A stretch of 64,000 nt of DNA. Source: Steroidobacter agaridevorans. Lineage in GTDB: Bacteria; Pseudomonadota; Gammaproteobacteria; Steroidobacterales; Steroidobacteraceae. Where the stretch lies: positions 219,648-283,647 of the forward strand of contig NZ_BLJO01000006.1 of the NCBI RefSeq assembly GCF_009932555.1, given 5' to 3'. The position numbers and the translations under genes were made by a program. Below are positions 1 through 64,000 of this stretch, in pieces. Numbering within the stretch: the first letter of the stretch is position 1; every line of letters starts with the position of its first letter. The notes under the pieces are model-generated. The model was not told the DNA's origin, searched no databases, and saw only the letters and a list, made by a program, of their open reading frames with translations.

Positions 1-63
1 GGGCAACGATTCGCTCAGTTGCGCGACAGTGAAGGCAACGGGATTGTCATCAGCACCAGCTGA
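1..63 (+). CDS. C-terminal end of an unidentified protein (cut by window start)
   Basis: Frame 1 is open from the first base to a TGA at 61-63 and gives 20 residues ending in NGIVISTS. It lies 14 bases before the next gene on the same strand, so it is probably the tail of an upstream gene. Nothing can be said about its function. A chance open frame of this length is also possible. Confidence 0.4.
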   Translation, partial: GQRFAQLRDSEGNGIVISTS

Positions 64-77
64 CGGTCGGGCATATC

Positions 78-590
78 ATGGATCCGGAGTTTGCACCTCA
101 GTACTCGCCCAAGGAGCGCCGACGCCGGCTGCTTCTGCATGTCGTGGTCGGCACGCTGTTGGGAGCTGCAATTTATTGGTGGGTGCTGCCTCGGTTCCGC
201 TTGTTCTCGGCGGATGCGCCGTGCGAAGCGATCTTCGGTGTGCCGGGCTCGACGGTGTTGATCTACAGTGCCTTCGTGGGCGCGCCGCTGGCTGCGGCGA
301 TTCTGATCGTGCTGCTGACAGCGCGCCAATCGATTGAAACCATCGCAACCCGGCGCTATCCGCCGCCTGGCCGGAAAGTGTATCGGCGCGTCAAGATCAA
401 GAAGGGCTGGCAAGCCATTGCCATCGCGCTGATCCCGGCGATGTTCATCACTTATTTATGCGTGCTCAGCTCGCAGGGCATGACCAGAGCGGCGGAGATG
501 GCCCGTGAAACCCGGCAGGCTGCCGAATGCGAGGCGAGTTCGAACAAACGAAGCGACGATCGCAGGCCAACGGAACGTGGACAGCGTTAG
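78..590 (+). CDS. Small inner-membrane protein of unknown function
   Basis: The protein has 170 residues. A basic N-terminus (KERRRR) is followed by three hydrophobic segments at roughly 20-38, 62-82 and 112-130. The tail is polar and charged, from about residue 138 to the end. The central loop between segments two and three is very basic (RRYPPPGRKVYRRVKIKK), which by the positive-inside rule would face the cytoplasm. I recognise no family. It lies just after a truncated gene on the same strand and converges with the GNAT gene, whose end is 14 bases away. The ATG at 78 is preceded by a G-rich stretch (GGTCGGG) that can serve as a ribosome site. The high codon regularity and membrane topology support a real gene; function is unknown. 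Confidence 0.6.
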   Translation: MDPEFAPQYSPKERRRRLLLHVVVGTLLGAAIYWWVLPRFRLFSADAPCEAIFGVPGSTVLIYSAFVGAPLAAAILIVLLTARQSIETIATRRYPPPGRKVYRRVKIKKGWQAIAIALIPAMFITYLCVLSSQGMTRAAEMARETRQAAECEASSNKRSDDRRPTERGQR

Positions 591-604
591 GCGCCGATCG
601 ATGT

Positions 605-1126
605 TCAGCCAGCGAACCTTTTATATACCCACCGCGTCACCGGCTGGTGGAAATTCAGCGGGCCGGGCACGGTTCGATGTGTCTTCACGTATTGGAATCC
701 CGCCTTCTGCAGCGTCCGGTTCGGGGCGACATTGAAGGCGTTCGGCTCGCAATACAGACGCTCGAGCCGAAGTCGGTCGAAATAGATATCGACAGACTCG
801 CGAACGCAGGCCACGCCGTAGCCGCTTTGGCGTTGCCCGGAATCGACGATGTGAAGATGCATGTAGGCCTCTTTGCCATACACGATCTTGTCCACGGAGG
901 AGAACCCGATTGGCCTGCCGTCGATCTCCCATAGCAGAAGCATGCTGCGTCGACGCTCGATCGGCTGTCCGAAGTCGGTTTCGTAAAGCTGCCGCCATTG
1001 CACGCGGCCCGGCAACCGCGTTGGGTCCACACCCAACAGTTCGAGATGCTCGGCGCTCGACTCATGGAAGTAGTCGATGACCAGGCCCACTTCCTCCAAC
1101 AGCATTTCCCGGACAGTCACGCTCAT
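605..1126 (-). CDS. GNAT-family N-acetyltransferase
   Basis: The protein has 173 residues, a usual length for a single GNAT domain. The acetyl-CoA-binding motif A region is visible as the strand HLHIVDS followed by GQRQSGYGVACV, which fits the R/Q-x-x-G-x-G/A pattern. The typical late helix NVAPNRTLQKAGFQYV follows, in which an Asn precedes the Leu-x-Lys-x-Gly-Phe element. The substrate cannot be deduced. Its start codon overlaps the stop of the preceding SWIM-domain gene by one base (TGATG), so it is the last, translationally coupled gene of the yehI-Q-like operon. I do not know this acetyltransferase from the E. coli version of the cluster, so it may be a lineage-specific addition. Confidence 0.85.
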   Translation of the reverse strand: MSVTVREMLLEEVGLVIDYFHESSAEHLELLGVDPTRLPGRVQWRQLYETDFGQPIERRRSMLLLWEIDGRPIGFSSVDKIVYGKEAYMHLHIVDSGQRQSGYGVACVRESVDIYFDRLRLERLYCEPNAFNVAPNRTLQKAGFQYVKTHRTVPGPLNFHQPVTRWVYKRFAG

Positions 1127-3138
1127 CAGCTGCCTCCCTCCTGTTCACCCAGCAGCAGCACCGCCTGCGCGTCCTCGTGCAACTGAACCAGCGCGACCAG
1201 CTGCAACAGCGGTTCGGCAAGTTCGACGCTCTCAGCACGCGCACGACACTGTTGAACGAGCGTGACGAACGAAGCGAGGTTCTGAGACAGCGCGGTGAGA
1301 TTGAGCACCTTCAACCGGCCCTGCAGCTGGGTCGCGTCCTCGAGCCAGGAGTCGCGAAGGCGAGCGTATCCATGATGTAACAGTGCGCCGACAGTCTCGC
1401 GCAACTGTCTCAGCGCTACTGCCAGCGGCTCCGTTGTCTGTACCGGCGCGTGACCGAGCGAGATTTTCGCCAGTGCGCCGCAGGCGGGCGAGAAGTCTGG
1501 AACGACGACCCGGTCGGCGGCGATTGCCCAGGGCTCGATGATCGCCACGCCTTGTTCCCAATGCAGAACGCCGGCGACGTGACGCAGCTCGCCGAACTGA
1601 CCGGTGAATGCTCCGGCGAGCGCATCGAGCGCGTGCTTCACATGACTCTCATGAGTTCGACGCACGAGCACAGGCCGATCTTCCTGATCGCAAACCACGG
1701 CAAGCAATGCCTGCTCGTTCGAGTCATAAAGCACCTGATCGACGCGCGCAGGGGTGAACACGACGAAGCGACCAGCGGCGTGACGAGGCTCGATCTGCGC
1801 GGTCGGGCTCGCCCGCTTTTGCGCAACGAGCTCAGACAGACTCGTAAAGCGTAGCGGCGTGCCGAGCACCGACCAATCTGCCGCCTGGGGCAACACGCTG
1901 TTCTGCGAGCTTCGCGTTCCCGCCAGTCGAACCGTACCATCGGCAAGCCGCCGCGCATGCTGTGCCAACAACTGGCCCTGCGCGAGCTGTTCCATTCGAA
2001 CACCCGGGGCGACGCGCTCCGAAGCTCTCAATGCAGCCTCGTCGGCCAGGCGCTCACCAGGCACGGTCCACTGTTTGTTAAGGACGAACTTCGTTCCGGT
2101 GTCGAGATCGGCAAGCACCATGCGTGTCATACGCACATCGCCATCGCGAGTCGTGCGCGCGCCCAGGCACATCAAACGCAATCGATCGAGCTCCGTCTCG
2201 CTCGCCTGACCGATGCCAAGCACCGCTTGCGCTCGACCCGGCAAACTTCCTGCCGCCACGCGAAGATTCAACTCGGCGAGCAAGTGAGCGCCATCGCGCG
2301 CTTCATAGAGCGCACTCCGAGCTGCGTACGCGCCTGCCCAGTGCTCCAGATCGTCCAAAGTGTTTCGTAACCACTGCGCTCCCGCAGATCGAGCCACTTC
2401 CTGAGCACGCGTGAATTCTTGAACATGAGGCGTCGCACCCGCGACGACACCATGCGCCAAGAGCGATCGGGTCAGCGCGACGAATGCGGTTCGGTCGATG
2501 CGAGTTCGACTGCCCGCATCGCCGAGCCGGACTTGAACGGCGTTCTCGGCCGCATGCTCGGCGTCGGCCACACGAAACGCCCACACACCGAGCGCGATGT
2601 GTTCGCAAGCCGCGGCGCGCACGCAATCACAACGCGCCGCTTCAATCGCGGCGCCCGCCCAGAACCGCACCGTCGCGGCCGGCAATCGAGCGGTGTCACA
2701 AGGTTCGCCGCTCGCCTGCCGACGCACATCGACGCTGATTCCCTGGACACGCTGTTCGTTCGCGATCTTCATAAGCGCCGCGGGAATGACTTTCTCGAGC
2801 ATCTCATCCGTGACCGTGCCCGGCGGCGCGCTCTTCGGAGGCGCGACCGATTCAACGCTCGACGACTCCTGCCGATACGCGAGCGCGGCGATGATTCGAT
2901 GTCGACAAACTCGCGCAGCCCCGCACGTGCAAGCGGACTGGTCGATGGGTTTGCCGTTCGCCCACGTCGTGACGACGCCGTCCGAAAACGTGGCCGTCAA
3001 CGTCGCACTGGCATCGAGGGCGATCTGCGGCCGATAGCCCGCTTCGAGCTCACGCACGGCGCGCTTCACTATGCCGGCGTTCGAAGCCTGCGCCAGCGCT
3101 TCGGGCGATAGATGCTGAAGGTCGGTGCGAATAGTCAC
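1126..3138 (-). CDS. yehQ: SWIM zinc-finger protein, YehQ-like
   Basis: The protein has about 670 residues and two SWIM-type zinc sites of identical form C-x-C-x5-C-x-H: the first near residues 70-80 (CTCGAARVCRH) and the second near 170-180 (CDCVRAAACEH). SWIM fingers bind nucleic acid or protein partners. The rest of the protein is helical and without a motif I recognise. I chose the GTG at 3138 because it forms a GTGA overlap with the upstream VWA gene stop, matching the tight coupling throughout this operon; a GTG at 3159 is also in frame. Position directly after the VWA gene and the order of the whole cluster match E. coli yehP-yehQ. The cellular role of YehQ is not established. Confidence 0.82.
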   Translation of the reverse strand: MTIRTDLQHLSPEALAQASNAGIVKRAVRELEAGYRPQIALDASATLTATFSDGVVTTWANGKPIDQSACTCGAARVCRHRIIAALAYRQESSSVESVAPPKSAPPGTVTDEMLEKVIPAALMKIANEQRVQGISVDVRRQASGEPCDTARLPAATVRFWAGAAIEAARCDCVRAAACEHIALGVWAFRVADAEHAAENAVQVRLGDAGSRTRIDRTAFVALTRSLLAHGVVAGATPHVQEFTRAQEVARSAGAQWLRNTLDDLEHWAGAYAARSALYEARDGAHLLAELNLRVAAGSLPGRAQAVLGIGQASETELDRLRLMCLGARTTRDGDVRMTRMVLADLDTGTKFVLNKQWTVPGERLADEAALRASERVAPGVRMEQLAQGQLLAQHARRLADGTVRLAGTRSSQNSVLPQAADWSVLGTPLRFTSLSELVAQKRASPTAQIEPRHAAGRFVVFTPARVDQVLYDSNEQALLAVVCDQEDRPVLVRRTHESHVKHALDALAGAFTGQFGELRHVAGVLHWEQGVAIIEPWAIAADRVVVPDFSPACGALAKISLGHAPVQTTEPLAVALRQLRETVGALLHHGYARLRDSWLEDATQLQGRLKVLNLTALSQNLASFVTLVQQCRARAESVELAEPLLQLVALVQLHEDAQAVLLLGEQEGGS

Positions 3139-4262
3139 TTCAGCTTCTCGGCAATCCACGCCGCCAGCTGCCCCGGCGTCATCGCACCCACGTGCGCGCC
3201 AAGCTCGACGAGCTTGCCGGCCAGTTCGCGGTCGTACGCGGCGTCCGCCTTGTCATCGAGCGCCGCCAGGCCGAGCACGATCGTTCCCTGTGCCCGCAAC
3301 GATCGAACTGTGTCGATCAGCACGTGCGGCGACCCGCCTTCGTAGAAGTCGCTGATGATGACGACAATGGCCCGGCGCGGCGCCTCGATCCGATCGGCCG
3401 CATACCCGACCGCCTTGCCAATGTCAGTCCCGCCGCCGAGCTGGACGTTCATCAGCACCTCGACCGCATCGTCGACCTGCGCTGACAGATCGACGATCTC
3501 GGTATCGAACGCGATGAGGTGTGTGCGGATGCCGGGCAATCCGGACAAGCAAGCCGCAGTCACCGCGGAGTGAATGACCGAGCTCACCATGCTGCCGCTC
3601 TGGTCCACGAGCAGCAGGATCTGCCACGGCTCGAGCGTGCGCCGATGATTCACATAGAACATCGGTCGCTCGATGATGAGCCGGCGGCGCTCGGTGTCGT
3701 AGTTCTTCAAGTTTCGACGCAGCGTCTCGCGAGCGGCAAACTGATTCCACGACCCTTGCCGGCTCAATTGCTGACGCCGCCGGCTGCCGCTGAACGAGCG
3801 CTGCACTTGTTTGGCCAGCTTCTCGATCAACTCCTTCACCACCTTGGCAACGAGCTGCCGCGCCAGCGCGAGCACCTGCGGATTCATCAGGTGTTTGGTA
3901 CGAAGCACGGCCTCGAGCAGCGCCGGATTGGGCGTGGCGCGCTCGAGCACTTCGGGATTGGTGACGACTTCATCGATGCCATAGCGCTCGATGGCATCGC
4001 GCTCCAGCCGCTCGATGGCTTCCTTGGGGAACAGCTCGTGGATTTCATTGATCCACTCAGGCACGGAGAGCTGCGAAGGCGCATCGCCGCCATGACGATC
4101 GAGCGTGTCGCCCGAACCTTCGCGTCCGTAGAGCCAGGCCAGCGCACGATCCATCCCGTACGCAGGGCCGTTGCCCGAGCCCGTCTGCAAACTTCCTTCG
4201 GCCGCTTCACCCAGCAGCAGGCGCCAGCGCTCCACAGCCGTCAACTCGACGGGCGCCTTCAT
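3135..4262 (-). CDS. yehP: VWA-domain protein, YehP-like
   Basis: The protein has 375 residues. The C-terminal half is a von Willebrand factor A domain with a MIDAS metal site: DQSGSM beginning at about D220, the later T of GGGTDIGKAV, and the D of IISDFYEGGS. The N-terminal half is helical and charged and is typical of VWA partners of MoxR ATPases. No signal peptide is present, so it should act in the cytoplasm. MoxR/VWA pairs generally act as chaperone-like remodelling machines in which the VWA protein recruits the substrate. ATG at 4262 overlaps the previous gene's stop by four bases (ATGA). The length is close to that recalled for E. coli YehP, and the gene order agrees. Confidence 0.87.
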   Translation of the reverse strand: MKAPVELTAVERWRLLLGEAAEGSLQTGSGNGPAYGMDRALAWLYGREGSGDTLDRHGGDAPSQLSVPEWINEIHELFPKEAIERLERDAIERYGIDEVVTNPEVLERATPNPALLEAVLRTKHLMNPQVLALARQLVAKVVKELIEKLAKQVQRSFSGSRRRQQLSRQGSWNQFAARETLRRNLKNYDTERRRLIIERPMFYVNHRRTLEPWQILLLVDQSGSMVSSVIHSAVTAACLSGLPGIRTHLIAFDTEIVDLSAQVDDAVEVLMNVQLGGGTDIGKAVGYAADRIEAPRRAIVVIISDFYEGGSPHVLIDTVRSLRAQGTIVLGLAALDDKADAAYDRELAGKLVELGAHVGAMTPGQLAAWIAEKLK

Positions 4263-6601
4263 GTGACGATCCCCAGCTCGCGCGCCCAAGTCAGCGCCTG
4301 GCCTTCGATTCGACGCGCGTCGATGAATGCATCCGCGCCCTGCTTGAGTTGCAGCAGCTGATGCCGCTCGGCTTGTGACAAGCCCAACACGCCGGCGACC
4401 AATGCGCCCAACGCGCCACGCTCCCGCGGCGGAAACCAGGCGAACGCGGCTCGCAAGCGAGGCAACGCCACGAGGAAATCTTCGACGCTCATGCTATCCA
4501 ACGCGGCCTGGATGGCGCGCACGATGGCATCGTTCTCAGTCGCCACCCCTCTTGCGCACGAGAACAATCCATACAGAAAGTCACCGAGCGCTTCGCGGGG
4601 CGGAACGGTACGTGCGATCGCCAGTAATTGTTCGCGAGCGGCCGCGCGATCAGGCGTGAGCCCTTGGTGAACGAAAGCGACGGCCAAGGCCGCACCTCGG
4701 ATGGCGGCGGGAACGGTCGAGCTGACTGCGAGCCGCGCCAATGTCTCCAAACAGAATCGTTTGTCGAACGCCTGGCTATCCAGATGCAATACCCCGTCGA
4801 AGACACGAACGGCATCGACATCGCCCACCGCATGCACCGTGCGATCGCCCTGGCAGCCATCGAGCAGCCACAGAATGCGATCAGCCATCACCAGCAGGGT
4901 GGCGCCGATCAAACCGGTGGTGTCGAGCCCCCAAAAGCCGGCACTCACCACATCGAGCAGCACATGCGCGGCGGCGGCGATCTCCGCATGATCGTGCATC
5001 GTTGGAATTTCACGAGCCAGCTGCGCGGCAAGCTCTTCGCCCATATCGAGCAATCCTGCGCGGATTGCCTGCAACATACCGGCAGCGATTGTGGCGGGCC
5101 TGCCCTGCGCTTCATGAACTCGCTCGACCAGTCGGGCCCGCGCAGCGCTTTCCAACGTCGCGCCGTAAGCAGCCGCTTCAATGAGATTTGGAAACCATCG
5201 ATCGTCCTGCGTGCACGACCAGTGCTCTTCGAATCGAAGCGCTTCCGGCAGTCGACGCGCGGCGTTCGGCGCCCGAATCTCTTTCAGCTGCACACCTTCG
5301 ACACCGAGGATCCGCAGACGCCACAGCAGTTGAGATCGAGGCGTATCTTCGTCGCGACGTCGATCCAGCACGAGATCTTGTCTATTGCGAGAGATCTGCA
5401 CACCGCGACTTGTGAGCTCACGATCAACGTCATGCAGCAGCGGCGGCAACGGTGTATCGGCATGCAGTCGCCCGCCACCCTCGCCCGTAATCGCAAGCAG
5501 GGCCTCGCGCAGCAGCGGATGGTCTTGCGTTGTGAGCAGACGATCCCCGACCCAAGGAGCGGGACTGTCGAGCGCCTCCTTCACGAGCGCGCTTTGCACA
5601 GCGTCGAGAATGTCCGCTCGCAAAGGCACCGCGTGGCCTCGCAGGCGACTCAACCCTTGCAGCGTCAGCTCGAGTGCAATCAGGTCGGCGGTCGAGACAG
5701 CGACGCGTTTGCCTCGCAACCGTGACGCGATTTGCTTGAGCGCACGCTGGCCCGCGGAAGACAACCCTTCCTGCCAGGCCCACTGATAGAACAGCGGCGA
5801 TTGCATGCCGGCGCCGTAGCCGCCCAGTGCATCGACCTGCCGGTACTCATGCGGAACGAGATAGCTTCCCGCCGCATGCTCACTGCTCGGCGCGAATGTT
5901 TCGGGCTGGATCGAGCCGTCGAGTGTCGGCCAGGTCGTTTCGATCGGTCGCTTGTGCCAACCGCCGCACACGACGAGGATGGGGCGTCGGTCGTTGCGTT
6001 TGTCGGCTTCGTGGCGCATCCACGCGACCCATTGAGACATATACGCTTCACGCGCTTGGTCCTGCTCCGTCCCTGGATCATCGCCGCGCAGTTCGTGAAA
6101 GTAGAAATCCAGCCGCTCTCGCAACTCGCCATGAGCGTCAGGGGGCAAAGACTCGAACAAGTGATCCCACAGCGCATGATCGCCATCGCATGCGAAGCGG
6201 CGGCATAGCGCCGCAACGCTCTCGGCATAACGTGAGCGCCGCTCATCCTTTTCGACACTGGCGACTCTGCGACGCGCATCGGGCAGCGTCCGGTATTGCC
6301 AATGAGGCAGGTCGATGAATCGCACATCGGCGCCGCCGGCATGCGCCGCGCGCAACGCGACCCACTCAGGGGAATAGTCGAGGAACGGAAACCAGCACTG
6401 CGCCGGCCGCTCGCCCGAATTGCTGTAGCTGTACAAGGCGATCGGCAGCTTGTGATCCAGCAGCAGTTCGCGGATGCGATGATTGAAATCGCTCGGCCCT
6501 TCGATCAACACCGCACCCGGCTGGAGCGTCTCGATCAGATGCGCAGCCAGCCGCGCGCAAGCCGGACTGTGATGACGAATGCCGAGGACCTGAACGGTCA
6601 T
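4259..6601 (-). CDS. yehM: DUF5682-family protein, YehM-like
   Basis: The protein has 780 residues. It opens with VQVLGIRHHSPACARLAAHL and VLIEGPSDFNHRIRELL, a beginning characteristic of the DUF5682 family found next to MoxR/VWA genes. The N-terminal 250 residues resemble a nucleotide-free alpha/beta fold with conserved His and Glu residues (GIRHHS, IEGPSD, VCGGWHKRP), while the remainder is mostly helical. No membrane segment or signal peptide is evident. The ATG at 6601 overlaps the end of the ATPase gene as ATGA; an upstream in-frame start at 6640 would bury it in that gene and was not chosen. The biochemical function of the family is unknown to me. Confidence 0.83.
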   Translation of the reverse strand: MTVQVLGIRHHSPACARLAAHLIETLQPGAVLIEGPSDFNHRIRELLLDHKLPIALYSYSNSGERPAQCWFPFLDYSPEWVALRAAHAGGADVRFIDLPHWQYRTLPDARRRVASVEKDERRSRYAESVAALCRRFACDGDHALWDHLFESLPPDAHGELRERLDFYFHELRGDDPGTEQDQAREAYMSQWVAWMRHEADKRNDRRPILVVCGGWHKRPIETTWPTLDGSIQPETFAPSSEHAAGSYLVPHEYRQVDALGGYGAGMQSPLFYQWAWQEGLSSAGQRALKQIASRLRGKRVAVSTADLIALELTLQGLSRLRGHAVPLRADILDAVQSALVKEALDSPAPWVGDRLLTTQDHPLLREALLAITGEGGGRLHADTPLPPLLHDVDRELTSRGVQISRNRQDLVLDRRRDEDTPRSQLLWRLRILGVEGVQLKEIRAPNAARRLPEALRFEEHWSCTQDDRWFPNLIEAAAYGATLESAARARLVERVHEAQGRPATIAAGMLQAIRAGLLDMGEELAAQLAREIPTMHDHAEIAAAAHVLLDVVSAGFWGLDTTGLIGATLLVMADRILWLLDGCQGDRTVHAVGDVDAVRVFDGVLHLDSQAFDKRFCLETLARLAVSSTVPAAIRGAALAVAFVHQGLTPDRAAAREQLLAIARTVPPREALGDFLYGLFSCARGVATENDAIVRAIQAALDSMSVEDFLVALPRLRAAFAWFPPRERGALGALVAGVLGLSQAERHQLLQLKQGADAFIDARRIEGQALTWARELGIVT

Positions 6602-7686
6602 TGCGGCAGCAGATGACGGGCGGCGTGGAAATCCCGCCAATGATCTCCCTTACGCTTGCCGGCGCGATGCTCGATGTAGCGACGGATTTTCTTCAGGTCG
6701 TCGCTGTTGTCTTTCGCGGCTGCGCCGGCCAGGGCTTCGACAATGTCCGCCGGTCGCCCGGCGTCGCCTCGCAAATAGTGACCACGCAAGGTCACCGCAT
6801 ATGCAACGCTCACCGCTTCAGCGGTACTGACGACGGTCGAAAGCTTCTCGCTCGCGCCGCCTTCTTTATCGACACCCTGACGCAGCTCGCGGAACGTCGT
6901 CACCAATACTTCGAGCACATCGCTCGACGGCCGGGCCTTGATGCCATCTTGCGCAAGCATGCGAGCGACTTCACTCTGCACCAGCGCCAGCTCGCGATCG
7001 TAGTCTGCAATCGGGAAAACGGTCTCGAACGAGAAACGACGCTTGAGCGCCGCGGACATCTCATTCACGCCGCGATCGCGCGTGTTCGCGGTGGCGATCA
7101 AGTTGAAGCCGGGGGCAGCGAACACGGCGTTCGAATCGGGCAGCTCCGGCACCATCAGCAACCGCTCCGAGAGAATGGACAGCAGCCCGTCCTGCACCTC
7201 CGGCGGACAGCGAGTGATTTCTTCGAAGCGCACGATGCGGCCGTCCTGCATGCCGCGATAAAGCGGCGACGCCACGAGCGCACGCGGTGACGGTCCTTCG
7301 TTCAACAGCAGCGCGTAGTTCCAGCCATACTTGATCTGATCTTCGGTCGTCGCGGCGCTGCCTTGGATGGTCAGCGTACTGGTGCCGCTGATCGCAGCTG
7401 CCAACAACTCGGATAGCAGACTCTTGGCGGTGCCCGGCTCGCCGACCAGCAGCAGCGCGCGATTGGATGCGAGTGTCACGAGCGCCCGCTCGATCAAACT
7501 TGGCGCACACACGATCTTCGGATCGATGCCGTCGCCGCCCACCACGAATTGCAGCACCGCCTTCATCGATAGCTGCCAGCCGGGCGGCGTCGCGTCGCGG
7601 TCGCGCTTCTTGAGCTTCGCCAGCTCCTCGGCGTACAACACTTCCGCCGGAGGTCGTTGCATCGAACGGCGCGCATCCTGACTCAT
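6598..7686 (-). CDS. yehL: MoxR-type AAA+ ATPase, YehL-like
   Basis: The protein has 362 residues. Walker A is GEPGTAKS at about residues 82-89. The Walker B strand reads GRIVRFEEI, so the usual Asp-Glu pair appears as Glu-Glu. Sensor 1 is in FNLIATANTRD, followed by the arginine-rich SAALKRRF. The Walker A form GEPGTAKS and the NTRDRG segment are typical of the MoxR/RavA branch. I preferred the ATG at 7686, which has AGGTGAG about seven bases upstream, over a GTG at 7698. It begins four bases after the stop of the WGR/DUF4132 gene and overlaps the next gene by four bases. It presumably powers remodelling by the VWA and DUF5682 partners; the substrate is unknown. Confidence 0.88.
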   Translation of the reverse strand: MSQDARRSMQRPPAEVLYAEELAKLKKRDRDATPPGWQLSMKAVLQFVVGGDGIDPKIVCAPSLIERALVTLASNRALLLVGEPGTAKSLLSELLAAAISGTSTLTIQGSAATTEDQIKYGWNYALLLNEGPSPRALVASPLYRGMQDGRIVRFEEITRCPPEVQDGLLSILSERLLMVPELPDSNAVFAAPGFNLIATANTRDRGVNEMSAALKRRFSFETVFPIADYDRELALVQSEVARMLAQDGIKARPSSDVLEVLVTTFRELRQGVDKEGGASEKLSTVVSTAEAVSVAYAVTLRGHYLRGDAGRPADIVEALAGAAAKDNSDDLKKIRRYIEHRAGKRKGDHWRDFHAARHLLPQ

Positions 7687-7690
7687 TGGG

Positions 7691-10600
7691 TCACTCACCT
7701 GCGAAAGGAGCCATCAACTCGAGATCGCGCAGCACTTCGCTGGCGAGCACGGGATCGAGCTTGGAGAACTTCACCAGGCCGTGCTGGTCCCAAGTGCCGG
7801 ACTTGCGGAACATCACGCTCGGGATGCGCTGCTTGGGCTCGTAGCTCACGTCGCCGACCACCGTGCCCGGATCCAGCTCGATCTGCACTTCGTACTGATC
7901 GTCGATCGGCTTGCTGAAATGTCCGACCCAGCCGCCGTCCTGCGCGGCGCCGCGCTCCCAGCCGCGATTGATCAAGCCCATGACCGAGCCGGTCGCGACG
8001 AACTTGTCTTTGAAGCGCGTCAGCTCGGTGCCGCGCAACTCGTTTTCCGTCAGCGCATATGTCTCGCGGCCCAGCTGGCGAAACGGCTGCAGGATCTCGT
8101 AATCGGCAAAGATCTGGCCGAAGGCGGCTTGCAACGGCTGCGGCATTTCCAGTACGTGCGCGATACCGACCGTCGCGTCGCTCGGCAGTTCATACAAAGA
8201 GTCCTGATCGTCGGCGAGCGTCCAGTCTTCAGCCACGCGGAACGCGGTGACCATCTGGCCATCGCGATACACGCCCCAGACCAGGCGCGCCGACAAGTGC
8301 CGCGTCAGCGGGTGATCGACGAAGAACAACTTGAAGTCCGCGGCGGACCAGCGGCGGCGCGCGATCATTGCCAGCTCCAGGCGAATGAGCTGCACGCTCG
8401 CAATCGACTTGGCGTCCTTCTTCAGTTGTTTGTAACGTTCGGTGGCCGCCTCCGCGAGCGCCGCGTCGTCGCTCTTGTTCGGCTTCGGCAGATCTTTCAG
8501 TCGCGTGCCCTGGGCGTCGCGCACGAGCGGCTTCAAGGTTTCATCGAAGCTCGCATAGAACTGTCGCGGACCGAAGTCGAGCTTCAGTCGACCGTCCTCA
8601 TCGAGCCCTAGATCCGGGACCAGTCGATCGGCCAGCTCGGCGGCCGTCAGGCCGCGCGCTTCGGCAATCGCATCGATCTTTTCTCGCGCCTTGTCCTGCA
8701 AGCCTTTGAACTTCACTTTGGCCGCGATGGCGTTGAGATGCATCAGCGCCGCGTCGGTGCCGATTGCAGCGAGAATATCGAGGCCTGTGACTGCACGAGC
8801 ATGCGCAGCTTCGCCCGGCCATTCGCGAATACGCGGCGTGAGTCGGCGCGCGGTTTCATCGTTGCCGAGCAAGCCGAGCGCCTGGAACGCCCAACCTTCC
8901 TTGCTTGGCGCGCCGCTCGCAAGCCAGGCTTCGAACAGATCCCACGCAAACTCCGCGAGTGAAGCGGACGTACACGTTTCGCGAACGATCTGAATGCCGG
9001 GATACGGCGCATCCAGCCGACTGATCGTCAACATGTTCCCGATGTATTCACACGCGCTCACGGGCAAGGCCCCGCCGTCCGGCAACTCCGGGCGTCGAAA
9101 CGAGGCAGGAACGAAGAACGGAGGAATCTTCGGCATCTTCGCAGGCAGCACCAGCAGCGGGTCGGCATCGAGCAATGCCTGCAGAGCCGCCGCGCCCTCC
9201 GCACCGTATTCATTTGCTACGTCTCTTGCGACATTCTCGAAGCCGTTCTGCATGAGCCAGCGCAGACCGAATCGCGCGTTGTCGCGCTCTTCACGCGGCG
9301 TACCAAATGCAACCGGCAATGCCACGATCGCCGTCGTGCGCGGATGCGCTGAAATCCACTGAGCTGCAATGGACTTCGCTTTCTTCAGATTACGCAGCGC
9401 GTGCAGCGCCATCGGCGCTAGCGCGGCAGAATCTATCTTTGCCGCGATCGTCAGACCCTCGAGAGTGTTTGCTTGCGCGTAAGCCAGGAAACCAGGCAGG
9501 GCCTTCAAACCATGGCGAGCGAGCAGCGCGAGAATCGCTGGCGTGTTGTGGTCCGACCACGAATACCACCCCTGGGCCGGAAAGCTGTTCCACAGCGACA
9601 GCACCACCTTCTCCGGCAGCAGCATGACATGCTCCAGTACATAGCCGCGCCGATACTCCCGCGTCTGCTGATCCTCCGGTCGAAACGGCTCGCCGCGCAG
9701 AATGCGCTCGAACGAGGTGGGCGCGATGTCCAGGAACTTGAGTAAGTAGTGATCCTGCGGCTCGTTGGCCGGCTTGTTGTTCAGCGCATAGGAGTTCGGC
9801 TTGAAGCCGGCATGCTGTTGCAATTCCGATTGCGACCACTGCAACGTGTCCGTGACCGGCAGCTGTTGCAGCGTCAGTGTTGGCAACTCCTGTGCCTTGC
9901 GTTTCTGCAACCAGGGAGGATTGCGCAATAACTCCGGCAAGCTCGCCGGATCGGCGTCGGTGCGATTCAACGCTGCGAGCAACGCTTCGAACTTCGCGCG
10001 GCCGCCAGCATCGAGTGTCGCCAGCGCGCTTTGTGCGGCTTCCTGCTTGCGCAAGGCAAGGCGCACCAGCCAACCTTCGAGCGAGCGATCGCTGTTGGCC
10101 AGCCACTTCTGCAGACACGTCTGCAACACAGCGGCCGGATAGCGTTCGGCTTCCTTATCGAGCGCCGCGCGCACTTCTTTGCTTTCGATACGGTCGACCA
10201 GCACTTCGATCAGCTGGGGTACGCGCATGGCAGTCAGCAGACGCAACGCCCGCTCGATGTTGTCGCGATCGCCTGCCTTCTTCAAAGCCAGCGCCAGCAG
10301 ATCGAACGCCCGCTCACCATGCAAATGCGCCTGTAACAGCAGCGCGCCGGCAAGGTAATAGAGATACCACTGCTTGGAATGGAGATGTGCATACAGCGCT
10401 TCAGGCGGGATGACGCTTTGAGCCAGCACCAGATCGGTGCTGTCGAGTTTGCGCTCCATGGCCTCCAGCACCCATTCCGTCAGATGCGGAAACAAATAAG
10501 CCGTAGGCATCAGGTGCTCGCTGTTTCCGGCAGCACGCACCTTGGTTGCGACAGCAAGCGCCGCCGCATACTCCGCGTCGTCCGCAGCGGCAATGGCGTG

Positions 10601-11410
10601 GCGCAGATCGCCGAATAGCTGAGTGGGGTAGTACCGAGGGTTCTTGCTCATGATGGCCCACATCTCGAGCGTGACCTCGAGCATGAAGGCGATGCCGTGC
10701 AAGGATCGGCCGCAGGAGATGACCCAGTCCATGCCCTTCGGCTGAAACGCGCACAGCGTCTGAGCAAACATTTCCAGCCAGAATTCGTGGTCGGCCTGCC
10801 GCAATGACTCGGTAGTGATGCGTTCGCGTGAGCCGGCGGCGCCCCAGTAAGTCCACGGCCGTCCCGCGGCGCTGGCCAGCGCCTGCATGTTGCCCGCGGA
10901 GAGGTATTTTTCGTCCTTGAACTCGAACGGCTCGAGCGGTGAGGATTGGAGCGCCGGCAAGGGCGGCACGTTGATCCCACGCACGATGGGCAGGGATTTG
11001 CGGAGCTCGGCGGTCCATTGAAAGCCGCCGGTGGGCCATTCGATATCTTTCGACGGTGCGGGCGCCGGCGCGACCTCGGCTACCTTGGCAACTGCGGGTT
11101 GGGAGGGTGCGGGCTGCTCAACCGGCGACTCCGCAACTGGCGTTTGTTTGGCGGACGTCTCGCGAGGCTCGGTCTTCACCGGCGCCAAGGTCGCGCCCGC
11201 GGCGACTGTCACTTCCTTGTAGCCACCGCCGGTCTTTTCCTTGATCAGCTTGTCCCGCTCTTTCTCGGCAGCCGCCGCGCTGGCCAGGGCTTTGGTCTTG
11301 GTCTGGCCGCTAGTGCCGATCCGGCCGAAACGTACCGTCAGATCGCTGCCCGAGACCGAGACCTCCCAGAACTTGCTGGAAGTCCCTGCGACCAGTTCGA
11401 AGCGCTTCAT
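7691..11410 (-). CDS. yehI: WGR and DUF4132 domain giant protein, YehI-like
   Basis: The protein has 1,239 residues. Residues 1-70 form a WGR domain (KFWEVSVSG, LTVRFGRIGTSGQT, KEKTGGGYKEV), a module best known from poly(ADP-ribose) polymerases, where it senses DNA. An Ala/Pro-rich linker occupies about residues 75-125. A long helical-repeat region follows and a DUF4132 domain fills the C-terminus (about 930-1230). E. coli YehI, once called MolR, has the same architecture and similar length. I chose the ATG at 11410 because the WGR domain starts there; an in-frame start at 11473 would add 21 unrelated residues. It is the first gene of a coupled five-to-six-gene operon. The WGR suggests DNA-end sensing, which is inference. 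Confidence 0.87.
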   Translation of the reverse strand: MKRFELVAGTSSKFWEVSVSGSDLTVRFGRIGTSGQTKTKALASAAAAEKERDKLIKEKTGGGYKEVTVAAGATLAPVKTEPRETSAKQTPVAESPVEQPAPSQPAVAKVAEVAPAPAPSKDIEWPTGGFQWTAELRKSLPIVRGINVPPLPALQSSPLEPFEFKDEKYLSAGNMQALASAAGRPWTYWGAAGSRERITTESLRQADHEFWLEMFAQTLCAFQPKGMDWVISCGRSLHGIAFMLEVTLEMWAIMSKNPRYYPTQLFGDLRHAIAAADDAEYAAALAVATKVRAAGNSEHLMPTAYLFPHLTEWVLEAMERKLDSTDLVLAQSVIPPEALYAHLHSKQWYLYYLAGALLLQAHLHGERAFDLLALALKKAGDRDNIERALRLLTAMRVPQLIEVLVDRIESKEVRAALDKEAERYPAAVLQTCLQKWLANSDRSLEGWLVRLALRKQEAAQSALATLDAGGRAKFEALLAALNRTDADPASLPELLRNPPWLQKRKAQELPTLTLQQLPVTDTLQWSQSELQQHAGFKPNSYALNNKPANEPQDHYLLKFLDIAPTSFERILRGEPFRPEDQQTREYRRGYVLEHVMLLPEKVVLSLWNSFPAQGWYSWSDHNTPAILALLARHGLKALPGFLAYAQANTLEGLTIAAKIDSAALAPMALHALRNLKKAKSIAAQWISAHPRTTAIVALPVAFGTPREERDNARFGLRWLMQNGFENVARDVANEYGAEGAAALQALLDADPLLVLPAKMPKIPPFFVPASFRRPELPDGGALPVSACEYIGNMLTISRLDAPYPGIQIVRETCTSASLAEFAWDLFEAWLASGAPSKEGWAFQALGLLGNDETARRLTPRIREWPGEAAHARAVTGLDILAAIGTDAALMHLNAIAAKVKFKGLQDKAREKIDAIAEARGLTAAELADRLVPDLGLDEDGRLKLDFGPRQFYASFDETLKPLVRDAQGTRLKDLPKPNKSDDAALAEAATERYKQLKKDAKSIASVQLIRLELAMIARRRWSAADFKLFFVDHPLTRHLSARLVWGVYRDGQMVTAFRVAEDWTLADDQDSLYELPSDATVGIAHVLEMPQPLQAAFGQIFADYEILQPFRQLGRETYALTENELRGTELTRFKDKFVATGSVMGLINRGWERGAAQDGGWVGHFSKPIDDQYEVQIELDPGTVVGDVSYEPKQRIPSVMFRKSGTWDQHGLVKFSKLDPVLASEVLRDLELMAPFAGE

Positions 11411-11594
11411 TCTTAGTCCATTGATGTTGCTGGCACCCGCTCGCCATCGTAATGAGGCAAGCGGCTGAATCAAGCAACCCGGTCCGGGACTGAGAACTCA
11501 CTCTCGCGCGCAGCAGCGGCCAAACACATGGCGGTCGCCACCACCCATGTGCACGGGCTGTCTGATCACGCCCGCGCGCCAGGCGCGCTTGGTT

Positions 11595-12416
11595 TCACAA
11601 ATGCGACCAGGAAGGACGGCGACTCGCGGGCGCAAGCGGAAACTGCACCTCGATGGAGCCGCCCGGTTCTGCTTGACTGGAATATCGCTCCCGCATCGGA
11701 CCTGCAATTCGATACCCCAGGCGGCTAGCTCTGTCGACCGCTGCTCGGTACGCTGAGCGGGGATTCTCAACTGTGTCGTCGAGCATGACCGAAGCCACTG
11801 TGCAGGCGGGCACCTTGACGAGCGTCAAGCCGTCGCAGTGTAACGACCTGTCCGGGTCGACGAACAGCAGCGCCTCGCAGTCGATGCTGCTGGAGGTGCC
11901 CAGACAACGATGCCAGATCGCGCCCTGTCCCATCACCGCGGACTTTGCAGGCAGCTTCGCACGCAGGGCCTGAAGCATGTCGCCGATCTCATCGTATGAA
12001 TCGCACGTACGTCGCAGGCTCACAGCGAACCCGGCATCCAGGCTGCGAATCGTCGTTTCATACGGACGCAGCGCCCCCTCCCTTTCAATTTGTGAAATGC
12101 GCGCCTCTACTTCCTCGAGCCGCGCACGCTCCGCCTCGATTCTTACCTGCAGGCTAGCGCGCCGTTGCAGAAGCATCTCCCGCAGCTGCTCAGGCGAATG
12201 TTCGGCGCGCAGCAGTCTCCTGACTTCCTGAAGCGAAAACCCGAGGCTGCGATAAACGAGCAGCTCGTTGATGCGCGCCAGCTGCGTGACGGAGTAGTAA
12301 CGATAGTTGGTGTTCGGATCGATGGCGTGCGCGGGCAGCAGACCGATCTCGTCGTAGTGACGCACCAGCTTGATGGAGACGTTCGCCAGGCGAGCAAACT
12401 CACCGATTCGGAGCAT
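11595..12416 (-). CDS. MerR-family regulator with GyrI-like effector domain
   Basis: The protein has 273 residues. The N-terminal MerR winged helix is clear: MLRIGEFARLANVSIKLVRH, then YDEIGLLPA and NYRYYS, followed by a coiled-coil dimerisation helix (about residues 75-115) rich in Glu and Arg. The C-terminal 150 residues look like the GyrI/BmrR-type ligand-binding domain that senses drugs or other organic compounds. It starts nine bases after the stop of the RidA-like gene, so both genes are one operon. A dyad with 19-base promoter spacing lies upstream of the operon and is the probable autoregulatory site. The ligand is unknown. Confidence 0.88.
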   Translation of the reverse strand: MLRIGEFARLANVSIKLVRHYDEIGLLPAHAIDPNTNYRYYSVTQLARINELLVYRSLGFSLQEVRRLLRAEHSPEQLREMLLQRRASLQVRIEAERARLEEVEARISQIEREGALRPYETTIRSLDAGFAVSLRRTCDSYDEIGDMLQALRAKLPAKSAVMGQGAIWHRCLGTSSSIDCEALLFVDPDRSLHCDGLTLVKVPACTVASVMLDDTVENPRSAYRAAVDRASRLGYRIAGPMRERYSSQAEPGGSIEVQFPLAPASRRPSWSHL

Positions 12417-12425
12417 CGCATTTCC

Positions 12426-12944
12426 TCACGACGGCAGCACCGCCACGGCCTCGATCTCGACCAGCCAATCGGGATGCACGAGTCGGCTCACGAAGACGAA
12501 CGTGCTCACCGGCGGGGACTGCGTGTTTACATAGCGGTCCCGCACCTCTACGACTGCACGCTGTTGGGCGGGTTCAATGCTGGCGACGCAGTAGTAGTTC
12601 AATTTCACGATATCCGCAAACGATGCGCCTGCATCGGCGGCGGCAATACCCAGGTTGATGAAAACCTGTTCGAGCTGCGCGCGGAAATCGCCCTTCCCGA
12701 CCAAATCGCCTGCGGCATTGCGCGGCACTTGGCCGGCGATGTACAGCAGCTTGCCTCTCGTTATTTCCGCTACCTGCGAGAAGCCGGTGCTGGGAGGCAG
12801 TTTGTCCGGATCGTAGAGTCGGAAATTGCGACTGGCCCGGTCGCTCGGTGCAGCCGCGACGGGCGCTGCAAGGGTGGCGGAGCCGACCAATGCAGTCTTG
12901 ATCACATCGCGCCGAGTGGATGAACTGGGCTCGTTGACGTTCAC
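12426..12944 (-). CDS. RidA/YjgF-family protein with Tat-like export signal
   Basis: The protein has 172 residues; the RidA domain spans about residues 50-172 (LLYIAGQVPRNAAGDLV, FINLGIAAADAGASFADIVK, VSRLVHPDWLVEIEAVAVL). RidA proteins deaminate reactive enamine/imine intermediates or have related functions. The N-terminus is unusual: STRRDVIKTALVGSATLAAP followed by VAAA resembles a twin-arginine signal, so this copy may be periplasmic. I chose the GTG at 12944 because AGGGAG lies six bases upstream; an ATG at 12983 lacks such a site and would sit inside the promoter dyad. The canonical substrate-binding Arg near the C-terminus is not obvious here (SRLVHPDWLVEIE), so catalysis may differ. 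It is the first gene of the operon with merR. Confidence 0.78.
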   Translation of the reverse strand: MNVNEPSSSTRRDVIKTALVGSATLAAPVAAAPSDRASRNFRLYDPDKLPPSTGFSQVAEITRGKLLYIAGQVPRNAAGDLVGKGDFRAQLEQVFINLGIAAADAGASFADIVKLNYYCVASIEPAQQRAVVEVRDRYVNTQSPPVSTFVFVSRLVHPDWLVEIEAVAVLPS

Positions 12945-12975
12945 GCTGTGCTCCCTGAATTGCAGTGGAAGCGCG

Positions 12976-13006
12976 ACTCTCAACTCTCCAGTGGCGGGAG
13001 AGTCAA
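12976..13006 (-). promoter_or_regulatory. MerR-type promoter/operator of the ridA-merR operon
   Basis: On the minus strand a -35 TTGACT (13001-13006) is followed by exactly 19 bases and a weak -10 GAGAGT (12976-12981). Inside the spacer is the dyad ACTCTCC-N7-GGAGAGT (12983-12989 and 12997-13003). An overlong 19-base spacer with a central dyad is the hallmark of promoters twisted into activity by MerR proteins. It lies 32 bases upstream of the ridA-like start and the operon encodes a MerR protein. Confidence 0.6.
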
Positions 13007-13015
13007 GCCCGGGGG

Positions 13016-13130
13016 CTACGGCACGTCATAGACCAGTACGATCTTCCCTTGCGACGCGAGCCAGGGCTCGAGGACTGATGTCCGCCTGGATGCGCAATCC
13101 ATCGACGCTCGATCTCAGGCGCTCGCTCAT
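13016..13130 (-). pseudogene. Possible remnant of a quinone-oxidoreductase C-terminus
   Basis: Just after the yadH-like gene, the minus strand encodes LASQGKIVLVYDVP then TAG (13016-13018). This resembles the last strand of medium-chain zinc-type dehydrogenases, where GKIVL near the terminus is common. The residues that should precede it (SVDGLRIQADISPRALARVA) are in a different frame that ends in TGA, so a frameshift would be needed to join them. No further part of such a gene is present. This is a weak call; the similarity may be coincidental. Confidence 0.22.
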
Positions 13131-13139
13131 GGATGACGT

Positions 13140-13964
13140 CTATTCGCGCGTGCCGACGCCCCGATGCAGCAGCCACACACAGCTGACGTACAGAACGACC
13201 GCGGCGCCGATCATGATCGTATAGGCCAGACCCACATTGACATCGGACACACCCAGGAAGCCGAAGCGGAACGCGTTCACCATATAAAGAATGGGGTTGG
13301 CGTGCGAAATGCCCTGGGCCCAGTCGGGCAGCAGCTTGATCGTATAGAACACGCCGCCCAGATAGGTCAGCGGCGTCAGCACGAAGGTCGGAATGAACGA
13401 GATCTGATCGAAGTTCTTCGCGAACACGGCGTTGATCATGCCGGCCAGCGAGAACACGATGGAGCTGAGCAGCACCGCCGAAATCACTACGCCGATGCTG
13501 TAGATCTTCAGGTGCGTGAAGATCAACGTGATCGCGGTGACCACGCCGCCAACGATCAGGCCGCGCGTGATGCCGCCCATCACATAGCCGCCGACGATCA
13601 GCCAGCCCGGCAGCGGCGACACCAGCAGCTCCTCGATGTGCTTGCCGAATTTCGCACCGAAGAACGACGACACGACGTTGCCGTACGAGTTGGTGATCAC
13701 GGACATCATGATCAAGCCGGGCGCGATGTACTGGATGTACGAGTAGCCGCCCATGTCGCCGATGCGGCCGCCGATCAGGCTGCCGAAGATCACGAAATAC
13801 AGCGTCGCGGTGATCGCGGGCGGAACGATGGTCTGGCCCCAGATGCGAATGATGCGATTGAACTCGCGCAGCACGATGGTGTTGAAGCCGACGATGTTCG
13901 TCTTCAGCAGCACGGGCTCTTTCACCGACGGGGACAGACTGGAAGATTCGACGGCTTTATCCAT
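13140..13964 (-). CDS. yadH: ABC-2 type exporter permease, YadH-like
   Basis: The protein has 274 residues with six hydrophobic helices and the ABC-2 membrane domain pattern. Its features include QTIVPPAITATLYFVIFGSL, the amphipathic MGGYSYIQYIAPGLIMMSV, FGAKFGKHIEELLVSPLPGW, and PLTYLGGVFY before the last helices. These elements are typical of the YadH/DrrB branch. It follows the ATPase gene with an eight-base overlap, so the pair forms one exporter. The substrate is not known for the E. coli counterpart. Confidence 0.9.
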   Translation of the reverse strand: MDKAVESSSLSPSVKEPVLLKTNIVGFNTIVLREFNRIIRIWGQTIVPPAITATLYFVIFGSLIGGRIGDMGGYSYIQYIAPGLIMMSVITNSYGNVVSSFFGAKFGKHIEELLVSPLPGWLIVGGYVMGGITRGLIVGGVVTAITLIFTHLKIYSIGVVISAVLLSSIVFSLAGMINAVFAKNFDQISFIPTFVLTPLTYLGGVFYTIKLLPDWAQGISHANPILYMVNAFRFGFLGVSDVNVGLAYTIMIGAAVVLYVSCVWLLHRGVGTRE

Positions 13965-14883
13965 GGGCGGCCTCTTTCTGATTCACCAGCCGCATGAACA
14001 GCTCTTCCAGTCGGTTGGTCTTGTTGCGCATCGACAGCACTTCGATGCCGGACGCGGACAGTTGCGAGAAAATGTCGTTCAGGCTCTGTTCCTTGGAGAC
14101 CTCGATCTCCAGCGAATGATCGTCCGGCATGCTGACAGCGTAGCCCGGCAGCACCGGCGCCGCCGCGATCGGGTTGCGCAGGTTGAACACGAACACCTCG
14201 GTCTGCAGTTTGCGCAGGACGCGGCTCATGCGGTCGTTCTCGATGATGCGGCCCTTGTCGATGATGGCGACGTGCCGGCACAGATTCTCCGCTTCCTCCA
14301 GATAGTGCGTGGTCAGGATGATGGTCGTGCCGGCGGCGTTGATGTCGCGCATGAACGTCCACATCGTGCGACGCACTTCGATGTCCACGCCCGCAGTGGG
14401 CTCGTCCAGGATCAGCAAGCGCGGCTCATGCATCAGCGCCCGGGCAATCATCAGGCGCCGCTTCATGCCACCTGACAAGGTGCGCGACACCGCGTTCCGT
14501 TTTTCCCACAACTGCAGTGCGGTCAGATATTTCTCCAGGCGCTTCGACGCCACATGGCGCGGAATGCCGTAGAAACCCGCCTGGTTCAGCAGGATCGTGG
14601 TGACTGTTTCAAATTGATTAAAGTTGATTTCCTGGGGCACGAGGCCGATGCAGGACTTGGCGATCGCCAGCTCCGTATCGATGTCGTGGCCGAATACCTG
14701 AACTTTGCCGCTGGACTTGTTGACCAATGAGGTGACGATGCCGATGGCCGTGGTCTTGCCGGCGCCGTTCGGTCCCAGCAACGCGAAGAAATCGCCTTCC
14801 TGCACGGCCAGGTCGATCCCCTTGAGTGCCTGAACGCCGTTCTTGTAGGTCTTTGTGAGCTGCTGGAAGGTCAGTGCTTGCAT
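13957..14883 (-). CDS. yadG: ABC transporter ATPase, YadG-like
   Basis: The protein has 308 residues, the same length as recalled for E. coli YadG. Walker A is GPNGAGKTT near residue 37, the signature is LSGGMKRRLM, Walker B is LLILDEPTAGVD, and the switch His is in ILTTHYLEEAE. The C-terminal 80 residues form the accessory domain of this exporter class. The ATG at 14883 gives the expected beginning (MQALTFQQLTKTYKNG); upstream in-frame starts add unrelated sequence. It forms an operon with the permease. The 245 bases between this start and gspA hold the divergent promoters, but I see no clear -35/-10 pair. Confidence 0.92.
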   Translation of the reverse strand: MQALTFQQLTKTYKNGVQALKGIDLAVQEGDFFALLGPNGAGKTTAIGIVTSLVNKSSGKVQVFGHDIDTELAIAKSCIGLVPQEINFNQFETVTTILLNQAGFYGIPRHVASKRLEKYLTALQLWEKRNAVSRTLSGGMKRRLMIARALMHEPRLLILDEPTAGVDIEVRRTMWTFMRDINAAGTTIILTTHYLEEAENLCRHVAIIDKGRIIENDRMSRVLRKLQTEVFVFNLRNPIAAAPVLPGYAVSMPDDHSLEIEVSKEQSLNDIFSQLSASGIEVLSMRNKTNRLEELFMRLVNQKEAAHG

Positions 14884-15128
14884 GGCGCCTTCGCACCGCC
14901 TGGTCAGGCGGCGATGACATTGATCGGAGTGGAAAAAGTGGCTGCGAAGGGTATCGGGCCCGGCCCCACCCAGCAAGGCGGCGGCGGTCACCAATGTCGT
15001 GCCTGCGACGAACTGTTGGTATTGGGTGTGTCGGTTAGCCGACAGCGGCCGGGCATTTGGCCGTCACGGCGGCTTGACGGCACGATTTCAGGGCGCATCA
15101 TGACGGCCTTGCGATAGCGCAACTCAGC

Positions 15129-16772
15129 ATGTACACGAGCTTTTTTGGCCTGGGCGAGAAGCCCTTCGCGATCACTCCCGACCCGCGTTACCTCTTCATG
15201 AGCGAGCGGCATGCGGAGGCGCTCGCGCATCTTTTGTACGGCATCACCGAGGCCGGCGGCTTCATTCAGCTCACCGGCGAGGTCGGTACCGGCAAGACCA
15301 CCATCGTGCGCTCGCTGCTGGAGCGCATGCCGGGCCACGCCGACGTGGCCGTCATCCTCAACCCGCAATTGACGCCGGTTGAATTCGTACTGACGATTTG
15401 CGAAGAGCTGGGCATCTTCATGCGCGATGAAGACGCCACCAGCATCAAGGATCTGGTCGACCTGCTGAACCGCCGCCTGCTGGAAGCGAACGCCAAGGGC
15501 CGCCGCATTGTCGTGATCGTCGACGAAGCGCAGAACCTGATGCCGGCCACGCTCGAGCAAGTGCGCCTGCTCACCAATCTCGAAACCGCTTCCAAGAAGC
15601 TGCTGCAGATCATCCTCATCGGACAGCCCGAGTTGCGCGAACTGTTGGATCGGGTCGAGCTGCGGCAGCTCGCTCAGCGCATTACCGGGCGGTATCACCT
15701 CGCGCCGCTATCGCGTACCGAAACGGCGTCGTATGTGAATCACCGACTGAAGGTCGCCGGCGCCGCCGGGGAAATATTCAGCAGCGCGGCGTTGCGCGAA
15801 GTGCATCGCTTGAGCGGCGGCGTACCGCGAATCATCAATGTGATTTGCGATCGAGCGCTGCTCGGCGCGTTCACCCAGGAACAACATCGCATCGGACCGG
15901 GAATGATCCGCGAAGCTGCGAGTGAAGTGTCGGGTCGCTCGGTCAGTCCGCCGTGGATGAAGCTGCTGCTCGGCTCGGCTGGCAGTGTCGCCGTGCTCGG
16001 TCTGGCGCTGGGCATCTGGCAACTCACGCGAACGACCGACGCTGAAGAACCTGTCGCTGCCGCGCCGGCTGTCGTTGAAGCTGCACCGGTGCAGGTCGCG
16101 CAGGCAGCAGCTCTGCCGCCCGCGCCCCCGCGCCCGCAAGACGTTGCCGAAGTCTTGGTGGAAAAGGTCGGCATGACGAACACCGAGAGTGCGTTCAGCC
16201 AGCTGTTCTCGCTGTGGGGTGCGAAGTTCACGCCCAAGGGCGGCCGGCCGTGCGATCAGGCGACCAAGCAAGGGCTCGCCTGTGTTTATCAGCAAGGCAC
16301 CTGGGGCCAGCTGCGGACTTTGAATCGTCCCGCGATCCTGACGCTGATCGACGAGGACAGCAACGCGCACCAGGTGGTGGTGTCGGGCCTGGTGGGCGAC
16401 ACCGCCAAGATCAACTTGCCGGATGAGACCAGGATGGTGTCGATCGCATCGTTGTCTCGGCTGTGGTACGGCGACTATCTGGTGCTGTGGCGGCCGCAGC
16501 TCGGCTCGGCGCGGGCGCTGTCGCCCGGCATGCAAGGCGATGGCGTGCGCTGGCTGCGCACCAAACTGAATACGGTCGCCGGCAAAGCGGACGGGGAGCC
16601 GGCCAGCGATTACTACGATGAGGACCTGGTGAAAATGGTCGAGGACTTTCAGCGCCAGTATCGCTTGAACGTCGACGGCATCGCCGGCGTGCAGACCCAG
16701 ATCGTACTGGACTCGCTGGGCGGTTCGCCCGGCACGCCGGTGCTCGTAGCGCAGGCGCGGGGAACGAGCTGA
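15129..16772 (+). CDS. gspA: GspA/ExeA-type AAA ATPase of type II secretion
   Basis: The protein has 547 residues. An ExeA-type AAA domain comes first (MYTSFFGLGEKPFAITPDPR; Walker A GEVGTGKT at 50-57; Walker B IVVIVDEAQNL at about 127-137). A single membrane helix follows at about 276-300. A Pro/Ala-rich periplasmic linker comes next. Near residues 460-535 is a peptidoglycan-binding-1 domain (GMQGDGVRWLRTKL, LVKMVEDFQRQYRLNVDGIA). In Aeromonas, ExeA with ExeB helps the outer-membrane secretin pass through and assemble on the peptidoglycan. The next gene, gspB, starts on the last base of its stop codon. No other gsp genes are in the window. Confidence 0.9.
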   Translation: MYTSFFGLGEKPFAITPDPRYLFMSERHAEALAHLLYGITEAGGFIQLTGEVGTGKTTIVRSLLERMPGHADVAVILNPQLTPVEFVLTICEELGIFMRDEDATSIKDLVDLLNRRLLEANAKGRRIVVIVDEAQNLMPATLEQVRLLTNLETASKKLLQIILIGQPELRELLDRVELRQLAQRITGRYHLAPLSRTETASYVNHRLKVAGAAGEIFSSAALREVHRLSGGVPRIINVICDRALLGAFTQEQHRIGPGMIREAASEVSGRSVSPPWMKLLLGSAGSVAVLGLALGIWQLTRTTDAEEPVAAAPAVVEAAPVQVAQAAALPPAPPRPQDVAEVLVEKVGMTNTESAFSQLFSLWGAKFTPKGGRPCDQATKQGLACVYQQGTWGQLRTLNRPAILTLIDEDSNAHQVVVSGLVGDTAKINLPDETRMVSIASLSRLWYGDYLVLWRPQLGSARALSPGMQGDGVRWLRTKLNTVAGKADGEPASDYYDEDLVKMVEDFQRQYRLNVDGIAGVQTQIVLDSLGGSPGTPVLVAQARGTS

Positions 16773-17581
16773 TGAGCTTCATTCTCGATGCCCTGAAAAA
16801 ATCCGAGAACGAGCGTCAACGCCATGTCGGCCCCTCGCTGGCCGATGTGCATGTGGTTCGACGCAATGCCGAGCGGCCGTGGTGGGTCGCCGCCGTCGCG
16901 GCGTTGCTGGTCGTCAATCTCGGTGTGTTGATGGTCGTGCTGATTCGCGATGGCGATGCGAAGCCGGTGCAGCCCGCTCAGCAGGCTCCGGTGCAAGCCG
17001 CACCTCAGCAGACTTATAACGTTCCGCCGCCTCAGGCCGCGCCTGCTCCGACGCAGCAGTATCAATATCAGTATCAGCAGCAGCCGCCGGCACAACCGAC
17101 TTATCAGCAGACCGTGCCCACCGATCCATCGGTGCGCTCGCTGGCGGATGAAGCGAACGGCTATGGCGAGAGCTATCCCGAGGACCCGGCGAATTCTCAC
17201 CTCGCCGGCGCGGGCGCCGTACCCGAAGGTCCGCCGATGGTGCGTCAGATCCAGCCGCCCGCCGTGCAGCCGCTGCCTTCGGGCGCGGTGTTCGAATCAC
17301 GACAGGCGGCGAATGCGCCAGCTGCCGGCACCGGCGCGCTGGTCGGCAATGAAACATTGCCGACGTTCGACGACCTGGTGTCGAGCGGCACCAATCTTCC
17401 CGACCTGCACCTGGACATTCACGTGAATTCCCAGCAGCCGAGCGAGCGCTTCGTGTTCGTGAACATGCGGAAATATCTGGAAGGCGAAGCGACCAAGGAA
17501 GGCCCGACGGTCGAGCGCATCACGGCCGAGGGCGTGATTTTGAATCAGCGCGGTCTGCGTTTCTTGCTCCCAAGACAATAA
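16772..17581 (+). CDS. gspB: GspB-type general secretion pathway protein
   Basis: The protein has 269 residues. The diagnostic N-terminus MSFILDALKKSENERQR is present. A membrane helix at about 35-57 (WWVAAVAALLVVNLGVLMVV) is followed by a long Gln/Pro/Ala-rich periplasmic region with repeated QYQ runs (about 60-115). The GspB C-terminal domain ends the protein (LPTFDDLV, LPDLHLDIHVNS, FVFVNMRKYLEGE, GVILNQRGLRFLLPRQ). It partners the ATPase GspA in secretin assembly at the cell wall. It overlaps gspA by one base (TGATG), so the two are made together. Confidence 0.92.
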   Translation: MSFILDALKKSENERQRHVGPSLADVHVVRRNAERPWWVAAVAALLVVNLGVLMVVLIRDGDAKPVQPAQQAPVQAAPQQTYNVPPPQAAPAPTQQYQYQYQQQPPAQPTYQQTVPTDPSVRSLADEANGYGESYPEDPANSHLAGAGAVPEGPPMVRQIQPPAVQPLPSGAVFESRQAANAPAAGTGALVGNETLPTFDDLVSSGTNLPDLHLDIHVNSQQPSERFVFVNMRKYLEGEATKEGPTVERITAEGVILNQRGLRFLLPRQ

Positions 17582-17627
17582 CCCCGCCTGTGAATCCTCG
17601 CAGGCGCGAGCGACGAACCGACGTCTC

Positions 17628-19424
17628 ATGCCTGCACCAGTGCTCGAACTGAACGGCGCCCGTCTCAGCCGCCTGCTGCGCGCCGGCATCCAGCGCCTGA
17701 TCGCCGATCAGGAACATTTGAACCGGATCAACGTGTTTCCGGTGCCCGATGGCGACACCGGCACAAACATGGCGCTCACCATGAGCGCCGTGCTCGCCAG
17801 CCTTCGCCGGGGCGCGGACGATCACGCCGGCGCCACACTCACTCGCGCCGCCGATGCGGCACTCGATGGCGCTCGTGGCAACTCCGGCGCCATCCTGGCG
17901 CAGTTCTTTCTCGGCATGGGCGACAGCGCTGCCTCGCACGCCGCTTTATCCACCTCTCAGTTCGCGACTGCAGTGACAACAGGCGCAATCTACGCCCGCG
18001 ACAGTTTGGCCGAACCCCGCGAAGGAACAGTGCTCACTGTGATCACGGACTTCGCCACCGAGACTGCGCGCCTCGCTGCCACCGGCCTGCACGACTACCT
18101 CAGTCTTTTCTCACAGGCGCTGAAGAAGGCGCGAACCTCACTTCAGCGCACTTCGGACCAACTGGAAGCGCTACGTATCGCGCGCGTGGTTGACGCGGGA
18201 GCGCAGGGCTTCGTCGATCTGCTCGAGGGCATGACGGACCATCTGCATCGTGACGTCGATGCCGAACCCGCCGACGTCTCGGTAACGGCCGCAGACCACG
18301 AAACGACCGCCGGAGAAACACACGATCTGTCGCATCGCTTCTGCACCGAATGCACGATCACGAGCGCCAACATCGATCGTCGCAAGTTACGCGAGCATCT
18401 GGCCGCGCTCGGCTCGTCGCTGGTGCTGGCCGGCACGAATCGCAAATCCAAAGTTCACATTCACGTCAACGACCCGGCCGAGGTGTTTCGCATCGCCAGC
18501 TTGTTCGGCGCGGTCAGCGGACAGAAAGCCGATGACATGCAGCGTCAACAACAAGCGGCTCACGATGAGCTGCGACGAGTCGCTGTCGTGACGGACTCAG
18601 TCGCCGATATCCCCGACGACGTGCTCGATGAGCTCGGCATTCATGTCGTGCCGTTGCGCATTCAGTTTGGCGAGCAAAGCTACCTGGACAAGGTTGGCTT
18701 GTCGCCGGAGGAGTTTCTCGCGGAGCTGGTCCTCAATCCGGTCCATCCAAAGACGTCGCAGCCGCCGGCCGGCGATTTTCGTCGTCAGTTCGAATTTCTC
18801 GGCTCGCATTTCGAGGCGGTCGTTTCGATCAGCGTCACCGCCAAAGTCAGTGGTACATACAACGCCGCGCAATCGGCAGCGGATCGGGTGCAAAGCTCCA
18901 GCGCGATCGAGGTGCTCGACTCAGGCAATGCATCGATCGGTCAGGGTTTGCTGGCGATCTACGCCGCGGAGTTGGCAGCGAAGGGCTTCGATGCGTCCCA
19001 CATCGTCACTGCCGTCCGCAAGATGATTCCTCTCACCCGCACCTATGCGCTGATCGGCTCGCTCGATTACGCCGTGCGCGGCGGGCGTGTGAAGCCGGCA
19101 GTACGCTCCATCGCAAATATGCTGGGCCTTTCGCCAGTGCTCGCGAGTCACCCGGATGGCCGCATCGCGCCCGCGGGCATGTTGTTCGGCCGTCGCAATC
19201 GACGCGACAAGTTGGTCCGATTCATCATCCGGCGCATGAAGAGCAGCCAGCCCTATCGCGTCGGCATCGGTCATGCGAACGCGGCAACTGAAGCGCACGA
19301 TTTGCTCGATCGGTTGCGACGAGCGCATCCTCGGATCGAGAGCGCCTTCGTGATGCCTGTGGGCAGCACCCTCACCGCCCATGGGGGGCCGGGCACCCTG
19401 GTCGTAGGAATCCAGCCGTCCTAG
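17628..19424 (+). CDS. Fused DhaL (FakA-like) and DegV (FakB-like) protein
   Basis: The protein has 598 residues. Residues 1-200 are a DhaL/DAK2 kinase domain with the metal/ATP motif FPVPDGDTGTNM (37-48) and ARGNSGAIL. Residues about 230-310 match the middle domain of FakA (CTECTI, SSLVLAGTN, KVHIHVNDPAEVF). From about 320 to the end is a DegV fatty-acid-binding domain (VAVVTDSVADIPDDVL, VVSISVTAKVSGTYNAA, VRGGRVKPAV). In Firmicutes, FakA (kinase) and FakB (DegV lipid carrier) are separate proteins that phosphorylate fatty acids. Here both are on one chain, so a self-contained fatty-acid kinase is the natural inference. It is 46 bases downstream of gspB. Confidence 0.88.
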   Translation: MPAPVLELNGARLSRLLRAGIQRLIADQEHLNRINVFPVPDGDTGTNMALTMSAVLASLRRGADDHAGATLTRAADAALDGARGNSGAILAQFFLGMGDSAASHAALSTSQFATAVTTGAIYARDSLAEPREGTVLTVITDFATETARLAATGLHDYLSLFSQALKKARTSLQRTSDQLEALRIARVVDAGAQGFVDLLEGMTDHLHRDVDAEPADVSVTAADHETTAGETHDLSHRFCTECTITSANIDRRKLREHLAALGSSLVLAGTNRKSKVHIHVNDPAEVFRIASLFGAVSGQKADDMQRQQQAAHDELRRVAVVTDSVADIPDDVLDELGIHVVPLRIQFGEQSYLDKVGLSPEEFLAELVLNPVHPKTSQPPAGDFRRQFEFLGSHFEAVVSISVTAKVSGTYNAAQSAADRVQSSSAIEVLDSGNASIGQGLLAIYAAELAAKGFDASHIVTAVRKMIPLTRTYALIGSLDYAVRGGRVKPAVRSIANMLGLSPVLASHPDGRIAPAGMLFGRRNRRDKLVRFIIRRMKSSQPYRVGIGHANAATEAHDLLDRLRRAHPRIESAFVMPVGSTLTAHGGPGTLVVGIQPS

Positions 19425-19438
19425 ACATCAATTCAGTC

Positions 19439-19455
19439 GTTGACACCGTGTCAAC
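19439..19455. promoter_or_regulatory. TetR operator overlapping the tetR promoter
   Basis: GTTGACACCGTGTCAAC is a 17-base palindrome with only the centre unpaired. Its left arm contains a perfect -35 TTGACA (19440-19445); a plausible -10 CAGTAT (19464-19469) follows after 18 bases. Transcription would then begin close to the ATG at 19476, suggesting a very short or absent leader. Position directly before the tetR gene indicates autorepression. Confidence 0.6.
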
Positions 19456-19475
19456 GGCGGGCGCAGTATAGCGCC

Positions 19476-20135
19476 ATGTCCTACATCGCCGATCGCCGCC
19501 AGGAAGAGAAAGACCGCCGACGCAATGAGATCGTCGACGCGGCCGAGAGCCTGTATGGCGAGCTGGGCTGGGAAGCGGTCACCATGGATGCGGTCGCGCG
19601 TAAGGCTCGCCTAAGTCGAGCTCTGGTATACGTCTACTTCAAGGACAAGAGCGAACTGTTGCTCGCCATTACCGAACGCGCGATGGAAGTACTCCGTACC
19701 CGTTTTGAAGAAGCCGGCGCCCGGGCCCGCATGGGCATCGATCAGATCGAGGCCATGGGCCGCGCTTACATGGCCTTTGGCCTGGAATTTCCCCATTATT
19801 TCGACGCCTGCGCCCGCCTCGAGCTGCGTGCGAGCGACCCCGCGGAAAGAGGTCCCGTCGAAGCGGCCGTGTTCCAGATGGGCATGAAGGTGCATGACGT
19901 GGTGGTCGCGTCACTCGAAGCGGGTCAACGTGACGGCAGCATCCGCGCCAACGTCGGCGACCTGCAGGTAACTTCCCGAGTGCTCTGGGGCTTCACCCAC
20001 GGCCTGACCCAGATCGCGATCACCAAGGCCGGGCCGCTGGCCGAGGCCGGCATCAGCGTCACCCAGCTCACGCAACAGGCCATCGCGATGATTCGCTACA
20101 CGCTGGCCGGCGCCGCGCGGCCGTTGGCCGACTGA
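19476..20135 (+). CDS. TetR-family repressor of the adjacent RND pump
   Basis: The protein has 219 residues. The TetR N-terminal domain is standard: RRNEIVDAAESLYGELGWEA, VTMDAVARKARLSRALVYVY and FKDKSELLLAI at about residues 15-68. The C-terminal ligand/dimer domain belongs to the WHG-like or TetR_C group (FALEFPHYFDACARLEL). It lies immediately upstream of, and in line with, the TolC/adaptor/RND operon, the usual place for the pump's local repressor. The ATG at 19476 is used; a TTG at 19440 would place the operator inside the gene. No Shine-Dalgarno sequence precedes the ATG, consistent with leaderless translation. Confidence 0.88.
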   Translation: MSYIADRRQEEKDRRRNEIVDAAESLYGELGWEAVTMDAVARKARLSRALVYVYFKDKSELLLAITERAMEVLRTRFEEAGARARMGIDQIEAMGRAYMAFGLEFPHYFDACARLELRASDPAERGPVEAAVFQMGMKVHDVVVASLEAGQRDGSIRANVGDLQVTSRVLWGFTHGLTQIAITKAGPLAEAGISVTQLTQQAIAMIRYTLAGAARPLAD

Positions 20136-20159
20136 AGCTGGTTTTTATTTGAGCATTTT

Positions 20160-20174
20160 TTGACACTTGTCTAA
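20160..20174. promoter_or_regulatory. Operator-like site before the efflux operon
   Basis: TTGACACTTGTCTAA shares its first seven bases and its GACA...TGTC arms with the palindrome in front of tetR, though the arm spacing is two rather than three bases. Its TTGACA (20160-20165) could be a -35 element for the efflux operon, whose first ATG is at 20233; no good -10 is seen. It may be the second TetR site. Confidence 0.35.
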
Positions 20175-20232
20175 CGACTGAACAACTGTGGCGGCCGGGA
20201 TGGAAGGGAACGCCACCAAAGGGAACGAGAGC

Positions 20233-21648
20233 ATGCGAGCGCCACCTCTTCTGGCGACGATCGGACTGTGCCTGAGCGCGAGCGCCGCTTGGGCGCAGGC
20301 GCCGGCAAACGGCGGCGACTTCGACACCATCGTCGCGAACTATGTGGCCGAAGGATTGCGCAGCAACCTCGCCCTCCAGAGCGAACATCTCGAAGTCGAA
20401 AAGGCGGCCGAAGCGCTTTCCGAAGCCCGCGCGCGCTTCTTTCCCGAGGTGTCGTTCGAAGCGCGTTACACGCGCGCCGATGGTGGCCGCGTGATCGACA
20501 TCCCGATCGGCACTTCGCTCAATCCGGTTTACTCGACCTTGAACGAGATGCTGGTCGCTCAAGGGCAGCCGGCGCGCTTTCCTCAACTTGCCAATGAGAC
20601 GATTCCGTTCCTGCGCACCGAAGAGCAGGACACGCGATTACTGCTGCGCCAGCCGTTGTATGCGCCGGCAATTCCGGCCGCCGTTCGCGCTCAGCGCGCA
20701 TTGTTGGACGCGAGCAGTTTCAATCGAATGGCGATTGCCCGGGCGCTCCGCCGTGACATTACTGTTTCGTATGTGGACTGGCTGAAAGCGCGCAGCTCCG
20801 TCGAGATCGTTGCCGCGAGCGAAGCGCTGTTACGGGAGAACCTGCGGGTCAACGAATCGTTGTTCGGCAACGGCAAGATCACCGAAGACCTGGTGCTCCG
20901 GGCCAAGGCGGAGTTGCTCGATGTCGAGCAACAGAAACGTGAAGCCGAGAACCTGGCCACTCAGGCGCAGAGCTTTTTCAACTTTCTGCTCAATCGGCAG
21001 CTGCAATCGTCGATCGAGCCGTCCTCGCCGCCAAACAATGCGGGCGCGAACCAAGCCGCCCTCGAACAGCTTTGGTCGATGGCGCTGGATCGCCGTCCGG
21101 AAATCGCACAGGCCGAACAATTGCGCCGCGCGAGCGAAGAGCAGACGCGGATCGCTCGCAAGCAGAAATGGCCGACTTTGTCGCTCGGCGTGGATGCGGG
21201 CACGCAGGGTGAGGACTATCGTTTTGGCGACGGTTATAACTTCGGCACGGCGTCGCTGATTTTCACCTGGCGCATCTTCGATGGCGGCGGCGACACCGCG
21301 CGAGTTCATCAAGCACGCGCCGCCGAGAAACAGCTGGTGTTGCGTCAGGAAGAAATCGCCCAGCAAATCCGCCTCGAAGTGCAACAGTCTTACGATCGAC
21401 TCACTACCGCGCGGGATTCGCTGGCGACAGCCGCCGCTCGCGCGGACGCGGCGCGGGCAGCCTTTCGCATCGCCAGCCGCAAACGTGACGAGGGCGTGAT
21501 CAGCCAGGTCGAGTTCATCGATGCTCGCAGCGCGCTCACCGGCGCCGAGCTGAATCACAACCTCACCCGCTTCAATGTGCTCGCGCGCCGCGCCGAGCTG
21601 GAATATGCGACCTCGACGGGGGACATCCCGCTCGATCCAGGAGTCTGA
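20233..21648 (+). CDS. TolC-family outer-membrane efflux protein
   Basis: The protein has about 471 residues. A signal peptide (MRAPPLLATIGLCLSASAAWA, cleaved before QAPANG) is followed by the duplicated TolC helical/barrel repeat: FFPEVSFEARYTRADGG in the first half and LSLGVDAGTQGEDYRFGDGY in the second, with long heptad helices (AAEKQLVLRQEEIAQQIRLE). It forms the outer-membrane exit duct of the tripartite pump encoded with the next two genes. I chose the ATG at 20233 because it begins a proper signal peptide; an earlier in-frame start at 20188 adds a charged stretch before it. The stop is two bases from the adaptor's start. Confidence 0.9.
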   Translation: MRAPPLLATIGLCLSASAAWAQAPANGGDFDTIVANYVAEGLRSNLALQSEHLEVEKAAEALSEARARFFPEVSFEARYTRADGGRVIDIPIGTSLNPVYSTLNEMLVAQGQPARFPQLANETIPFLRTEEQDTRLLLRQPLYAPAIPAAVRAQRALLDASSFNRMAIARALRRDITVSYVDWLKARSSVEIVAASEALLRENLRVNESLFGNGKITEDLVLRAKAELLDVEQQKREAENLATQAQSFFNFLLNRQLQSSIEPSSPPNNAGANQAALEQLWSMALDRRPEIAQAEQLRRASEEQTRIARKQKWPTLSLGVDAGTQGEDYRFGDGYNFGTASLIFTWRIFDGGGDTARVHQARAAEKQLVLRQEEIAQQIRLEVQQSYDRLTTARDSLATAAARADAARAAFRIASRKRDEGVISQVEFIDARSALTGAELNHNLTRFNVLARRAELEYATSTGDIPLDPGV

Positions 21649-21650
21649 TC

Positions 21651-22721
21651 ATGCTGCGCCCGTTCAGTGTCCTACCTCCGCTGCTGCTATCGGCCACTTT
21701 GCTCGCCCTCGCTGGTTGTAACAGCGGCGCCAGCGATCAGCCCGTCGTCGAGCTCGCGCGAGTGCGCACGGCCGCGGCAGTCGCCGGTCCGGCCGCGCCC
21801 TCCATTCGAACCAATGGCTTGCTCGCCAATGAAGATGAGATCCGGCTGTCGTTCAAAGTAGGCGGCGTCATTCGCCGGTTGTCGGTGACCGAAGGCGACC
21901 AGGTGCGCAAAGGTCAGAAGCTCGCCGAGATCGAGCAGACGGAAATCGACGCGCAAGTCGAGCAGGCTGCGCAGGCTCATGAGAAAGCGCGTCGCGATCT
22001 CGAGCGTGGCGAGCGCCTGTACGCCGACAAGGTCATCAGCCTCGAACAGCTGCAGGATCTGCGAACCCAGCTCGCGGTCAATGAAGCGGCATTGAACTCG
22101 GCGAAGTTCAACTGGAGCTACGCTGCCATCGTTGCGCCCCACGACGGCACCGTGCTCCGTCGGCTCGCCGAAGAGCGTGAGCTCGTGCAGGCCGGCAACC
22201 CCATCCTCGTGCTCGGCGCGAAAGACAAAGGCTTCATCGTGCGCACCGGCCTGGCCGACCGCGAGATCGTGCAAGTGAAGTTGGGCGACGAAGCTCAGAT
22301 CCGGCTCGACGCCCTGCCCGGGAAGACGCTGACAGGCAAAGTCACCGAGGTGTCCGGTGCTTCGGATGCGAGCAGCGGCATGTTCGGCATCGAGGTGTCT
22401 CTCGATCCCACCGATCTGCCGCTGAAGAGCGGCTTGGTGGCGAAGCTCACCATCATTCCGTCGACGGCGAAAGCCGGCGAGCGCATCTACGTTCCCATCG
22501 GCGCCATCGTCGAAGGCGACGGCCGCACCGCTCGCGTGTTCGTGCTGGACCAGCAACATGCGCGACAACGCGAAGTCGACGTGGCCTTCATCGAAGGCGA
22601 GACGGTCGCGCTCAACACCGGCTTGCAGGCCGGCGAGCAAGTCATCACCGACGGCGCTCAATACCTGGAAGACGGCGAGGAAGTGACTATCGCCGAACCC
22701 ATGACCGCGAACCGGGAGTAG
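21651..22721 (+). CDS. RND efflux periplasmic adaptor lipoprotein
   Basis: The protein has 356 residues. A lipobox LALAGC (Cys at about 24) indicates a membrane-anchored lipoprotein. The usual adaptor order follows: a lipoyl half (LSFKVGGVIRRLSVTEGDQV, KGQKLAEIE), a helical hairpin at about 100-150 (AQVEQAAQAHEKARRDLERG), the second lipoyl half (YAAIVAPHDGTVLRRLAEER), then the beta-barrel and membrane-proximal domains (VPIGAIVEGDGRTARVFVLD). It links the RND pump to the TolC-type duct. GGAG lies six bases before the ATG. The pump gene begins three bases after its stop. Confidence 0.92.
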   Translation: MLRPFSVLPPLLLSATLLALAGCNSGASDQPVVELARVRTAAAVAGPAAPSIRTNGLLANEDEIRLSFKVGGVIRRLSVTEGDQVRKGQKLAEIEQTEIDAQVEQAAQAHEKARRDLERGERLYADKVISLEQLQDLRTQLAVNEAALNSAKFNWSYAAIVAPHDGTVLRRLAEERELVQAGNPILVLGAKDKGFIVRTGLADREIVQVKLGDEAQIRLDALPGKTLTGKVTEVSGASDASSGMFGIEVSLDPTDLPLKSGLVAKLTIIPSTAKAGERIYVPIGAIVEGDGRTARVFVLDQQHARQREVDVAFIEGETVALNTGLQAGEQVITDGAQYLEDGEEVTIAEPMTANRE

Positions 22722-22724
22722 CGC

Positions 22725-25700
22725 ATGAGCTTCCTGGAATTCCCCATCAAGCGCTACCAGTTCACGCTGGTGGCGTTCGCCATGCTGGTGGCGCTCGGCA
22801 TCTCGTCTTTCTCGAGCATTCCGCGCCAGGAAGACCCGTACTTCCCGATTCCCATCTATCAGATCATCGTCGCCTATCCGGGCGCCGAGCCGCGCGACGT
22901 CGAGCGCCTGGTGGTCAAGCCCATCGAGGATCGGATCAGCGAGCTGGACGATATCAAGAAGATCGAGAGCTTCAGCAACGACGGCCTGGCCACGATCCTG
23001 CCCGAGTTCTACAGCACCGCCGACGCCGAAGAGAAATATGACGAGGTCGTGCGCGAGATCAACGCGCTGCGGCCGACGTTGCCGGCCGAGATCGCGCGGC
23101 TCGAAATCAAGAAGAGCAACCCCGGCCTGGTGAACATCGTGCAGTTTGCACTGGTGTCGCCGGATGCGCCGTATCGCGAGCTGGAAGATCAGGCTCGCGA
23201 TCTCAAGGATCTGCTCAAGGCAGTCGATGGCGTGCGAACGTCCGAAACCTGGGCCTACCCGGCGCGCGAGCTGCGTGTGGCGCTCGACTTGCCTCGCATG
23301 GCCGAGCTGAAGCTCGCGCCGAGCAGAGTGATCGAAGCTTTGCAGAGCGAGAACACCACCGTGCCGGGCGGCGCTATCGACGTCGGCAGCCGCAGCTTCA
23401 GCGTCAAGACTTCGGGCAGTTACGAGTCGTTGGATGAAGTGCGCGACACCGTCGTCGCCGCGGTCGATGGCCGCACCGTGCGCATTCGTGACATTGCCGA
23501 AGTGCATTGGGACACGCAGGAGCACACATACACCGGGCGTTTCAACGGTCAGCGCGCCGTGTTCGTCACAGCGAATCAGAAAGATGGCTACAACATCTTC
23601 GAGGTGCGCGAGCGCGTGCTCGAAGCTGCCAAGAAGTTCGAGCAGCAGTTGCCCAAACGCATCAAGCTGGAACTGGGCTTCGATCAATCGGAGAACGTCG
23701 CCACTCGACTGAATCGACTCACCACCGACTTCGCGATCGCCATTGCCCTGGTCGCGATCACACTGCTGCCGCTTGGGTTGCGCGCCGCGAGCATCGTAAT
23801 GATCTCGATTCCGCTGTCGCTCGCGATTGGCGTATCGACGCTGCACATGGTCGGGTACTCGCTCAATCAGATTTCGATCGCGGGTTTCGTCGTTGCGCTC
23901 GGCTTGCTGGTGGACGACTCGATTGTGGTCGTAGAGAACATCTCACGCTTCTTGCGCGAAGGTCACTCACGCACCGAAGCGGCGATCCTGGCGACACGGC
24001 AGATTTTTCTCGCAATCCTGGGCTGCACGGCCACGATCATCTTCGCGTTCCTGCCGTTGATGATGCTGTCCGGTCCGTCGGGCAAATTCATCCGCGTGCT
24101 GCCGACGGCGGTGTTGTCGACCGTGATGGCTTCGTTGCTGATCGCGCTGACCATCATCCCGTTCCTCGCCAGCCGCATCCTCAGCAAGCACGAGAACCCG
24201 GAGGGCAATCGGCTGCTGCAGTCGGTGCAGCGCGGCATTCATCGTTTCTATCAGCCGTTGCTGCACCGGGCGCTGGCCAAGCCGCGCCTGACGGTGTGGG
24301 GCTCGCTGGCGGCGTGCCTGGTCATCATGATTGGCGTCGGCGGCATCATCGGCTTCAGTCTCTTCCCGAAGGCCGACACGCCCAACTTCCTCATCACCGT
24401 CGAGACGCCCGACGGCAGCAGCATTGCCGAAACGGATCGTGCGCTGAAGTTCGTGGAGAACCGACTGTCCGCGATGCCCGATGTCGCGTCGTATTTCACC
24501 AATCTCGGCCACGGCAACCCGAAGATCTACTACAACGAGTTCGGCAACGAAGGCGCCACGAACTACGGCGACATCTTCGTCAAGCTGAAGGAATACGACA
24601 CGACCGACACGCCAAAGAAGCTCGAAACACTGCGTCGGGAGCTGAAGCAGTATCCGAACGCCCACATCTATGTGAAGGAGTTCCAGAACGGTCCGCCGAT
24701 CACGGCGCCGATTGCGATTCGCGTCATTGGCCCGGAACTGGATGAGCTGGATCGCCTTGCTGCGCGCGTCGAGCAGGTGATCAAGGAAACGCCAGGCACG
24801 CGAGACGTCGAGAATCCCGTGCGCATCAAGCGCACCGATCTGCAGCTGAAGATCGACTCCCAGAAAGCCGCGCTGTTCGGCGTGCCGGCCATCGAGTTCG
24901 ATCGCGCCGTGCGCCTGGCGGTCGCGGGCGTGCCGGCGAGCCGTTACAAAGAAACTGACGGCGAGCAGTACGACATCATGGTTCGCACGCCCATCACCGA
25001 ACGCGCGGACATCCACGCGCTCGATCAAGTGCGCGTGACGACACTGAGCGGCGCGACATTACCGCTGAGTCAACTTGCGCAGTTGGAATTCACCGGCGCG
25101 CCGACGCAGATCGATCGTTACAACCGCGCTCGCGCCGTCACGATCAACGCCGAAGTTCACAATGGTTACAACACGGATCGCGTGACGACCGAAGTGCTGC
25201 GTCGACTCGACGAGATGCAGTGGCCGCGAGGCTATTCGTATGTGCCGGGCGGCGAACTGGAGAGTCGCGCCGAAAGCTTCGGCGGCCTGCAGGCGGCGAC
25301 CATCGTGGCGTTGCTCGGCATCGTCGCAGTGCTGGTGCTGGAGTTCGGCAGCTTTAAGAGCACTCTGATCGTGCTGAGTGTCGTGCCATTTGGTATCGCG
25401 GGCGGCATTCTTGCGCTGGGGCTCGCGGGCTACAGCATCTCGTTCACCGCGACCATCGGTTTCATCGCGCTCATCGGCATCGAGACCAAGAACTCGATCC
25501 TGCTGGTCGATTTCACGAATCAGCTCAGAGCGGAAGGCGTGCCGCTGGATGAAGCCATCGAGCGGGCCGGCGAGATTCGTTTCCTGCCGATTCTGTTGAC
25601 CAGCGCGACGGCGATCGGCGGATTGCTGCCACTGGCGCTGCAGAATGCGGGCATGTACTCGCCGCTGGCCTGGGTCATCATCGGCGGCTTGATCTCCTCG

Positions 25701-25832
25701 ACGCTGATCGCGCGCATCGTCACGCCGGTCATGTACAAGCTCATTCCGCCGACCATCGAAGTCAAGAAGCCGGCTGTGGCGCCTGCAACTTCACCGGAAG
25801 CGCCGGGACATATCTCGCCGGCGACGCCTTAA
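22725..25832 (+). CDS. RND-family efflux permease
   Basis: The protein has 1,035 residues, the normal size for an HAE-1/HME-like RND pump. It begins MSFLEFPIKRYQFTLVAFAM. The proton-relay Asp pair is in GLLVDDSIVVVENI of the fourth membrane helix. Large periplasmic loops separate the two halves (FSNDGLATILPEF and VPGGELESRAESF mark the porter domains), and IGFIALIGIETKNSILLVDF closes the second half. The early RQEDPYFPIP motif and the compact loops are like pumps of the unspecified multidrug group; the substrate is not predictable. It is the last gene of the tetR-controlled operon, followed by a strong intrinsic terminator. Confidence 0.93.
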   Translation: MSFLEFPIKRYQFTLVAFAMLVALGISSFSSIPRQEDPYFPIPIYQIIVAYPGAEPRDVERLVVKPIEDRISELDDIKKIESFSNDGLATILPEFYSTADAEEKYDEVVREINALRPTLPAEIARLEIKKSNPGLVNIVQFALVSPDAPYRELEDQARDLKDLLKAVDGVRTSETWAYPARELRVALDLPRMAELKLAPSRVIEALQSENTTVPGGAIDVGSRSFSVKTSGSYESLDEVRDTVVAAVDGRTVRIRDIAEVHWDTQEHTYTGRFNGQRAVFVTANQKDGYNIFEVRERVLEAAKKFEQQLPKRIKLELGFDQSENVATRLNRLTTDFAIAIALVAITLLPLGLRAASIVMISIPLSLAIGVSTLHMVGYSLNQISIAGFVVALGLLVDDSIVVVENISRFLREGHSRTEAAILATRQIFLAILGCTATIIFAFLPLMMLSGPSGKFIRVLPTAVLSTVMASLLIALTIIPFLASRILSKHENPEGNRLLQSVQRGIHRFYQPLLHRALAKPRLTVWGSLAACLVIMIGVGGIIGFSLFPKADTPNFLITVETPDGSSIAETDRALKFVENRLSAMPDVASYFTNLGHGNPKIYYNEFGNEGATNYGDIFVKLKEYDTTDTPKKLETLRRELKQYPNAHIYVKEFQNGPPITAPIAIRVIGPELDELDRLAARVEQVIKETPGTRDVENPVRIKRTDLQLKIDSQKAALFGVPAIEFDRAVRLAVAGVPASRYKETDGEQYDIMVRTPITERADIHALDQVRVTTLSGATLPLSQLAQLEFTGAPTQIDRYNRARAVTINAEVHNGYNTDRVTTEVLRRLDEMQWPRGYSYVPGGELESRAESFGGLQAATIVALLGIVAVLVLEFGSFKSTLIVLSVVPFGIAGGILALGLAGYSISFTATIGFIALIGIETKNSILLVDFTNQLRAEGVPLDEAIERAGEIRFLPILLTSATAIGGLLPLALQNAGMYSPLAWVIIGGLISSTLIARIVTPVMYKLIPPTIEVKKPAVAPATSPEAPGHISPATP

Positions 25833-25854
25833 CCCATTTCCTCGAACCCCCACT

Positions 25855-25888
25855 CGCTCTCCGTCGCAAGGCGGAGAGCGTTTTTTTT
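25855..25888 (+). terminator. Intrinsic terminator of the efflux operon
   Basis: A nine-base perfect stem CGCTCTCCG/CGGAGAGCG (25855-25863 with 25872-25880) and an eight-base loop are followed directly by eight T residues. It lies 22 bases after the RND stop codon. Confidence 0.92.
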
Positions 25889-25968
25889 ATGTGCCCGCAT
25901 TCGGACAACAAACATGCCGGCCCGCGGACTTTGCAGTAAAGTGCCTGGCTCCTGACCAGGAAGCCACG

Positions 25969-27090
25969 ATGAAGTTCGAAACCCTGTCGGTCCATGCCGG
26001 ACGAGATGTCGAGCGCGCCACCGGCGCCGTCGCCCCGCCGATTCAGTTGAGCACGACGTACGAGCGTGACATCGATGGGGAATGGTCGCGTGGTTTCTCC
26101 TATAGTCGCGCGGATAATCCAGGTCGCCGCCCGCTGGAGGAATGCATCGCTGCCCTCGAAGGCGGTGAAGATGCAACGACCTACGGCTCGGGTTCAGCCG
26201 CGTCCATGGCGGTGTTCAGCCTGTTGCGGCCGGGCGAGCACGTGATCGCCCCAATCGAGTCGTACCACGGCACGGCCAAACAACTGCGCGACATCCTCAC
26301 ACCGATGGGTGTTACGCACACGTTCGTGGACATGACTCGCGTCGATGCGGTTCGCGATGCGCTCCGCAAAGAGACCCGTCTGGTCTGGATCGAGACACCA
26401 TCGAATCCCATGCTCAACATCAGCGACATCGAGACGATCGCTGAACTCGCGCACGGTCGTGGCGCCATGGTCTGTTGTGACAACACCTTCGCGACGCCCG
26501 TGTGGCAGCGGCCGCTCGAGCTCGGCGCCGATCTGGTCATGCATTCGAGCACCAAGTACTTCGGTGGCCACAGCGACGTGATGGGCGGCGCCGTCGTCAC
26601 ACGCGATCGCGGCGGTCTCTCCGATAAGCTGCGCGACTATCAGCAAACCGTCGGCAGCGTGCCGTCGCCCTTCGATTGCTGGCTGATTCGCCGCAGCCTC
26701 ACAACGCTGTCATGCCGCGTGCGTGCACAGACTCACAACGCGAGCCGGATCGCCGGCTTCCTGCAAAGTCACAAGAACGTCGAGCGCGTGTTCTATCCCG
26801 GGCTGGATACACATCCGGGCCATGCGATCGCGCAACGTCAGATGAAGGGCGGCTTCGGCGCGATGCTGTCGTTCAATGTGCGCGGCGGCCGCGACGCCGC
26901 GTTCGCTGTCGCCGCGAAGATGCAGTTGTTTATTCGCGCGACTAGCTTGGGCGGCGTGGAATCGCTAGTCGAGCACCGCGCATCGGTGGAAGGCCCGCAC
27001 ACAGTGACGCCGCAGAATCTGCTGCGATTGTCGGTCGGATTGGAAAGTGCAGAGGATCTGATCGCGGATCTGGATCAGGCGCTCGGCTAA
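25969..27090 (+). CDS. Cys/Met-metabolism PLP enzyme (trans-sulfuration family)
   Basis: The protein has 373 residues. Family marks include the start FETLSVHAGRD, STTYERD with the PLP-phosphate Tyr, YGSGSAASMAVF, the PLP Asp in VCCDNTFATPVWQRPLELGAD, and the Schiff-base Lys at about residue 196 in HSSTKYFGGHSDVMGG. The C-terminal SLGGVESLVEHRAS is also typical. Members include cystathionine gamma-synthase, cystathionine beta- or gamma-lyase and methionine gamma-lyase; the sequence alone does not separate them. It is monocistronic, with the RND terminator upstream and a converging gene four bases downstream. The ATG at 25969 starts the conserved domain. Confidence 0.9.
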   Translation: MKFETLSVHAGRDVERATGAVAPPIQLSTTYERDIDGEWSRGFSYSRADNPGRRPLEECIAALEGGEDATTYGSGSAASMAVFSLLRPGEHVIAPIESYHGTAKQLRDILTPMGVTHTFVDMTRVDAVRDALRKETRLVWIETPSNPMLNISDIETIAELAHGRGAMVCCDNTFATPVWQRPLELGADLVMHSSTKYFGGHSDVMGGAVVTRDRGGLSDKLRDYQQTVGSVPSPFDCWLIRRSLTTLSCRVRAQTHNASRIAGFLQSHKNVERVFYPGLDTHPGHAIAQRQMKGGFGAMLSFNVRGGRDAAFAVAAKMQLFIRATSLGGVESLVEHRASVEGPHTVTPQNLLRLSVGLESAEDLIADLDQALG

Positions 27091-27094
27091 GAAG

Positions 27095-27487
27095 CTATTT
27101 CTCGAGCGGACGCTTCTTCTCTTCCCACGCCTTCATGTCGCCGTCGAGATGTAGCAGCTTTTGGAAGCCGTTTTCTCGCAGGCGTTCAGCGCCCTTCTCT
27201 GCCCGAATGCCGGTGACGCAGTACAGGACGATGTCCTTGTCACCAGCATCGGCAACTTCCGAGATGCGCGAAGGCAGGTGCGTGTAAGGAATATTGATGG
27301 CGCCGGGAACATGGCCCGCCGCGAACTCTTCCGGCGTGCGCACGTCGAGGATCAACATCGAGGGATCCTTCTTCTCGATGCGTTTCAGCAGTGACGCCTG
27401 ATCGATCTTCGGAGTGTCGCTTGCATGAGAAACCGCGGCGAAGGTGAACGCCGCAGCCGCCAGTAACGAGTGAGCGAACCGGCGCAT
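27095..27487 (-). CDS. Exported rhodanese-domain protein
   Basis: The protein has 130 residues: a signal peptide (about 1-22, ending SHA) and a single rhodanese domain. The domain shows LILDVRTPEEFAAGHVPGAI and the active-site loop with Cys in IVLYCVTGIRAEKGAERL. The Cys suggests sulfur-transferase activity, here in the periplasm. It overlaps the stop of the cytochrome c gene by one base (TGATG) and is the last gene of the periplasmic redox operon. It converges with the PLP-enzyme gene, a sulfur-amino-acid enzyme; whether the two are connected is unknown. Confidence 0.87.
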   Translation of the reverse strand: MRRFAHSLLAAAAFTFAAVSHASDTPKIDQASLLKRIEKKDPSMLILDVRTPEEFAAGHVPGAINIPYTHLPSRISEVADAGDKDIVLYCVTGIRAEKGAERLRENGFQKLLHLDGDMKAWEEKKRPLEK

Positions 27488-27888
27488 CAGTGCTTGCCCG
27501 GCTCCAGCTTCACACCGCGACGTTCCCAGGTCGCATAGGTGAGCAACGCGGTCATCTTCGGATCGTCGGCCGCCAGCTCATCGCCTTCCAGCGGATTGCG
27601 AATACACCAGTTCACCATCTCCCAGAAGTTCGCGACCTTGCCCAGCTGCTTCTGGAACTTGGGATAGGTTTCCGGATGCGTGTTCGCGGCGTTCGGATGG
27701 CACTGCGCGCAAACCACGCCGTTCTTGCCGAGCTTGGCATCGGTCCACAGCGCGCGGCCTTCCTTCACAACGCCGTCGAACTGTTCCTGCCAGCGGGCCA
27801 GGTCTTCCTTGGTGAACTCATCGGCACTGGCCACAGCGGAGGCGCCCAGCGCCAGCGCGGCACAAGCAATGACGGATGCGATTTTCAT
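27487..27888 (-). CDS. Small periplasmic cytochrome c
   Basis: The protein has about 133 residues. A Sec signal (MKIASVIACAALALGASAVA) is followed by one haem site CAQCH at about 60-64. The second half (NFWEMVNWCIRNPLEGDELA, DPKMTALLTYATWERRG) recalls SoxA-like cytochromes, in which a lone Cys and the helix after it pack on the haem, but I do not claim SoxA function. Met residues are available as distal ligand. The ATG at 27888 is chosen for the signal peptide and the AAGG eight bases upstream. It probably shuttles electrons for the di-haem peroxidase-like protein of the operon. Confidence 0.85.
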   Translation of the reverse strand: MKIASVIACAALALGASAVASADEFTKEDLARWQEQFDGVVKEGRALWTDAKLGKNGVVCAQCHPNAANTHPETYPKFQKQLGKVANFWEMVNWCIRNPLEGDELAADDPKMTALLTYATWERRGVKLEPGKH

Positions 27889-27926
27889 GTGGGTAACCTT
27901 GGCGTCGTGAGCTGTAGGCGCGAGCC

Positions 27927-29000
27927 TCAATAGTGCATTTGGGGCGAGATGCGCTTGTCTTCATCCTGATAGGTCTGGTCCTTAGGATGCCCGGCCTGCG
28001 GATCGAACGCCACGGTTCGCGTGGTGTTGTTGTACAGATTGAACGTCGCGCTGGCGCGGCCGCTGTTCACATCGATGAACTGCCAGCCGGTGGCGTCGCG
28101 CTCGAAGAACGGATCGGCGCGATTCATCTGCACCGTCAGCTTCGGCAGCAACTGCTGGGCCTGCGCATAGCTTTGCGGATACGGCCACGGCCACGCCGTC
28201 GCCATCGCGGACGTGAACGCGATGTTGCCGATCTGGTTGTACTGGATCTGGTGCACGTGGCCGTAGAACACCGTGACCTTGTCGAACGGCGCGAGCAGCG
28301 CCTGCACCTGCTCCGCGTCCTCGGTCCAGAAATTCCAGCCCTTGTAGATCTTCTGCAGCGGCGAATGCGAGAACACCACGATCGGCGTGTCCTTCTTCAC
28401 CTTCGCCAGATCCTTCTTCAGCCACTCGCGCTGCTGGTCGCCGACCATGAACGGCGAGCCGTTCGGATTGTCCAGACCGGCCATCTCGGCCATGCGCTGC
28501 TCGGCGCTCGGCCAGCGGTTGAAGGTCCACTCGTCGTACGTGAGGATGCTGTTCAACACCACGAAGTGCACACCCTTGTGGTTGAAGCTGTAGTACTGCT
28601 TGCCGAACAGCTTCGACCAGTATTCGCCCAGGTCGAGGTAGTAATCGTGCTCGCCCATGACGTGGTAGACCTTGCCATTGAGCTTGGAAAGGATCTCCGC
28701 GCCGTGATCCAGCTCGGGCTTGCTCCCCATCTGCGCCAGGTCGCCGCCGTACATGATGAAGTCCGGCTTCGGCGTGAGCAGATTCGTCTCAGCGACTGCG
28801 CGGATCAGACCGCGATCCCAGTTGCGCACGAACTGCGTGCCTTTGATCTGCTGAATGTGCGAGTCCGAGATGTACGCGAACGTGAAGTTGTCGCTCGGCT
28901 TCGCGAATGCCAGCTCCACCATGGTCAGCGGCAGCGCCGCGGCGCCGACACTCACCGTCGATGTTTTGATGAAACTGCGGCGATCGTATTTGATGTCCAT
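27927..29000 (-). CDS. Tat-exported calcineurin-like metallophosphoesterase
   Basis: The protein has 357 residues. The N-terminus carries a twin-arginine signal (DRRSFIKTSTVSVGAAALPL). The metallophosphoesterase motifs are complete and in order: AYISDSH, MYGGDLAQMG, VMGEHDYY (with Glu where most have Asn), VVFSHSPL and FYGHVHQIQYN. The GEHD instead of GNHD is a notable change in a metal-bridging position. The Tat signal suggests folding with metals in the cytoplasm before export. It begins one base after the peroxidase-like gene stop and precedes the cytochrome c gene by 38 bases. The substrate is unknown. Confidence 0.88.
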   Translation of the reverse strand: MDIKYDRRSFIKTSTVSVGAAALPLTMVELAFAKPSDNFTFAYISDSHIQQIKGTQFVRNWDRGLIRAVAETNLLTPKPDFIMYGGDLAQMGSKPELDHGAEILSKLNGKVYHVMGEHDYYLDLGEYWSKLFGKQYYSFNHKGVHFVVLNSILTYDEWTFNRWPSAEQRMAEMAGLDNPNGSPFMVGDQQREWLKKDLAKVKKDTPIVVFSHSPLQKIYKGWNFWTEDAEQVQALLAPFDKVTVFYGHVHQIQYNQIGNIAFTSAMATAWPWPYPQSYAQAQQLLPKLTVQMNRADPFFERDATGWQFIDVNSGRASATFNLYNNTTRTVAFDPQAGHPKDQTYQDEDKRISPQMHY

Positions 29001-29001
29001 G

Positions 29002-30234
29002 TTACATCCCCTCTCCGCCGCTACCGGAATTGCTGGCTGGCGTTACCGGACTGGCGTTCGCCACCGTCGTGGTCTTCACATTGCAGGAAGCAGGATTCGC
29101 CGCTGCGGCCTTCTGCGCGGCGAACTGCGGGCTGGTCAACGACTCCATGAACGCGACCAGGTCGCTGATTTCATCGTCGGTGAGATTGAGCGGGCGAATG
29201 CCGCCGCTCAGGAAGTCGTTCACCGGATCGTCTTTCTTGGTGACGCCGCCGTTGTTGTAGTGTTCGACCACATCGCGCAGCGTCTTCAAGCTGCCGTCAT
29301 GCATGAACGGCGCGGTCACCGCGACGTTACGCAACGTCGAAGTCTTGAATGCGCCGATCTCATCGAGCGTCTCGGTCACGGCGAAGCGGCCCAGCTCGGA
29401 GACTTTCGGGTTCGTGAGCACGGCCTTGTCGACGTCCGTACCCGCGCTCTTCGCGGTCAGGAATGCCGGCGCAAACTGCGGGATTTCCTGTTGAATGCGA
29501 TTCACGCCGACACCGATGTTGTGGAAGCGGTTGTCGGTAAACAGCGCGTAGTCCTGCTCCATCGTATGGCACGAGACGCAGCGGCCCTTGGTGAGGAAGA
29601 CGTTGAAGCCGCGCTTCACCTGGTCGTTCACGGCTTTCTCATCGCCGCCGTAATACCAGCGATCGAACGGCGAATCGCCCGACACGATGGTGCGCTCGAA
29701 GCTGGCGATGGCCTGCTGCACTTCCTTCATCGTGATCTGCTCGCCTTCCTTGTCGAACACTTTCTTGAAGCGTGCGACGTAGTCGGGATCGGTGCGCACG
29801 ATCTTCAGCACCGGATCGTGATTCACCAGGCCCATCTCCACCGGATTGACGATGGGATGCTGAGCCTGGTCTTCCATGTCGAGCGAACGGCCGTCCCAGA
29901 AGAACAGCTTGTAGTACGCGGAGTTGATCACCGTCGGCGCGTTGCGCGTGCCGGTGAGTTTGTTGATGCCTTCCGACGTCACGAGCGGACTATCGGTGAA
30001 CGCTTTCTTCGGATCGTGACAAGTCGCGCAGCTCACTTCGCCGGTGCTGCTGAAACGCTTGTCGTTGAAGAGCTTGTCGCCGAGCGCGATTTTCTCGGGC
30101 GTTTGCGGATTGTTGGCTGGGACGGGCACGGGAGGCAGGCCCAACGGTTGGGCGAGCGCGGCTCCCATCGCAAACAGGCCAGACAAAATGCTGGCGCACG
30201 TCGCCACGCGCACGGTATGAATCGGCGGTCCCAT
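29002..30234 (-). CDS. Di-haem cytochrome c peroxidase/MauG-family protein
   Basis: The protein has 410 residues with a Sec signal (to about residue 29, ALA-QP). Two haem motifs are seen: CATCH at about 69-73 and CVSCH at about 219-223. Between them are FWDGRSLDMEDQAQHPIVNP and EMG of the peroxidase/MauG fold, and a late PFMHDGSLKTLRDVVEHYNN. The family reduces H2O2 or oxidises protein or small-molecule partners using electrons from cytochromes. The C-terminal 40 residues are low-complexity (Ala, Ser, Gly). GGGGAG lies seven bases before the ATG. It is the first gene of an operon with a metallophosphoesterase, a cytochrome c and a rhodanese. Confidence 0.9.
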   Translation of the reverse strand: MGPPIHTVRVATCASILSGLFAMGAALAQPLGLPPVPVPANNPQTPEKIALGDKLFNDKRFSSTGEVSCATCHDPKKAFTDSPLVTSEGINKLTGTRNAPTVINSAYYKLFFWDGRSLDMEDQAQHPIVNPVEMGLVNHDPVLKIVRTDPDYVARFKKVFDKEGEQITMKEVQQAIASFERTIVSGDSPFDRWYYGGDEKAVNDQVKRGFNVFLTKGRCVSCHTMEQDYALFTDNRFHNIGVGVNRIQQEIPQFAPAFLTAKSAGTDVDKAVLTNPKVSELGRFAVTETLDEIGAFKTSTLRNVAVTAPFMHDGSLKTLRDVVEHYNNGGVTKKDDPVNDFLSGGIRPLNLTDDEISDLVAFMESLTSPQFAAQKAAAANPASCNVKTTTVANASPVTPASNSGSGGEGM

Positions 30235-30283
30235 GCTGTGTCTCCCCTGCGAGGCTGCGCTCGTTTCTGAGTCGTAGCCCTTG

Positions 30284-30305
30284 TCTAAATTAGATTTAGT
30301 CTAAT
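30284..30305. promoter_or_regulatory. Compound dyad upstream of the peroxidase operon
   Basis: Two inverted repeats share an arm: TCTAA-A-TTAGA (30284-30294) and ATTAGA-N5-TCTAAT (30289-30305). The AT-rich block stands out in this GC-rich DNA and lies about 50-70 bases before the peroxidase-like start. The second dyad resembles a LysR-type box (TTAGA-N5-TCTAA with T-N11-A symmetry). It overlaps the stop codon of the LysR-like fragment. Confidence 0.5.
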
Positions 30306-30627
30306 CAATGGGCAAGCGGTGACAATTGATCTCTTCAATAAGAGCCTCCGCGGCAACGGCTGGACGAGTGCGGCCGTTGCGGCTGACGGAGACGATACGA
30401 TCGGCTGCACGCACAGCGACGCGAGCGAAGCGAAGCACTTTGCGGCCATCGTCGGTGAGCGCGACATGCGAGCGATCGCGCTCGAACAAACGCACGCCGA
30501 GATATTCCTCGAGCTTGCGCAACTGAATGCTGAGCGTGGATTGAGTGACGGAGCAGCGCTCCGCCGCACGCGTGAAGTTCAGGCACTCGGCAAGTGCGAT
30601 GAGGTAGCGCAAGGCGCGAATGGACAT
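30301..30627 (-). pseudogene. LysR-type regulator fragment (DNA-binding domain only)
   Basis: The 108 residues contain a complete LysR winged helix: MSIRALRYLIALAECLNFTR, AAERCSVTQSTLSIQLRKLE and EYLGVRLFERDRSHVALTDD. The linker helix follows (ARVAVRAADRIVSV), then unrelated residues ending in HRLPID. The whole effector domain of about 200 residues is missing, and no frame downstream continues it because the peroxidase promoter starts there. The N-terminus is most like OxyR/CysB-group regulators that read TTAGA-type boxes, which fits a peroxidase operon. It could be a truncated pseudogene or a functional stand-alone HTH. Confidence 0.6.
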
Positions 30628-30772
30628 GCGACCCTCGTTCTTCGAACCCCTGATTGCGCCCGAAAATACACCGCGTCCGTGTCAGCCGCCAGCACGCTAA
30701 ACGCAATCGCGACCCATTGTTCGGCAGTTATTTCCGATCAGTCTGATCGAAAGAATCGATTGCGCGCGCCAT

Positions 30773-31264
30773 TCAGCGGCCATTGCCGAGCTTTTGTAAG
30801 GCTGACCCGGTGACGCGATAGATGGTCCACTCATTCATCGGCGCCGCGCCGAGGCTCTTGTAGAAATCGATGGCGCGCTGATTCCAATCGAGCACCGACC
30901 ATTCCAGCCGACCGCAGTTACGCTCGAGCGCGATGCCCGCCAGACGACGCAGCAGCTGCTCGCCATAGCCACGGCCGCGATACTGCTGACGGACGTACAA
31001 GTCTTCGAGATAGATGCCGGGCTTGGCCAGGAACGTCGAGAAGTTGTGAAAGTAGAGCGCAAAACCCGCGACTTCGCCGCCGGGCTGCAGCCCCCCCATG
31101 ATCACTTCGGCTTTTGGCTTCGGACCGAACAGCTGCTCGTGCAGCTGCTCTTCGGTCGCCGTCACTTCATGCAGCAGCCGCTCGAACTCCGCGAGCTCGC
31201 GAATCAACTGCAGGATCGTCGGCACGTCGGCCGGCGTCGCCGGCTCAATGTGCAGGCTGGTCAT
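30773..31264 (-). CDS. GNAT-family acetyltransferase (SSAT-like)
   Basis: The protein has 163 residues. It fits the spermidine/spermine acetyltransferase-like GNAT group: IEPATPADVPTILQLIRELA and EFERLLHEV at the start, GFALYFHNFSTFLAKPGIYL, then motif A EDLYVRQQYRGRGYGEQLL and the late RLEWSVLDWNQRAIDFYKSL. Q/RxxGxG is present as QYRGRGYG. The substrate may be an amine or small molecule; SSAT-like members also act on thialysine. It is a single minus-strand gene, divergent from a LysR gene 143 bases away. Confidence 0.88.
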   Translation of the reverse strand: MTSLHIEPATPADVPTILQLIRELAEFERLLHEVTATEEQLHEQLFGPKPKAEVIMGGLQPGGEVAGFALYFHNFSTFLAKPGIYLEDLYVRQQYRGRGYGEQLLRRLAGIALERNCGRLEWSVLDWNQRAIDFYKSLGAAPMNEWTIYRVTGSALQKLGNGR

Positions 31265-31407
31265 GGCTTGCTCCCACCGCGCTTGGCACCGCCGTCATCG
31301 TACCTTGCATCATTAAGTGAATCGATATATTTTCGCTGCGCATGCGAGGGTTCGTGTAGCGTTTCGGGTTCATGGATTAAAAGAATTTTGAACGAAGCGG
31401 CGGAACG

Positions 31408-32328
31408 ATGGGCGCTGACAACAAATTGCCTTTGAACGCCCTGCGGGCCTTCGAGGCCGTCGCCGCCCATTTGAGCTTCACGGGCGCGGCCCAGTCGCTG
31501 AACGTCACGACCGCGGCCGTCAGCTCGCACATCAAGTCCCTCGAAGAATTCCTCGAGACCCCACTGTTCGTCCGGCACAGCCGCTCGGTGCGCCTCACGC
31601 CACAGGGTGCGCGTTTGCTGCCTGGCGTGCAACGAGGCATGGGCGAGCTGACACGGGCCGTCGACCAGTTACGGCTCGATCGCAGCAGCGGTTTGCTGAA
31701 CATCAGCCTGCTCGGCTCGTTCCTGCAAAAGTGGCTGCTGCCGCGGCTCGGCGATTTCTATCAGAAGCATCCCGAGGTGGACCTGCGCTTCAGCGCCAGT
31801 CGCGAGCTCGTCGATTTCATGCAGACGGATTTTCACGCGGCGGTTCGGTATGGCTCGGGCAGCTGGCCGCAGTTGCAGGCGGAGAAGATGCTCGACGATT
31901 GGGTGTTCCCGGTCGCCAGCCCCGCGCTCCACGCCAAGCTCGGTCCGATTGCGACTTTGGGTGATCTGAACAAGTACCCGCTGCTTCACAGCGCAAGCGA
32001 GCCGTGGGTGGATTGGCTTCGCCGAGTCGGAGGCGATACGACACGCATCGAGCGAGGGCCGATCCTCGATGATTCGGCGTCGGTGTTGGCCGCGGCTGAA
32101 CAAGGTCATGGGTTGGTGTTGGCGAGATGGTCGCTGGTGGCGGGCGATCTCGCGTCGGGACGGCTGGTGCGCCCGTCGACGCAGAGTGTGAGGCAGCACA
32201 ACTCGTATTACTTCGTCGCACCGGCGCATAACTTCGAAGTGCCGAAGGTCATTCGATTCAGAGATTGGCTACGAGAAGTCTGCAGCGAGTTTCCGCCGCC
32301 GGAAGGCGAGAGGTTGGAACCTCAATAG
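31408..32328 (+). CDS. LysR-family regulator (GcvA-like)
   Basis: The protein has 306 residues. The N-terminal winged helix (LPLNALRAFEAVAAHLSFTG, AAQSLNVTTAAVSSHIKSLE) has the LPPL-type start seen in GcvA/AmpR regulators. The periplasmic-binding-like effector domain follows (LLNISLLGSFLQKWLLPRLG, FHAAVRYGSGSWP). It stands alone, diverging from the GNAT gene. AT-rich sequence (ATCGATATATTTT, around 31321-31333) in the shared intergenic region is a likely promoter and LysR site. A terminator follows the gene. The target is unknown. Confidence 0.9.
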   Translation: MGADNKLPLNALRAFEAVAAHLSFTGAAQSLNVTTAAVSSHIKSLEEFLETPLFVRHSRSVRLTPQGARLLPGVQRGMGELTRAVDQLRLDRSSGLLNISLLGSFLQKWLLPRLGDFYQKHPEVDLRFSASRELVDFMQTDFHAAVRYGSGSWPQLQAEKMLDDWVFPVASPALHAKLGPIATLGDLNKYPLLHSASEPWVDWLRRVGGDTTRIERGPILDDSASVLAAAEQGHGLVLARWSLVAGDLASGRLVRPSTQSVRQHNSYYFVAPAHNFEVPKVIRFRDWLREVCSEFPPPEGERLEPQ

Positions 32329-32336
32329 TTGGGGCG

Positions 32337-32376
32337 GCCCCCACCCCCCCGAAGCGGGCGAGGGGCTATTTTTTTA
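32337..32376 (+). terminator. Probable terminator of the LysR gene
   Basis: An interrupted stem pairs GCCCC (32337-32341) with GGGGC (32362-32366) and CCCG (32348-32351) with CGGG (32355-32358), followed by TATTTTTTT. It starts nine bases after the stop codon. Confidence 0.6.
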
Positions 32377-32408
32377 GATACAACCGCACGCGTTGCCACC
32401 CAGGACTC

Positions 32409-32429
32409 GCGCCCGCCGAAGGCGGGCGC
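32409..32429. repeat. Perfect GC-rich hairpin downstream of the doxX-like gene
   Basis: GCGCCCGCC-GAA-GGCGGGCGC is a nine-base perfect inverted repeat with a three-base loop. It lies 17 bases beyond the end of the minus-strand DoxX gene and has no T tract on that strand, so it may protect the RNA 3' end or be a REP-like element. A single copy is seen here. Confidence 0.5.
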
Positions 32430-32445
32430 ACATCTAAGGAATCTC

Positions 32446-32862
32446 TTACGCGAGGGTCGCCGCAGCCGATCCGAGCGTACTCTTCACGCGCGCCGGCGCA
32501 GCCTGCAGCGCGACCACCGCACTGATAACAACCAAGAACACCGGATATTCCCACCCGCCGCCGGCATTGCTGAACACCCAGCCATTGCCGATGTGCACCC
32601 ACAGCGCCCCCAACAGCACCGGAATCAAACCCAACGCAACCCACCTCGTGCGGTAATTGATCACCAACAGCACCCCGCCCACCGTCTCCAACGCGAACAC
32701 CACATACGCCAGCGCTCCGGGCAATCCGATCGACGCAAAGTACTGCGCCGTGCCCGCGAGCGTGAACGTGAAGAACTTCAGAATCAGACCGTGAGCAATG
32801 AACATGAGACCCAGCGAGACGCGTAACAACGCATTGCCGACCTGTTGCGGACTGGAGAACAT
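32446..32862 (-). CDS. DoxX-family membrane protein
   Basis: The protein has 138 residues and four hydrophobic helices. DoxX signs are RVSLGLMFIAHGLILKFFTF near the start, YFASIGLPGALAYVVFALET, and GGVLLVINYRTRWVALGLIP. The C-terminus GNGWVFSNAGGGWEYPVFLV is also typical. DoxX proteins are linked to thiol or sulfur redox at the membrane in several bacteria; the role here is not shown. The ATG at 32862 has AGAGGTG six bases upstream and removes a His-rich leader that a further start would add. It lies 65 bases after a rhodanese gene on the same strand, and both diverge from a LysR gene. Confidence 0.88.
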   Translation of the reverse strand: MFSSPQQVGNALLRVSLGLMFIAHGLILKFFTFTLAGTAQYFASIGLPGALAYVVFALETVGGVLLVINYRTRWVALGLIPVLLGALWVHIGNGWVFSNAGGGWEYPVFLVVISAVVALQAAPARVKSTLGSAAATLA

Positions 32863-32927
32863 GACAACACCTCTTGAATGATGATGATGATCGATCAACG
32901 GAATCGAGCTTCAGCCCGGCAGAGCGC

Positions 32928-33290
32928 TCAGCGCTCGACGGGCAAATCGTTCTTGACCCAAGCCTCGAAGCCGCCTTCCATCTCGACGACGGGAATGCCG
33001 GCCGACGCCAGTTCGACGGCCGCGGCTGCGGCGAGCTTGCAGGTCTGGCTATAGCAATAAAGAACGGCCGTGCGATCCTTGCGAAGGCCGGCGAGCGTGT
33101 GCCACTTGCCCTGGGGAAGGTTGATGGCGCCGGGAATGTGGCCGGCCTGATAATCGCTGGGCAGCCGGACATCGACGATGACGATGGGCTCGTTCCGGCG
33201 CAGCTGGCCGCTGAGCTCGTACGGGCCGGTGAGAAAAGCCAGCTTCTGGGCGAAAAAATCCCGCGCCTGGAGGGTATCCTGAGTGGACAT
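32928..33290 (-). CDS. Cytoplasmic rhodanese-domain protein
   Basis: The protein has about 120 residues and a single rhodanese domain: VIVDVRLPSDYQAGHIPGAI and the active-site loop LYCYSQTCKLAAAAAVEL. The loop carries two Cys; by position the first corresponds to the catalytic one. No signal peptide. The ATG at 33290 has AAGGTG six bases upstream. It is divergent from a LysR gene 120 bases away, which is the likely regulator of this gene and the doxX-like gene behind it. Confidence 0.86.
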   Translation of the reverse strand: MSTQDTLQARDFFAQKLAFLTGPYELSGQLRRNEPIVIVDVRLPSDYQAGHIPGAINLPQGKWHTLAGLRKDRTAVLYCYSQTCKLAAAAAVELASAGIPVVEMEGGFEAWVKNDLPVER

Positions 33291-33409
33291 GACAGCACCT
33301 TGTTCGGCGGCCAGGCGACGCCCGACCTGATGGGTGCTACGGTAGTCCCAGCGCCGGCGCCGGATCATCGGCCCTGGCGGCATGGGATTTATTCCCCAAG
33401 TTGACCCAA

Positions 33410-34333
33410 ATGCAAAACCTCACCGACATCGCAATCTTCGTCAAAGTAGTCGAGCTCTCCAGCTTCACGGCCGCGGCCGAGGCGCTGGAAATGTCACAGC
33501 CCGTGGTCAGCAAGGCTGTCACCCGCCTGGAGGAGAAACTGGGGGCGCGATTGTTGAATCGCACGACACGCCGGCTCAGTCTCACCGAAGCCGGCGCGGA
33601 GTTGTTTCGCCGCAGCGGCAGCGCCCTGCGTGAGATAGAGAACGCCGAGCTCGAAGTCGCGCGTTTTCAAACCGAGCCGCGCGGCACGCTGCGCGTGTCT
33701 GCACCGATGTCTTTCAGCATCCTGCAGCTCGGCCCGGCAATACAAACATTCATGGAGCGTTATCCGGGCGTGACCGTGGAGCTGAGTCTGGACGATCGGC
33801 AAGTCGATCTGGTCGAAGAAGGATTCGACGTCGCGATCCGCATCGGACGCCTGCGAGATTCAAACTTGATCGCGCGCAAGATCGCGCCGACGCGCCAGGT
33901 CATCTGCGCCTCGCCTGCGTATCTCGCGAAGCACGGCACACCGGAGCGTCCCGAAGATCTGCTCGAGCACAACTGCATCCTCTATACGCCGCTGAGCACG
34001 CCGCGCGAATGGCGCTTCACCGATAGCGACGGTCAGGAACATGTGGTGCCGGTGAATGGGAATCTTCACACCAACAACGGGCTGGTGAACCGCGCAGCCG
34101 CCATCGCGGGCGGCGGCATCATCCAGCTGCCGACGTTTTATTTGGGCGATCAACTGCGCTCGGGCGAGTTGAAGCCGTTGCTATGCAAGTTCAGTCCACC
34201 GGAAATTGCCGTGCACGCGGTCTATCCGGAGCGGCGCAATCTGATGCCGAAGGTGCGAGCGTTCGTCGACTTTGTCGCGAACACGTTCGGGCCGGAGCCG
34301 CCGTGGGAGAAAGGCTGGTCGCTGGAGGACTGA
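33410..34333 (+). CDS. LysR-family regulator (CrgA/DhmR-like group)
   Basis: The protein has about 307 residues. HTH: NLTDIAIFVKVVELSSFTAA, AAEALEMSQPVVSKAVTRLE, with LNRTTRRLSLTEAG. Effector domain: LRVSAPMSFSILQLGPAIQT, VELSLDDRQVDLVEEGFDVA, IRIGRLRDSNLIARKIAPTR. This is the common group that controls divergent oxidoreductases or small redox proteins. The divergent neighbours here are a rhodanese and a DoxX protein, so a redox or sulfur signal is plausible but inferred. A TTG at 33401 is a possible alternative start. Confidence 0.9.
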   Translation: MQNLTDIAIFVKVVELSSFTAAAEALEMSQPVVSKAVTRLEEKLGARLLNRTTRRLSLTEAGAELFRRSGSALREIENAELEVARFQTEPRGTLRVSAPMSFSILQLGPAIQTFMERYPGVTVELSLDDRQVDLVEEGFDVAIRIGRLRDSNLIARKIAPTRQVICASPAYLAKHGTPERPEDLLEHNCILYTPLSTPREWRFTDSDGQEHVVPVNGNLHTNNGLVNRAAAIAGGGIIQLPTFYLGDQLRSGELKPLLCKFSPPEIAVHAVYPERRNLMPKVRAFVDFVANTFGPEPPWEKGWSLED

Positions 34334-34344
34334 CGCAAATAAAG

Positions 34345-34375
34345 AACGCCGCTCGAGATCGAGCGGCGTTTTGTT
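34345..34375. terminator. Bidirectional intrinsic terminator
   Basis: An 11-base perfect stem AACGCCGCTCG/CGAGCGGCGTT (34345-34355 with 34360-34370) and a four-base loop are followed by TTGTTT on the plus strand; the minus strand has TTCTTT after the stem. It separates the converging LysR and TonB-receptor genes. Confidence 0.9.
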
Positions 34376-34391
34376 TCGGTCTACGATCAGA

Positions 34392-37355
34392 TCAGTAGAT
34401 CTTCTTGCTGAACGCCAGCTTGAAGTAACGGCCGAGCGGATTGCCGATGAACGGATCGTAGCTCAGATCCAGCAGCGCCAGCGGCGGATCTCGATCGGTC
34501 AGGTTGATCACGGACGCAGTGAGCATGGTCTCCGCCGGTAGTTCCAGGCGATACACCAGATCGTGCGTCAGGAACGATCCGATTTCCCGGCGTCCGTCCG
34601 GCACGCTCGAGCGCACATCCGTCACGCCATCGATGTAACGGGTGGTCCAGCGTAACCCGTGGTTGCCGAGGCTGTAATCCAGATACGTCGAGCCGCGCAG
34701 CTTGGGCAGGGAGCCGGTGCCTGCGCCGCCACGAGTGCCGGCGTAGTCGTCCTTTTCTTGGATCAACACACCCTCGACGAACAGCGCATCGCGCTCGTAC
34801 TTCAAGGTGTATGAACCGTCCGCGCCGACGAGCAAGTCGCCGCCCGCCACGCCTTCGAACAGATAGGACAGGCTGGCATCCAGGCCGGAGATCTTTTCTT
34901 CCGGTCCGTTGATCACATCGACGCGAGTACGAATCAGTGCGGCGGCACTGCAAGCACCGGCGGTCGTGAACGTGAAGCGAGTCTGCAACGCGTCGTATGC
35001 CGGGTCGTTGCAGCGGTTGGGATCGCCCGGATTCACGCCGAAGAACGTCGCGACCAGTTCGGTGCCGCCCTCGGTGCCGATCGGGTTCTCGAAGTTGAAT
35101 CGCCAGTAATCCAGCGAGGCCTTGAAGTTGCCCGCCTGCACGATGGTGCCGAAATTGAACGTATCGGCCTCTTCCGGCTTCAGATCCGGATTGCCGTAGT
35201 TGTCATAGGGCTTGTAGCCGCGATTGACACCCGTGTAGACCAGCGTGGTGCTGAAGCCGTCCAACAACTGCGTCTGCTGCGGACCACGGAACGTGCTGCC
35301 GGCCGAGCCGCGGAACGCCAGCCAATCGAGCGCCTGCCACCGTAGCGAAATCTTCGGGTTGGTGGTCGAGCCGACCAGGCCGCCGTAGTCCTCGTAACGT
35401 AACGCGACTTGCGCCTGCAACGACTCGAGCAGCGGCAGATTCACTTCGCCAAACACGCCGAACACATCACGGCTCAGGTCCTGATTGCGCTGCGGACCGA
35501 AGAACGTAAACACGCCGAACTGCGTCGTGCAGCCCATGTTGCCGTTCACCGGCGTGTCGACGCAGGGATTGAGATCGATGTCGGACCAGTAGTTGACTTC
35601 GCGCTCGTAACCTTCGTCGCGATACTGACCGCCGGCCGCCCAACCGATGGCGCCGCCCGGCAGCGACAGCGGCAACTCGCCGTTGAACACCAGGTCGACG
35701 GCCAGCGTCGAGGAAGTGTCCGTCGCGCCGGTGTCCTCGAACATCCAGTCGACCACCGACCGATCGTTCGCGAGTGCCGGGTCGTAGTTGAGATTGTTGA
35801 CGGCGCCGGTGGAAGGATTGCCCGCGAAGGCATTCGAGAACGGATTGAAGAACAAACATCCGCCCTGGCCCGCGGTGCCGCCCGGTGCACAGTTCGGACC
35901 GCCCAAACCATTCAACGCGAGCTGCAAACGATAGGCGAGGATGTCCGGCGTGTTCACCTCGCGTGTGTTCTCGCTGTACGTCACAGCGGTATCCCAGCCG
36001 ATGTCGGGACCGAATTCGCCATTCAAGCCCGCCGACACGCGGAAGCCATCGAACAAGCGCTCGTCCTTCTTGCCCTCGCCAGTGAGCGGATTGCCGCCGT
36101 TGCCCAGCGGACGCCACTGCAGGCCGCTTGCGACCACGAAGCGACGTTCCACGACGTCGGCACGATCGCCCGCGTCGAGCAACGGCAGGATGGCGCGCAG
36201 ACCCGGATTACTCAGCGGAATGATGTAGTTCGGCGACAGCAGACCGGTGGTGCGCGTCTGAGTCAGATTCGCGCCCTGCTGCGGACCATACGACGGCGAG
36301 GAATTTTCTTCCGGCGCATCGTGAACCGCATACAGCGCTTCGAGATGGAACGCCGTCTTCTCGCCGATATCCATGTTGAATTCGCTGTAGAGCTGGTAGT
36401 GCTCTTCGCGCTCGGCGAGATTGTCGAAAGTGATGTACTGCAAGCGGCAGCCATCGCCGGGCAGAACCTCGAATCCGCCCAACGCCGTACAGCCGGGATC
36501 TCGGAACGACCCTGCGGCGTCCACCGTGCCGTCCGCTCGTGTGAGCGCCGTTGTGTTGTATTGACCCGGATTGCCGAATCCCGAGTAACCGCCTTGCGGA
36601 TTCTCATCGTACGAGCGCACCGCCCAGTCGCGCTCCGTGGTGTTCAGTTCGGAGCGATGGCGATAGCCCGCGGCGACCAGGACGTTCCATGTGTCGGCGC
36701 GATGGCCCCATAAGGCATTTGCATGGTAGTCGCCATCGGAGCCATCGATGTAGCTGTACGAGGCATCGAGCGACAGACCTTCGACGTTGGTCTTGGTGAT
36801 GAAGTTGACGACACCGGCGACCGCATCGGAACCGTAGGTCGCGGCAGCGCCGTCTTTCAGCACTTCGATACGACCGATCGCCGCCATCGGCAGCAGATTG
36901 GTGTCGACGCCGTTGCCGGTCGGCGAGCCGGCGATGCGACGACCGTTCATCAGCACCAAGGTACGCACCGCGCCGATACCGCGCAGATTGATGTTGCTGC
37001 TGCCGGTGGATTGCGCCGAGCCGAATTGATTCGACTCGCCGAGCACGCCCTGCACGGCGGGAATGGACTTCACCAGGTCCACCATCGTGGGCGAGCCTTG
37101 CATCTGCAGATCGTCGGCGGTGAACACGTCGACCGGCAGCGCCGCGTCTTCGGCCGTGCCTTGAATATACGAGCCGGTCACTACGATGACTTCGAGTTCT
37201 TCGACGCCGGCCTGTTGCGCCATGACCGCGCCGCTGCCGAGCAGGAGCGAGCCTGCCAGCACACCGCGCACACCATCCCGCAACTTCCGATTGATGGCGA
37301 CGACGTCACGCGACGTGCGGACGCGCCGGACCCACGGGCTACGATTCGACTTCAT
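34392..37355 (-). CDS. TonB-dependent outer-membrane receptor
   Basis: The protein has about 987 residues. A long signal region (to about 50, ending VMAQQ) precedes a plug domain: VDVFTADDLQMQGSPTMVDL, INLRGIGAVRTLVLMNGRRI and IGRIEVLKDGAAATYGSDAV, AGVVNFITK. The 22-stranded barrel runs to the end, YFKLAFSKKIY. It belongs to the large Xanthomonadales/Caulobacter-type group without a TonB-box signature I can assign, whose substrates include oligosaccharides and other large compounds. Multiple paired Cys in loops are seen (DPGCTALGGFEVLPGDGC). GGGGGA lies before the ATG at 37355. A two-component system lies upstream on the same strand and may control it. Confidence 0.93.
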   Translation of the reverse strand: MKSNRSPWVRRVRTSRDVVAINRKLRDGVRGVLAGSLLLGSGAVMAQQAGVEELEVIVVTGSYIQGTAEDAALPVDVFTADDLQMQGSPTMVDLVKSIPAVQGVLGESNQFGSAQSTGSSNINLRGIGAVRTLVLMNGRRIAGSPTGNGVDTNLLPMAAIGRIEVLKDGAAATYGSDAVAGVVNFITKTNVEGLSLDASYSYIDGSDGDYHANALWGHRADTWNVLVAAGYRHRSELNTTERDWAVRSYDENPQGGYSGFGNPGQYNTTALTRADGTVDAAGSFRDPGCTALGGFEVLPGDGCRLQYITFDNLAEREEHYQLYSEFNMDIGEKTAFHLEALYAVHDAPEENSSPSYGPQQGANLTQTRTTGLLSPNYIIPLSNPGLRAILPLLDAGDRADVVERRFVVASGLQWRPLGNGGNPLTGEGKKDERLFDGFRVSAGLNGEFGPDIGWDTAVTYSENTREVNTPDILAYRLQLALNGLGGPNCAPGGTAGQGGCLFFNPFSNAFAGNPSTGAVNNLNYDPALANDRSVVDWMFEDTGATDTSSTLAVDLVFNGELPLSLPGGAIGWAAGGQYRDEGYEREVNYWSDIDLNPCVDTPVNGNMGCTTQFGVFTFFGPQRNQDLSRDVFGVFGEVNLPLLESLQAQVALRYEDYGGLVGSTTNPKISLRWQALDWLAFRGSAGSTFRGPQQTQLLDGFSTTLVYTGVNRGYKPYDNYGNPDLKPEEADTFNFGTIVQAGNFKASLDYWRFNFENPIGTEGGTELVATFFGVNPGDPNRCNDPAYDALQTRFTFTTAGACSAAALIRTRVDVINGPEEKISGLDASLSYLFEGVAGGDLLVGADGSYTLKYERDALFVEGVLIQEKDDYAGTRGGAGTGSLPKLRGSTYLDYSLGNHGLRWTTRYIDGVTDVRSSVPDGRREIGSFLTHDLVYRLELPAETMLTASVINLTDRDPPLALLDLSYDPFIGNPLGRYFKLAFSKKIY

Positions 37356-37675
37356 ATTGTCCCCCACTACATCCGCGGCCGTGACCCGCCGCCTGGGCGA
37401 ACACTGCTGGTATGTGTTCTATCGTCAGTCGTTCGCAGCATCCTCGCGAGGCGCTCGTTGCATCGCTCGTGGTCGCCGCGAACTTTGTTTGGTGCTTTGT
37501 GAAGCACTCGAAGTGTTGTACGTGACAGTGTCAGCGAGGGTCAACGCGCTTAATAAATCATTGCAATAGCGCGCATGAAATTTGCGAATTCCGACGTGAC
37601 AATCCGTTTGTGATTCTGTACGTCGGAATCGGCGTCAAAAAAGATACAGATCGGTTTCGCTCGCCGAGAGCGATT
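37356..37675 (-). promoter_or_regulatory. Control region of the TonB receptor
   Basis: This 320-base gap carries no gene. A possible minus-strand promoter is -35 TTGACC (37539-37544) and -10 TACAAC (37515-37520) with an 18-base spacer. A perfect dyad TGACA-G-TGTCA (37523-37533) sits within the spacer, where a repressor or response regulator would act. The leader would be about 150 bases. The rest shows AT-rich stretches near 37550-37640 and nothing else I can name. Confidence 0.4.
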
Positions 37676-39043
37676 TCAAGCGTGAAAGAGCGGCAGACTG
37701 ACCGTGAAGCGCGCGCCGCCGGTGGGTGCGTCGCCGATGTTGATTGCGCCACCGTGCGCTTCCACCAGGCTGCGCACGACGGCGAGTCCGAGCCCGGCGC
37801 CACCGGTGCGGCGATTGCGAGATGTTTCCAAACGGACGAACGGCTCGAGCAAAGCTTCGCGCTGCTCGGCTGGAATACCGGGCCCTTCGTCATCGATCGT
37901 GAGCCGCACAGATCGATCGCTTGCATCCACACGTACGTGCGCGGCGCGTCCGTACTGCAGAGCGTTGTCGATCAGATTAGCCACGACTCGGCGCAAGGCC
38001 ACTCGATCGCCGAGCACGATGGCGTCTTCCTCGCTCGTGACCGACTGCAAATGGATCGGCGCTCGCTCCGCAGAACGATCGTCGACTTCGTCTCGCACGA
38101 CCTGCCTGAACTCCACCAGCTCTTCGACCAGCTCGCCGGCGCCGGCTCGACTGGCGAGCAGAGCGTCGTCGAGCAGACGGATCATGTCGTCGATGTCGGC
38201 GACGGCGCGCTCGCGATCCATCTTGTCGGGAATGTGATCGACGCGCAGGCGCAGGCGTGTGGCAAATGTTCGTACATCGTGTGAAATGCCGCCGAGCATT
38301 GCCATTCGTGCACGCAGCAGTTGCGCCAAGCGAGCCTGCAGGCGATTGAACGCAGCGATGAGCGCGCGAATCTCCGGCGCAGCCGAACGTGTTTCCGCGA
38401 GCATCGTCGGCTGTCCGGAGAAGTCGAACTGATCCACCGTTGCCGCCAGTCGCGCCAACGGGCGCGTCTGTCGATGCATGATGATCAACGCCATCAAGCC
38501 CGTGAGCGTGCCGACCAGACCGGCAATGAACCCGATCGGCATGCCGTACACATTGGTCGTCGGCCGGTGATAGCCGCGAATCACCAATGTTTCTCCCGTC
38601 TGCAAGCGGACGCGCAGCTCCAGATCGGTCGGCTTCATATAGGAGAACTGCGGCGGCCGTTTGTTGTGGCCGGCAGCGGCGTCGAATGTGAGACTGAAGG
38701 GTCGTCCGCCGATCTCATCGAGCGCCTTCTCCACCAGCTGCGCTCGCAGTTCGAACGGACGAGTCTGCGGCGTTTGCAGCAGCGGCAATGCACTCACGAG
38801 CTGCACGCTGAACTTCGCCGAGCCGACGGCGCGAGTGATCAGCGAACGTTCCGTGCTGCCACTGGCTTGCTCGAGGAGCTGCACGATTGCCGCAATCTGC
38901 TGGGGCAACGGCAGTGGCCGTGACTCACCATCTTCTCTGGCCGTCGCCATATAGAAGATGGCCGTCGACGCGATCCAGCCAACGATCAAACTCAGCACGA
39001 CGATCAAGCCGAGTCGCGACGCAAATGTGAGCCGTGTGATCAC
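37676..39043 (-). CDS. Sensor histidine kinase (EnvZ/RstB type)
   Basis: The protein has 455 residues. Two membrane helices at about 10-30 and 170-190 frame a periplasmic sensor of about 140 residues, followed by HAMP (RLAATVDQFDFSG). The dimerisation/phosphoacceptor box is GISHDVRTFATRLRLR with His at about 245; the usual Pro after the Arg-Thr is Phe here. The ATPase domain has NLIDNALQYG, DEGPGIP and GAGLGLAVVRSLVEAHGG. It overlaps the response-regulator gene by four bases (ATGA) and lies 320 bases upstream of the TonB receptor on the same strand. The signal is unknown. Confidence 0.92.
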   Translation of the reverse strand: MITRLTFASRLGLIVVLSLIVGWIASTAIFYMATAREDGESRPLPLPQQIAAIVQLLEQASGSTERSLITRAVGSAKFSVQLVSALPLLQTPQTRPFELRAQLVEKALDEIGGRPFSLTFDAAAGHNKRPPQFSYMKPTDLELRVRLQTGETLVIRGYHRPTTNVYGMPIGFIAGLVGTLTGLMALIIMHRQTRPLARLAATVDQFDFSGQPTMLAETRSAAPEIRALIAAFNRLQARLAQLLRARMAMLGGISHDVRTFATRLRLRVDHIPDKMDRERAVADIDDMIRLLDDALLASRAGAGELVEELVEFRQVVRDEVDDRSAERAPIHLQSVTSEEDAIVLGDRVALRRVVANLIDNALQYGRAAHVRVDASDRSVRLTIDDEGPGIPAEQREALLEPFVRLETSRNRRTGGAGLGLAVVRSLVEAHGGAINIGDAPTGGARFTVSLPLFHA

Positions 39044-39753
39044 GCGACGTTCCCGACGTGCGCGGTGAACAGATAGCCGCCATTGCGCACGGTCGTGATC
39101 AGCTTGGCAGACGGACTGGCTGTATCGAGCTTGCGTCGCAAGCGGGAGATCTGCATGTCGACCGTGCGATCGAACGGATCGGCCATGCGCCCGCGCGTCC
39201 AGCTCAGAATCTGCTCACGGGTCAGCACGCGTCGCGGATGCTGAATGAAGCATGCGAGCAGATCGAACTCGGCGGCTGTCAGTGCAACCGCCGTTTTGTT
39301 CTGATCGACGAGCTCGCGCGCATCGAGATCGATGACGAAGCCGCCGAACGAGAAGCGCCGCTCGCGAACGACGGGCGGCGTCGAGGCGCCTCGTCGTAAT
39401 AACGCTCGCACTCTCGCCAGCAATTCGCGCGGTCCGAACGGTTTGACGAGGTAGTCGTCGGCGCCCATTTCCAGACCGACCACCCGATCGACCTCATCGC
39501 TCTTCGCCGTGAGCATCAGGATGGGCAAGTTGCTGTGAGCCCGCAGGCGGCGGCAGATGCTCAAGCCATCCTCGCCCGGCAGCATCAGGTCCAGCACGAT
39601 CAAGTCCGGTCGGCGGCGCGCGAGCACATCGTCCATGCCCCGCGCATCCTCGGCTGCGTCGACCTCGAAGCCTTCACGGCGCATGAGATCGGCAACCATC
39701 TGCCGGATTTCGGGATCGTCTTCGACTATGAGTAGGTGGGCGGCGGCTCGCAT
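39040..39753 (-). CDS. OmpR/PhoB-family response regulator
   Basis: The protein has 237 residues. The receiver holds the acidic pair in LLIVEDDPEI, the phosphoacceptor Asp in DLIVLDLMLPGEDG and the Lys in DDYLVKPFGPRELL. The C-terminal winged helix (LTAAEFDLLACFIQHPRRVL, MQISRLRRKLD, GYLFTA) is OmpR-type. I chose the ATG at 39753, which begins MRAAAHLLIVED; an alternative in-frame start lies 36 bases upstream. It is the first gene of the two-component operon. Likely targets are itself and the downstream TonB receptor, which is inference from position. Confidence 0.93.
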   Translation of the reverse strand: MRAAAHLLIVEDDPEIRQMVADLMRREGFEVDAAEDARGMDDVLARRRPDLIVLDLMLPGEDGLSICRRLRAHSNLPILMLTAKSDEVDRVVGLEMGADDYLVKPFGPRELLARVRALLRRGASTPPVVRERRFSFGGFVIDLDARELVDQNKTAVALTAAEFDLLACFIQHPRRVLTREQILSWTRGRMADPFDRTVDMQISRLRRKLDTASPSAKLITTVRNGGYLFTAHVGNVA

Positions 39754-39944
39754 GCCGCTCTTGTACGGCAGGCCCCGGGCAATTCTCAAGCACGGCGCAC
39801 GCGGTTACAGACTGTTACACGCCATTGACCAAACGCCAAACAAACTGCAGTACGAAACAGGCACGCTTGGACGTACTTGGTCGGCACCGCCCTGATCCCC
39901 ACTTCAGGCGCGCTGCCGCCGGCGGCCAGGGACGGCCGGTCTTT

Positions 39945-40772
39945 TTAACCTTCCGAGGCGCCGTTCGGCGTACCGATGCCCTGCTCGATGGCCGTGGTCA
40001 GCGGCTTCATGAAGAACGAGTCCTCTGGCATCAGCCGTACGGGAATATCGTGCCGCTTCAGCGCATCGGCCACGACCGGGCCAATGGCTGCGACCTCGGT
40101 TTTCTCGAAGGCGGCTCGCACCAGCTCCGGCGGGCCGACGTTGAACAGACGCTCGATTTGCGGAGTGCTGGTGAACGCGATGATGTCCACGCTGCCCGCC
40201 GCCATCTTTTGCATGAGGTCGCGAACCGCGTCGTCGGCGAGCTTGTCGGCGTACACATAAGGCGCCACCGTCCGCACCTGCGCTCCCGCCGATTGCAGGA
40301 ACTCGATCAGCGGCCGATTGGGTTCAGTGCCATACAGCTGCACACCCACTTTGCGACCTTGCAGATTCTCGGCACGCAGCGAATCGATCACGCCCTGCGT
40401 GGTCGGCGACTGTGCCGCGATCTCGGGCTTGAGTCCCAACTCTCGCAATGCTCGCGCCGGCTTCGGACCTCGCGTGATCTTTCTCACCGCACCCAAGCGC
40501 TGCACGAACGGCTCGCGCAGTGACGGCTCGTTCTTATCGATGCAGCCGAGCAAGCGGCGCAAGCCTTCGCCTGTCAGCAGGATCAAGTCGTCGCACGAGC
40601 CAGCACTGAAATCGTGCAGCCAGTCGAGCACCGGCTTGGGATCGGGCGCATCCAGAATCGCCACGAGCGGACAGCGCAGGACCGTCGCGCCCCGGCGTTC
40701 GAGCATTGCAGAGAAGACATCCAGCTCCCGAGTCTCGGGGACCGCGATGGTGCGACCAGTGAGTGTTGCCAT
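39945..40772 (-). CDS. hemD: Uroporphyrinogen-III synthase
   Basis: The protein has 275 residues, normal for HemD. It has the two-domain fold with little sequence conservation, but recognisable parts are present: RTIAVPETRELDVFSAMLER, the first-domain LILLTGEGLRRLL, VGVQLYGTEPNRPLIEFLQS, VAPYVYADKLADDAV and DIIAFTSTPQIERLF, VAAIGPVVADALKRHDIPVR. The enzyme closes and inverts hydroxymethylbilane in haem, sirohaem and B12 synthesis. Unlike in enterics, it stands apart from hemC. HemD families also include fused or stray paralogues, so this could be a second copy. Confidence 0.82.
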   Translation of the reverse strand: MATLTGRTIAVPETRELDVFSAMLERRGATVLRCPLVAILDAPDPKPVLDWLHDFSAGSCDDLILLTGEGLRRLLGCIDKNEPSLREPFVQRLGAVRKITRGPKPARALRELGLKPEIAAQSPTTQGVIDSLRAENLQGRKVGVQLYGTEPNRPLIEFLQSAGAQVRTVAPYVYADKLADDAVRDLMQKMAAGSVDIIAFTSTPQIERLFNVGPPELVRAAFEKTEVAAIGPVVADALKRHDIPVRLMPEDSFFMKPLTTAIEQGIGTPNGASEG

Positions 40773-40788
40773 TCCTCCTGCTATACCA

Positions 40789-41667
40789 TCAACGGCAGCG
40801 CGGAGGCCAGACCTCGGCGGCCTTCGGCGCGAGATCGATCAGGAACATCTCGCCGGACCGCTCGCCATCACGTTGCGCGAACAGCAGCCGGTCGCCGGCC
40901 GGTGACAGCAGCGGCCCGACCTGAAATTGCTCCGCCAGCGCCGGAATCTCTCCGACCTCCACCCAGCGATCGTCGCGCCACTTATATTGATAGAGATGCG
41001 AACGCTCGGTCCGATGCGCGACCACGATCATGGTGCTGCCGTCGCGTGACACTTCCGCTTCGTACTCGAACGCAGGCGTATTCACCGGCGGGCCGACATT
41101 CTCGACCTGCCAATTGCCATCGGCCTGACGCGTGGCCATGTAAATGTCACCCTGACCTGCGCCACCCTCACGAGCGGAGCCGAAGTACAAGCGACCTTGC
41201 ATGTCCTCACGCGGCAGCAGCTCCGACGTCGGCGAGTTCACCGGTTCAGGCAAACGCTTCGGCTCGCTCCACGCACCGTTGGTCGAGCGCTCGACCATCC
41301 AGATGTCGAAATCCTCATGCTTGGGATCCTGACGCGTCGAAATGTAGTACAAGCGACGGCCGTCATAGGTCACGAACGGATCGGCTTCGACGATGGGCAG
41401 CGGCTGGGCGAACGAGGGGACTTCCGGTTTGCTCCAAGCGCCGCGCTGGCAGCGGGACACCATGACTCGATACTTGTCGAAGTCGGGGTCGGCGCTGAGG
41501 AAGTACATCTCGCGCCCGTCGGGCGTGAAGGTTGGCGATGATTCGTAACCGGACGACGAGATCGCGGGCGGCGTCCAGCGCCTCGGCGTGTCCTCCGGTT
41601 GCGACCACGCAATGCTGACAATGAAAATGCTGATGGCTGCCCAGTGAAAGCAGCGGAGAGCGACCAT
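40789..41667 (-). CDS. Exported PD40/TolB-like beta-propeller protein
   Basis: The protein has about 292 residues. A signal peptide (ALRCFHWAAISIFIVSIAWS) is followed by repeated PD40/WD40-like blades: SPTFTPDGREMYFLSAD, DPFVTYDGRRLYYISTRQD, GRLYFGSAREGGAGQGDIYM and LLSPAGDRLLFAQRDGERSG. Such proteins commonly bind partners in the periplasm; the role here is unknown. The most likely start, ATG at 41667, shares bases with the ATG of the divergent AsnC gene (CCATGG). An earlier start at 41682 would overlap that gene further. It ends 16 bases before hemD and may be cotranscribed with it. Confidence 0.78.
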   Translation of the reverse strand: MVALRCFHWAAISIFIVSIAWSQPEDTPRRWTPPAISSSGYESSPTFTPDGREMYFLSADPDFDKYRVMVSRCQRGAWSKPEVPSFAQPLPIVEADPFVTYDGRRLYYISTRQDPKHEDFDIWMVERSTNGAWSEPKRLPEPVNSPTSELLPREDMQGRLYFGSAREGGAGQGDIYMATRQADGNWQVENVGPPVNTPAFEYEAEVSRDGSTMIVVAHRTERSHLYQYKWRDDRWVEVGEIPALAEQFQVGPLLSPAGDRLLFAQRDGERSGEMFLIDLAPKAAEVWPPRCR

Positions 41668-42082
41668 GGATGCGATCGACATGCAGATTGTCTCGCTTCT
41701 GCGCACGAACGCGCGGATGCCGTTGAAAACCATTGCAGCCAAAGTGGCGCTGGCTCGGAGCACCGTGCGCGAGCGGCTGTTCAAACTGGAAGAATCCGGT
41801 GTCATTCTCGGCTATCACGCTCGCGTTGCTGATGCTGATCGGTTGTCGGCGCTGCTGTTACTCAAGCTGGCCAAGACCCCGGCGCCCAAGACTGTGGCTG
41901 CAATCACGGGATTGCCGGATGTTCGTCGTTGCTATTCCTTGAGTGGCGACATCGATCTTGCGGTCGAGATCGAGGCGCGCGCAACGTCGCAGCTCAACTC
42001 GACGCGCGACCACATTGCGACCTTGCCGGATGTGATCGACGTAACCACTTCACTGATTCTCAAACGCGACAAGGACGCCTAG
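41666..42082 (+). CDS. Lrp/AsnC-family regulator
   Basis: The protein has 138 residues. The N-terminal HTH is MDAIDMQIVSLLRTNARMPL, KTIAAKVALARSTVRERLFK, and LEESGVILGYHARV, followed by the RAM/ligand domain (LLLKLAKTPAPKTVAAITGL, RRCYSLSGDIDLAVEIEA). It would control its own gene and close neighbours in response to an amino acid. GGAGAG lies six bases before the ATG. Its start overlaps that of the divergent propeller gene, so no intergenic promoter remains and each promoter must lie inside the other gene. It converges on a RidA gene with a four-base overlap. Confidence 0.88.
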   Translation: MDAIDMQIVSLLRTNARMPLKTIAAKVALARSTVRERLFKLEESGVILGYHARVADADRLSALLLLKLAKTPAPKTVAAITGLPDVRRCYSLSGDIDLAVEIEARATSQLNSTRDHIATLPDVIDVTTSLILKRDKDA

Positions 42083-42519
42083 GCCGCTGCGATCGCTTCG
42101 ATCTCGAGCAACCACTCTTCGTCGTAGATGCCGGTGATGATGATGGTCAGCGCCGGCGCGTGCGCGCCGAGGACTTCCTTGCGCACGGCTGCGTTGGCTG
42201 CGCGGAACTGGCGATCGGAAAGGAATACGGTGACTTTGACGAGATCAGTCAGCTTCATTCCCGCGGCGGTGAGTTGAGCTTCGATGTTGCGCCAGACGAG
42301 TCGGCACTGATCTTCAAATCGCTCGGGCACTTTGCCTTCTGCGTCGGCGGGCACCTGGCCGCTGATAAACAAGAGCTTGCTCGGTCGCTCGACCAGACGG
42401 GCCTGAGCGTAAGACAGGCCGCTGGAATTGATTGCTTCACTACTCATCGCTGTCGCCACCACGGAAGCCGGAAACACCACGCCACCCAGAATGCTCGCGC
42501 ACACGTGTCGTCGTTGCAT
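42079..42519 (-). CDS. RidA/YjgF-family protein, possibly exported
   Basis: The protein has about 146 residues from the ATG at 42519. The RidA domain covers residues 30-146: LSYAQARLVERPSKLLFISG, QVPADAEGKVPERFEDQCRL, VWRNIEAQLTAAGMKLTDLV and ITGIYDEEWLLEIEAIAAA. The N-terminal MQRRHVCASILGGVVFPASV looks like a short export signal (Tat-like RR), as in the other RidA gene of this window. A start at 42447 would give a plain cytoplasmic RidA of 122 residues; none of the starts has a good ribosome site, so localisation is uncertain. It converges with asnC, overlapping by four bases. Confidence 0.75.
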   Translation of the reverse strand: MQRRHVCASILGGVVFPASVVATAMSSEAINSSGLSYAQARLVERPSKLLFISGQVPADAEGKVPERFEDQCRLVWRNIEAQLTAAGMKLTDLVKVTVFLSDRQFRAANAAVRKEVLGAHAPALTIIITGIYDEEWLLEIEAIAAA

Positions 42520-42686
42520 GGGCGAAGTTTGCCGCATGTACGCGGGAATACAGGCCGGCCAATTGACGGCCCTGCCGCCACTTCGGCGGCAATCGATGCG
42601 AACCGGCCTGCGCTTTCGCGTTTGCCGACGGCAGGCTTTGTGAGAATCACATTGTGAGGCTCGGCCAGTGCGAGCAAGACTCCGCC

Positions 42687-43427
42687 ATGACACTCACGAC
42701 CGCCACCGCCTACGTCGCGCTCATCTTCCTGCTCGCGGGCGCGGTGAAAGGCGTTGTCGGCTTGGGGCTGCCGACGGTTGCGATGGGGTTGCTCAGTCTT
42801 CGGATGCCGCCAGCCGAGGCGGCCGCAATCCTGCTACTGCCATCCTTCATTACTAATGTGTGGCAGCTCGCCGAGGGACCACGACTTGGCTCTCTCGTGA
42901 GGCGGCTATGGCCCACGCTGCTTGCGATCTTCGTGAGCACGGCCCTCGCCGCAAGCGTGATCGCATCCGCCAAGTCGACTATCGCGAGCGTCGCTCTCGG
43001 TGGCGCATTGTTACTTTACGCCACTGCTGGCCTCTTCAACTTTCATATGAATGTCTCGACGGAGGCGGAGCGATGGGCGGGCCCCACCGTCGGCATCGCC
43101 ACCGGATTCATCACCGGCGCGACTGGAACATTCGTCATCCCCGCCGTTCCTTATCTCGCCGGGCTCGGCCTCGCTCGCGACGAACTGGTTCAAGCGCTCG
43201 GACTCTCATTCACCGTCTCCACCGTGGCGCTCGGACTGGGATTGCTCTGGCACGGCGCCCTGCAGTTTCAATCCATCTCCCACTCCACCTTCGCCATCGT
43301 CCCCGCCTTGCTCGGCATGCTGCTCGGCGGCCGAATCCGCCGCCGCGTTTCGCCGGAGCGATTCCGGCGATGGTTCTTTGTCGGCTTGGGTCTGCTGGCG
43401 CTGCATCTCATCTACGCAGCGCTCTAG
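42687..43427 (+). CDS. TauE/SafE-family sulfite/organosulfonate exporter
   Basis: The protein has about 246 residues and about eight membrane helices. Family marks: LIFLLAGAVKGVVGLGLPTV, AMGLLSLRMPPAEAAAILLL and LPSFITNVWQL in the first half, and VGIATGFITGATGTFVIPAV, PYLAGLGLARDELVQALGLS in the second. The repeated G-x-x-x-G-LG elements are diagnostic. The ion or sulfonate handled is unknown. Its end overlaps the end of the converging quinone-reductase gene by four bases. The start at 42687 has no strong ribosome site. Confidence 0.88.
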   Translation: MTLTTATAYVALIFLLAGAVKGVVGLGLPTVAMGLLSLRMPPAEAAAILLLPSFITNVWQLAEGPRLGSLVRRLWPTLLAIFVSTALAASVIASAKSTIASVALGGALLLYATAGLFNFHMNVSTEAERWAGPTVGIATGFITGATGTFVIPAVPYLAGLGLARDELVQALGLSFTVSTVALGLGLLWHGALQFQSISHSTFAIVPALLGMLLGGRIRRRVSPERFRRWFFVGLGLLALHLIYAAL

Positions 43428-44215
43428 CCAGATCGGCGCTCGTCGAGATGAATATCCAATCCTTGCCGGCCGATGCCCAGCTCGCTCTTCAGCTGCATCG
43501 ACGGAATATGATAATCGCCGCCATTCTGCATGCGATAAGGAATCGGCTGGGCGGTCCACAGCGTATCCAGGCGCTCGCCTAACTCGGCCCGCGTCCGCAG
43601 ATAGCGCGCCTCGTCCATGCGCCCCGTACGATAGATCACGAACGAGGGCAGCACATCGAAGCCTGGATAGTGGAGCACGCCGTGATTGATAGGGAACAAC
43701 AGGTCATCGATCCGCCCGTTGATCCCACGCTCGGCGTAGTGCTCGGCCCAGCCTCCCGCCGTCACGATCAACATTGCGCGCTTGCCCTTGAACGTACCTT
43801 CGCCGTAGCGATCTCCCCACCGGCGCTCCGAGTGCTCGCCCACGCCATAGCCGAACCCATACGCGTACACGCGCTCCACCCAGCCTTTGAGGATGGCCGG
43901 CATGGTGAACCACCACAGCGGGAACTGCAGAATGACGGCGTCGGCCGCCAGCAATTTCTTCTGCTCGGCGGCGATATCGGCTGACTGCGCGTTGTTCGCG
44001 AAGGCGTACTTCGATGCCAACTCCACCTTCAGCGGCGCGCTCGCGTCGCGGTTCAGAAAGTCGTCGCCATCGAGCGCAGCCTTCCAGCCCATCGCGTACA
44101 GATCCGAGACCATCACCTCATGCCCGGAGTCGCGCAAATGCGTGACGGCAAAGTCCCGGAGGGCTCCGTTCAAGGAACGAGGCTCCGGATGCGCATACAC
44201 AATCAATACTTTCAT
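43424..44215 (-). CDS. Flavodoxin-fold NAD(P)H dehydrogenase (quinone)
   Basis: The protein has 263 residues. Family marks of the NQO/MdaB/KefF group: MKVLIVYAHPEPRSLNGALR, VSDLYAMGWKAALDGDDF, AADAVILQFPLWWFTMPAIL, KGWVERVYAYGFGYGVG and AMLIVTAGGWAEHYA. Such enzymes reduce quinones with two electrons using FMN or FAD. The gene diverges from a LysR gene 86 bases away, which probably regulates it, a common arrangement for this family. It converges with the TauE-like gene. Confidence 0.91.
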   Translation of the reverse strand: MKVLIVYAHPEPRSLNGALRDFAVTHLRDSGHEVMVSDLYAMGWKAALDGDDFLNRDASAPLKVELASKYAFANNAQSADIAAEQKKLLAADAVILQFPLWWFTMPAILKGWVERVYAYGFGYGVGEHSERRWGDRYGEGTFKGKRAMLIVTAGGWAEHYAERGINGRIDDLLFPINHGVLHYPGFDVLPSFVIYRTGRMDEARYLRTRAELGERLDTLWTAQPIPYRMQNGGDYHIPSMQLKSELGIGRQGLDIHLDERRSG

Positions 44216-44301
44216 GGCTCACCTGTCGATGCGTTCCGGCGCGCACTATGCGATGCTGCCAGCCATAGCGGAAATGAATAGTTTTGATACGGGCTATAGC
44301 G

Positions 44302-45204
44302 ATGAACAATTTGCGCGGCGTCGATTTGAATTTGCTGGTCACGTTGGAAACGCTACTCACCGAGCGCAACGTGACGCGCGCCGCGCAGCGGCTGCATTTG
44401 AGTCAGCCTTCGGTGAGCGTGCAGCTGCGTAAGCTCCGGGAGATGTTTTCCGATCCGCTGTTGTCGCCCGCAGCCGGCGGGATGATCCCCACAGCTCGCG
44501 GCAAGGCGCTGCTACCCGCCGTACAAGCGGCGCTCGGCGAAGTCCGAAAGGTTCTGAACAAGAGTCGCGCCTTCGATCCGAAGCAAGCGAACGTGCTCTG
44601 GCAAATTGCCGCCGCGGACTATGCGGAGCAGGCGATCCTACTGCCGCTACTGCCGTCGCTGCGACGAGCAGCACCGCTGTCGAGAATCGCCGTACATCAG
44701 GCCAGCCACACTCGAATGTTCAAGCAGCTGGAGAGCGGCGCCCTGGACATCGCTCTGCTCGCAATGGATGCCGCTCCCGAGCATCTGCATCGTCAGATGC
44801 TCTACAAGGAACGCTACGTCCTGATCGCTCGCAAGCAGCACCCGGCGTTCAAACGCAAGCTGACGCTCGACCGATTCTGCGAGCTCGACCACATGCTCGT
44901 CTCGCCGGATGGCGGAGGCTTCCGCGGCGGGACCGACACGGCGCTCGAGAGCCGCGGCCGCAAACGCCGCGTCGTGCTCTCGACTCAACATTTCCTGTTC
45001 GTTCCCGAAGTCGTTGCCCAAAGCGATCTGGTTGCGCTGATTCCCGCGCGGCTGATTCAGCAACGCACCGAAGGACTGCTCATCGTTTCTCCGCCCATCG
45101 ATGTTCCAGGATATGAAATGGGCATGGTCTGGCACGAGCGCAGCCATGTCGATCCGGCGCAACGGTGGCTGCGCGAACAGATCGTTCGCGCGGTCCGAAC
45201 GTAG
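44302..45204 (+). CDS. LysR-family regulator (NodD/SyrM-like group)
   Basis: The protein has about 300 residues. HTH: MNNLRGVDLNLLVTLETLLT, ERNVTRAAQRLHLSQPSVSV, QLRKLREMFSDPLL. These are typical of the RGVDLNLL group (NahR, LinR, NodD-like). The effector domain follows (LWQIAAADYAEQAILLPLLP, KRRVVLSTQHFLFVPEVVAQ). It lies divergent from the quinone-reductase gene and is the best candidate for its regulator; the inducer may be an aromatic or quinone, by analogy. The ATG at 44302 is chosen as the conserved start. Confidence 0.9.
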   Translation: MNNLRGVDLNLLVTLETLLTERNVTRAAQRLHLSQPSVSVQLRKLREMFSDPLLSPAAGGMIPTARGKALLPAVQAALGEVRKVLNKSRAFDPKQANVLWQIAAADYAEQAILLPLLPSLRRAAPLSRIAVHQASHTRMFKQLESGALDIALLAMDAAPEHLHRQMLYKERYVLIARKQHPAFKRKLTLDRFCELDHMLVSPDGGGFRGGTDTALESRGRKRRVVLSTQHFLFVPEVVAQSDLVALIPARLIQQRTEGLLIVSPPIDVPGYEMGMVWHERSHVDPAQRWLREQIVRAVRT

Positions 45205-45426
45205 CGTCCGTAGCAACATCGACACGAATGAGCTGGCTTAGGGTTTCGTCTAACTGGCGAATGAGGCTATCGCGCGCCCTCTGTTGTGAGCCAGTTCGTG
45301 GGTTGCGCAACGCAGCCACAGACCTGCTCAAGAACCGTCGCCTGCTTCCCGATACGCGACTCGATTGAGAGTCCGGTTCATCGACAACCCAGTCTTGCGA
45401 CGATTTTGTTCAGGAGCATTTATCTC

Positions 45427-46644
45427 ATGCGTTTGCGCGGTTCAATTCTAGCGGTGGCAGTTTGCGCCGCGCTGCCGACGGTCAGCTCGGCAGTGGATTT
45501 TCACTACAGCGGCTTCAGCACGGCGGGTTACTCCGAAGTGGACAAAGACGGCGTGCTGTACCGTTCCTCGACCAACAAGGAAGCGATCGATTCTTCCGGC
45601 TCGCTGGAATACGACTCGATCGTCGGATTGCAGGGCACCGTGCGCTTTCATGACCAGTGGTCGGTCACGGCGCAGGGCGTGGTGAAGACTCAGCCCGATG
45701 GCGACTTCGGCCCGAGCCTCGACTGGGCCTACGTGAAGTGGCAGCCGCTGTCGAATCTGGCGATCCGTGGCGGTCTGACCCGTCCGCCGACCTTCATGTT
45801 CTCCGACTCCGTGTATCTCGGCTATGCCAACACCTGGGCGCGTCCGCCGCTGGAAGTCTACGGCATCAGCCCCGTGTACCAGATGACCGGTGTCGATGCA
45901 GTGTGGAGCTTGAACGCCGGCCCGGTGAAAGTCACCGTGCAGCCTTACGCGGGCGTCGGCGAACTGACTCTGCCCATCGCCGCTGGCGGCGACGCCTCCA
46001 TCGACGTTAAGGATTGGTACGGCCTGGCGGTGAGCGGCGAAATCGGCTCGTTCACTGGCCGCATCGGCTATCACACCAAGACGTATGACGGCGAAATGCG
46101 CAGCACGCAGGGCCTCGTGAACACGCTGCGGGCGGCGGGCTTTGCCGATGCGGCGGCGAAGGTCGGCTTCGAGGGCAACAAGTCGCCGATCTTCAACATC
46201 GGCCTGCAGTACGACAATGGCAGCACGTTCGTGATTTCCGAGTACGCCAAGCGCGGCAGCGAACGCGTGGTCGTGCCGGAGCTCACCGGCGCCTACGTGA
46301 CGGCTGGTCATCGCTTTGGCAGCTTCGCGCCGTATGTGACTTACGCGACGTTGACCGTGGACAGCCCTCGTTCGACGAATCTGATTCCGCGTACTTCGCT
46401 GGTCGGCATCGCGCTGGATACCCAGCTCGACAACCTCGCCGCCGCCACCAGCGATCAGGATAGCTATGGCGTTGGCCTGCGTTACGAACTGCCCGCGTTC
46501 GCGTTCCTCAAGGGCGCAGTGTTGAAGGGCCAGTACGATCACATCAATCCGAAGGATGGCGGCAAGGGCTTCCTGAGCGCCGCGCCGGCTGGATTCAGTG
46601 ACAGCGTCAACATGTACACCCTCACGGCCGACTTCTTGTTCTAA
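45427..46644 (+). CDS. Porin-like outer-membrane beta-barrel protein
   Basis: The protein has about 405 residues. A signal peptide (MRLRGSILAVAVCAALPTVS then SA-VD) is followed by alternating strands consistent with a 16-stranded barrel and ends in an aromatic residue as outer-membrane proteins do (YTLTADFLF). The start VDFHYSGFSTAGYSEVDKD and WAYVKWQPLSNLAIRGGLTR are like the family of porins found next to phosphate-binding-like proteins in Shewanella-type bacteria. GGAG lies ten bases before the ATG. The small binding-protein gene follows nine bases after the stop. The solute is unknown; phosphate is a guess. Confidence 0.8.
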   Translation: MRLRGSILAVAVCAALPTVSSAVDFHYSGFSTAGYSEVDKDGVLYRSSTNKEAIDSSGSLEYDSIVGLQGTVRFHDQWSVTAQGVVKTQPDGDFGPSLDWAYVKWQPLSNLAIRGGLTRPPTFMFSDSVYLGYANTWARPPLEVYGISPVYQMTGVDAVWSLNAGPVKVTVQPYAGVGELTLPIAAGGDASIDVKDWYGLAVSGEIGSFTGRIGYHTKTYDGEMRSTQGLVNTLRAAGFADAAAKVGFEGNKSPIFNIGLQYDNGSTFVISEYAKRGSERVVVPELTGAYVTAGHRFGSFAPYVTYATLTVDSPRSTNLIPRTSLVGIALDTQLDNLAAATSDQDSYGVGLRYELPAFAFLKGAVLKGQYDHINPKDGGKGFLSAAPAGFSDSVNMYTLTADFLF

Positions 46645-46653
46645 AGGTGAGCC

Positions 46654-47073
46654 ATGCGTAATTTGAAATGGTGTGTGCTCGCCGCCCTGGCGCTCGGCGC
46701 CGGCGCCGCGAATGCGGAAGTGGTGGTGATCGTCAATCCGAAAAACGCCGCGGCCAGCCTGAGCCCGGAGCAGATCTCTGCTCTGTATCTCGGCAACAGC
46801 ACGACGTTCCCGGACGGCAGCTCCGCGGCGCTGGCGGATCAGCCGGAAGCGGCGGGCATTCGCGGTGACTTCTATCAGAAGGCCACCGGTCGCTCGAGCG
46901 CACAGGCGAAAGCCACTTGGGCGCGCCTGACTTTCACCGGCAAAGCGACTCCGCCGAAGGAGCTGAAGAGCGATGCCGAAGTGAAAGCCTGGGTCGCCTC
47001 CGATCCGAAGGCGATCGGCTACATCGATTCGAGCGCGGTGGACGGCTCCGTCAAGGCGGTCGCGAAGCTGTAA
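46654..47073 (+). CDS. Small PstS-like phosphate-binding-family protein
   Basis: The protein has 139 residues with a Sec signal (to about 21, ANA-EV). The rest matches the short PstS-like family: VVVIVNPKNAAASLSPEQIS, ALYLGNSTTFPDGSSAALAD, FYQKATGRSSAQAKATWARL and VKAWVASDPKAIGYIDSSAV. These correspond to one lobe of the PstS fold, which binds phosphate or a related anion. It is cotranscribed with the porin. A strong hairpin terminator follows. The partner porin supports periplasmic ligand capture. Confidence 0.85.
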   Translation: MRNLKWCVLAALALGAGAANAEVVVIVNPKNAAASLSPEQISALYLGNSTTFPDGSSAALADQPEAAGIRGDFYQKATGRSSAQAKATWARLTFTGKATPPKELKSDAEVKAWVASDPKAIGYIDSSAVDGSVKAVAKL

Positions 47074-47098
47074 TCGAACGATTGTGAGTTGATGATGT

Positions 47099-47142
47099 AA
47101 GCGGCCCCGGTGCGACTTAGCGCGCGCCGGGGCCGCTTGCTT
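47099..47142 (+). terminator. Terminator after the porin/binding-protein operon
   Basis: A 12-base stem AAGCGGCCCCGG/CCGGGGCCGCTT (47099-47110 with 47127-47138) and a 16-base loop are followed by GCTTTTC. It lies just before the end of the converging HTH gene. Confidence 0.7.
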
Positions 47143-47143
47143 T

Positions 47144-47668
47144 TCACGCGACCAACGCGCTGATCCGCTTCTCCACGGGCTGCTTCAGATGCCGCAGCTC
47201 CTTCGCGAGATTGATCTGCATCGCCATGCGCGCAATATCCAACAAGTGCTTGTCGATGGCGTAGCCGCTGCGCCCGTTCAACCATTCGAGCACGGGAGCC
47301 AGGCGCCACACTGCCGTACTGCCATCGTGCACCGGCGCGGGAAATGTGGCGGCGTGCCCTATCATCAGCTTGCGCATGTTCTGGCGTGAAACGCCTACGA
47401 GTTCGGCGATATCCGTGAGCCCCACCAGATCCGGGCTGACTTCGATCAGCTCCGCATCGGGAATCGCGCGCTTCACATCTTCGAGCGCGCTGACGATCGC
47501 TTGCTTCGCCGAGCTGGCCTCGCGAGTGAACATCAACGCGACGCTCCCTGGCAAACCGACACCGACCGTCGCATCATCGCACCCAGCGGCGCCGAGGCGC
47601 TCGACCACATCGTCCCCCACCGGGCCCGGATCGGCGAGTTTGAATCTCAGCTCAAAGTCATATTCCAT
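47144..47668 (-). CDS. HTH protein, putative antitoxin of a HicA-like toxin
   Basis: The protein has 174 residues. The N-terminal 80 residues form a small alpha/beta domain (MEYDFELRFKLADPG, CDDATVGVGLPGSVALMFTR) that I do not match to HicB. A MerR/AlpA-like HTH follows (LVGLTDIAELVGVSRQNMRK, LM) with a winged element (DGSTAVWRLAPVLEWL) and a helical tail. It starts inside the last 11 bases of the toxin-like gene, so it is coupled. I recall this pair as a conserved two-gene unit in proteobacteria, usually both called hypothetical. It probably neutralises the toxin and represses the operon through the palindrome at 47970-47987. Confidence 0.72.
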   Translation of the reverse strand: MEYDFELRFKLADPGPVGDDVVERLGAAGCDDATVGVGLPGSVALMFTREASSAKQAIVSALEDVKRAIPDAELIEVSPDLVGLTDIAELVGVSRQNMRKLMIGHAATFPAPVHDGSTAVWRLAPVLEWLNGRSGYAIDKHLLDIARMAMQINLAKELRHLKQPVEKRISALVA

Positions 47669-47942
47669 CGTTCGACTCCTCCGCGCACTCCGCGCCAACA
47701 GCTTCACGGAACACACAGTTATCAACAATGCGCCGCAGCTGACGCGCGTGATTCCCCGCGTTCCTTGGCGTGCTCCAGATGCTCGCGATACAAAACTCTC
47801 CACACCGGCATTCCGGAACGTTCCGAGGACAATACATTCGGCCCCAGGCGTGACTGCCTCCAGGCTCGACCCGCCAACCATGCTGCTCGGCATACCTCAA
47901 CGCCTGCTCGACTTCCTTCTTCGGATGCTTCGCTCGCCGCAT
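47658..47942 (-). CDS. HicA-like Cys-rich protein, putative toxin
   Basis: The protein has 94 residues. The HicA-type core is visible: ALRYAEQHGWRVEPGGSHAW, where a Gly-Trp precedes Gly-Ser-His; the His at about residue 31 corresponds to the catalytic His of HicA mRNA interferases. After it comes an unusual Cys-rich block (YCPRNVPECRCGEFC) and IWSTPRNAGNHARQLRRIV. The Cys arrangement suggests a metal site not found in classic HicA. GAGGAA lies six bases before the ATG at 47942. Toxin-first order with an 11-base overlap to the HTH gene is typical of HicAB-type loci. Activity is not shown. Confidence 0.7.
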   Translation of the reverse strand: MRRAKHPKKEVEQALRYAEQHGWRVEPGGSHAWGRMYCPRNVPECRCGEFCIASIWSTPRNAGNHARQLRRIVDNCVFREAVGAECAEESNDGI

Positions 47943-47969
47943 CTTGCGTTCCTCGAGACTAACATGCCT

Positions 47970-47987
47970 GGTTGTCAAATGACAACC
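47970..47987. promoter_or_regulatory. Palindromic operator of the toxin-antitoxin-like pair
   Basis: GGTTGTCA-AA-TGACAACC has perfect eight-base arms and a two-base centre. On the minus strand it covers a likely -35 TTGTCA and spacer of a promoter whose -10 is TTAGTC after 17 bases, about 28 bases upstream of the toxin-like start. This is the expected autoregulation site. Confidence 0.65.
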
Positions 47988-48187
47988 ACCACAACAACCC
48001 CGCGCCAAGAGCATGCCGGATGAGGGATGCACAGAATCGAGCGATTGATTGGGCATTTCGCCGCTTAATCGCGCAGCTCGCGTCGCCGATGCGCGACTCG
48101 AGGCGAGATTCATTCCAAGCGGAACTTCATCCGCGCGCACTGACTTTCAATTGATGCCATCGACTCCTTTTTCATAGTGCGGCTCGT

Positions 48188-48703
48188 ATGGTTCCAAGCG
48201 CCGATGTTCTCGTCGTCAACGACCACCTGCTGGATGCGCAGACCACGCTCGTTGCTTTCGAACAAGTGGCGCCGCGCGCCCGCGTATTGCACGTGATGGA
48301 CGGAAGCGAAGCTCTGCACTACCTGTTTTCGACGGGAGTATTTACGGGCCGCCCTGCCGACATGCCGCAGCTGGTGTTCCTTAGTCTGGAAATGACCAGC
48401 ATCGGCGGGTTGTGCGTGCTCGACCTGATGCGCGCTCATCCGCTCACTTGCAAAGTACCCGTCGTACTGGCGAGCATCGAGGGCAACCCGAGCCACTATC
48501 GGCGCTTCAACAAATTCGACGCCAACGTGTATGTGACTTTGCCTTGCGACTTCCAGCGTTACTGCGCCGTCATAGAAGCCTGCTCCCAACGCTGGCTTCC
48601 GTGGGCGCTTCGACCCTGCGGAGCCGAGTCAGCGCGTTCGCCGCGCCCTTCTCCAGGCTCGCGCTGGCGAAGCCCCCTGCCTGAGGCCTTTGGCCACGCT
48701 TAA
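48188..48703 (+). CDS. Degenerate receiver (pseudo-response regulator)
   Basis: The protein has 171 residues; residues 5-130 follow the Rcp1-like receiver fold (VLVVNDHLLDAQTTLVAFEQ, VLHVMDGSEALHYLF, VPVVLASIEGNPSHYRRFN). The phosphoacceptor Asp is Ser at about residue 66 (LVFLSLEMTSIGG, where LVLLDLNMP is usual). The conserved Lys is Leu at about 118 (VYVTLPCDF). The first acidic pocket keeps one Asp (VNDH). It therefore cannot be phosphorylated in the usual way and may act as a binding module. The Arg/Pro-rich tail of about 35 residues may be disordered. A normal single-domain receiver follows 143 bases later. Confidence 0.75.
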   Translation: MVPSADVLVVNDHLLDAQTTLVAFEQVAPRARVLHVMDGSEALHYLFSTGVFTGRPADMPQLVFLSLEMTSIGGLCVLDLMRAHPLTCKVPVVLASIEGNPSHYRRFNKFDANVYVTLPCDFQRYCAVIEACSQRWLPWALRPCGAESARSPRPSPGSRWRSPLPEAFGHA

Positions 48704-48846
48704 CCCATGTTTATGGGCCATCGGCGTGCCCTGCCTGCGTACGCATAAGCTCTGATCTCCAGGGGCGCGTAATTCGATACATCTGGCACTCTCAGCCCAC
48801 TAAATAAAACGGCCTGGCCAAACCAGCTGTTAGTGAAGTCATTGCC

Positions 48847-49218
48847 ATGACTGCGCGCATTTTGCTTGTGGAAGACGAACTCCTCGTCGCGCTCTCGCTC
48901 CGCGAAGCACTGAGCGAAGCGGGGTTCGATGTCGACTGCGCTTACCTCGGCAGCACCGTGATCGATGATCGGGTGGGCGTCGAATGGGATGCCGCGCTGG
49001 TCGATATGGCCTTACCCGATAGCAGCGGTGCGACGGTGGTCCAGCACCTGCTTCATCAGCAGCCGCAGTTGCCCGTCATTCTCACCACGGGCCTGGAAAC
49101 ACCAGAGACCCGCCGGTTCGCCTCGGATCACGAACTGACCATCCTGGCCAAACCGTTCGACGACGCCACCCTGGTCGAATTGTTGAGATCGCTGCTGATC
49201 GCCGAAGCGCACGCTTGA
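48847..49218 (+). CDS. Single-domain response regulator
   Basis: The protein has 123 residues, just a receiver. The acidic residues are in ILLVEDELLVALSLREAL, the phosphoacceptor Asp at about 53 in ALVDMALPDSSG, the switch Thr in VILTTGLE, and the Lys at about 102 in ILAKPFDDATLVELL. There is no output domain, as in CheY or in receivers of the HWE-kinase pathway (the sequence ARILLVEDELLVALSLREAL is close to those). No kinase gene is adjacent. A strong hairpin follows the stop. Confidence 0.88.
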   Translation: MTARILLVEDELLVALSLREALSEAGFDVDCAYLGSTVIDDRVGVEWDAALVDMALPDSSGATVVQHLLHQQPQLPVILTTGLETPETRRFASDHELTILAKPFDDATLVELLRSLLIAEAHA

Positions 49219-49226
49219 GCGTCGGC

Positions 49227-49263
49227 GCACGGCTCGCGGATCTCGTGGACCCGCGAGCCGTGC
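49227..49263. terminator. Long hairpin between converging genes
   Basis: A 13-base perfect stem GCACGGCTCGCGG/CCGCGAGCCGTGC (49227-49239 with 49251-49263) with an 11-base loop lies eight bases after the receiver stop and eight bases before the end of the converging gene. T tracts are weak on both sides, so termination is probable but not certain. Confidence 0.6.
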
Positions 49264-49270
49264 TGTCATT

Positions 49271-50470
49271 TCAGAAGCAGAAGTACGACCCGATCAGGGT
49301 CTTCAGCGTGGTGTGATTCCAGCTTTCGGCCGTGTGAGCGACCGCAAAGGCCTGGATCGAGTGACAGCCGCCGTCGTTGTAGGGCAGCGTGAAGCTCCAC
49401 TGAGACACACTGATGCCGTATTGATTGGCGATGTCGCCGCGGTATCCGTTGGGCACGGTGGTGCCCCAGTAGCCGCCGTCCACATAGATGTCGACGTATG
49501 GGGGAATCACAGCGGTTCTATCCACGGCCCAGCCAGTGACCAGACCGCTGGCAGGATCGAGCGACTCGATGAAGCCGGCCATGGTGTTGTAGCCCTGATT
49601 ATTGAACTGGGCTTGCCAGGTTTGGAGGATGGGCGCGGCGGTCGGATGGGTAATGCCGTGCCAGAACTCACCCGGAATCACCTCCAGCTCGTCCCAACCA
49701 AAGAAGCCCGCGACCAACCACACCATGGGAGCGTCCCACCCCTGCGCGTTGAGGCTGTTGGCATAGTTGAAGTAACCCGCCAGCCACGACGCGGGCGTGG
49801 AGGGATTCTGGTAGCTGGGTGAGTTGCGATGGAACGTCCCCGGCACCAACGCCAGTTGCTGGCTGTTCTTGGAGCGATGCGAGACGATCCAGTTGTAATA
49901 CGGCTGCACCGTGCTGAAAGGCACCATGTACTTATCGAGCGATATGACGTCGATATAGGAACGGTTGAAAATGCAGGACGCCTGCATCCAGGTCATCTCG
50001 GGCTCACTGAAGTTCACCCAGAAGCGCGTCGCCGGCGCGATGCTCTTGACCGCGGCAGCCGCGTTCTGGAGATAAGTCTCCGTCGCCCAGATGGCATTGA
50101 TGCGCGGGTCGCCAGGCGCACATGGGTTCTCCCAGTTCGTGGCGCCGGTCGCAAACCAGTACGGCTCGTCGATCACTACGGCCGCAACACGCGACCAGTC
50201 ATAGCCGAGACTGGCGAGGTATCCAGCCAGATTGGGATTTTGATAGACCCCATCGAGACTCATGATGGCGCGCCCGGCGGGTTGCGATTGGCCCGCCGAA
50301 AACCATGCCAGATCGGTATAGCCGGGATTGCTGTTACCAAACAGCGCCATTTCGAAACGTCTTATCGCGGCGCTTGCATCGACCGATAGCGCCATGCTGA
50401 TGACACAGCAGCCAGCAATCAAAATCCTGCGCGCAACTCTGTCCCACAATCTCGCATTCCATGCTTTCAT
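49271..50470 (-). CDS. Secreted barrel-like protein with C-terminal beta module
   Basis: The protein has 399 residues. A signal peptide lies at about 15-35 (ILIAGCCVISMALSVDASAA). Residues 40-285 look like an alpha/beta barrel of glycoside-hydrolase type: VAAVVIDEPYWF, FWVNFSEPEMTWMQ, IDVISLDKYMVPF and APMVWLVAGFFGWDELEV, with Glu residues at strand ends that could be catalytic. Residues about 300-399 form a separate beta domain (GFIESLDPASGLVTGWAVDR, VDIYVDGGYWGT, WSFTLPYNDGGCHSIQAFA) with paired Cys. I cannot name the family. It is the last gene in line with the Rhs operon, 31 bases after the small membrane gene, with GGAG before its ATG. Confidence 0.65.
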   Translation of the reverse strand: MKAWNARLWDRVARRILIAGCCVISMALSVDASAAIRRFEMALFGNSNPGYTDLAWFSAGQSQPAGRAIMSLDGVYQNPNLAGYLASLGYDWSRVAAVVIDEPYWFATGATNWENPCAPGDPRINAIWATETYLQNAAAAVKSIAPATRFWVNFSEPEMTWMQASCIFNRSYIDVISLDKYMVPFSTVQPYYNWIVSHRSKNSQQLALVPGTFHRNSPSYQNPSTPASWLAGYFNYANSLNAQGWDAPMVWLVAGFFGWDELEVIPGEFWHGITHPTAAPILQTWQAQFNNQGYNTMAGFIESLDPASGLVTGWAVDRTAVIPPYVDIYVDGGYWGTTVPNGYRGDIANQYGISVSQWSFTLPYNDGGCHSIQAFAVAHTAESWNHTTLKTLIGSYFCF

Positions 50471-50501
50471 GTCGACTCCGTTTGTTTGAACCCACCTGTT
50501 C

Positions 50502-50840
50502 CTAGTAGACCAACGAATCGGCGCTGGGCCGGCTTCGGCGCCACCCCGTCCATGCAGCCAACGCGAGACACGCAGCGCCTAACAACAACAGCAACATTCT
50601 GCTGTCCTCGTCATCAGCAAAGACCATCCATTCCGTGTTCACCCAGAGAGGAAAGAAGATCGCAAAGGGCACCACCAGGGCAATGAAAACCAGGAACCAT
50701 GCGTACGTCAGTGCGTTGCGAGTCACGGAACCGAGCGCGTTACGACGCAGCTTGGCGGCCACCAGGAAATAGCCACGCACGCCGAGATAGCAAGCGTACG
50801 CATACAGAAGAATCACAAAGGCAAAACCGATGATCTTCAT
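50502..50840 (-). CDS. Three-helix membrane protein, candidate Rhs immunity protein
   Basis: The protein has 112 residues with helices at about 3-25, 44-67 and 82-100 and a short charged tail. No family is recognised. Its ATG overlaps the stop of the Rhs gene by four bases (ATGA), so it is translated together with it. In Rhs and other polymorphic toxin loci, the gene directly downstream of the toxin normally encodes the immunity protein, and membrane-embedded immunity proteins usually guard against toxins acting on the inner membrane. This function is inferred from position, coupling and topology. The coding sequence has normal GC content for the region. Confidence 0.6.
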   Translation of the reverse strand: MKIIGFAFVILLYAYACYLGVRGYFLVAAKLRRNALGSVTRNALTYAWFLVFIALVVPFAIFFPLWVNTEWMVFADDEDSRMLLLLLGAACLALAAWTGWRRSRPSADSLVY

Positions 50841-53800
50841 CTGGTTGGCACCGGCTTCCTCATTTCTTCGATGGTCTTTTTCGCCATGTCGTCGATGGCT
50901 GGTGCAGCGCTCTCGGCAACTCCGATGACCGCGCCTTCAACGACTGTACCTGCCGCCACACCAGCGGTGGTGGGTGTCCCCGCAAGCTCGAGAGATTGCC
51001 CAATGACACCGCGTGTAGTCATCGAAGCAATGCCTTTGCCGACGACTCCTCCCACTCCGGCGCCCAGCGCCCCGGCAGCGGTGGTGGTCGCGCTGACCTT
51101 CACGTCGGAAAGCTCCACATTCTCCAGTCCCTTCTCCATGGCCGCCGTCGTAGTCGAGCCCAGAGCCTGGCCAGCGGCACTGGCAACTGCGCCGGCCGCG
51201 GCCATTCCGACAAAGTGAGCGGTGTGGGGCGCAACCAGCCCAACGAGACCACCCGCCGCCGCTCCTGCCAGAGTGCCAACGAGCTTCTCTTTGAAACCAC
51301 CACCAGCGGCAACGAAGCCTCCCATGGCTCCCGCTAGTGCCCCGTAGGCCGCGCCTACCACACCGAATTCCCCGCTGGGATCGTTCTGGTTCAGCGGATC
51401 GTTTTTCACGTACGCATACAGATTGGTGCCATCTTCATAGCCCACCGGATCCGTTTGCAGGAACCTGCCCAGCCCGGGATCGTAGACACGAGCCTTATAG
51501 TGATACAACTGCACCTCGGGCAGCGCCGCCTGGCCGGTGAATTTGAAGCGCGAGCCACTCCATCTGTTGGGCTCGCCATAGGCGGAGTACGAATATGCGG
51601 AGCCGACCAGCTCGCCCGCGCCATCGCTCGCACCGATGATCGAGCCCTGGTGATTCGAATGCAGCCAACGCCGCGTTTCGCTGGAAAGAGCGGCGCCCTC
51701 GTACCAGACCAGAAATTCGTCGACTCCCGCGCCGGGCACGTAGCGACGCAAGGTCGTCGCCGATGAGCCGTTGAACTCCGCTACCAACTGATCGCCGGCG
51801 TACAGAAACTGAGTCGTCGCACTGCCGACGGTCTGCCGCAATCGACCGAGCGGATCGTAAGACAAGGAAAGGAGGGTTGTTGAGCCACTGCCGTTGGTGA
51901 CGGAAGTCAACCGGTTCAGCAAATCGTATTGGAACGTGCGCGCGCCATTGCCCGTCAGATTGCCTCGGGCATCGTAACCGAAGCTGGTGCCATCGACGGA
52001 TGAGTAACGATTGAGCCCGTCAGGAATGTAGGGACGGTTGAGAACCGTGCCGGGCGCATAACTGTAAACGTCATTCGATAACGTGCGCGTCGCGATCTGA
52101 TTCGCCGGATTGTGCGTGAAGCCCACCGATAGATCTTGGGCACCGCCCGAAAGATTCTGCGTCAGGCCCGACAGCCGCGAAGCTCCGTCGTAGTCGTTGT
52201 CGGTGACCGTCTGGTTGCCACGGCTCAACAGGTCGCGGCGACCCAAAACATCGTACGAGTAATCCGCCAGCAAGCCGGGCCCGCTGGCAACACCATTCTC
52301 CTGCACTAGATCCATACGATTCATAGAGTCATAGGTGTACTTGATGAACTGGCCATCCGGCCAGGTGAGCCGGGTGCGATTGCCAGCCTCGTCGTAGCGA
52401 TAGGACAGCACGCGTCCATACGCTGTCTCGGTCTCGACCCTGCCCCACGCGTCGTAGGTGTACACCACGCCGGAGCCACCGATAGTCTGGTAGGTGGCCG
52501 ACAGCTTCCTGCTCAGCAAGTCATAGGTGGAGTGCACATCGAGCGCCGTACCCGGCAGATCCCGCAGTTTCTCGCGATTCAGCGCATCGTATTCGTAGAT
52601 GATGGTTTCGCCGCTGCGCAGCCGCAGGCTGCGGCGATTATTGTTCTCATCGTAGCCGTACTGCTCGTAGTCCGATGGATTCTCCGCATGCTGCCCCACC
52701 GCCACCTGCGGAAACTCCATGTACGCAAGTCGATCGAAGCCGTCGTAGTTCAGGTCGGTGCGGTTGCCATTCGCGTCTTCCATCCAGTCCCGCTTGCCAT
52801 TGGGCGTGTAGCCATACGACGCGTAATTCTGCTGTAGCGAAGTGCCGAGACCGTGCTGAATCGCAGTGACCTCTCCCGCCGCGTTGTAAACGTTGCGCGT
52901 AATCCGGTCGTAACCATACTGCCCGGCTTGGGAAAGCGTGCATGCGCCAGGCAATGAGGCATAGACATTCGGATTCATCCGCACTGCCGTGCACGTTCGA
53001 CGCGCGGCGCCATCGTAGGCGAACTGCGTCACGCCGCTCGGCGACGTCTCTCGAATGAGATTGCCGCCGCCGTCATAGTTCCTGCTCACCACCTCGTAGG
53101 CGGTGAACACGTTGGAGGGACTCATGACGCCACGGGAGATACTCTCGATATACCCCTCGGGCGTGTACAGCTGCCGTGTAGTGGACGCATCCGCACCGAT
53201 CTCATAGTTCTGCCGGCGGCGCAGGTCCCAAACAGTCTTCGTGATGTCAGCAACGTCGGTGCGCGGCCCGTCGATTTCGTCTCGATTGCCGACCTCGTCG
53301 TAGTCATAGCCGGTCGTCGCCGAGACCCCGCCCTTCGCGATCGTTACGGTGCGCAGCAGCCGATTGTTGCCGACGTTCGACGGACCGTAGCCCATCGTGG
53401 TCACGATTTGAGCACTGGCCGCACACGACGATGCGGTCTCGCATTCCACCGAGCTGGTGCGCTTGAGCAGAGCCGGAGTCGCGGCGGCCATCTGACCGGC
53501 GGCGTTGTAAAAGTACGCGTTCAGAGCCGTGTAGCCGTAGCTCGTGAACGGACAGAGATTCGACCCGAAGTAGCACGTCAGATTATTGTCGGGCCCCTGC
53601 AATCCGCGCTCTGTACTGAGCAGAACGCCGGTCGTGGGATTCCACTCGTTGCGAGTGACGTAGCCACGAGCATCTCGAATGCGAATTGCCTTGTTGCAAT
53701 ACGCGGCCTGGGAACACAGCGGCGTGTCTCCCTCACCGCGAGTGATGGTTGTGATCTGATCGGCCAGCCCCGAACCCTGTTTGGCAAAGCGCCGTATCTG

Positions 53801-55090
53801 GGTAATGTTTGCTCGTTGATCGTAGGTGTACTGCTCGCCGTTGCCTTCTGGATAGGTGATCTTGGAGAGCTGTGGATTCAAGTGACCGACGTGTTCGAGC
53901 CTGGTAAGGCGACCGAGCTCATCGCGGATTGCTGCGATCCTCGCGGCCGGTCCATAAATCTCACCGAACGCCGTACCCGCCACCGGGGCGACGTCGGTGG
54001 TGTAACCAACGCTCCCGGCGGCGCTCGTGACCCTGACACCGTGCTGGATCAGACCGGGATTCGTGAGACTGGTATCCCACTGATACGTCCACGTGCGCCC
54101 GTCTATGACGACGTTCTGCACGCGAAAGCCGCCGATGCGATTACCTCCGGCGAGGCAGCTGCTACTGGACGGCGGCGTCAATGGGCCGCAGTCCTGATAG
54201 GTGATGTCAATGTCTTTGGCACCAGGCCCGTCGACGTGCGTGACCCGATCGCCACCGTTGCCGAATACGCGCGTGTAAACAGTCGTCGAGTTGTCGGTTT
54301 CCGTGATGGATACCGTCCCGGACGCGAATTGAAAGGAGAGCCTGGGCCAGGTGCGACTGAAGGCCGGGCAAGAGGCAGCGTCGGGATTGCATGCATCCAC
54401 GGCCATGTTGAACAGCACCACCGAGCTGACCGGCGCCAGCACGCCGTTCACGGGTTCTGCGAAATTGAAGCGCAGCTGATATCCGTGGTTATTCGTAATG
54501 GAACGGATCGTCGCAGTGTTTGGGACGTAGTGAAAGTCCAAGCGCTCTCCGTTGGGCTTTTGCGCCGACAGCACACGCAAGATGTAGCTGTTGCTATTGA
54601 CGCTCCAAGCGACCCCGAGGGGCGTGCTGTCGAATGTGAGTTGTGTCCCGTCCGACAACACGGCAGTCGCACACCAGTCGCCGCAAAAGCTCAGTCGCGA
54701 TCCCAGATCGCCGAAATAGTTCACGCCATCGCCCAGCAAGAGCTCGGTCTTGCCCTGAAAGCGCAGCGTATAGTTATAGGCGACGGAGCCGGTGTCCGGA
54801 TCCGTCGAGACATCCAGGCGCATGAAAGCGAGCACGCTGTGATACATGAGCCACTGGCCTGGCGAGGAATGACTGAATGAGTAGCTCAGCCCTCCGTTCT
54901 CCGGATCGCCGATGGAGATCGAGTGGGCGACGACGAACGTGCGCTCCGCCAGATCGACGCCGCGCTCGTCGACTACCGAGAAATTCTTGGGTTTGAATTC
55001 CTGATCGATGGCTTGTCCGGCAGCCGTGCCGTTAATGAGACCCAGCAGGGCAAACACGAGGCTCGTGGTCGCAGCTCGCAAACGATTCAT
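50837..55090 (-). CDS. Rhs/YD-repeat protein, putative polymorphic toxin
   Basis: The protein has about 1,417 residues. A Sec signal (MNRLRAATTSLVFALLGLIN, GTAAG) precedes a beta-rich N-terminal region of about 380 residues. A long series of YD repeats follows (for example YDEVGNRDEIDG, YDALNREKLRDL, YDEAGNRTRLTW) up to the Rhs core end RVYDPGLGRFLQTDPVGYED, GTNLYAYVKNDPLNQNDPSG. After the core lies a variable tip of about 170 residues, rich in Gly, Ala and Val (GALAGAMGGFVAAGGG, AAAGGLVGLVAPHTAHFVGM), the place where Rhs toxins carry their effector. This tip has no nuclease motif and looks membrane-active. GGGGGA precedes the ATG at 55090. Confidence 0.9.
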   Translation of the reverse strand: MNRLRAATTSLVFALLGLINGTAAGQAIDQEFKPKNFSVVDERGVDLAERTFVVAHSISIGDPENGGLSYSFSHSSPGQWLMYHSVLAFMRLDVSTDPDTGSVAYNYTLRFQGKTELLLGDGVNYFGDLGSRLSFCGDWCATAVLSDGTQLTFDSTPLGVAWSVNSNSYILRVLSAQKPNGERLDFHYVPNTATIRSITNNHGYQLRFNFAEPVNGVLAPVSSVVLFNMAVDACNPDAASCPAFSRTWPRLSFQFASGTVSITETDNSTTVYTRVFGNGGDRVTHVDGPGAKDIDITYQDCGPLTPPSSSSCLAGGNRIGGFRVQNVVIDGRTWTYQWDTSLTNPGLIQHGVRVTSAAGSVGYTTDVAPVAGTAFGEIYGPAARIAAIRDELGRLTRLEHVGHLNPQLSKITYPEGNGEQYTYDQRANITQIRRFAKQGSGLADQITTITRGEGDTPLCSQAAYCNKAIRIRDARGYVTRNEWNPTTGVLLSTERGLQGPDNNLTCYFGSNLCPFTSYGYTALNAYFYNAAGQMAAATPALLKRTSSVECETASSCAASAQIVTTMGYGPSNVGNNRLLRTVTIAKGGVSATTGYDYDEVGNRDEIDGPRTDVADITKTVWDLRRRQNYEIGADASTTRQLYTPEGYIESISRGVMSPSNVFTAYEVVSRNYDGGGNLIRETSPSGVTQFAYDGAARRTCTAVRMNPNVYASLPGACTLSQAGQYGYDRITRNVYNAAGEVTAIQHGLGTSLQQNYASYGYTPNGKRDWMEDANGNRTDLNYDGFDRLAYMEFPQVAVGQHAENPSDYEQYGYDENNNRRSLRLRSGETIIYEYDALNREKLRDLPGTALDVHSTYDLLSRKLSATYQTIGGSGVVYTYDAWGRVETETAYGRVLSYRYDEAGNRTRLTWPDGQFIKYTYDSMNRMDLVQENGVASGPGLLADYSYDVLGRRDLLSRGNQTVTDNDYDGASRLSGLTQNLSGGAQDLSVGFTHNPANQIATRTLSNDVYSYAPGTVLNRPYIPDGLNRYSSVDGTSFGYDARGNLTGNGARTFQYDLLNRLTSVTNGSGSTTLLSLSYDPLGRLRQTVGSATTQFLYAGDQLVAEFNGSSATTLRRYVPGAGVDEFLVWYEGAALSSETRRWLHSNHQGSIIGASDGAGELVGSAYSYSAYGEPNRWSGSRFKFTGQAALPEVQLYHYKARVYDPGLGRFLQTDPVGYEDGTNLYAYVKNDPLNQNDPSGEFGVVGAAYGALAGAMGGFVAAGGGFKEKLVGTLAGAAAGGLVGLVAPHTAHFVGMAAAGAVASAAGQALGSTTTAAMEKGLENVELSDVKVSATTTAAGALGAGVGGVVGKGIASMTTRGVIGQSLELAGTPTTAGVAAGTVVEGAVIGVAESAAPAIDDMAKKTIEEMRKPVPTR

Positions 55091-55157
55091 TCGATCCCCC
55101 AACCGTCCTAGTCGACCGAGATGATTTCAGTGACGCGTGTCGTGACGACTGACGCTG

Positions 55158-55688
55158 CTATTCCAATAGCAAATTCAGAACCGCCGGCAGCCAGGCAAGA
55201 TTCTGCACTCTGATCTGATACGTGGCGCTCGCCGGAGCGTGCACACTGTCTCCGGAATAACTCGCGGTGATCGTGTGGAGGCCTTGCGGGTAGTCCTCCA
55301 GAATGATGGTCGCCTGGCCATTGATGACTGCTGCCGAACCCAAGAACACGCCACCTTCGGTGAAGGTCACCGTGCCGACCGCGGAAGCGCTGCCCACGTT
55401 GACGATGAGTGTTACGCCAACGCCGGTGGCATTTGCCACGCTGCTGGGCGGACTGACACTGACAGGTGTTGATCCGGTAGGACGAGTGGAGCTGTGCTGT
55501 GTGCGATTGCCGGCCGGGTCGAGCTGATAACTTACGGTCGAACCGTCTGCCGGACCGCCCGCCGTTTGCACCGTGTTGAGCCTGCCCAACGAATCGTATG
55601 TGTATGTCGCGGTCTCCGCCGCGTGACCGCTTGCCGCGATCAACAGCAGAAACAGACTCATCCCTCGCCGCAGTGGATTCGTTAGCAT
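55158..55688 (-). CDS. Secreted mini-Rhs/Ig-like protein
   Basis: The protein has about 176 residues. A signal peptide (to about 23, GHAAE) is followed by one or two YD-type repeats (YTYDSLGRLNTVQTAGG, VSYQLDPAGNRTQHSST) and a bacterial Ig-like domain of the Big_3_5 type (VGTVTFTEGGVFLGSAAVIN, LHTITASYSGDSVHAPASAT). It lies 67 bases upstream of the Rhs gene on the same strand and may be cotranscribed with it. It has the look of a remnant or decoy of an Rhs N-terminus, or of a short accessory surface protein. GGAG lies six bases before the ATG at 55688. Confidence 0.75.
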   Translation of the reverse strand: MLTNPLRRGMSLFLLLIAASGHAAETATYTYDSLGRLNTVQTAGGPADGSTVSYQLDPAGNRTQHSSTRPTGSTPVSVSPPSSVANATGVGVTLIVNVGSASAVGTVTFTEGGVFLGSAAVINGQATIILEDYPQGLHTITASYSGDSVHAPASATYQIRVQNLAWLPAVLNLLLE

Positions 55689-56137
55689 CCCCATCTCCGT
55701 GCCATAGATCGCGGATGTGCTCGGACGACGCGCGCGTACGCGACCACGAGCTCATCGTCATCTGAGCTCGCAAGGGAAAGGCAAACGTTCAACTCTTCCC
55801 TGATACCGAGGCTTGTCTTTGTTCGATCAGATCCATCTGGTGATTAGTACGAGTAAATTGCGACGAGCCACCATAATTTGTCAACACCGCGCTCGCATCG
55901 ATCGAACAGATTCAGGGTTTCTCCTCATTCCAGACATTTGCAATGTCGCGTGCGCGTTTCCAGAACTCCAAATATATCTTTCCTATCGTTCACGGGGATC
56001 GCGGACGCGCTTGACAGACAGCGGTTGTCACTGCAACTCTTCGGCTCCACAGAACTGCCAGGGATGGTGATGAACTGTCGAGTCGTACCATCCCGCCAGC
56101 CGAACGACTCCTTAGAAAACTCAGCAAGGATCCGGCC
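55689..56137. other. Intergenic region between the Rhs cluster and small secreted genes
   Basis: The 449 bases hold no gene I can support and are more AT-rich than the flanks. A TTGACA at 56011-56016 is the left arm of TGACA-N9-TGTCA (56012-56030) and could be a -35 for the plus-strand pair at 56138, but no fitting -10 is seen. The minus-strand promoter of the Rhs cluster must also lie here. Nothing repeated or transposon-like is visible. Confidence 0.4.
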
Positions 56138-56485
56138 GTGCCGAAGCGGATATTATTTGCGATGGCGGCAATAGCCGCGCCTCTGGCAGTTTCAGCGGGC
56201 GATCTCACCGGAAGAATAAGCACGATCGCGCCAATCCTTGGACAGGATCAGCTCTACATTCGTCTGACGGACACCACTAACAATGCAGTTCCGAGCGGCT
56301 CGCCGGCAGGCAGCTGTTCGAATGCCTTTGCCATCGCCGAGATGGGCAATACAAATTTCAAGAATTACATCTATCCGCTGATACTCATGGCGCAAGCTGC
56401 CGATGCACCCATCACCTTGCGAACCAACGGTTGTCTCGAGGGCCTTTACCCCATCATCGTCGGCGTCGACTACCCGCCGCGCTGA
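56138..56485 (+). CDS. Small secreted protein of unknown function (first of a pair)
   Basis: The protein has 115 residues. The signal peptide is MPKRILFAMAAIAAPLAVSA, cleaved before GDL. The mature part runs QLYIRLTDTTNNAV, FAIAEMGN, NYIYPLILMAQAADAPITLR and CLEGLYPIIVGVDY. Two Cys may form a disulfide. A GTG start at 56138 is used because AAGGA precedes it by about seven bases and the signal peptide starts there. It shares a pattern with the next gene (a RL near the start, FAI, a long L-x-x-A helix, then P-V/I-T), so the two seem distant paralogues. Confidence 0.62.
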   Translation: MPKRILFAMAAIAAPLAVSAGDLTGRISTIAPILGQDQLYIRLTDTTNNAVPSGSPAGSCSNAFAIAEMGNTNFKNYIYPLILMAQAADAPITLRTNGCLEGLYPIIVGVDYPPR

Positions 56486-56506
56486 GATGATTCCAGGAGC
56501 ACGAGC

Positions 56507-56836
56507 TTGAAGCACTTTCTACTCGCCACCGCTGTGGCCGTTCTCATCGGTTCGATCTCGACACCTGCAACGAGCGCTACCTATACGGCTGTTGTAAGTC
56601 AGCTCCAGCCCAACCACGAAACGATGGACTGCATCTTCTTTCGTCTGAGCGGTGTCACCGACATCTCGCCGGCGAGCCCCGGCGACTGGTTCGCCATTCC
56701 ACGCAACAGCGACGGCGCCATGGAAACGTTTGCGGTGCTGCTCGCATCGAGGACCAAGGCGAACATGCCGGTGACGGTCTATACCACGAGCGCAATGGCG
56801 TGCGGCTATGCGCAGGCTGTGTCAGTGATCATGTGA
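56507..56836 (+). CDS. Small secreted protein of unknown function (second of a pair)
   Basis: The protein has 109 residues. A signal peptide (MKHFLLATAVAVLIGSISTP, ATSA) precedes a short beta-rich domain: CIFFRLSGVTDIS, WFAIPRNSDGAMETFAVLLA, SRTKANMPVTVYTTSAMACG. The start is TTG at 56507, supported by AGGAG seven bases upstream and by the signal peptide; no ATG fits. It follows its paralogue by 21 bases, so the two are one transcription unit. Its last bases overlap the converging nucleotidyltransferase remnant by eight. Role unknown. Confidence 0.62.
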   Translation: MKHFLLATAVAVLIGSISTPATSATYTAVVSQLQPNHETMDCIFFRLSGVTDISPASPGDWFAIPRNSDGAMETFAVLLASRTKANMPVTVYTTSAMACGYAQAVSVIM

Positions 56837-57240
56837 TCGGAGCAATGCTGGGCAGAGTCTCAGCCTCGAAAACAGGCATGGCGCGCCGGGAAAGTTCGAA
56901 CCGTTTAGTCGAACTCTCCAGGTTGGGAATACTTCCCTCCAGCAACACGTCATGACGCCAAGGCAGCCCGTCGCCCGCGGGACTGGACGCTCGAATGAGA
57001 GCCTCGATCGACATGACACGACAGCGGCGTCCGAACAGTTCGATTTCGATGGATACGGCTCGCACCCGCTCGAAATCACCCACGCCCTTGATGGAACCCG
57101 ACAGGTCGATTGGACCGAGTTCCGTCTCCAAGTACAGGTTATTGAGTGTGGCTCCCGGCGCCGGGTTGTCGAGAAATGAGAGCTTCGGGCTCGAGGCCTG
57201 CGTCAGACAGCCGTTCGATCAGTCGGTTGAGCTGCACCAC
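56829..57240 (-). pseudogene. Decayed nucleotidyltransferase of a toxin-antitoxin-like locus
   Basis: Two parts in different frames remain. From GTG at 57240 the frame reads [15 protein letters not shown], like the beginning of minimal nucleotidyltransferases, then runs into a stop. In the next frame NNLYLETELGPIDLSGS, IKGVGDFERV, and IEIELFGRRCRVMSIEALIR match the C-terminal half of that family, which then loses frame where RAAGRPKD-type residues are expected (57000-56960). The nucleotide-binding GG-x9-D-x-D portion is gone, so there is an internal deletion plus a frameshift. The gene cannot be active. The intact partner ORF lies immediately upstream. Confidence 0.55.
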
Positions 57241-57388
57241 GTAACTTACGTCCTACTCGTTCCAGCTCCAAAGCAAGTTCGAGCGCTGCCTGATGCTGCT
57301 CGGCGCGCTTTTCGTACGAATAGGCGAGACTCACATCGATGAGACTCAGGTCGATACCAGCGCGCTCGGCTTCTTCCAAGGCGGTCAT
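57203..57388 (-). CDS. Small helical protein, partner of the broken nucleotidyltransferase
   Basis: The 61 residues [40 protein letters not shown] and ELERVG belong to a short family I associate with the gene upstream of minimal nucleotidyltransferases, where it probably acts as antitoxin or substrate-binding partner. AAGGTGG lies five bases before the ATG. Its 3' end overlaps the start of the decayed transferase by 38 bases. It appears intact and is now an orphan. Confidence 0.6.
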
Positions 57389-57414
57389 GGATCCACCTTA
57401 TCGATCTTTAGGAA

Positions 57415-57491
57415 TGGCGCGCCCGACTGGATTCGAACCAGTGACCCTCGGCTTCGGAAACCGATACTCTATCCAACTGAGCTACGGGCGC
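57415..57491 (-). tRNA. tRNA-Arg (anticodon CCG)
   Basis: A full cloverleaf reads on the minus strand: acceptor GCGCCCG/CGGGCGC, D-arm with AGCTCAGTTGGATAGAG, anticodon arm TCGGT-TTCCGAA-GCCGA with anticodon CCG, and T-arm GGTTCGAATCC. The discriminator is G and CCA is encoded (57415-57417). It reads codon CGG. The length is 77 bases. Confidence 0.96.
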
Positions 57492-57502
57492 GTGCGGGGA
57501 CG

Positions 57503-57528
57503 ATTGTAGCAGTCCCGCCGGCGGGACT
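57503..57528 (-). promoter_or_regulatory. tRNA-Arg promoter with an 18-base palindrome
   Basis: On the minus strand a good -10, TACAAT (57503-57508), lies 11 bases before the mature tRNA 5' end. Directly upstream AGTCCCGCCGGCGGGACT (57511-57528) is a perfect 18-base palindrome filling the spacer; no consensus -35 is seen. The palindrome may bind a protein, or it may belong to a terminator for upstream transcription. Confidence 0.5.
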
Positions 57529-57648
57529 CGCCGGCTTATCCCTGGCCGGACAGCGCCGGCGGATGGGGCGCGCATCATAGCCGGCCTGGGCGGCCAGCCC
57601 AAGACCGAGCCGGGAATCTCCGGCCGATCAAAGAGTTAGCCTGTTGAG

Positions 57649-57677
57649 TTTATCGGGAACGGCGACGCCGTTATACT
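57649..57677 (+). promoter_or_regulatory. Possible promoter of the cytochrome c gene
   Basis: A good -10 TATACT (57672-57677) has a weak -35 TTTATC (57649-57654) with 17-base spacing, 57 bases before the GTG of the cytochrome gene. The -10 is five of six to consensus; the -35 is poor. Confidence 0.4.
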
Positions 57678-57733
57678 GCGCGCCGTTTTGCCATGTGGCT
57701 TTCCCGCCCCTGTAGCCTGTTGTTGGAGCCGAA

Positions 57734-58243
57734 GTGAGCGCCGAGCACGATAGAAAGTTCTTTGACACCTTCATGCTGGTACTCGGCATTTTGATCGGCA
57801 TTGCCATCCTTCTATATGTGTTGGCGCGCATCGTCGCGTCCGGTACGCAGGAACAGCATGTGATCACCGACCCGGTGAACCAGGCCGTGGTGGCCGAGCG
57901 CATTGCGCCGGTGGCCAAGGTCGCGGTCGCGGGCCAGGACAACTCGGCGCTGGCGCCCGTTCAGGCGGCGGCCGCGGAGCCGGCCAAGGAACTGGGTGGC
58001 GAGGAAGTGTTCAACATGGCCTGCATGGCCTGCCACGGCGCCGGCGTTGCCGGTGCGCCGAAGTACGGCGACAAGGCGGCTTGGGCGCCGCGTATTGCCA
58101 AGGGCATGGACACTCTGCACAAGCATTCGCTGGAAGGCTTCCAGGGCAACAGCGGCTTCATGCCCCCGAAGGGTGGCCGCGCGGATCTGGCTGACAAGTC
58201 GATCCTGAATGCGGTCGACTACATGGTCGCCGGTTCGAAGTAA
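57734..58243 (+). CDS. Membrane-anchored cytochrome c (c5-like)
   Basis: The protein has 169 residues. One N-terminal membrane helix at about 12-34 (FMLVLGILIGIAILLYVLAR) anchors it. An Ala/Val-rich linker leads to a c5-type haem domain with CMACH at about 97-101, PKYGDKAAWAPRIAKGMDTL and the distal Met in GFMPPKGGRADLADKSILNA. It ends with VDYMVAGSK. Cytochromes c5 pass electrons to terminal oxidases in the periplasm. The start is GTG at 57734, with GGAG about seven bases upstream. Confidence 0.92.
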   Translation: MSAEHDRKFFDTFMLVLGILIGIAILLYVLARIVASGTQEQHVITDPVNQAVVAERIAPVAKVAVAGQDNSALAPVQAAAAEPAKELGGEEVFNMACMACHGAGVAGAPKYGDKAAWAPRIAKGMDTLHKHSLEGFQGNSGFMPPKGGRADLADKSILNAVDYMVAGSK

Positions 58244-58258
58244 TCCCGCCGTTTCAGT

Positions 58259-58287
58259 TGCTGCGCTCGGGCGCCCCGAGCGCAGCA
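58259..58287. terminator. Hairpin between converging cytochrome c and comM genes
   Basis: A perfect 13-base stem TGCTGCGCTCGGG/CCCGAGCGCAGCA (58259-58271 with 58275-58287) with a three-base loop lies 16 bases after the cytochrome stop. There is no clear T tract. Confidence 0.55.
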
Positions 58288-58324
58288 GTCCCTTCGCCGC
58301 GCCATTCGAGCGCCGGCCCCGCTT

Positions 58325-59842
58325 TCACTTTGCCGGCTTATCGGCGCGATCCAGCTTTCGTAGCAGCATCGCCTCGCTGACATGGGCCGTATCGATGCGC
58401 TCGACATCGGCCAGATCGGCGATCGTGCGCGCCACTTTCAGCACCCGGTGATACGCACGCGCGGAAAAGCAGAACTTGTTCGCAGCCTGATCGAGCAGGT
58501 TGCGAGCGCGCGTTGTGGGGTTGCATAGACGTTCGATTTCACGCGTCAACAGACGAGCGTTCGCGCATCCTTGCCTGGCGAGCTGAATCTCACGGACACG
58601 ACCGACACGCGCCGCTACGGTTGCTGTCGTTTCAGCCTGCGGATCGGGCGCACGCAGCGTTTCGTGCGGGACGCGCAGCACCTCAACGTGCAGATCGAGA
58701 CGATCGATCAGCGGACCTGACAGGCGGTTTCTGTATTTGCGTACTTGCTCGGACGTGCAGTGGCAGATGCCACGCTCGTCACCCAGGTATCCGCAGGGAC
58801 AAGGATTCATCGCAGCGACAAATTGAAACGATGCCGGGAATTCAGCCTGATGAGCAGCGCGCGAGATCGTGATCACGCCGGTCTCCAACGGCTCGCGCAA
58901 AACCTCGAGCGCCGCGCGCTCGTACTCGGGCAACTCGTCTAAAAACAAAACGCCGTGATGGGCAAGTGAGATCTCACCGGGTCGCGGCCGCGAGCCGCCG
59001 CCGACCAGGGCGACTGAAGACGCAGAGTGATGCGGCGTGCGAAACGGCCGCGTTCGCCAGCGCGATGTATCGATCGGAAGTCGGGCCACGCTCCGCACGG
59101 CAGCCACTTCCAGCGCTTCCTCCTCGCTCATTTGCGGCAGCAGGCCCGGCAATCGCTGAGCAAGCATGCTCTTTCCAGTGCCGGGAGGACCGATGAACAG
59201 CAGCGAGTGCGCGCCGGCAGCGGCAATCTCCAGAGCGCGCTTGGCGATCTCCTGGCCGCGCACCTCGCATAGATCCGCGTCGATGCCAGCGGCGCTATCG
59301 GGCGCGGCGCCCGTGATGAAATACAGCGGCGCCTTACCGCTGCCGTGAGCAACAACGTCGGGAAGGCTGGAGGCAATCGCGATTCGACATCCCGTGACCA
59401 ACGCCGCCTCGGCGACGTTTGCTCGGGGAACAAAAATGGAATGTTTGGCTCGCGTGGCCGCGACCGCCGCGAGCAGCACGCCCTGCATCGATTGCACTTC
59501 GCCGTTGAGCGAGAGCTCGCCATAGAACTCACAATCGCGCAGCGAGTCGGCAGGCAGCTGTTCCGAGGCAAGCAGGATGCCGAGCGCGATCGGCAAATCG
59601 TAGCGGCCGCCATCTTTCGGAAGATCCGCCGGTGAAAGGTTCACAGTGACGCGCCCTTCCGGCCACCCAAACCCGCAGTTGGCGATCGCTGCGCGCACAC
59701 GATCGCGACTTTCTTTTACGACAGCTTCGGCAAGACCGACGATGGCGAAGCGCGGCAAGCCCGGGCCGAGATCCACCTCGACACGTACCAGCGGCGCTTC
59801 CATTCCATGTTGCGCGCGACTCAAGACAGTCGCCATCGCCAT
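58325..59842 (-). CDS. comM: YifB/ComM-type Mg-chelatase-like AAA+ ATPase
   Basis: The protein has 505 residues, the usual length. The N-terminal Lon-protease-like S16 domain (VRVEVDLGPGLPRFAIVGLA, KESRDRVRAAIANCGF) precedes the AAA+ core with Walker A GPPGTGKSMLAQRLPGLLP at about 220, Walker B GVLFLDELPEY, and the zinc-like Cys cluster NPCPCGYLGDERGICHC. The C-terminal Mg-chelatase domain ends it. ComM is a hexameric helicase that promotes branch migration during natural transformation. GGAGG precedes the ATG. It converges with the cytochrome c gene. Confidence 0.94.
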   Translation of the reverse strand: MAMATVLSRAQHGMEAPLVRVEVDLGPGLPRFAIVGLAEAVVKESRDRVRAAIANCGFGWPEGRVTVNLSPADLPKDGGRYDLPIALGILLASEQLPADSLRDCEFYGELSLNGEVQSMQGVLLAAVAATRAKHSIFVPRANVAEAALVTGCRIAIASSLPDVVAHGSGKAPLYFITGAAPDSAAGIDADLCEVRGQEIAKRALEIAAAGAHSLLFIGPPGTGKSMLAQRLPGLLPQMSEEEALEVAAVRSVARLPIDTSRWRTRPFRTPHHSASSVALVGGGSRPRPGEISLAHHGVLFLDELPEYERAALEVLREPLETGVITISRAAHQAEFPASFQFVAAMNPCPCGYLGDERGICHCTSEQVRKYRNRLSGPLIDRLDLHVEVLRVPHETLRAPDPQAETTATVAARVGRVREIQLARQGCANARLLTREIERLCNPTTRARNLLDQAANKFCFSARAYHRVLKVARTIADLADVERIDTAHVSEAMLLRKLDRADKPAK

Positions 59843-59957
59843 CCCTGGCCCTCCACAAAGAAACGTTTGCCGATTCTTTCAGGCGGGCCACGCGCTGCGA
59901 GCGCGGATAACACGCCGAATCGCCACCAAATGGCAACGCGGCGAGGCGACAAATCGG

Positions 59958-60200
59958 TTAGGGATTTTTCTTTTCCAACTCGGCCAGGCGCGCTTCCAGC
60001 GCCTCGAGTTTCTCGCGGGTCCGGCGCAGCACGCCGGCTTGCACATCGAACTCTTGGCGCGACACCAGATCGAGCTTGCTCAAGCCGGCTTGCAGCACGG
60101 CTTTGAAGTTTTCTTCCAAATCACGGCGCAGCGCCTGCACGCCCGGCGGAACGGCGGAAGCGAGACGACGGGCGAGCTCATCGAGCGAACGAGGGTCCAC
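59958..60200 (-). CDS. ubiK: Ubiquinone biosynthesis accessory factor UbiK
   Basis: The protein has 80 residues. It fits the BMFP/YqiC family: SLDELARRLASAVPPGVQAL, RRDLEENFKAVLQAGLSKLD, LVSRQEFDVQAGVLRRTREK, then LEALEARLAELEKKN as a coiled coil. UbiK binds UbiJ and lipids and assists late O2-dependent ubiquinone steps. The start is GTG at 60200. It lies 115 bases upstream of comM on the same strand and is divergent from glnK; about 320 bases of regulatory DNA separate it from glnK. Confidence 0.92.
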   Translation of the reverse strand: MDPRSLDELARRLASAVPPGVQALRRDLEENFKAVLQAGLSKLDLVSRQEFDVQAGVLRRTREKLEALEARLAELEKKNP

Positions 60201-60311
60201 GGGGCAGACTCCTGAAGATGCGGATCGGGGACGGCATTAAGCCTCAAAATCGCCCGTCCGTGGAGATCGGTCCACGGTTACGGGGCAGTCAGTCCACGGT
60301 TGGCGGCATTT

Positions 60312-60359
60312 TGCTCCGAGTTGAAGCAAAGCGCCGGAATTTTCGCACCGAGAGAGTGC
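60312..60359 (+). promoter_or_regulatory. Two NtrC-type enhancer sites upstream of glnK
   Basis: The stronger site GCACC-GAGAG-AGTGC (60345-60359) fits the NtrC pattern GCAC-Y-N5-R-GTGC. A second, TGC-N11-GCA (60312-60328), is centred 32 bases upstream, about three helical turns, as in classic NtrC tandem sites. Both lie 55-100 bases upstream of the sigma-54 element. Confidence 0.65.
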
Positions 60360-60411
60360 GCCAGTGCCCTGTTGTCGGCCACGGCGGCGTTGGTTTGCTT
60401 GCACGAATTCG

Positions 60412-60427
60412 TGGCACAGATGATGCA
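60412..60427 (+). promoter_or_regulatory. Sigma-54 promoter of glnK-amtB
   Basis: TGGCAC-N5-ATGCA at 60412-60427 matches the -24/-12 consensus TGGCAC-N5-TTGCA at all but one base, with the GG and GC exactly 12 bases apart. Transcription should start near 60438, about 80 bases before glnK. The perfect palindrome CACGAATTCGTG (60402-60413) touches its upstream edge. Confidence 0.78.
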
Positions 60428-60466
60428 TTTCCGATGCGGCGCGCTTGGGAAGCGGGGAATTACTAC

Positions 60467-60483
60467 GACTAGTTTTACTAGTC
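60467..60483 (+). other. Hairpin in the glnK leader
   Basis: GACTAGT-TTT-ACTAGTC (60467-60483) is a perfect seven-base stem with a three-base loop, about 30 bases into the predicted leader and 37 bases before the glnK start. It has no T tract and is too weak for termination; it may affect RNA stability. Confidence 0.5.
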
Positions 60484-60501
60484 CCGAGCGCGCGCCCATG
60501 A

Positions 60502-60858
<357 letters not shown>

Positions 60859-60925
60859 ATCTATTTGTTTCCAACAGCAGCACCTGGCAGCAACAACGAT
60901 CTATCTCTTGCGTAGGAGAACGACA

Positions 60926-62449
60926 GTGAAAAAACCCTTGGCAACGAGCCGCGTGCTCACTTACCTATGGAGTCTCGCGCTTGTCGCGTTCGCGATAATC
61001 GCAGCGCCTGACATGGCGCTCGCGCAAGACGCTCCGGCCGCGGAACCTGCCGCTGTGGCCGCGGAAGCTGCGCCGGCCGAAGCTGCTGCTGCTCCGGCGG
61101 AAGAAGCGGCCGCTGCACCGGCTGCGCCGACGTTCGACAAGGGCGATATTTCCTGGGTCATGACCAGCACGCTGCTGGTCATCCTGATGACCATTCCCGG
61201 TCTGGCGCTGTTCTACGGCGGCATGGTCCGTTCGAAGAATGTGCTGTCCATCTCGATGCAGGTGTTCGTGGTGTTCAGCCTGCTGTCGGTGCTGTGGGCG
61301 ATCTACGGCTACAGCGTCGCATTCACCGGCGGCAACGCGTTCTTCGGCGGCTTCGATCGCATGTTCCTGGCGGGCATGCTGGATGCGGCCGGCAACCTGA
61401 CGGCGGCGGCGACCTTCAGCAAAGGCGTCTACATTCCGGAGTATCTGTACGCCGCGTTCCAGATGACCTTCGCGGGCATCACGTCGTGTCTGATCGTCGG
61501 CGCCTTCGCCGAGCGCATGAAGTTCTCCGCGGTGCTGGCGTTCGTGGTGCTGTGGTTCACTTTCTCCTACCTGCCGGTCGCGCACATGGTGTGGTTCTGG
61601 GCCGGTCCGGATGCGTACACCGACCCGGCAGCTGCTGAAGCCGCGACTGCAACCGCAGGCTTCCTCTTCCAGAAAGGCGCGCTCGACTTCGCGGGCGGCA
61701 CGGTCGTGCACATCAACGCGGGCATCGCCGGCCTGATCGGCTGCATCCTGGTCGGCAAGCGCAAGGGCTACGGCACCACGGCGATGACGCCGCACAACGT
61801 GCCGCTGATCATGATCGGCGCCTCGCTGCTGTGGGTGGGCTGGTTCGGCTTCAACGTCGGCTCGAACCTCGAGTCGAATGCGTTCGCCGCGCAGGTGTTC
61901 ATCAACACCTTCGTCGCCACCGCCGCTGCGGTCATCGCCTGGACCTTCGCTGAATGGATCTTCCGCGGCACGCCGACGATGCTCGGTGCGGCTTCGGGCG
62001 CGGTGGCCGGCCTGGTCGCCATCACTCCGGCCTGCGGCTGGGTGGGCCCGATGGGCGCGATCGTCATCGGCCTGATCGCCGGTGTGGTCTGCCTGTTCGC
62101 GGTCACCAAGCTGAAGTCGGCCCTGGGCTACGACGACTCGCTGGACGTGTTCGGCGTCCACTGCGTCGGCGGCATCCTCGGCGCCCTCCTGACCGGCGTG
62201 TTCAACAGCCCCTCGCTCGGCGGCACCGGCATCTACGACTACGTCGCCGGCACCTGGGGTTACGCAGGCATGGGCACGCAGGTCATGGCCCAGTTGTGGG
62301 GCGTGGGCACGACCATCGTCTGGTCGGGCATCGTGTCCTTCATCGCCTTCAAGCTCATCGATGTGGTGATCGGGCTCCGGGTCAGCGACGAAGTCGAGAC
62401 CGAGGGCCTGGATACGACCGAGCACGGCGAGCGAGGCTACAACCTCTAA
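60926..62449 (+). CDS. amtB: Ammonium transporter AmtB
   Basis: The protein has 507 residues. A Sec signal (to about 34, MALA-Q) and an Ala/Glu/Pro-rich segment (about 35-70) precede eleven membrane helices. The Amt marks include ILMTIPGLALFYGGMVRSKN, the first twin His in YLPVAHMVWFW and the second in FGVHCVGGILGALLTGVF. Other marks include GFNVGSNL and GAASGAVAGLVAITPACGWV. It conducts ammonium and is gated by GlnK. The GTG at 60926 with AGGAG eight bases upstream gives the signal peptide; a further upstream frame overlaps glnK. A strong terminator follows. Confidence 0.95.
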   Translation: MKKPLATSRVLTYLWSLALVAFAIIAAPDMALAQDAPAAEPAAVAAEAAPAEAAAAPAEEAAAAPAAPTFDKGDISWVMTSTLLVILMTIPGLALFYGGMVRSKNVLSISMQVFVVFSLLSVLWAIYGYSVAFTGGNAFFGGFDRMFLAGMLDAAGNLTAAATFSKGVYIPEYLYAAFQMTFAGITSCLIVGAFAERMKFSAVLAFVVLWFTFSYLPVAHMVWFWAGPDAYTDPAAAEAATATAGFLFQKGALDFAGGTVVHINAGIAGLIGCILVGKRKGYGTTAMTPHNVPLIMIGASLLWVGWFGFNVGSNLESNAFAAQVFINTFVATAAAVIAWTFAEWIFRGTPTMLGAASGAVAGLVAITPACGWVGPMGAIVIGLIAGVVCLFAVTKLKSALGYDDSLDVFGVHCVGGILGALLTGVFNSPSLGGTGIYDYVAGTWGYAGMGTQVMAQLWGVGTTIVWSGIVSFIAFKLIDVVIGLRVSDEVETEGLDTTEHGERGYNL

Positions 62450-62472
62450 GCCTGGCAAACACGGCATGGGTG

Positions 62473-62503
62473 AAAACGGGCGCTGCGGCGCCCGTTTTCT
62501 TTG
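62473..62503 (+). terminator. Intrinsic terminator of glnK-amtB
   Basis: An 11-base perfect stem AAAACGGGCGC/GCGCCCGTTTT (62473-62483 with 62488-62498) and a four-base loop are followed by TCTTT, 23 bases after the amtB stop. Confidence 0.92.
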
Positions 62504-62629
62504 GCGCCGGCCGTTCCCTACAACTTGCCCCCACAACGTGACCCACTGCTCAGTCCCGACGCATGACAGGGACTGTCTTAATCCCTCCCCCGGAGTCGTC
62601 CTGCTAAACTGCCGACGCTTTTTACATAG

Positions 62630-62977
<348 letters not shown>

Positions 62978-63001
62978 GAAAGAGACTGTTTGGAGACCGC
63001 C

Positions 63002-63451
63002 ATGCTCAGATCCGTCTTGTTGCTGACCCTGGCCGCGGCTTCGCTGGCCGCCGGCGCCGCGCACGCCGACGTCTACAAGTACAAGGACGAGAAAGGCAAC
63101 ATCCAGTACACCGACAAGCCGCCGTCATTGCCGGCCGAGCGGCTCAACGTGCAATCCCAGCGTACCGACATCGTCGCCGCCCAGGAGCGCTCGCAGGCGG
63201 CCATCAAGGCCAACACCAGCGCGCCACCGGCGGCGGGCAACTCGCCGGCCGAACAGAAGGCCGCCGCAGCCGCAAGCGCTCAGGACAAAGCCGACCGTTG
63301 CATCAAGGCGCGCGAGCGTTACGATCAATACATGAATTCGCAGAGACTGTACGAAGAAGGCAAGGACGGCGAGCGCCGTTATCTGACCGACGCCGAGCTC
63401 GATGCCGCGCGCGCCTCGGCCAAGGCTTCCATGGATGTGTTGTGCCAGTGA
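63002..63451 (+). CDS. DUF4124-domain exported protein
   Basis: The protein has about 149 residues. A Sec signal (to about 21, HA-DV) is followed directly by the DUF4124 motif VYKYKDEKGNIQYTDKPPS. After it come an Ala/Gln-rich linker and a charged helical tail (RCIKARERYDQYMNSQRLYE, LTDAELDAARASAKASMDVL). The family is common in gammaproteobacterial periplasms without a known role. GGAG lies seven bases before the ATG at 63002, preferred over a TTG at 62990. Its stop overlaps the start of the next gene by four bases (GTGA). Confidence 0.86.
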   Translation: MLRSVLLLTLAAASLAAGAAHADVYKYKDEKGNIQYTDKPPSLPAERLNVQSQRTDIVAAQERSQAAIKANTSAPPAAGNSPAEQKAAAAASAQDKADRCIKARERYDQYMNSQRLYEEGKDGERRYLTDAELDAARASAKASMDVLCQ

Positions 63452-64000
63452 CCCTGCGAGCTGGATTTGTCGGCCTGGGCGCAATGGGCCTGGGCATGGC
63501 GCGCAATCTTCACAAGCAGGGACTGCTGAGCGCCGTATGGAATCGCACGGCTGAAAAGGCCACCGCGCTCGCCCAGGAAACCGGCTGCAAGGCCGTCGGC
63601 AAACTCGCCGATCTCGCGCCCCTGTGCGATGTCATCGTGACTTGCGTGTCCGCGGATGCGGATGTGCTCGCGGTGATCGATGAACTGTTGCCGGTCATCG
63701 AGCCGGACACCATCGTCATCGACTGCTCCACCGTCAGCGCCGACACGGCGCGAACCGCTGCTCATCGGCTGCATAAAGCGGGCGCGCAGTTTCTCGATGC
63801 GCCGGTCAGCGGCGGGACCGAGGGTGCGCGCGACGGCACGCTCGCCGTCATGGTCGGCGGCGATGAAAAAGCATTCGAACGCGCGCAGCCGGTGCTGCAA
63901 GCGATGGGCAAGGCCGTCACGCACTTCGGCGCCAGCGGCTCGGGCCAGGCGGCGAAGGCTACGAATCAGATCATGTGTGCGGGCGTCATTCAGGCGGTCG
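63448..64000 (+). CDS. NAD(P)-dependent oxidoreductase, 3-hydroxyisobutyrate dehydrogenase family (cut by window end)
   Basis: The first 184 codons are present. The Rossmann motif is FVGLGAMGLGMARNL at about 7-21. The substrate loop DAPVSGGTEGARDGTLAVMV at about 113-132 and the catalytic Lys in SGQAAKATNQI near 173 are intact. The family oxidises beta-hydroxyacids such as 3-hydroxyisobutyrate or tartronate semialdehyde. The GTG start overlaps the DUF4124 stop (GTGA). No part after residue 184 is visible, so the exact subfamily remains open. Confidence 0.9.
   Translation, partial: MTLRAGFVGLGAMGLGMARNLHKQGLLSAVWNRTAEKATALAQETGCKAVGKLADLAPLCDVIVTCVSADADVLAVIDELLPVIEPDTIVIDCSTVSADTARTAAHRLHKAGAQFLDAPVSGGTEGARDGTLAVMVGGDEKAFERAQPVLQAMGKAVTHFGASGSGQAAKATNQIMCAGVIQAV

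What the first reader, a model, noticed from the sequence alone, without database searches (positions are those of the whole stretch)
50502..55090. Secreted Rhs protein with a membrane-like toxin tip and a coupled three-helix candidate immunity gene
After the Rhs core end the variable tip of about 170 residues is Gly/Ala/Val-rich with several hydrophobic stretches and no nuclease motif. The next gene overlaps by four bases and encodes a three-helix membrane protein. Membrane toxin plus membrane immunity protein is a coherent pair. The Rhs protein has a Sec signal instead of a PAAR/VgrG-type N-terminus, so delivery would differ from type VI systems.
Basis: partly seen in the sequence, partly recalled or inferred. 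Interest (0 to 1): 0.68.

Follow-up and report, generated by a model that had tools for sequence, protein, structure and literature searches.

The report
Secreted Rhs protein, likely membrane-toxin pair
A bacterium carries a large exported shell protein whose swappable end looks like a membrane-disrupting weapon, directly followed by a small membrane protein that probably protects the owner; both halves are of known kinds, but this toxin end has no close known relative.

Summary
A 1,417-residue Rhs protein (50837-55090, minus strand) has a Sec-type N-terminus, a core ending in DPxGx19DPxG, and a 177-residue tip, 41% Gly+Ala, nearly free of catalytic-type residues. A 112-residue three-helix membrane protein starts on an ATGA overlap. 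Relatives share the body, and similarity stops at the core end in 18 of 20. No close relative of tip or small gene was found; one distant tip candidate is L237. In an exploratory sample, Gly/Ala-rich tips were followed by small polytopic membrane proteins in 6/9 cases against 26/112. An unchanged repeat gave 4/4 against 25/91, p 0.007. Where a further part follows the Gly/Ala-rich stretch it is 1/12 (post hoc). The genome lacks matches to two T6SS sheath families but has a type II secretin. Best reading: a Sec-exported, probably T2SS-secreted Rhs bacteriocin with a Tse5-like membrane-depolarising tip and a membrane immunity protein. Closest precedents: Tse5/Tsi5, EsxX, CDI ionophores; for export, Bcn-A. 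Toxicity and immunity are untested. New variant of a known kind.

The parts
50837..55090 (-). Rhs protein gene, 1417 aa (ATG at 55090; an in-frame TTG lies 12 bases upstream at 55102)
55010..55090 (-). Sec-type signal peptide, about residues 1-27 (read by eye, no signal-peptide program was run)
   Evidence: sequence; hydrophobic stretch 10-28, KD 1.51; similar N-termini in seven relatives
51590..55009 (-). Rhs/YD-repeat shell
   Evidence: PF05593 six stretches; YD-like motifs from residue 520 on; solved Rhs shells match by sequence over its later part and the core
51371..51589 (-). Rhs-associated core, residues 1168-1240, ending in DPxGx19DPxG (residues 1214-1240), the presumed aspartyl self-cleavage site
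   Evidence: TIGR03696 E 2.1e-22; motif; same spacing reported for Tse5
50840..51370 (-). variable tip, residues 1241-1417, Gly/Ala/Val-rich, glycine-zipper-like, candidate membrane toxin
   Evidence: five helices predicted at low confidence, pLDDT 52
50502..50840 (-). small three-helix membrane protein, 112 aa, candidate immunity protein
   Evidence: three helices at pLDDT 69; charge pattern
50837..50840 (-). ATGA overlap of the Rhs stop and the small-gene start (translational coupling inferred)
55158..55694 (-). upstream gene: secreted 178-aa protein with YD repeats and a Big_3_5 Ig-like domain; similar sequence precedes three related Rhs genes, so possibly part of the module
   Evidence: tblastn matches in L015, L032 and L036

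Best explanation
This is a polymorphic Rhs toxin-immunity locus. The Rhs protein is exported by Sec (N-terminus read from the sequence), folds outside the cytoplasm into a YD shell around its own C-terminal tip, and frees the tip by the aspartyl core protease at DPxGx19DPxG (inferred from Tse5 and Tc toxins). It probably leaves the cell by the type II system (inferred). In a target cell the 177-residue Gly/Ala-rich tip inserts into the inner membrane as packed helices and dissipates the membrane potential (inferred). The overlapping, probably co-translated 112-residue protein sits in the inner membrane, by charge pattern with an acidic periplasmic loop, and blocks the tip when it arrives from the periplasm (inferred). 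No cytoplasmic antidote would be needed if export is unfolded and the shell forms outside.
For: Architecture and 4-base overlap. Body shared with relatives and tips replaced: similarity ends at residues 1240-1248 in 18 of 20 loci; among 21 same-body tips only L016, L023 and L027 resemble each other at E <= 1e-3, and only the window's has G+A >= 0.35. Tip lowest of 231 in catalytic-type residues, 4th in G+A and in hydropathy, GxxxG enriched. Linkage of Gly/Ala-rich tips to small polytopic next genes: 6/9 against 26/112 in the exploratory order sample, p 0.010, and 5/8 without the window, p 0.027; unchanged repeat 4/4 against 25/91, p 0.0075; pooled without the window 9/12 against 51/203, p 0.0007. 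Tips up to 220 aa that are Gly/Ala-rich over the whole tip: 10/12; longer tips with a Gly/Ala-rich first 150 residues and a further part: 1/12; p 0.0006, a split made after the look. Sec-type N-terminus, no TssB or TssC match, GspD present.
Against: No experiment. Hydrophobicity of the tip is modest and not more clustered than shuffles. The tip has no relative of known activity. Its scores with the other Gly/Ala-rich tips are weak (z up to 4.6 against full shuffles; mostly 0.1-2.9 against shuffles that keep local composition, best L256 at 4.7), and a profile from five of them did not list it among its best matches. In one search its highest scores were with L130 (z 8.1), L040 (6.9) and L160 (5.1), none of which has a small polytopic next gene by the rule; L130 and L160 are long tips in which a further part follows. 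Under the local control L130 and L160 fall to 1.8 and 1.9, while L040 stays at 4.4 over 38 residues. The best match of 232 under that control, L237 (z 5.9, 32% over 111 residues, BLASTP E 0.052 for the one comparison), shows no coupled small gene in the 57 bases left on its contig. Polytopic next genes also follow a quarter of all other tips (51/203), so one such neighbour alone is weak evidence. Counting TM segments in the tip instead of G+A gave no separation (15/49 against 17/72). Type II secretion is inferred only from the presence of the secretin.
Confidence: 0.6

Rival explanations
1. The Gly/Ala-rich tip is only the translocation or linker segment that many Rhs proteins carry before an enzyme, and the enzyme has been lost; the small gene is an unrelated or left-over membrane protein.
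For: Longer Rhs tips in the sample do carry Gly/Ala-rich stretches before a further part: 12 of 49 tips over 220 aa. The window tip scored highest against one of these (L130, z 8.1 with full shuffles), although this falls to 1.8 when local composition is kept. L237, the best distant match, shows no coupled membrane gene in the 57 bases held after it. A glycine zipper serves translocation in Tde1 (PMC10240207, seen only as a search listing with the start of its abstract).
Against: No room for a lost domain: the next gene starts on the stop codon. Five loci in four genomes (L091, L105 and L084 of one array, L265, L268) have Gly/Ala-rich tips of 173-182 residues that end at, or within 11 bases of, a small two-segment membrane gene, which looks like a complete architecture. 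The two classes differ in their next gene, 10/12 against 1/12; a second of those 12 (L160) has a three-segment next gene of 241 aa, over the length limit.
Confidence: 0.19
2. The tip acts in the cytoplasm or on a membrane protein by binding, without forming a pore, and the small membrane protein blocks entry or masks the receptor.
For: Membrane immunity proteins may also act at the uptake step: for Imm-CdiI and Imm17, with two TM helices, prevention of uptake was suggested (PMC3482391, passages).
Against: Very few polar or catalytic-type residues and high Gly/Ala content favour membrane packing.
Confidence: 0.14
3. The Rhs protein is not antibacterial but a surface or host-interaction protein; the tip anchors it in a membrane, as proposed for the post-core helices of mosquito SGS1.
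For: Tip and core end give a sequence match to SGS4 and SGS1 running about 60-75 residues past the core. SGS1 carries predicted TM helices inside its Rhs shell (PMC9935623, passages).
Against: The past-core part of the match looks like Gly/Ala composition. The tip differs in the 20 relatives compared, as expected of a toxin and not of a fixed anchor.
Confidence: 0.07

Closest known systems
Tse5 / Tsi5, Pseudomonas aeruginosa (PMC9637101, PMC10684867; passages seen)
   Same: Rhs shell, DPxGx19DPxG core, C-terminal tip with predicted membrane helices and no enzyme signature, small polytopic inner-membrane immunity protein
   Different: Tse5 has an N-terminal domain predicted to fold like PAAR and is a T6SS effector; here a Sec-type N-terminus and no T6SS sheath match. 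The tip's only PDB match is at E 2.4 to an unrelated chain. Tsi5 has two predicted TM regions, here three.
Bcn-A, Xanthomonas perforans (PMC7259588; passages and section 18 seen)
   Same: 1,398-aa Rhs-family bacteriocin found in supernatants; activity lost in a T2SS secretin mutant; immunity protein predicted in the inner membrane; accessory genes in the locus
   Different: The passages do not show its tip to be a pore former; its accessory ORFs are numbered between toxin and immunity gene, whereas here the immunity candidate overlaps the toxin. No sequence comparison was made.
CDI ionophore toxins and CdiI (PMC11630599; passages seen)
   Same: Predicted five-helix membrane domains, putative glycine zipper, small very hydrophobic and highly polymorphic immunity proteins (72-100 residues)
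   Different: CdiA carrier and a separate entry domain; immunity proteins are predicted two-helix hairpins
EsxX, with TelE and TspA, type VII glycine-zipper toxins (PMC12744356; passages seen)
   Same: Glycine-zipper membrane-depolarising C-terminus (196 residues in EsxX); membrane immunity proteins
   Different: Type VII export (LXG carrier in EsxX) in Gram-positive bacteria, no Rhs shell; EsxX also needs a cytoplasmic immunity pair
WapA of Streptococcus suis (PMC12704120; passages seen)
   Same: Rhs protein exported by Sec with polymorphic C-terminal toxins and immunity genes
   Different: Wall-anchored in a Gram-positive; helper SecF-like protein and sortase

Membership tests
Rhs polymorphic toxins | YD/Rhs repeats and Rhs-associated core | tested here: met
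   PF05593 E 2.3e-18, TIGR03696 E 2.1e-22
Rhs polymorphic toxins | Conserved body with tip replaced among relatives | tested here: met
   Similarity ends at 1240-1248 in 18 of 20 loci, at 1291 and 1301 in the others; of 21 same-body tips only three resemble each other at E <= 1e-3
Rhs polymorphic toxins | Immunity gene directly downstream that neutralises the tip | tested here: inconclusive
   Gene present on an ATGA overlap; neutralisation not testable here
T6SS Rhs effectors | PAAR/VgrG-type N-terminus and T6SS in the genome | tested here: not met
   Sec-type N-terminus; no Pfam N-terminal effector domain; no TssB or TssC match in a genome 97% complete, while control E. coli matches
T2SS-exported Rhs bacteriocins (Bcn-A type) | Sec signal plus dependence on the type II secretin | tested here: inconclusive
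   Signal-like N-terminus and GspD over its cut-off; dependence not testable here
Glycine-zipper / pore-forming toxins (works like) | Helical GxxxG-rich membrane-inserting domain | tested here: inconclusive
   11 GxxxG against 5.8 in shuffles, p 0.012; helices at low confidence; insertion not tested
Tse5-CT family | Sequence relation to Tse5-CT | not tested
   Tse5 in the PDB matched only at the core; the Tse5-CT sequence itself was not compared

The most novel reading that the evidence does not exclude
Sec/T2SS-exported Rhs proteins include a class of shell-carried, injection-free pore-forming bacteriocins: a short, wholly Gly/Ala-rich Rhs tip is a self-contained membrane toxin whose immunity gene encodes a small polytopic membrane protein, while the same kind of segment before an enzyme is only a translocator. 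The window locus would be a three-helix-immunity member with an orphan tip.
Probability: 0.35. Interest if true: 0.6.

Novelty: new variant of a known kind. Interest (0 to 1): 0.45.

Why it matters
Among the papers seen here, Tse5, which is injected by a T6SS, is the only Rhs tip shown to form pores. A Sec-exported Rhs with a membrane-type tip, in a genome without T6SS sheath matches, raises the question of how a shell-carried pore former reaches a Gram-negative inner membrane without injection. The survey also suggests a simple rule (short, wholly Gly/Ala-rich tip goes with a small polytopic neighbour; Gly/Ala-rich segment plus a further part does not) that could separate tips that are the toxin from tips in which such a segment is only a vehicle.

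Tried and rejected
Relatives of the tip: 3 of 148 genomes including its own; the other two matches are short glycine-zipper stretches in what I read as OmpA-like lipoproteins, rejected. Pattern scan of the species collection: 75 stretches, none confirmed; this scan needs exact peptide patterns and finds close relatives only. Plasmids and phages: none. Relatives of the small gene: 1 of 148, its own; 4 of 369 in the class sample, of which the other three lie inside open frames of 444-565 residues at E 6e-4 to 1e-3 and were not pursued; pattern scan 94 stretches, none confirmed; plasmids none. The tip of L091 gave 0 of 369 genomes and no plasmid; that of L237 no plasmid. PADLOC: nothing.

A first tip extraction by motif missed 49 of 145 loci and was replaced by one anchored on the TIGR03696 match. 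Family names for ten tips of same-body relatives gave almost nothing, so tip variability rests on sequence difference, not on named toxins. Cuts that did not separate polytopic from other next genes in the order sample: TM >= 1, 15/49 against 17/72, p 0.41; TM >= 2, 6/12 against 26/109, p 0.08; G+A >= 0.30, 10/27 against 22/94, p 0.21; G+A >= 0.30 with TM >= 1, 7/17 against 25/104, p 0.15. In the class sample TM >= 2 gave 4/6 against 25/89, p 0.07. Fold searches were not run because the tip model is poor (pLDDT 52). Two of nine relatives (L016, L018) gave no readable start. The high score of the window tip with L130 was set aside as mostly a composition effect after a local-shuffle control.

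Because of L130 and L237 I lowered the best explanation from 0.62 to 0.60 and raised the linker rival from 0.17 to 0.19.

Full report
What is there. On the minus strand the window carries, in order, a 178-residue YD/Ig protein (55158-55694), a 1,417-residue Rhs protein (50837-55090), a 112-residue membrane protein (50502-50840) and a 399-residue protein of no known family (49271-50470); all but the membrane protein begin with a signal-like stretch by eye. The Rhs stop and the next start overlap as ATGA. The Rhs protein carries RHS repeats (PF05593) and ends its core with DPxGx19DPxG at residues 1214-1240. The same spacing is reported for Tse5 (PMC10684867, passages).

The tip. Residues 1241-1417 are 22% Ala, 19% Gly and 12% Val. 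Among 231 Rhs tips gathered here, itself included, it is lowest in residues of catalytic type (6.8% against a median of 27%), 4th in hydropathy and 4th in Gly+Ala. GxxxG pairs exceed shuffles (11 against 5.8, p 0.012), but hydrophobic clustering does not (p 0.60). No Pfam or NCBIfam family beyond the Rhs ones matches. AlphaFold2 without an alignment gives five helices at low confidence (pLDDT 52). The small protein gives three helices at pLDDT 69. Its first loop carries five K/R and no acid, its second loop five acids and one base, and its C-terminus three bases and one acid. By the positive-inside rule (recalled) this puts loop 2 in the periplasm.

The locus is polymorphic. The body (residues 1-1240) has relatives at E <= 1e-20 in 18 of 118 genomes, its own included, at 30-59% identity. 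Searched with the whole protein, similarity stops at residues 1240-1248 in 18 of 20 loci, the other two running to 1291 and 1301. Of the 21 same-body tips only L016, L023 and L027 resemble each other at E <= 1e-3, and none but the window's reaches G+A 0.35. Most have no family name. No close relative of the window tip or small gene was found: the tip in none of 147 other genomes apart from two matches I take as compositional, the small gene in none of 147 and convincingly in none of the class sample; neither in the species pattern scans, which see close relatives only, nor in plasmids; the tip not in phages.

A distant candidate. In a control that keeps local composition, the best of 232 tips against the window tip is L237, from another family of the class: z 5.9, 32% identity over 111 residues, same lay-out from the first residue after the core. 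BLASTP alone gives E 0.052 for that one comparison. L237 is 153 residues long and its contig ends 57 bases after the stop. No coupled small gene is visible in those 57 bases, which I read as an intergenic repeat. It therefore neither confirms nor excludes the pairing, and counts slightly against it.

Test of the pairing. From 296 genomes of the order, 139 Rhs core ends (of 150 listed; the list was cut) gave 137 distinct tips, 121 usable (closed, 40-450 aa, with a next open frame). A next gene of at most 200 aa with two or more hydrophobic segments followed 6 of 9 tips with G+A of at least 0.35 and 26 of 112 others (p 0.010). Without the window it is 5/8 (p 0.027). The threshold was chosen after looking, and other cuts on the same sample were null: TM >= 1 15/49 against 17/72; G+A >= 0.30 10/27 against 22/94. 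I wrote the rule down and repeated it unchanged on a class-level sample with no shared tips. There 95 tips were usable, with 4/4 against 25/91, p 0.0075; pooled without the window 9/12 against 51/203, p 0.0007. A later, post hoc split is informative. Gly/Ala-rich tips up to 220 aa have such a neighbour in 10 of 12 cases. Longer tips whose first 150 residues are Gly/Ala-rich but which go on have it in 1 of 12 (p 0.0006), against 9 of 37 other long tips. One more of those 12, L160, has a three-segment next gene of 241 aa, over the limit. Caveats: numbers are small; L105 and L084 come from one array in one genome; L091, L105, L084 and L265 are mostly related to each other (pairwise z 4.7-7.3, but 2.0 for L105 with L265), so these are not ten independent events. 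The next genes of the ten loci compared show no mutual similarity (all z below 3).

Is the window tip homologous to these paired tips? Not shown. Against full shuffles it scores 0.8-4.1 with nine of them counted one way and up to 4.6 the other way (L080 near zero); against local shuffles most fall to 0.1-2.9, with L256 at 4.7. A profile from five of them did not list it among its best matches. In one search its top scores were with L130, L040 and L160, which lack a small polytopic neighbour by the rule; L130 and L160 are long tips in which a further part follows, and their scores drop to 1.8 and 1.9 under the local control, while L040 keeps 4.4 over 38 residues. I therefore claim the same kind of tip, not common descent.

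Delivery. The genome (97% complete) shows no TssB or TssC match, while the control E. coli does, and has a GspD over its cut-off. Signal-like N-termini are readable by eye in seven of nine related Rhs proteins as well as in the window. Sequence similar to the upstream YD/Ig gene precedes three related Rhs genes (L015 55%, L032 54%, L036 40% over 63 residues); most other loci held do not reach upstream of the gene. In Xanthomonas perforans the Rhs-family bacteriocin Bcn-A is found in supernatants, loses activity in a T2SS secretin mutant, and has an immunity protein predicted in the inner membrane (PMC7259588, passages and one section). That is the nearest precedent for export. How such a protein crosses the target's outer membrane is unknown here.

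Mechanism. Tse5-CT depolarises cells and forms ion-selective pores, is toxic from the cytoplasm and from the periplasm, and is countered by a membrane protein with two predicted TM regions (PMC9637101, passages; PMC10684867, passages). Type VII glycine-zipper toxins and CDI ionophores follow the same logic with other carriers (PMC12744356; PMC11630599; passages). SGS1 shows that predicted membrane helices can be stored inside an Rhs shell (PMC9935623, passages). The window fits this scheme with a Sec/T2SS-type carrier. Shown: anatomy, polymorphism, absence of a known enzyme family, statistical pairing in small samples, lack of T6SS sheath matches. Inferred: self-cleavage, secretion route, membrane insertion, depolarisation, immunity.

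Novelty. The parts are of known kinds. The tip has no close relative in what was searched, and the combination of a Sec-exported Rhs, a wholly Gly/Ala-rich tip and an overlapping three-helix membrane immunity candidate did not turn up in the paper searches made (open-licence papers only; listings and passages seen). New variant of a known kind.

Noticed in passing
window 55158-55694 (-): 178-aa protein with signal-like start, YD repeats and a Big_3_5 Ig domain upstream of the Rhs gene; similar sequence precedes Rhs genes in L015, L032 and (short, 40%) L036, so it may be a conserved partner of this secreted Rhs type.
   Followed up: partly
window 49271-50470 (-): 399-aa protein with signal-like start and no Pfam or NCBIfam match, 31 bases after the small membrane gene; no tblastn match in the other same-body loci within the flanks held.
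   Followed up: no
G099:C29:347565-363148 (L082, L084, L090, L093, L105, L112, L114): Seven Rhs core ends with different tips within 16 kb, two of them Gly/Ala-rich with small two-segment membrane genes on a 4-base overlap: looks like a tandem array of tip cassettes.
   Followed up: partly
L080, L095, L068: Gly-rich Rhs tips that to my eye look beta-like rather than helical (alternating Gly/Ser/Val), also followed by small proteins with 2-4 hydrophobic segments; possibly a second, barrel-type membrane tip.
   Followed up: no
L073 (G000:C5:164270-167109): A further Rhs locus in the same genome whose next gene (98 aa, gap -1) also has three hydrophobic segments although its tip is rich in Cys and Gly, not Gly/Ala-rich by the rule; no similarity to the window's small gene at the cut-offs used.
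   Followed up: partly
L029 (G107:C401): Related Rhs body with a polar 222-aa tip, yet an 82-aa three-segment membrane protein on a 4-base overlap: a polytopic next gene does not by itself imply a membrane tip.
   Followed up: no
L237 (G377:C258): 153-aa Rhs tip with the best local-control similarity to the window tip (32% over 111 residues); contig ends 57 bases after its stop in what I read as an intergenic repeat.
   Followed up: partly
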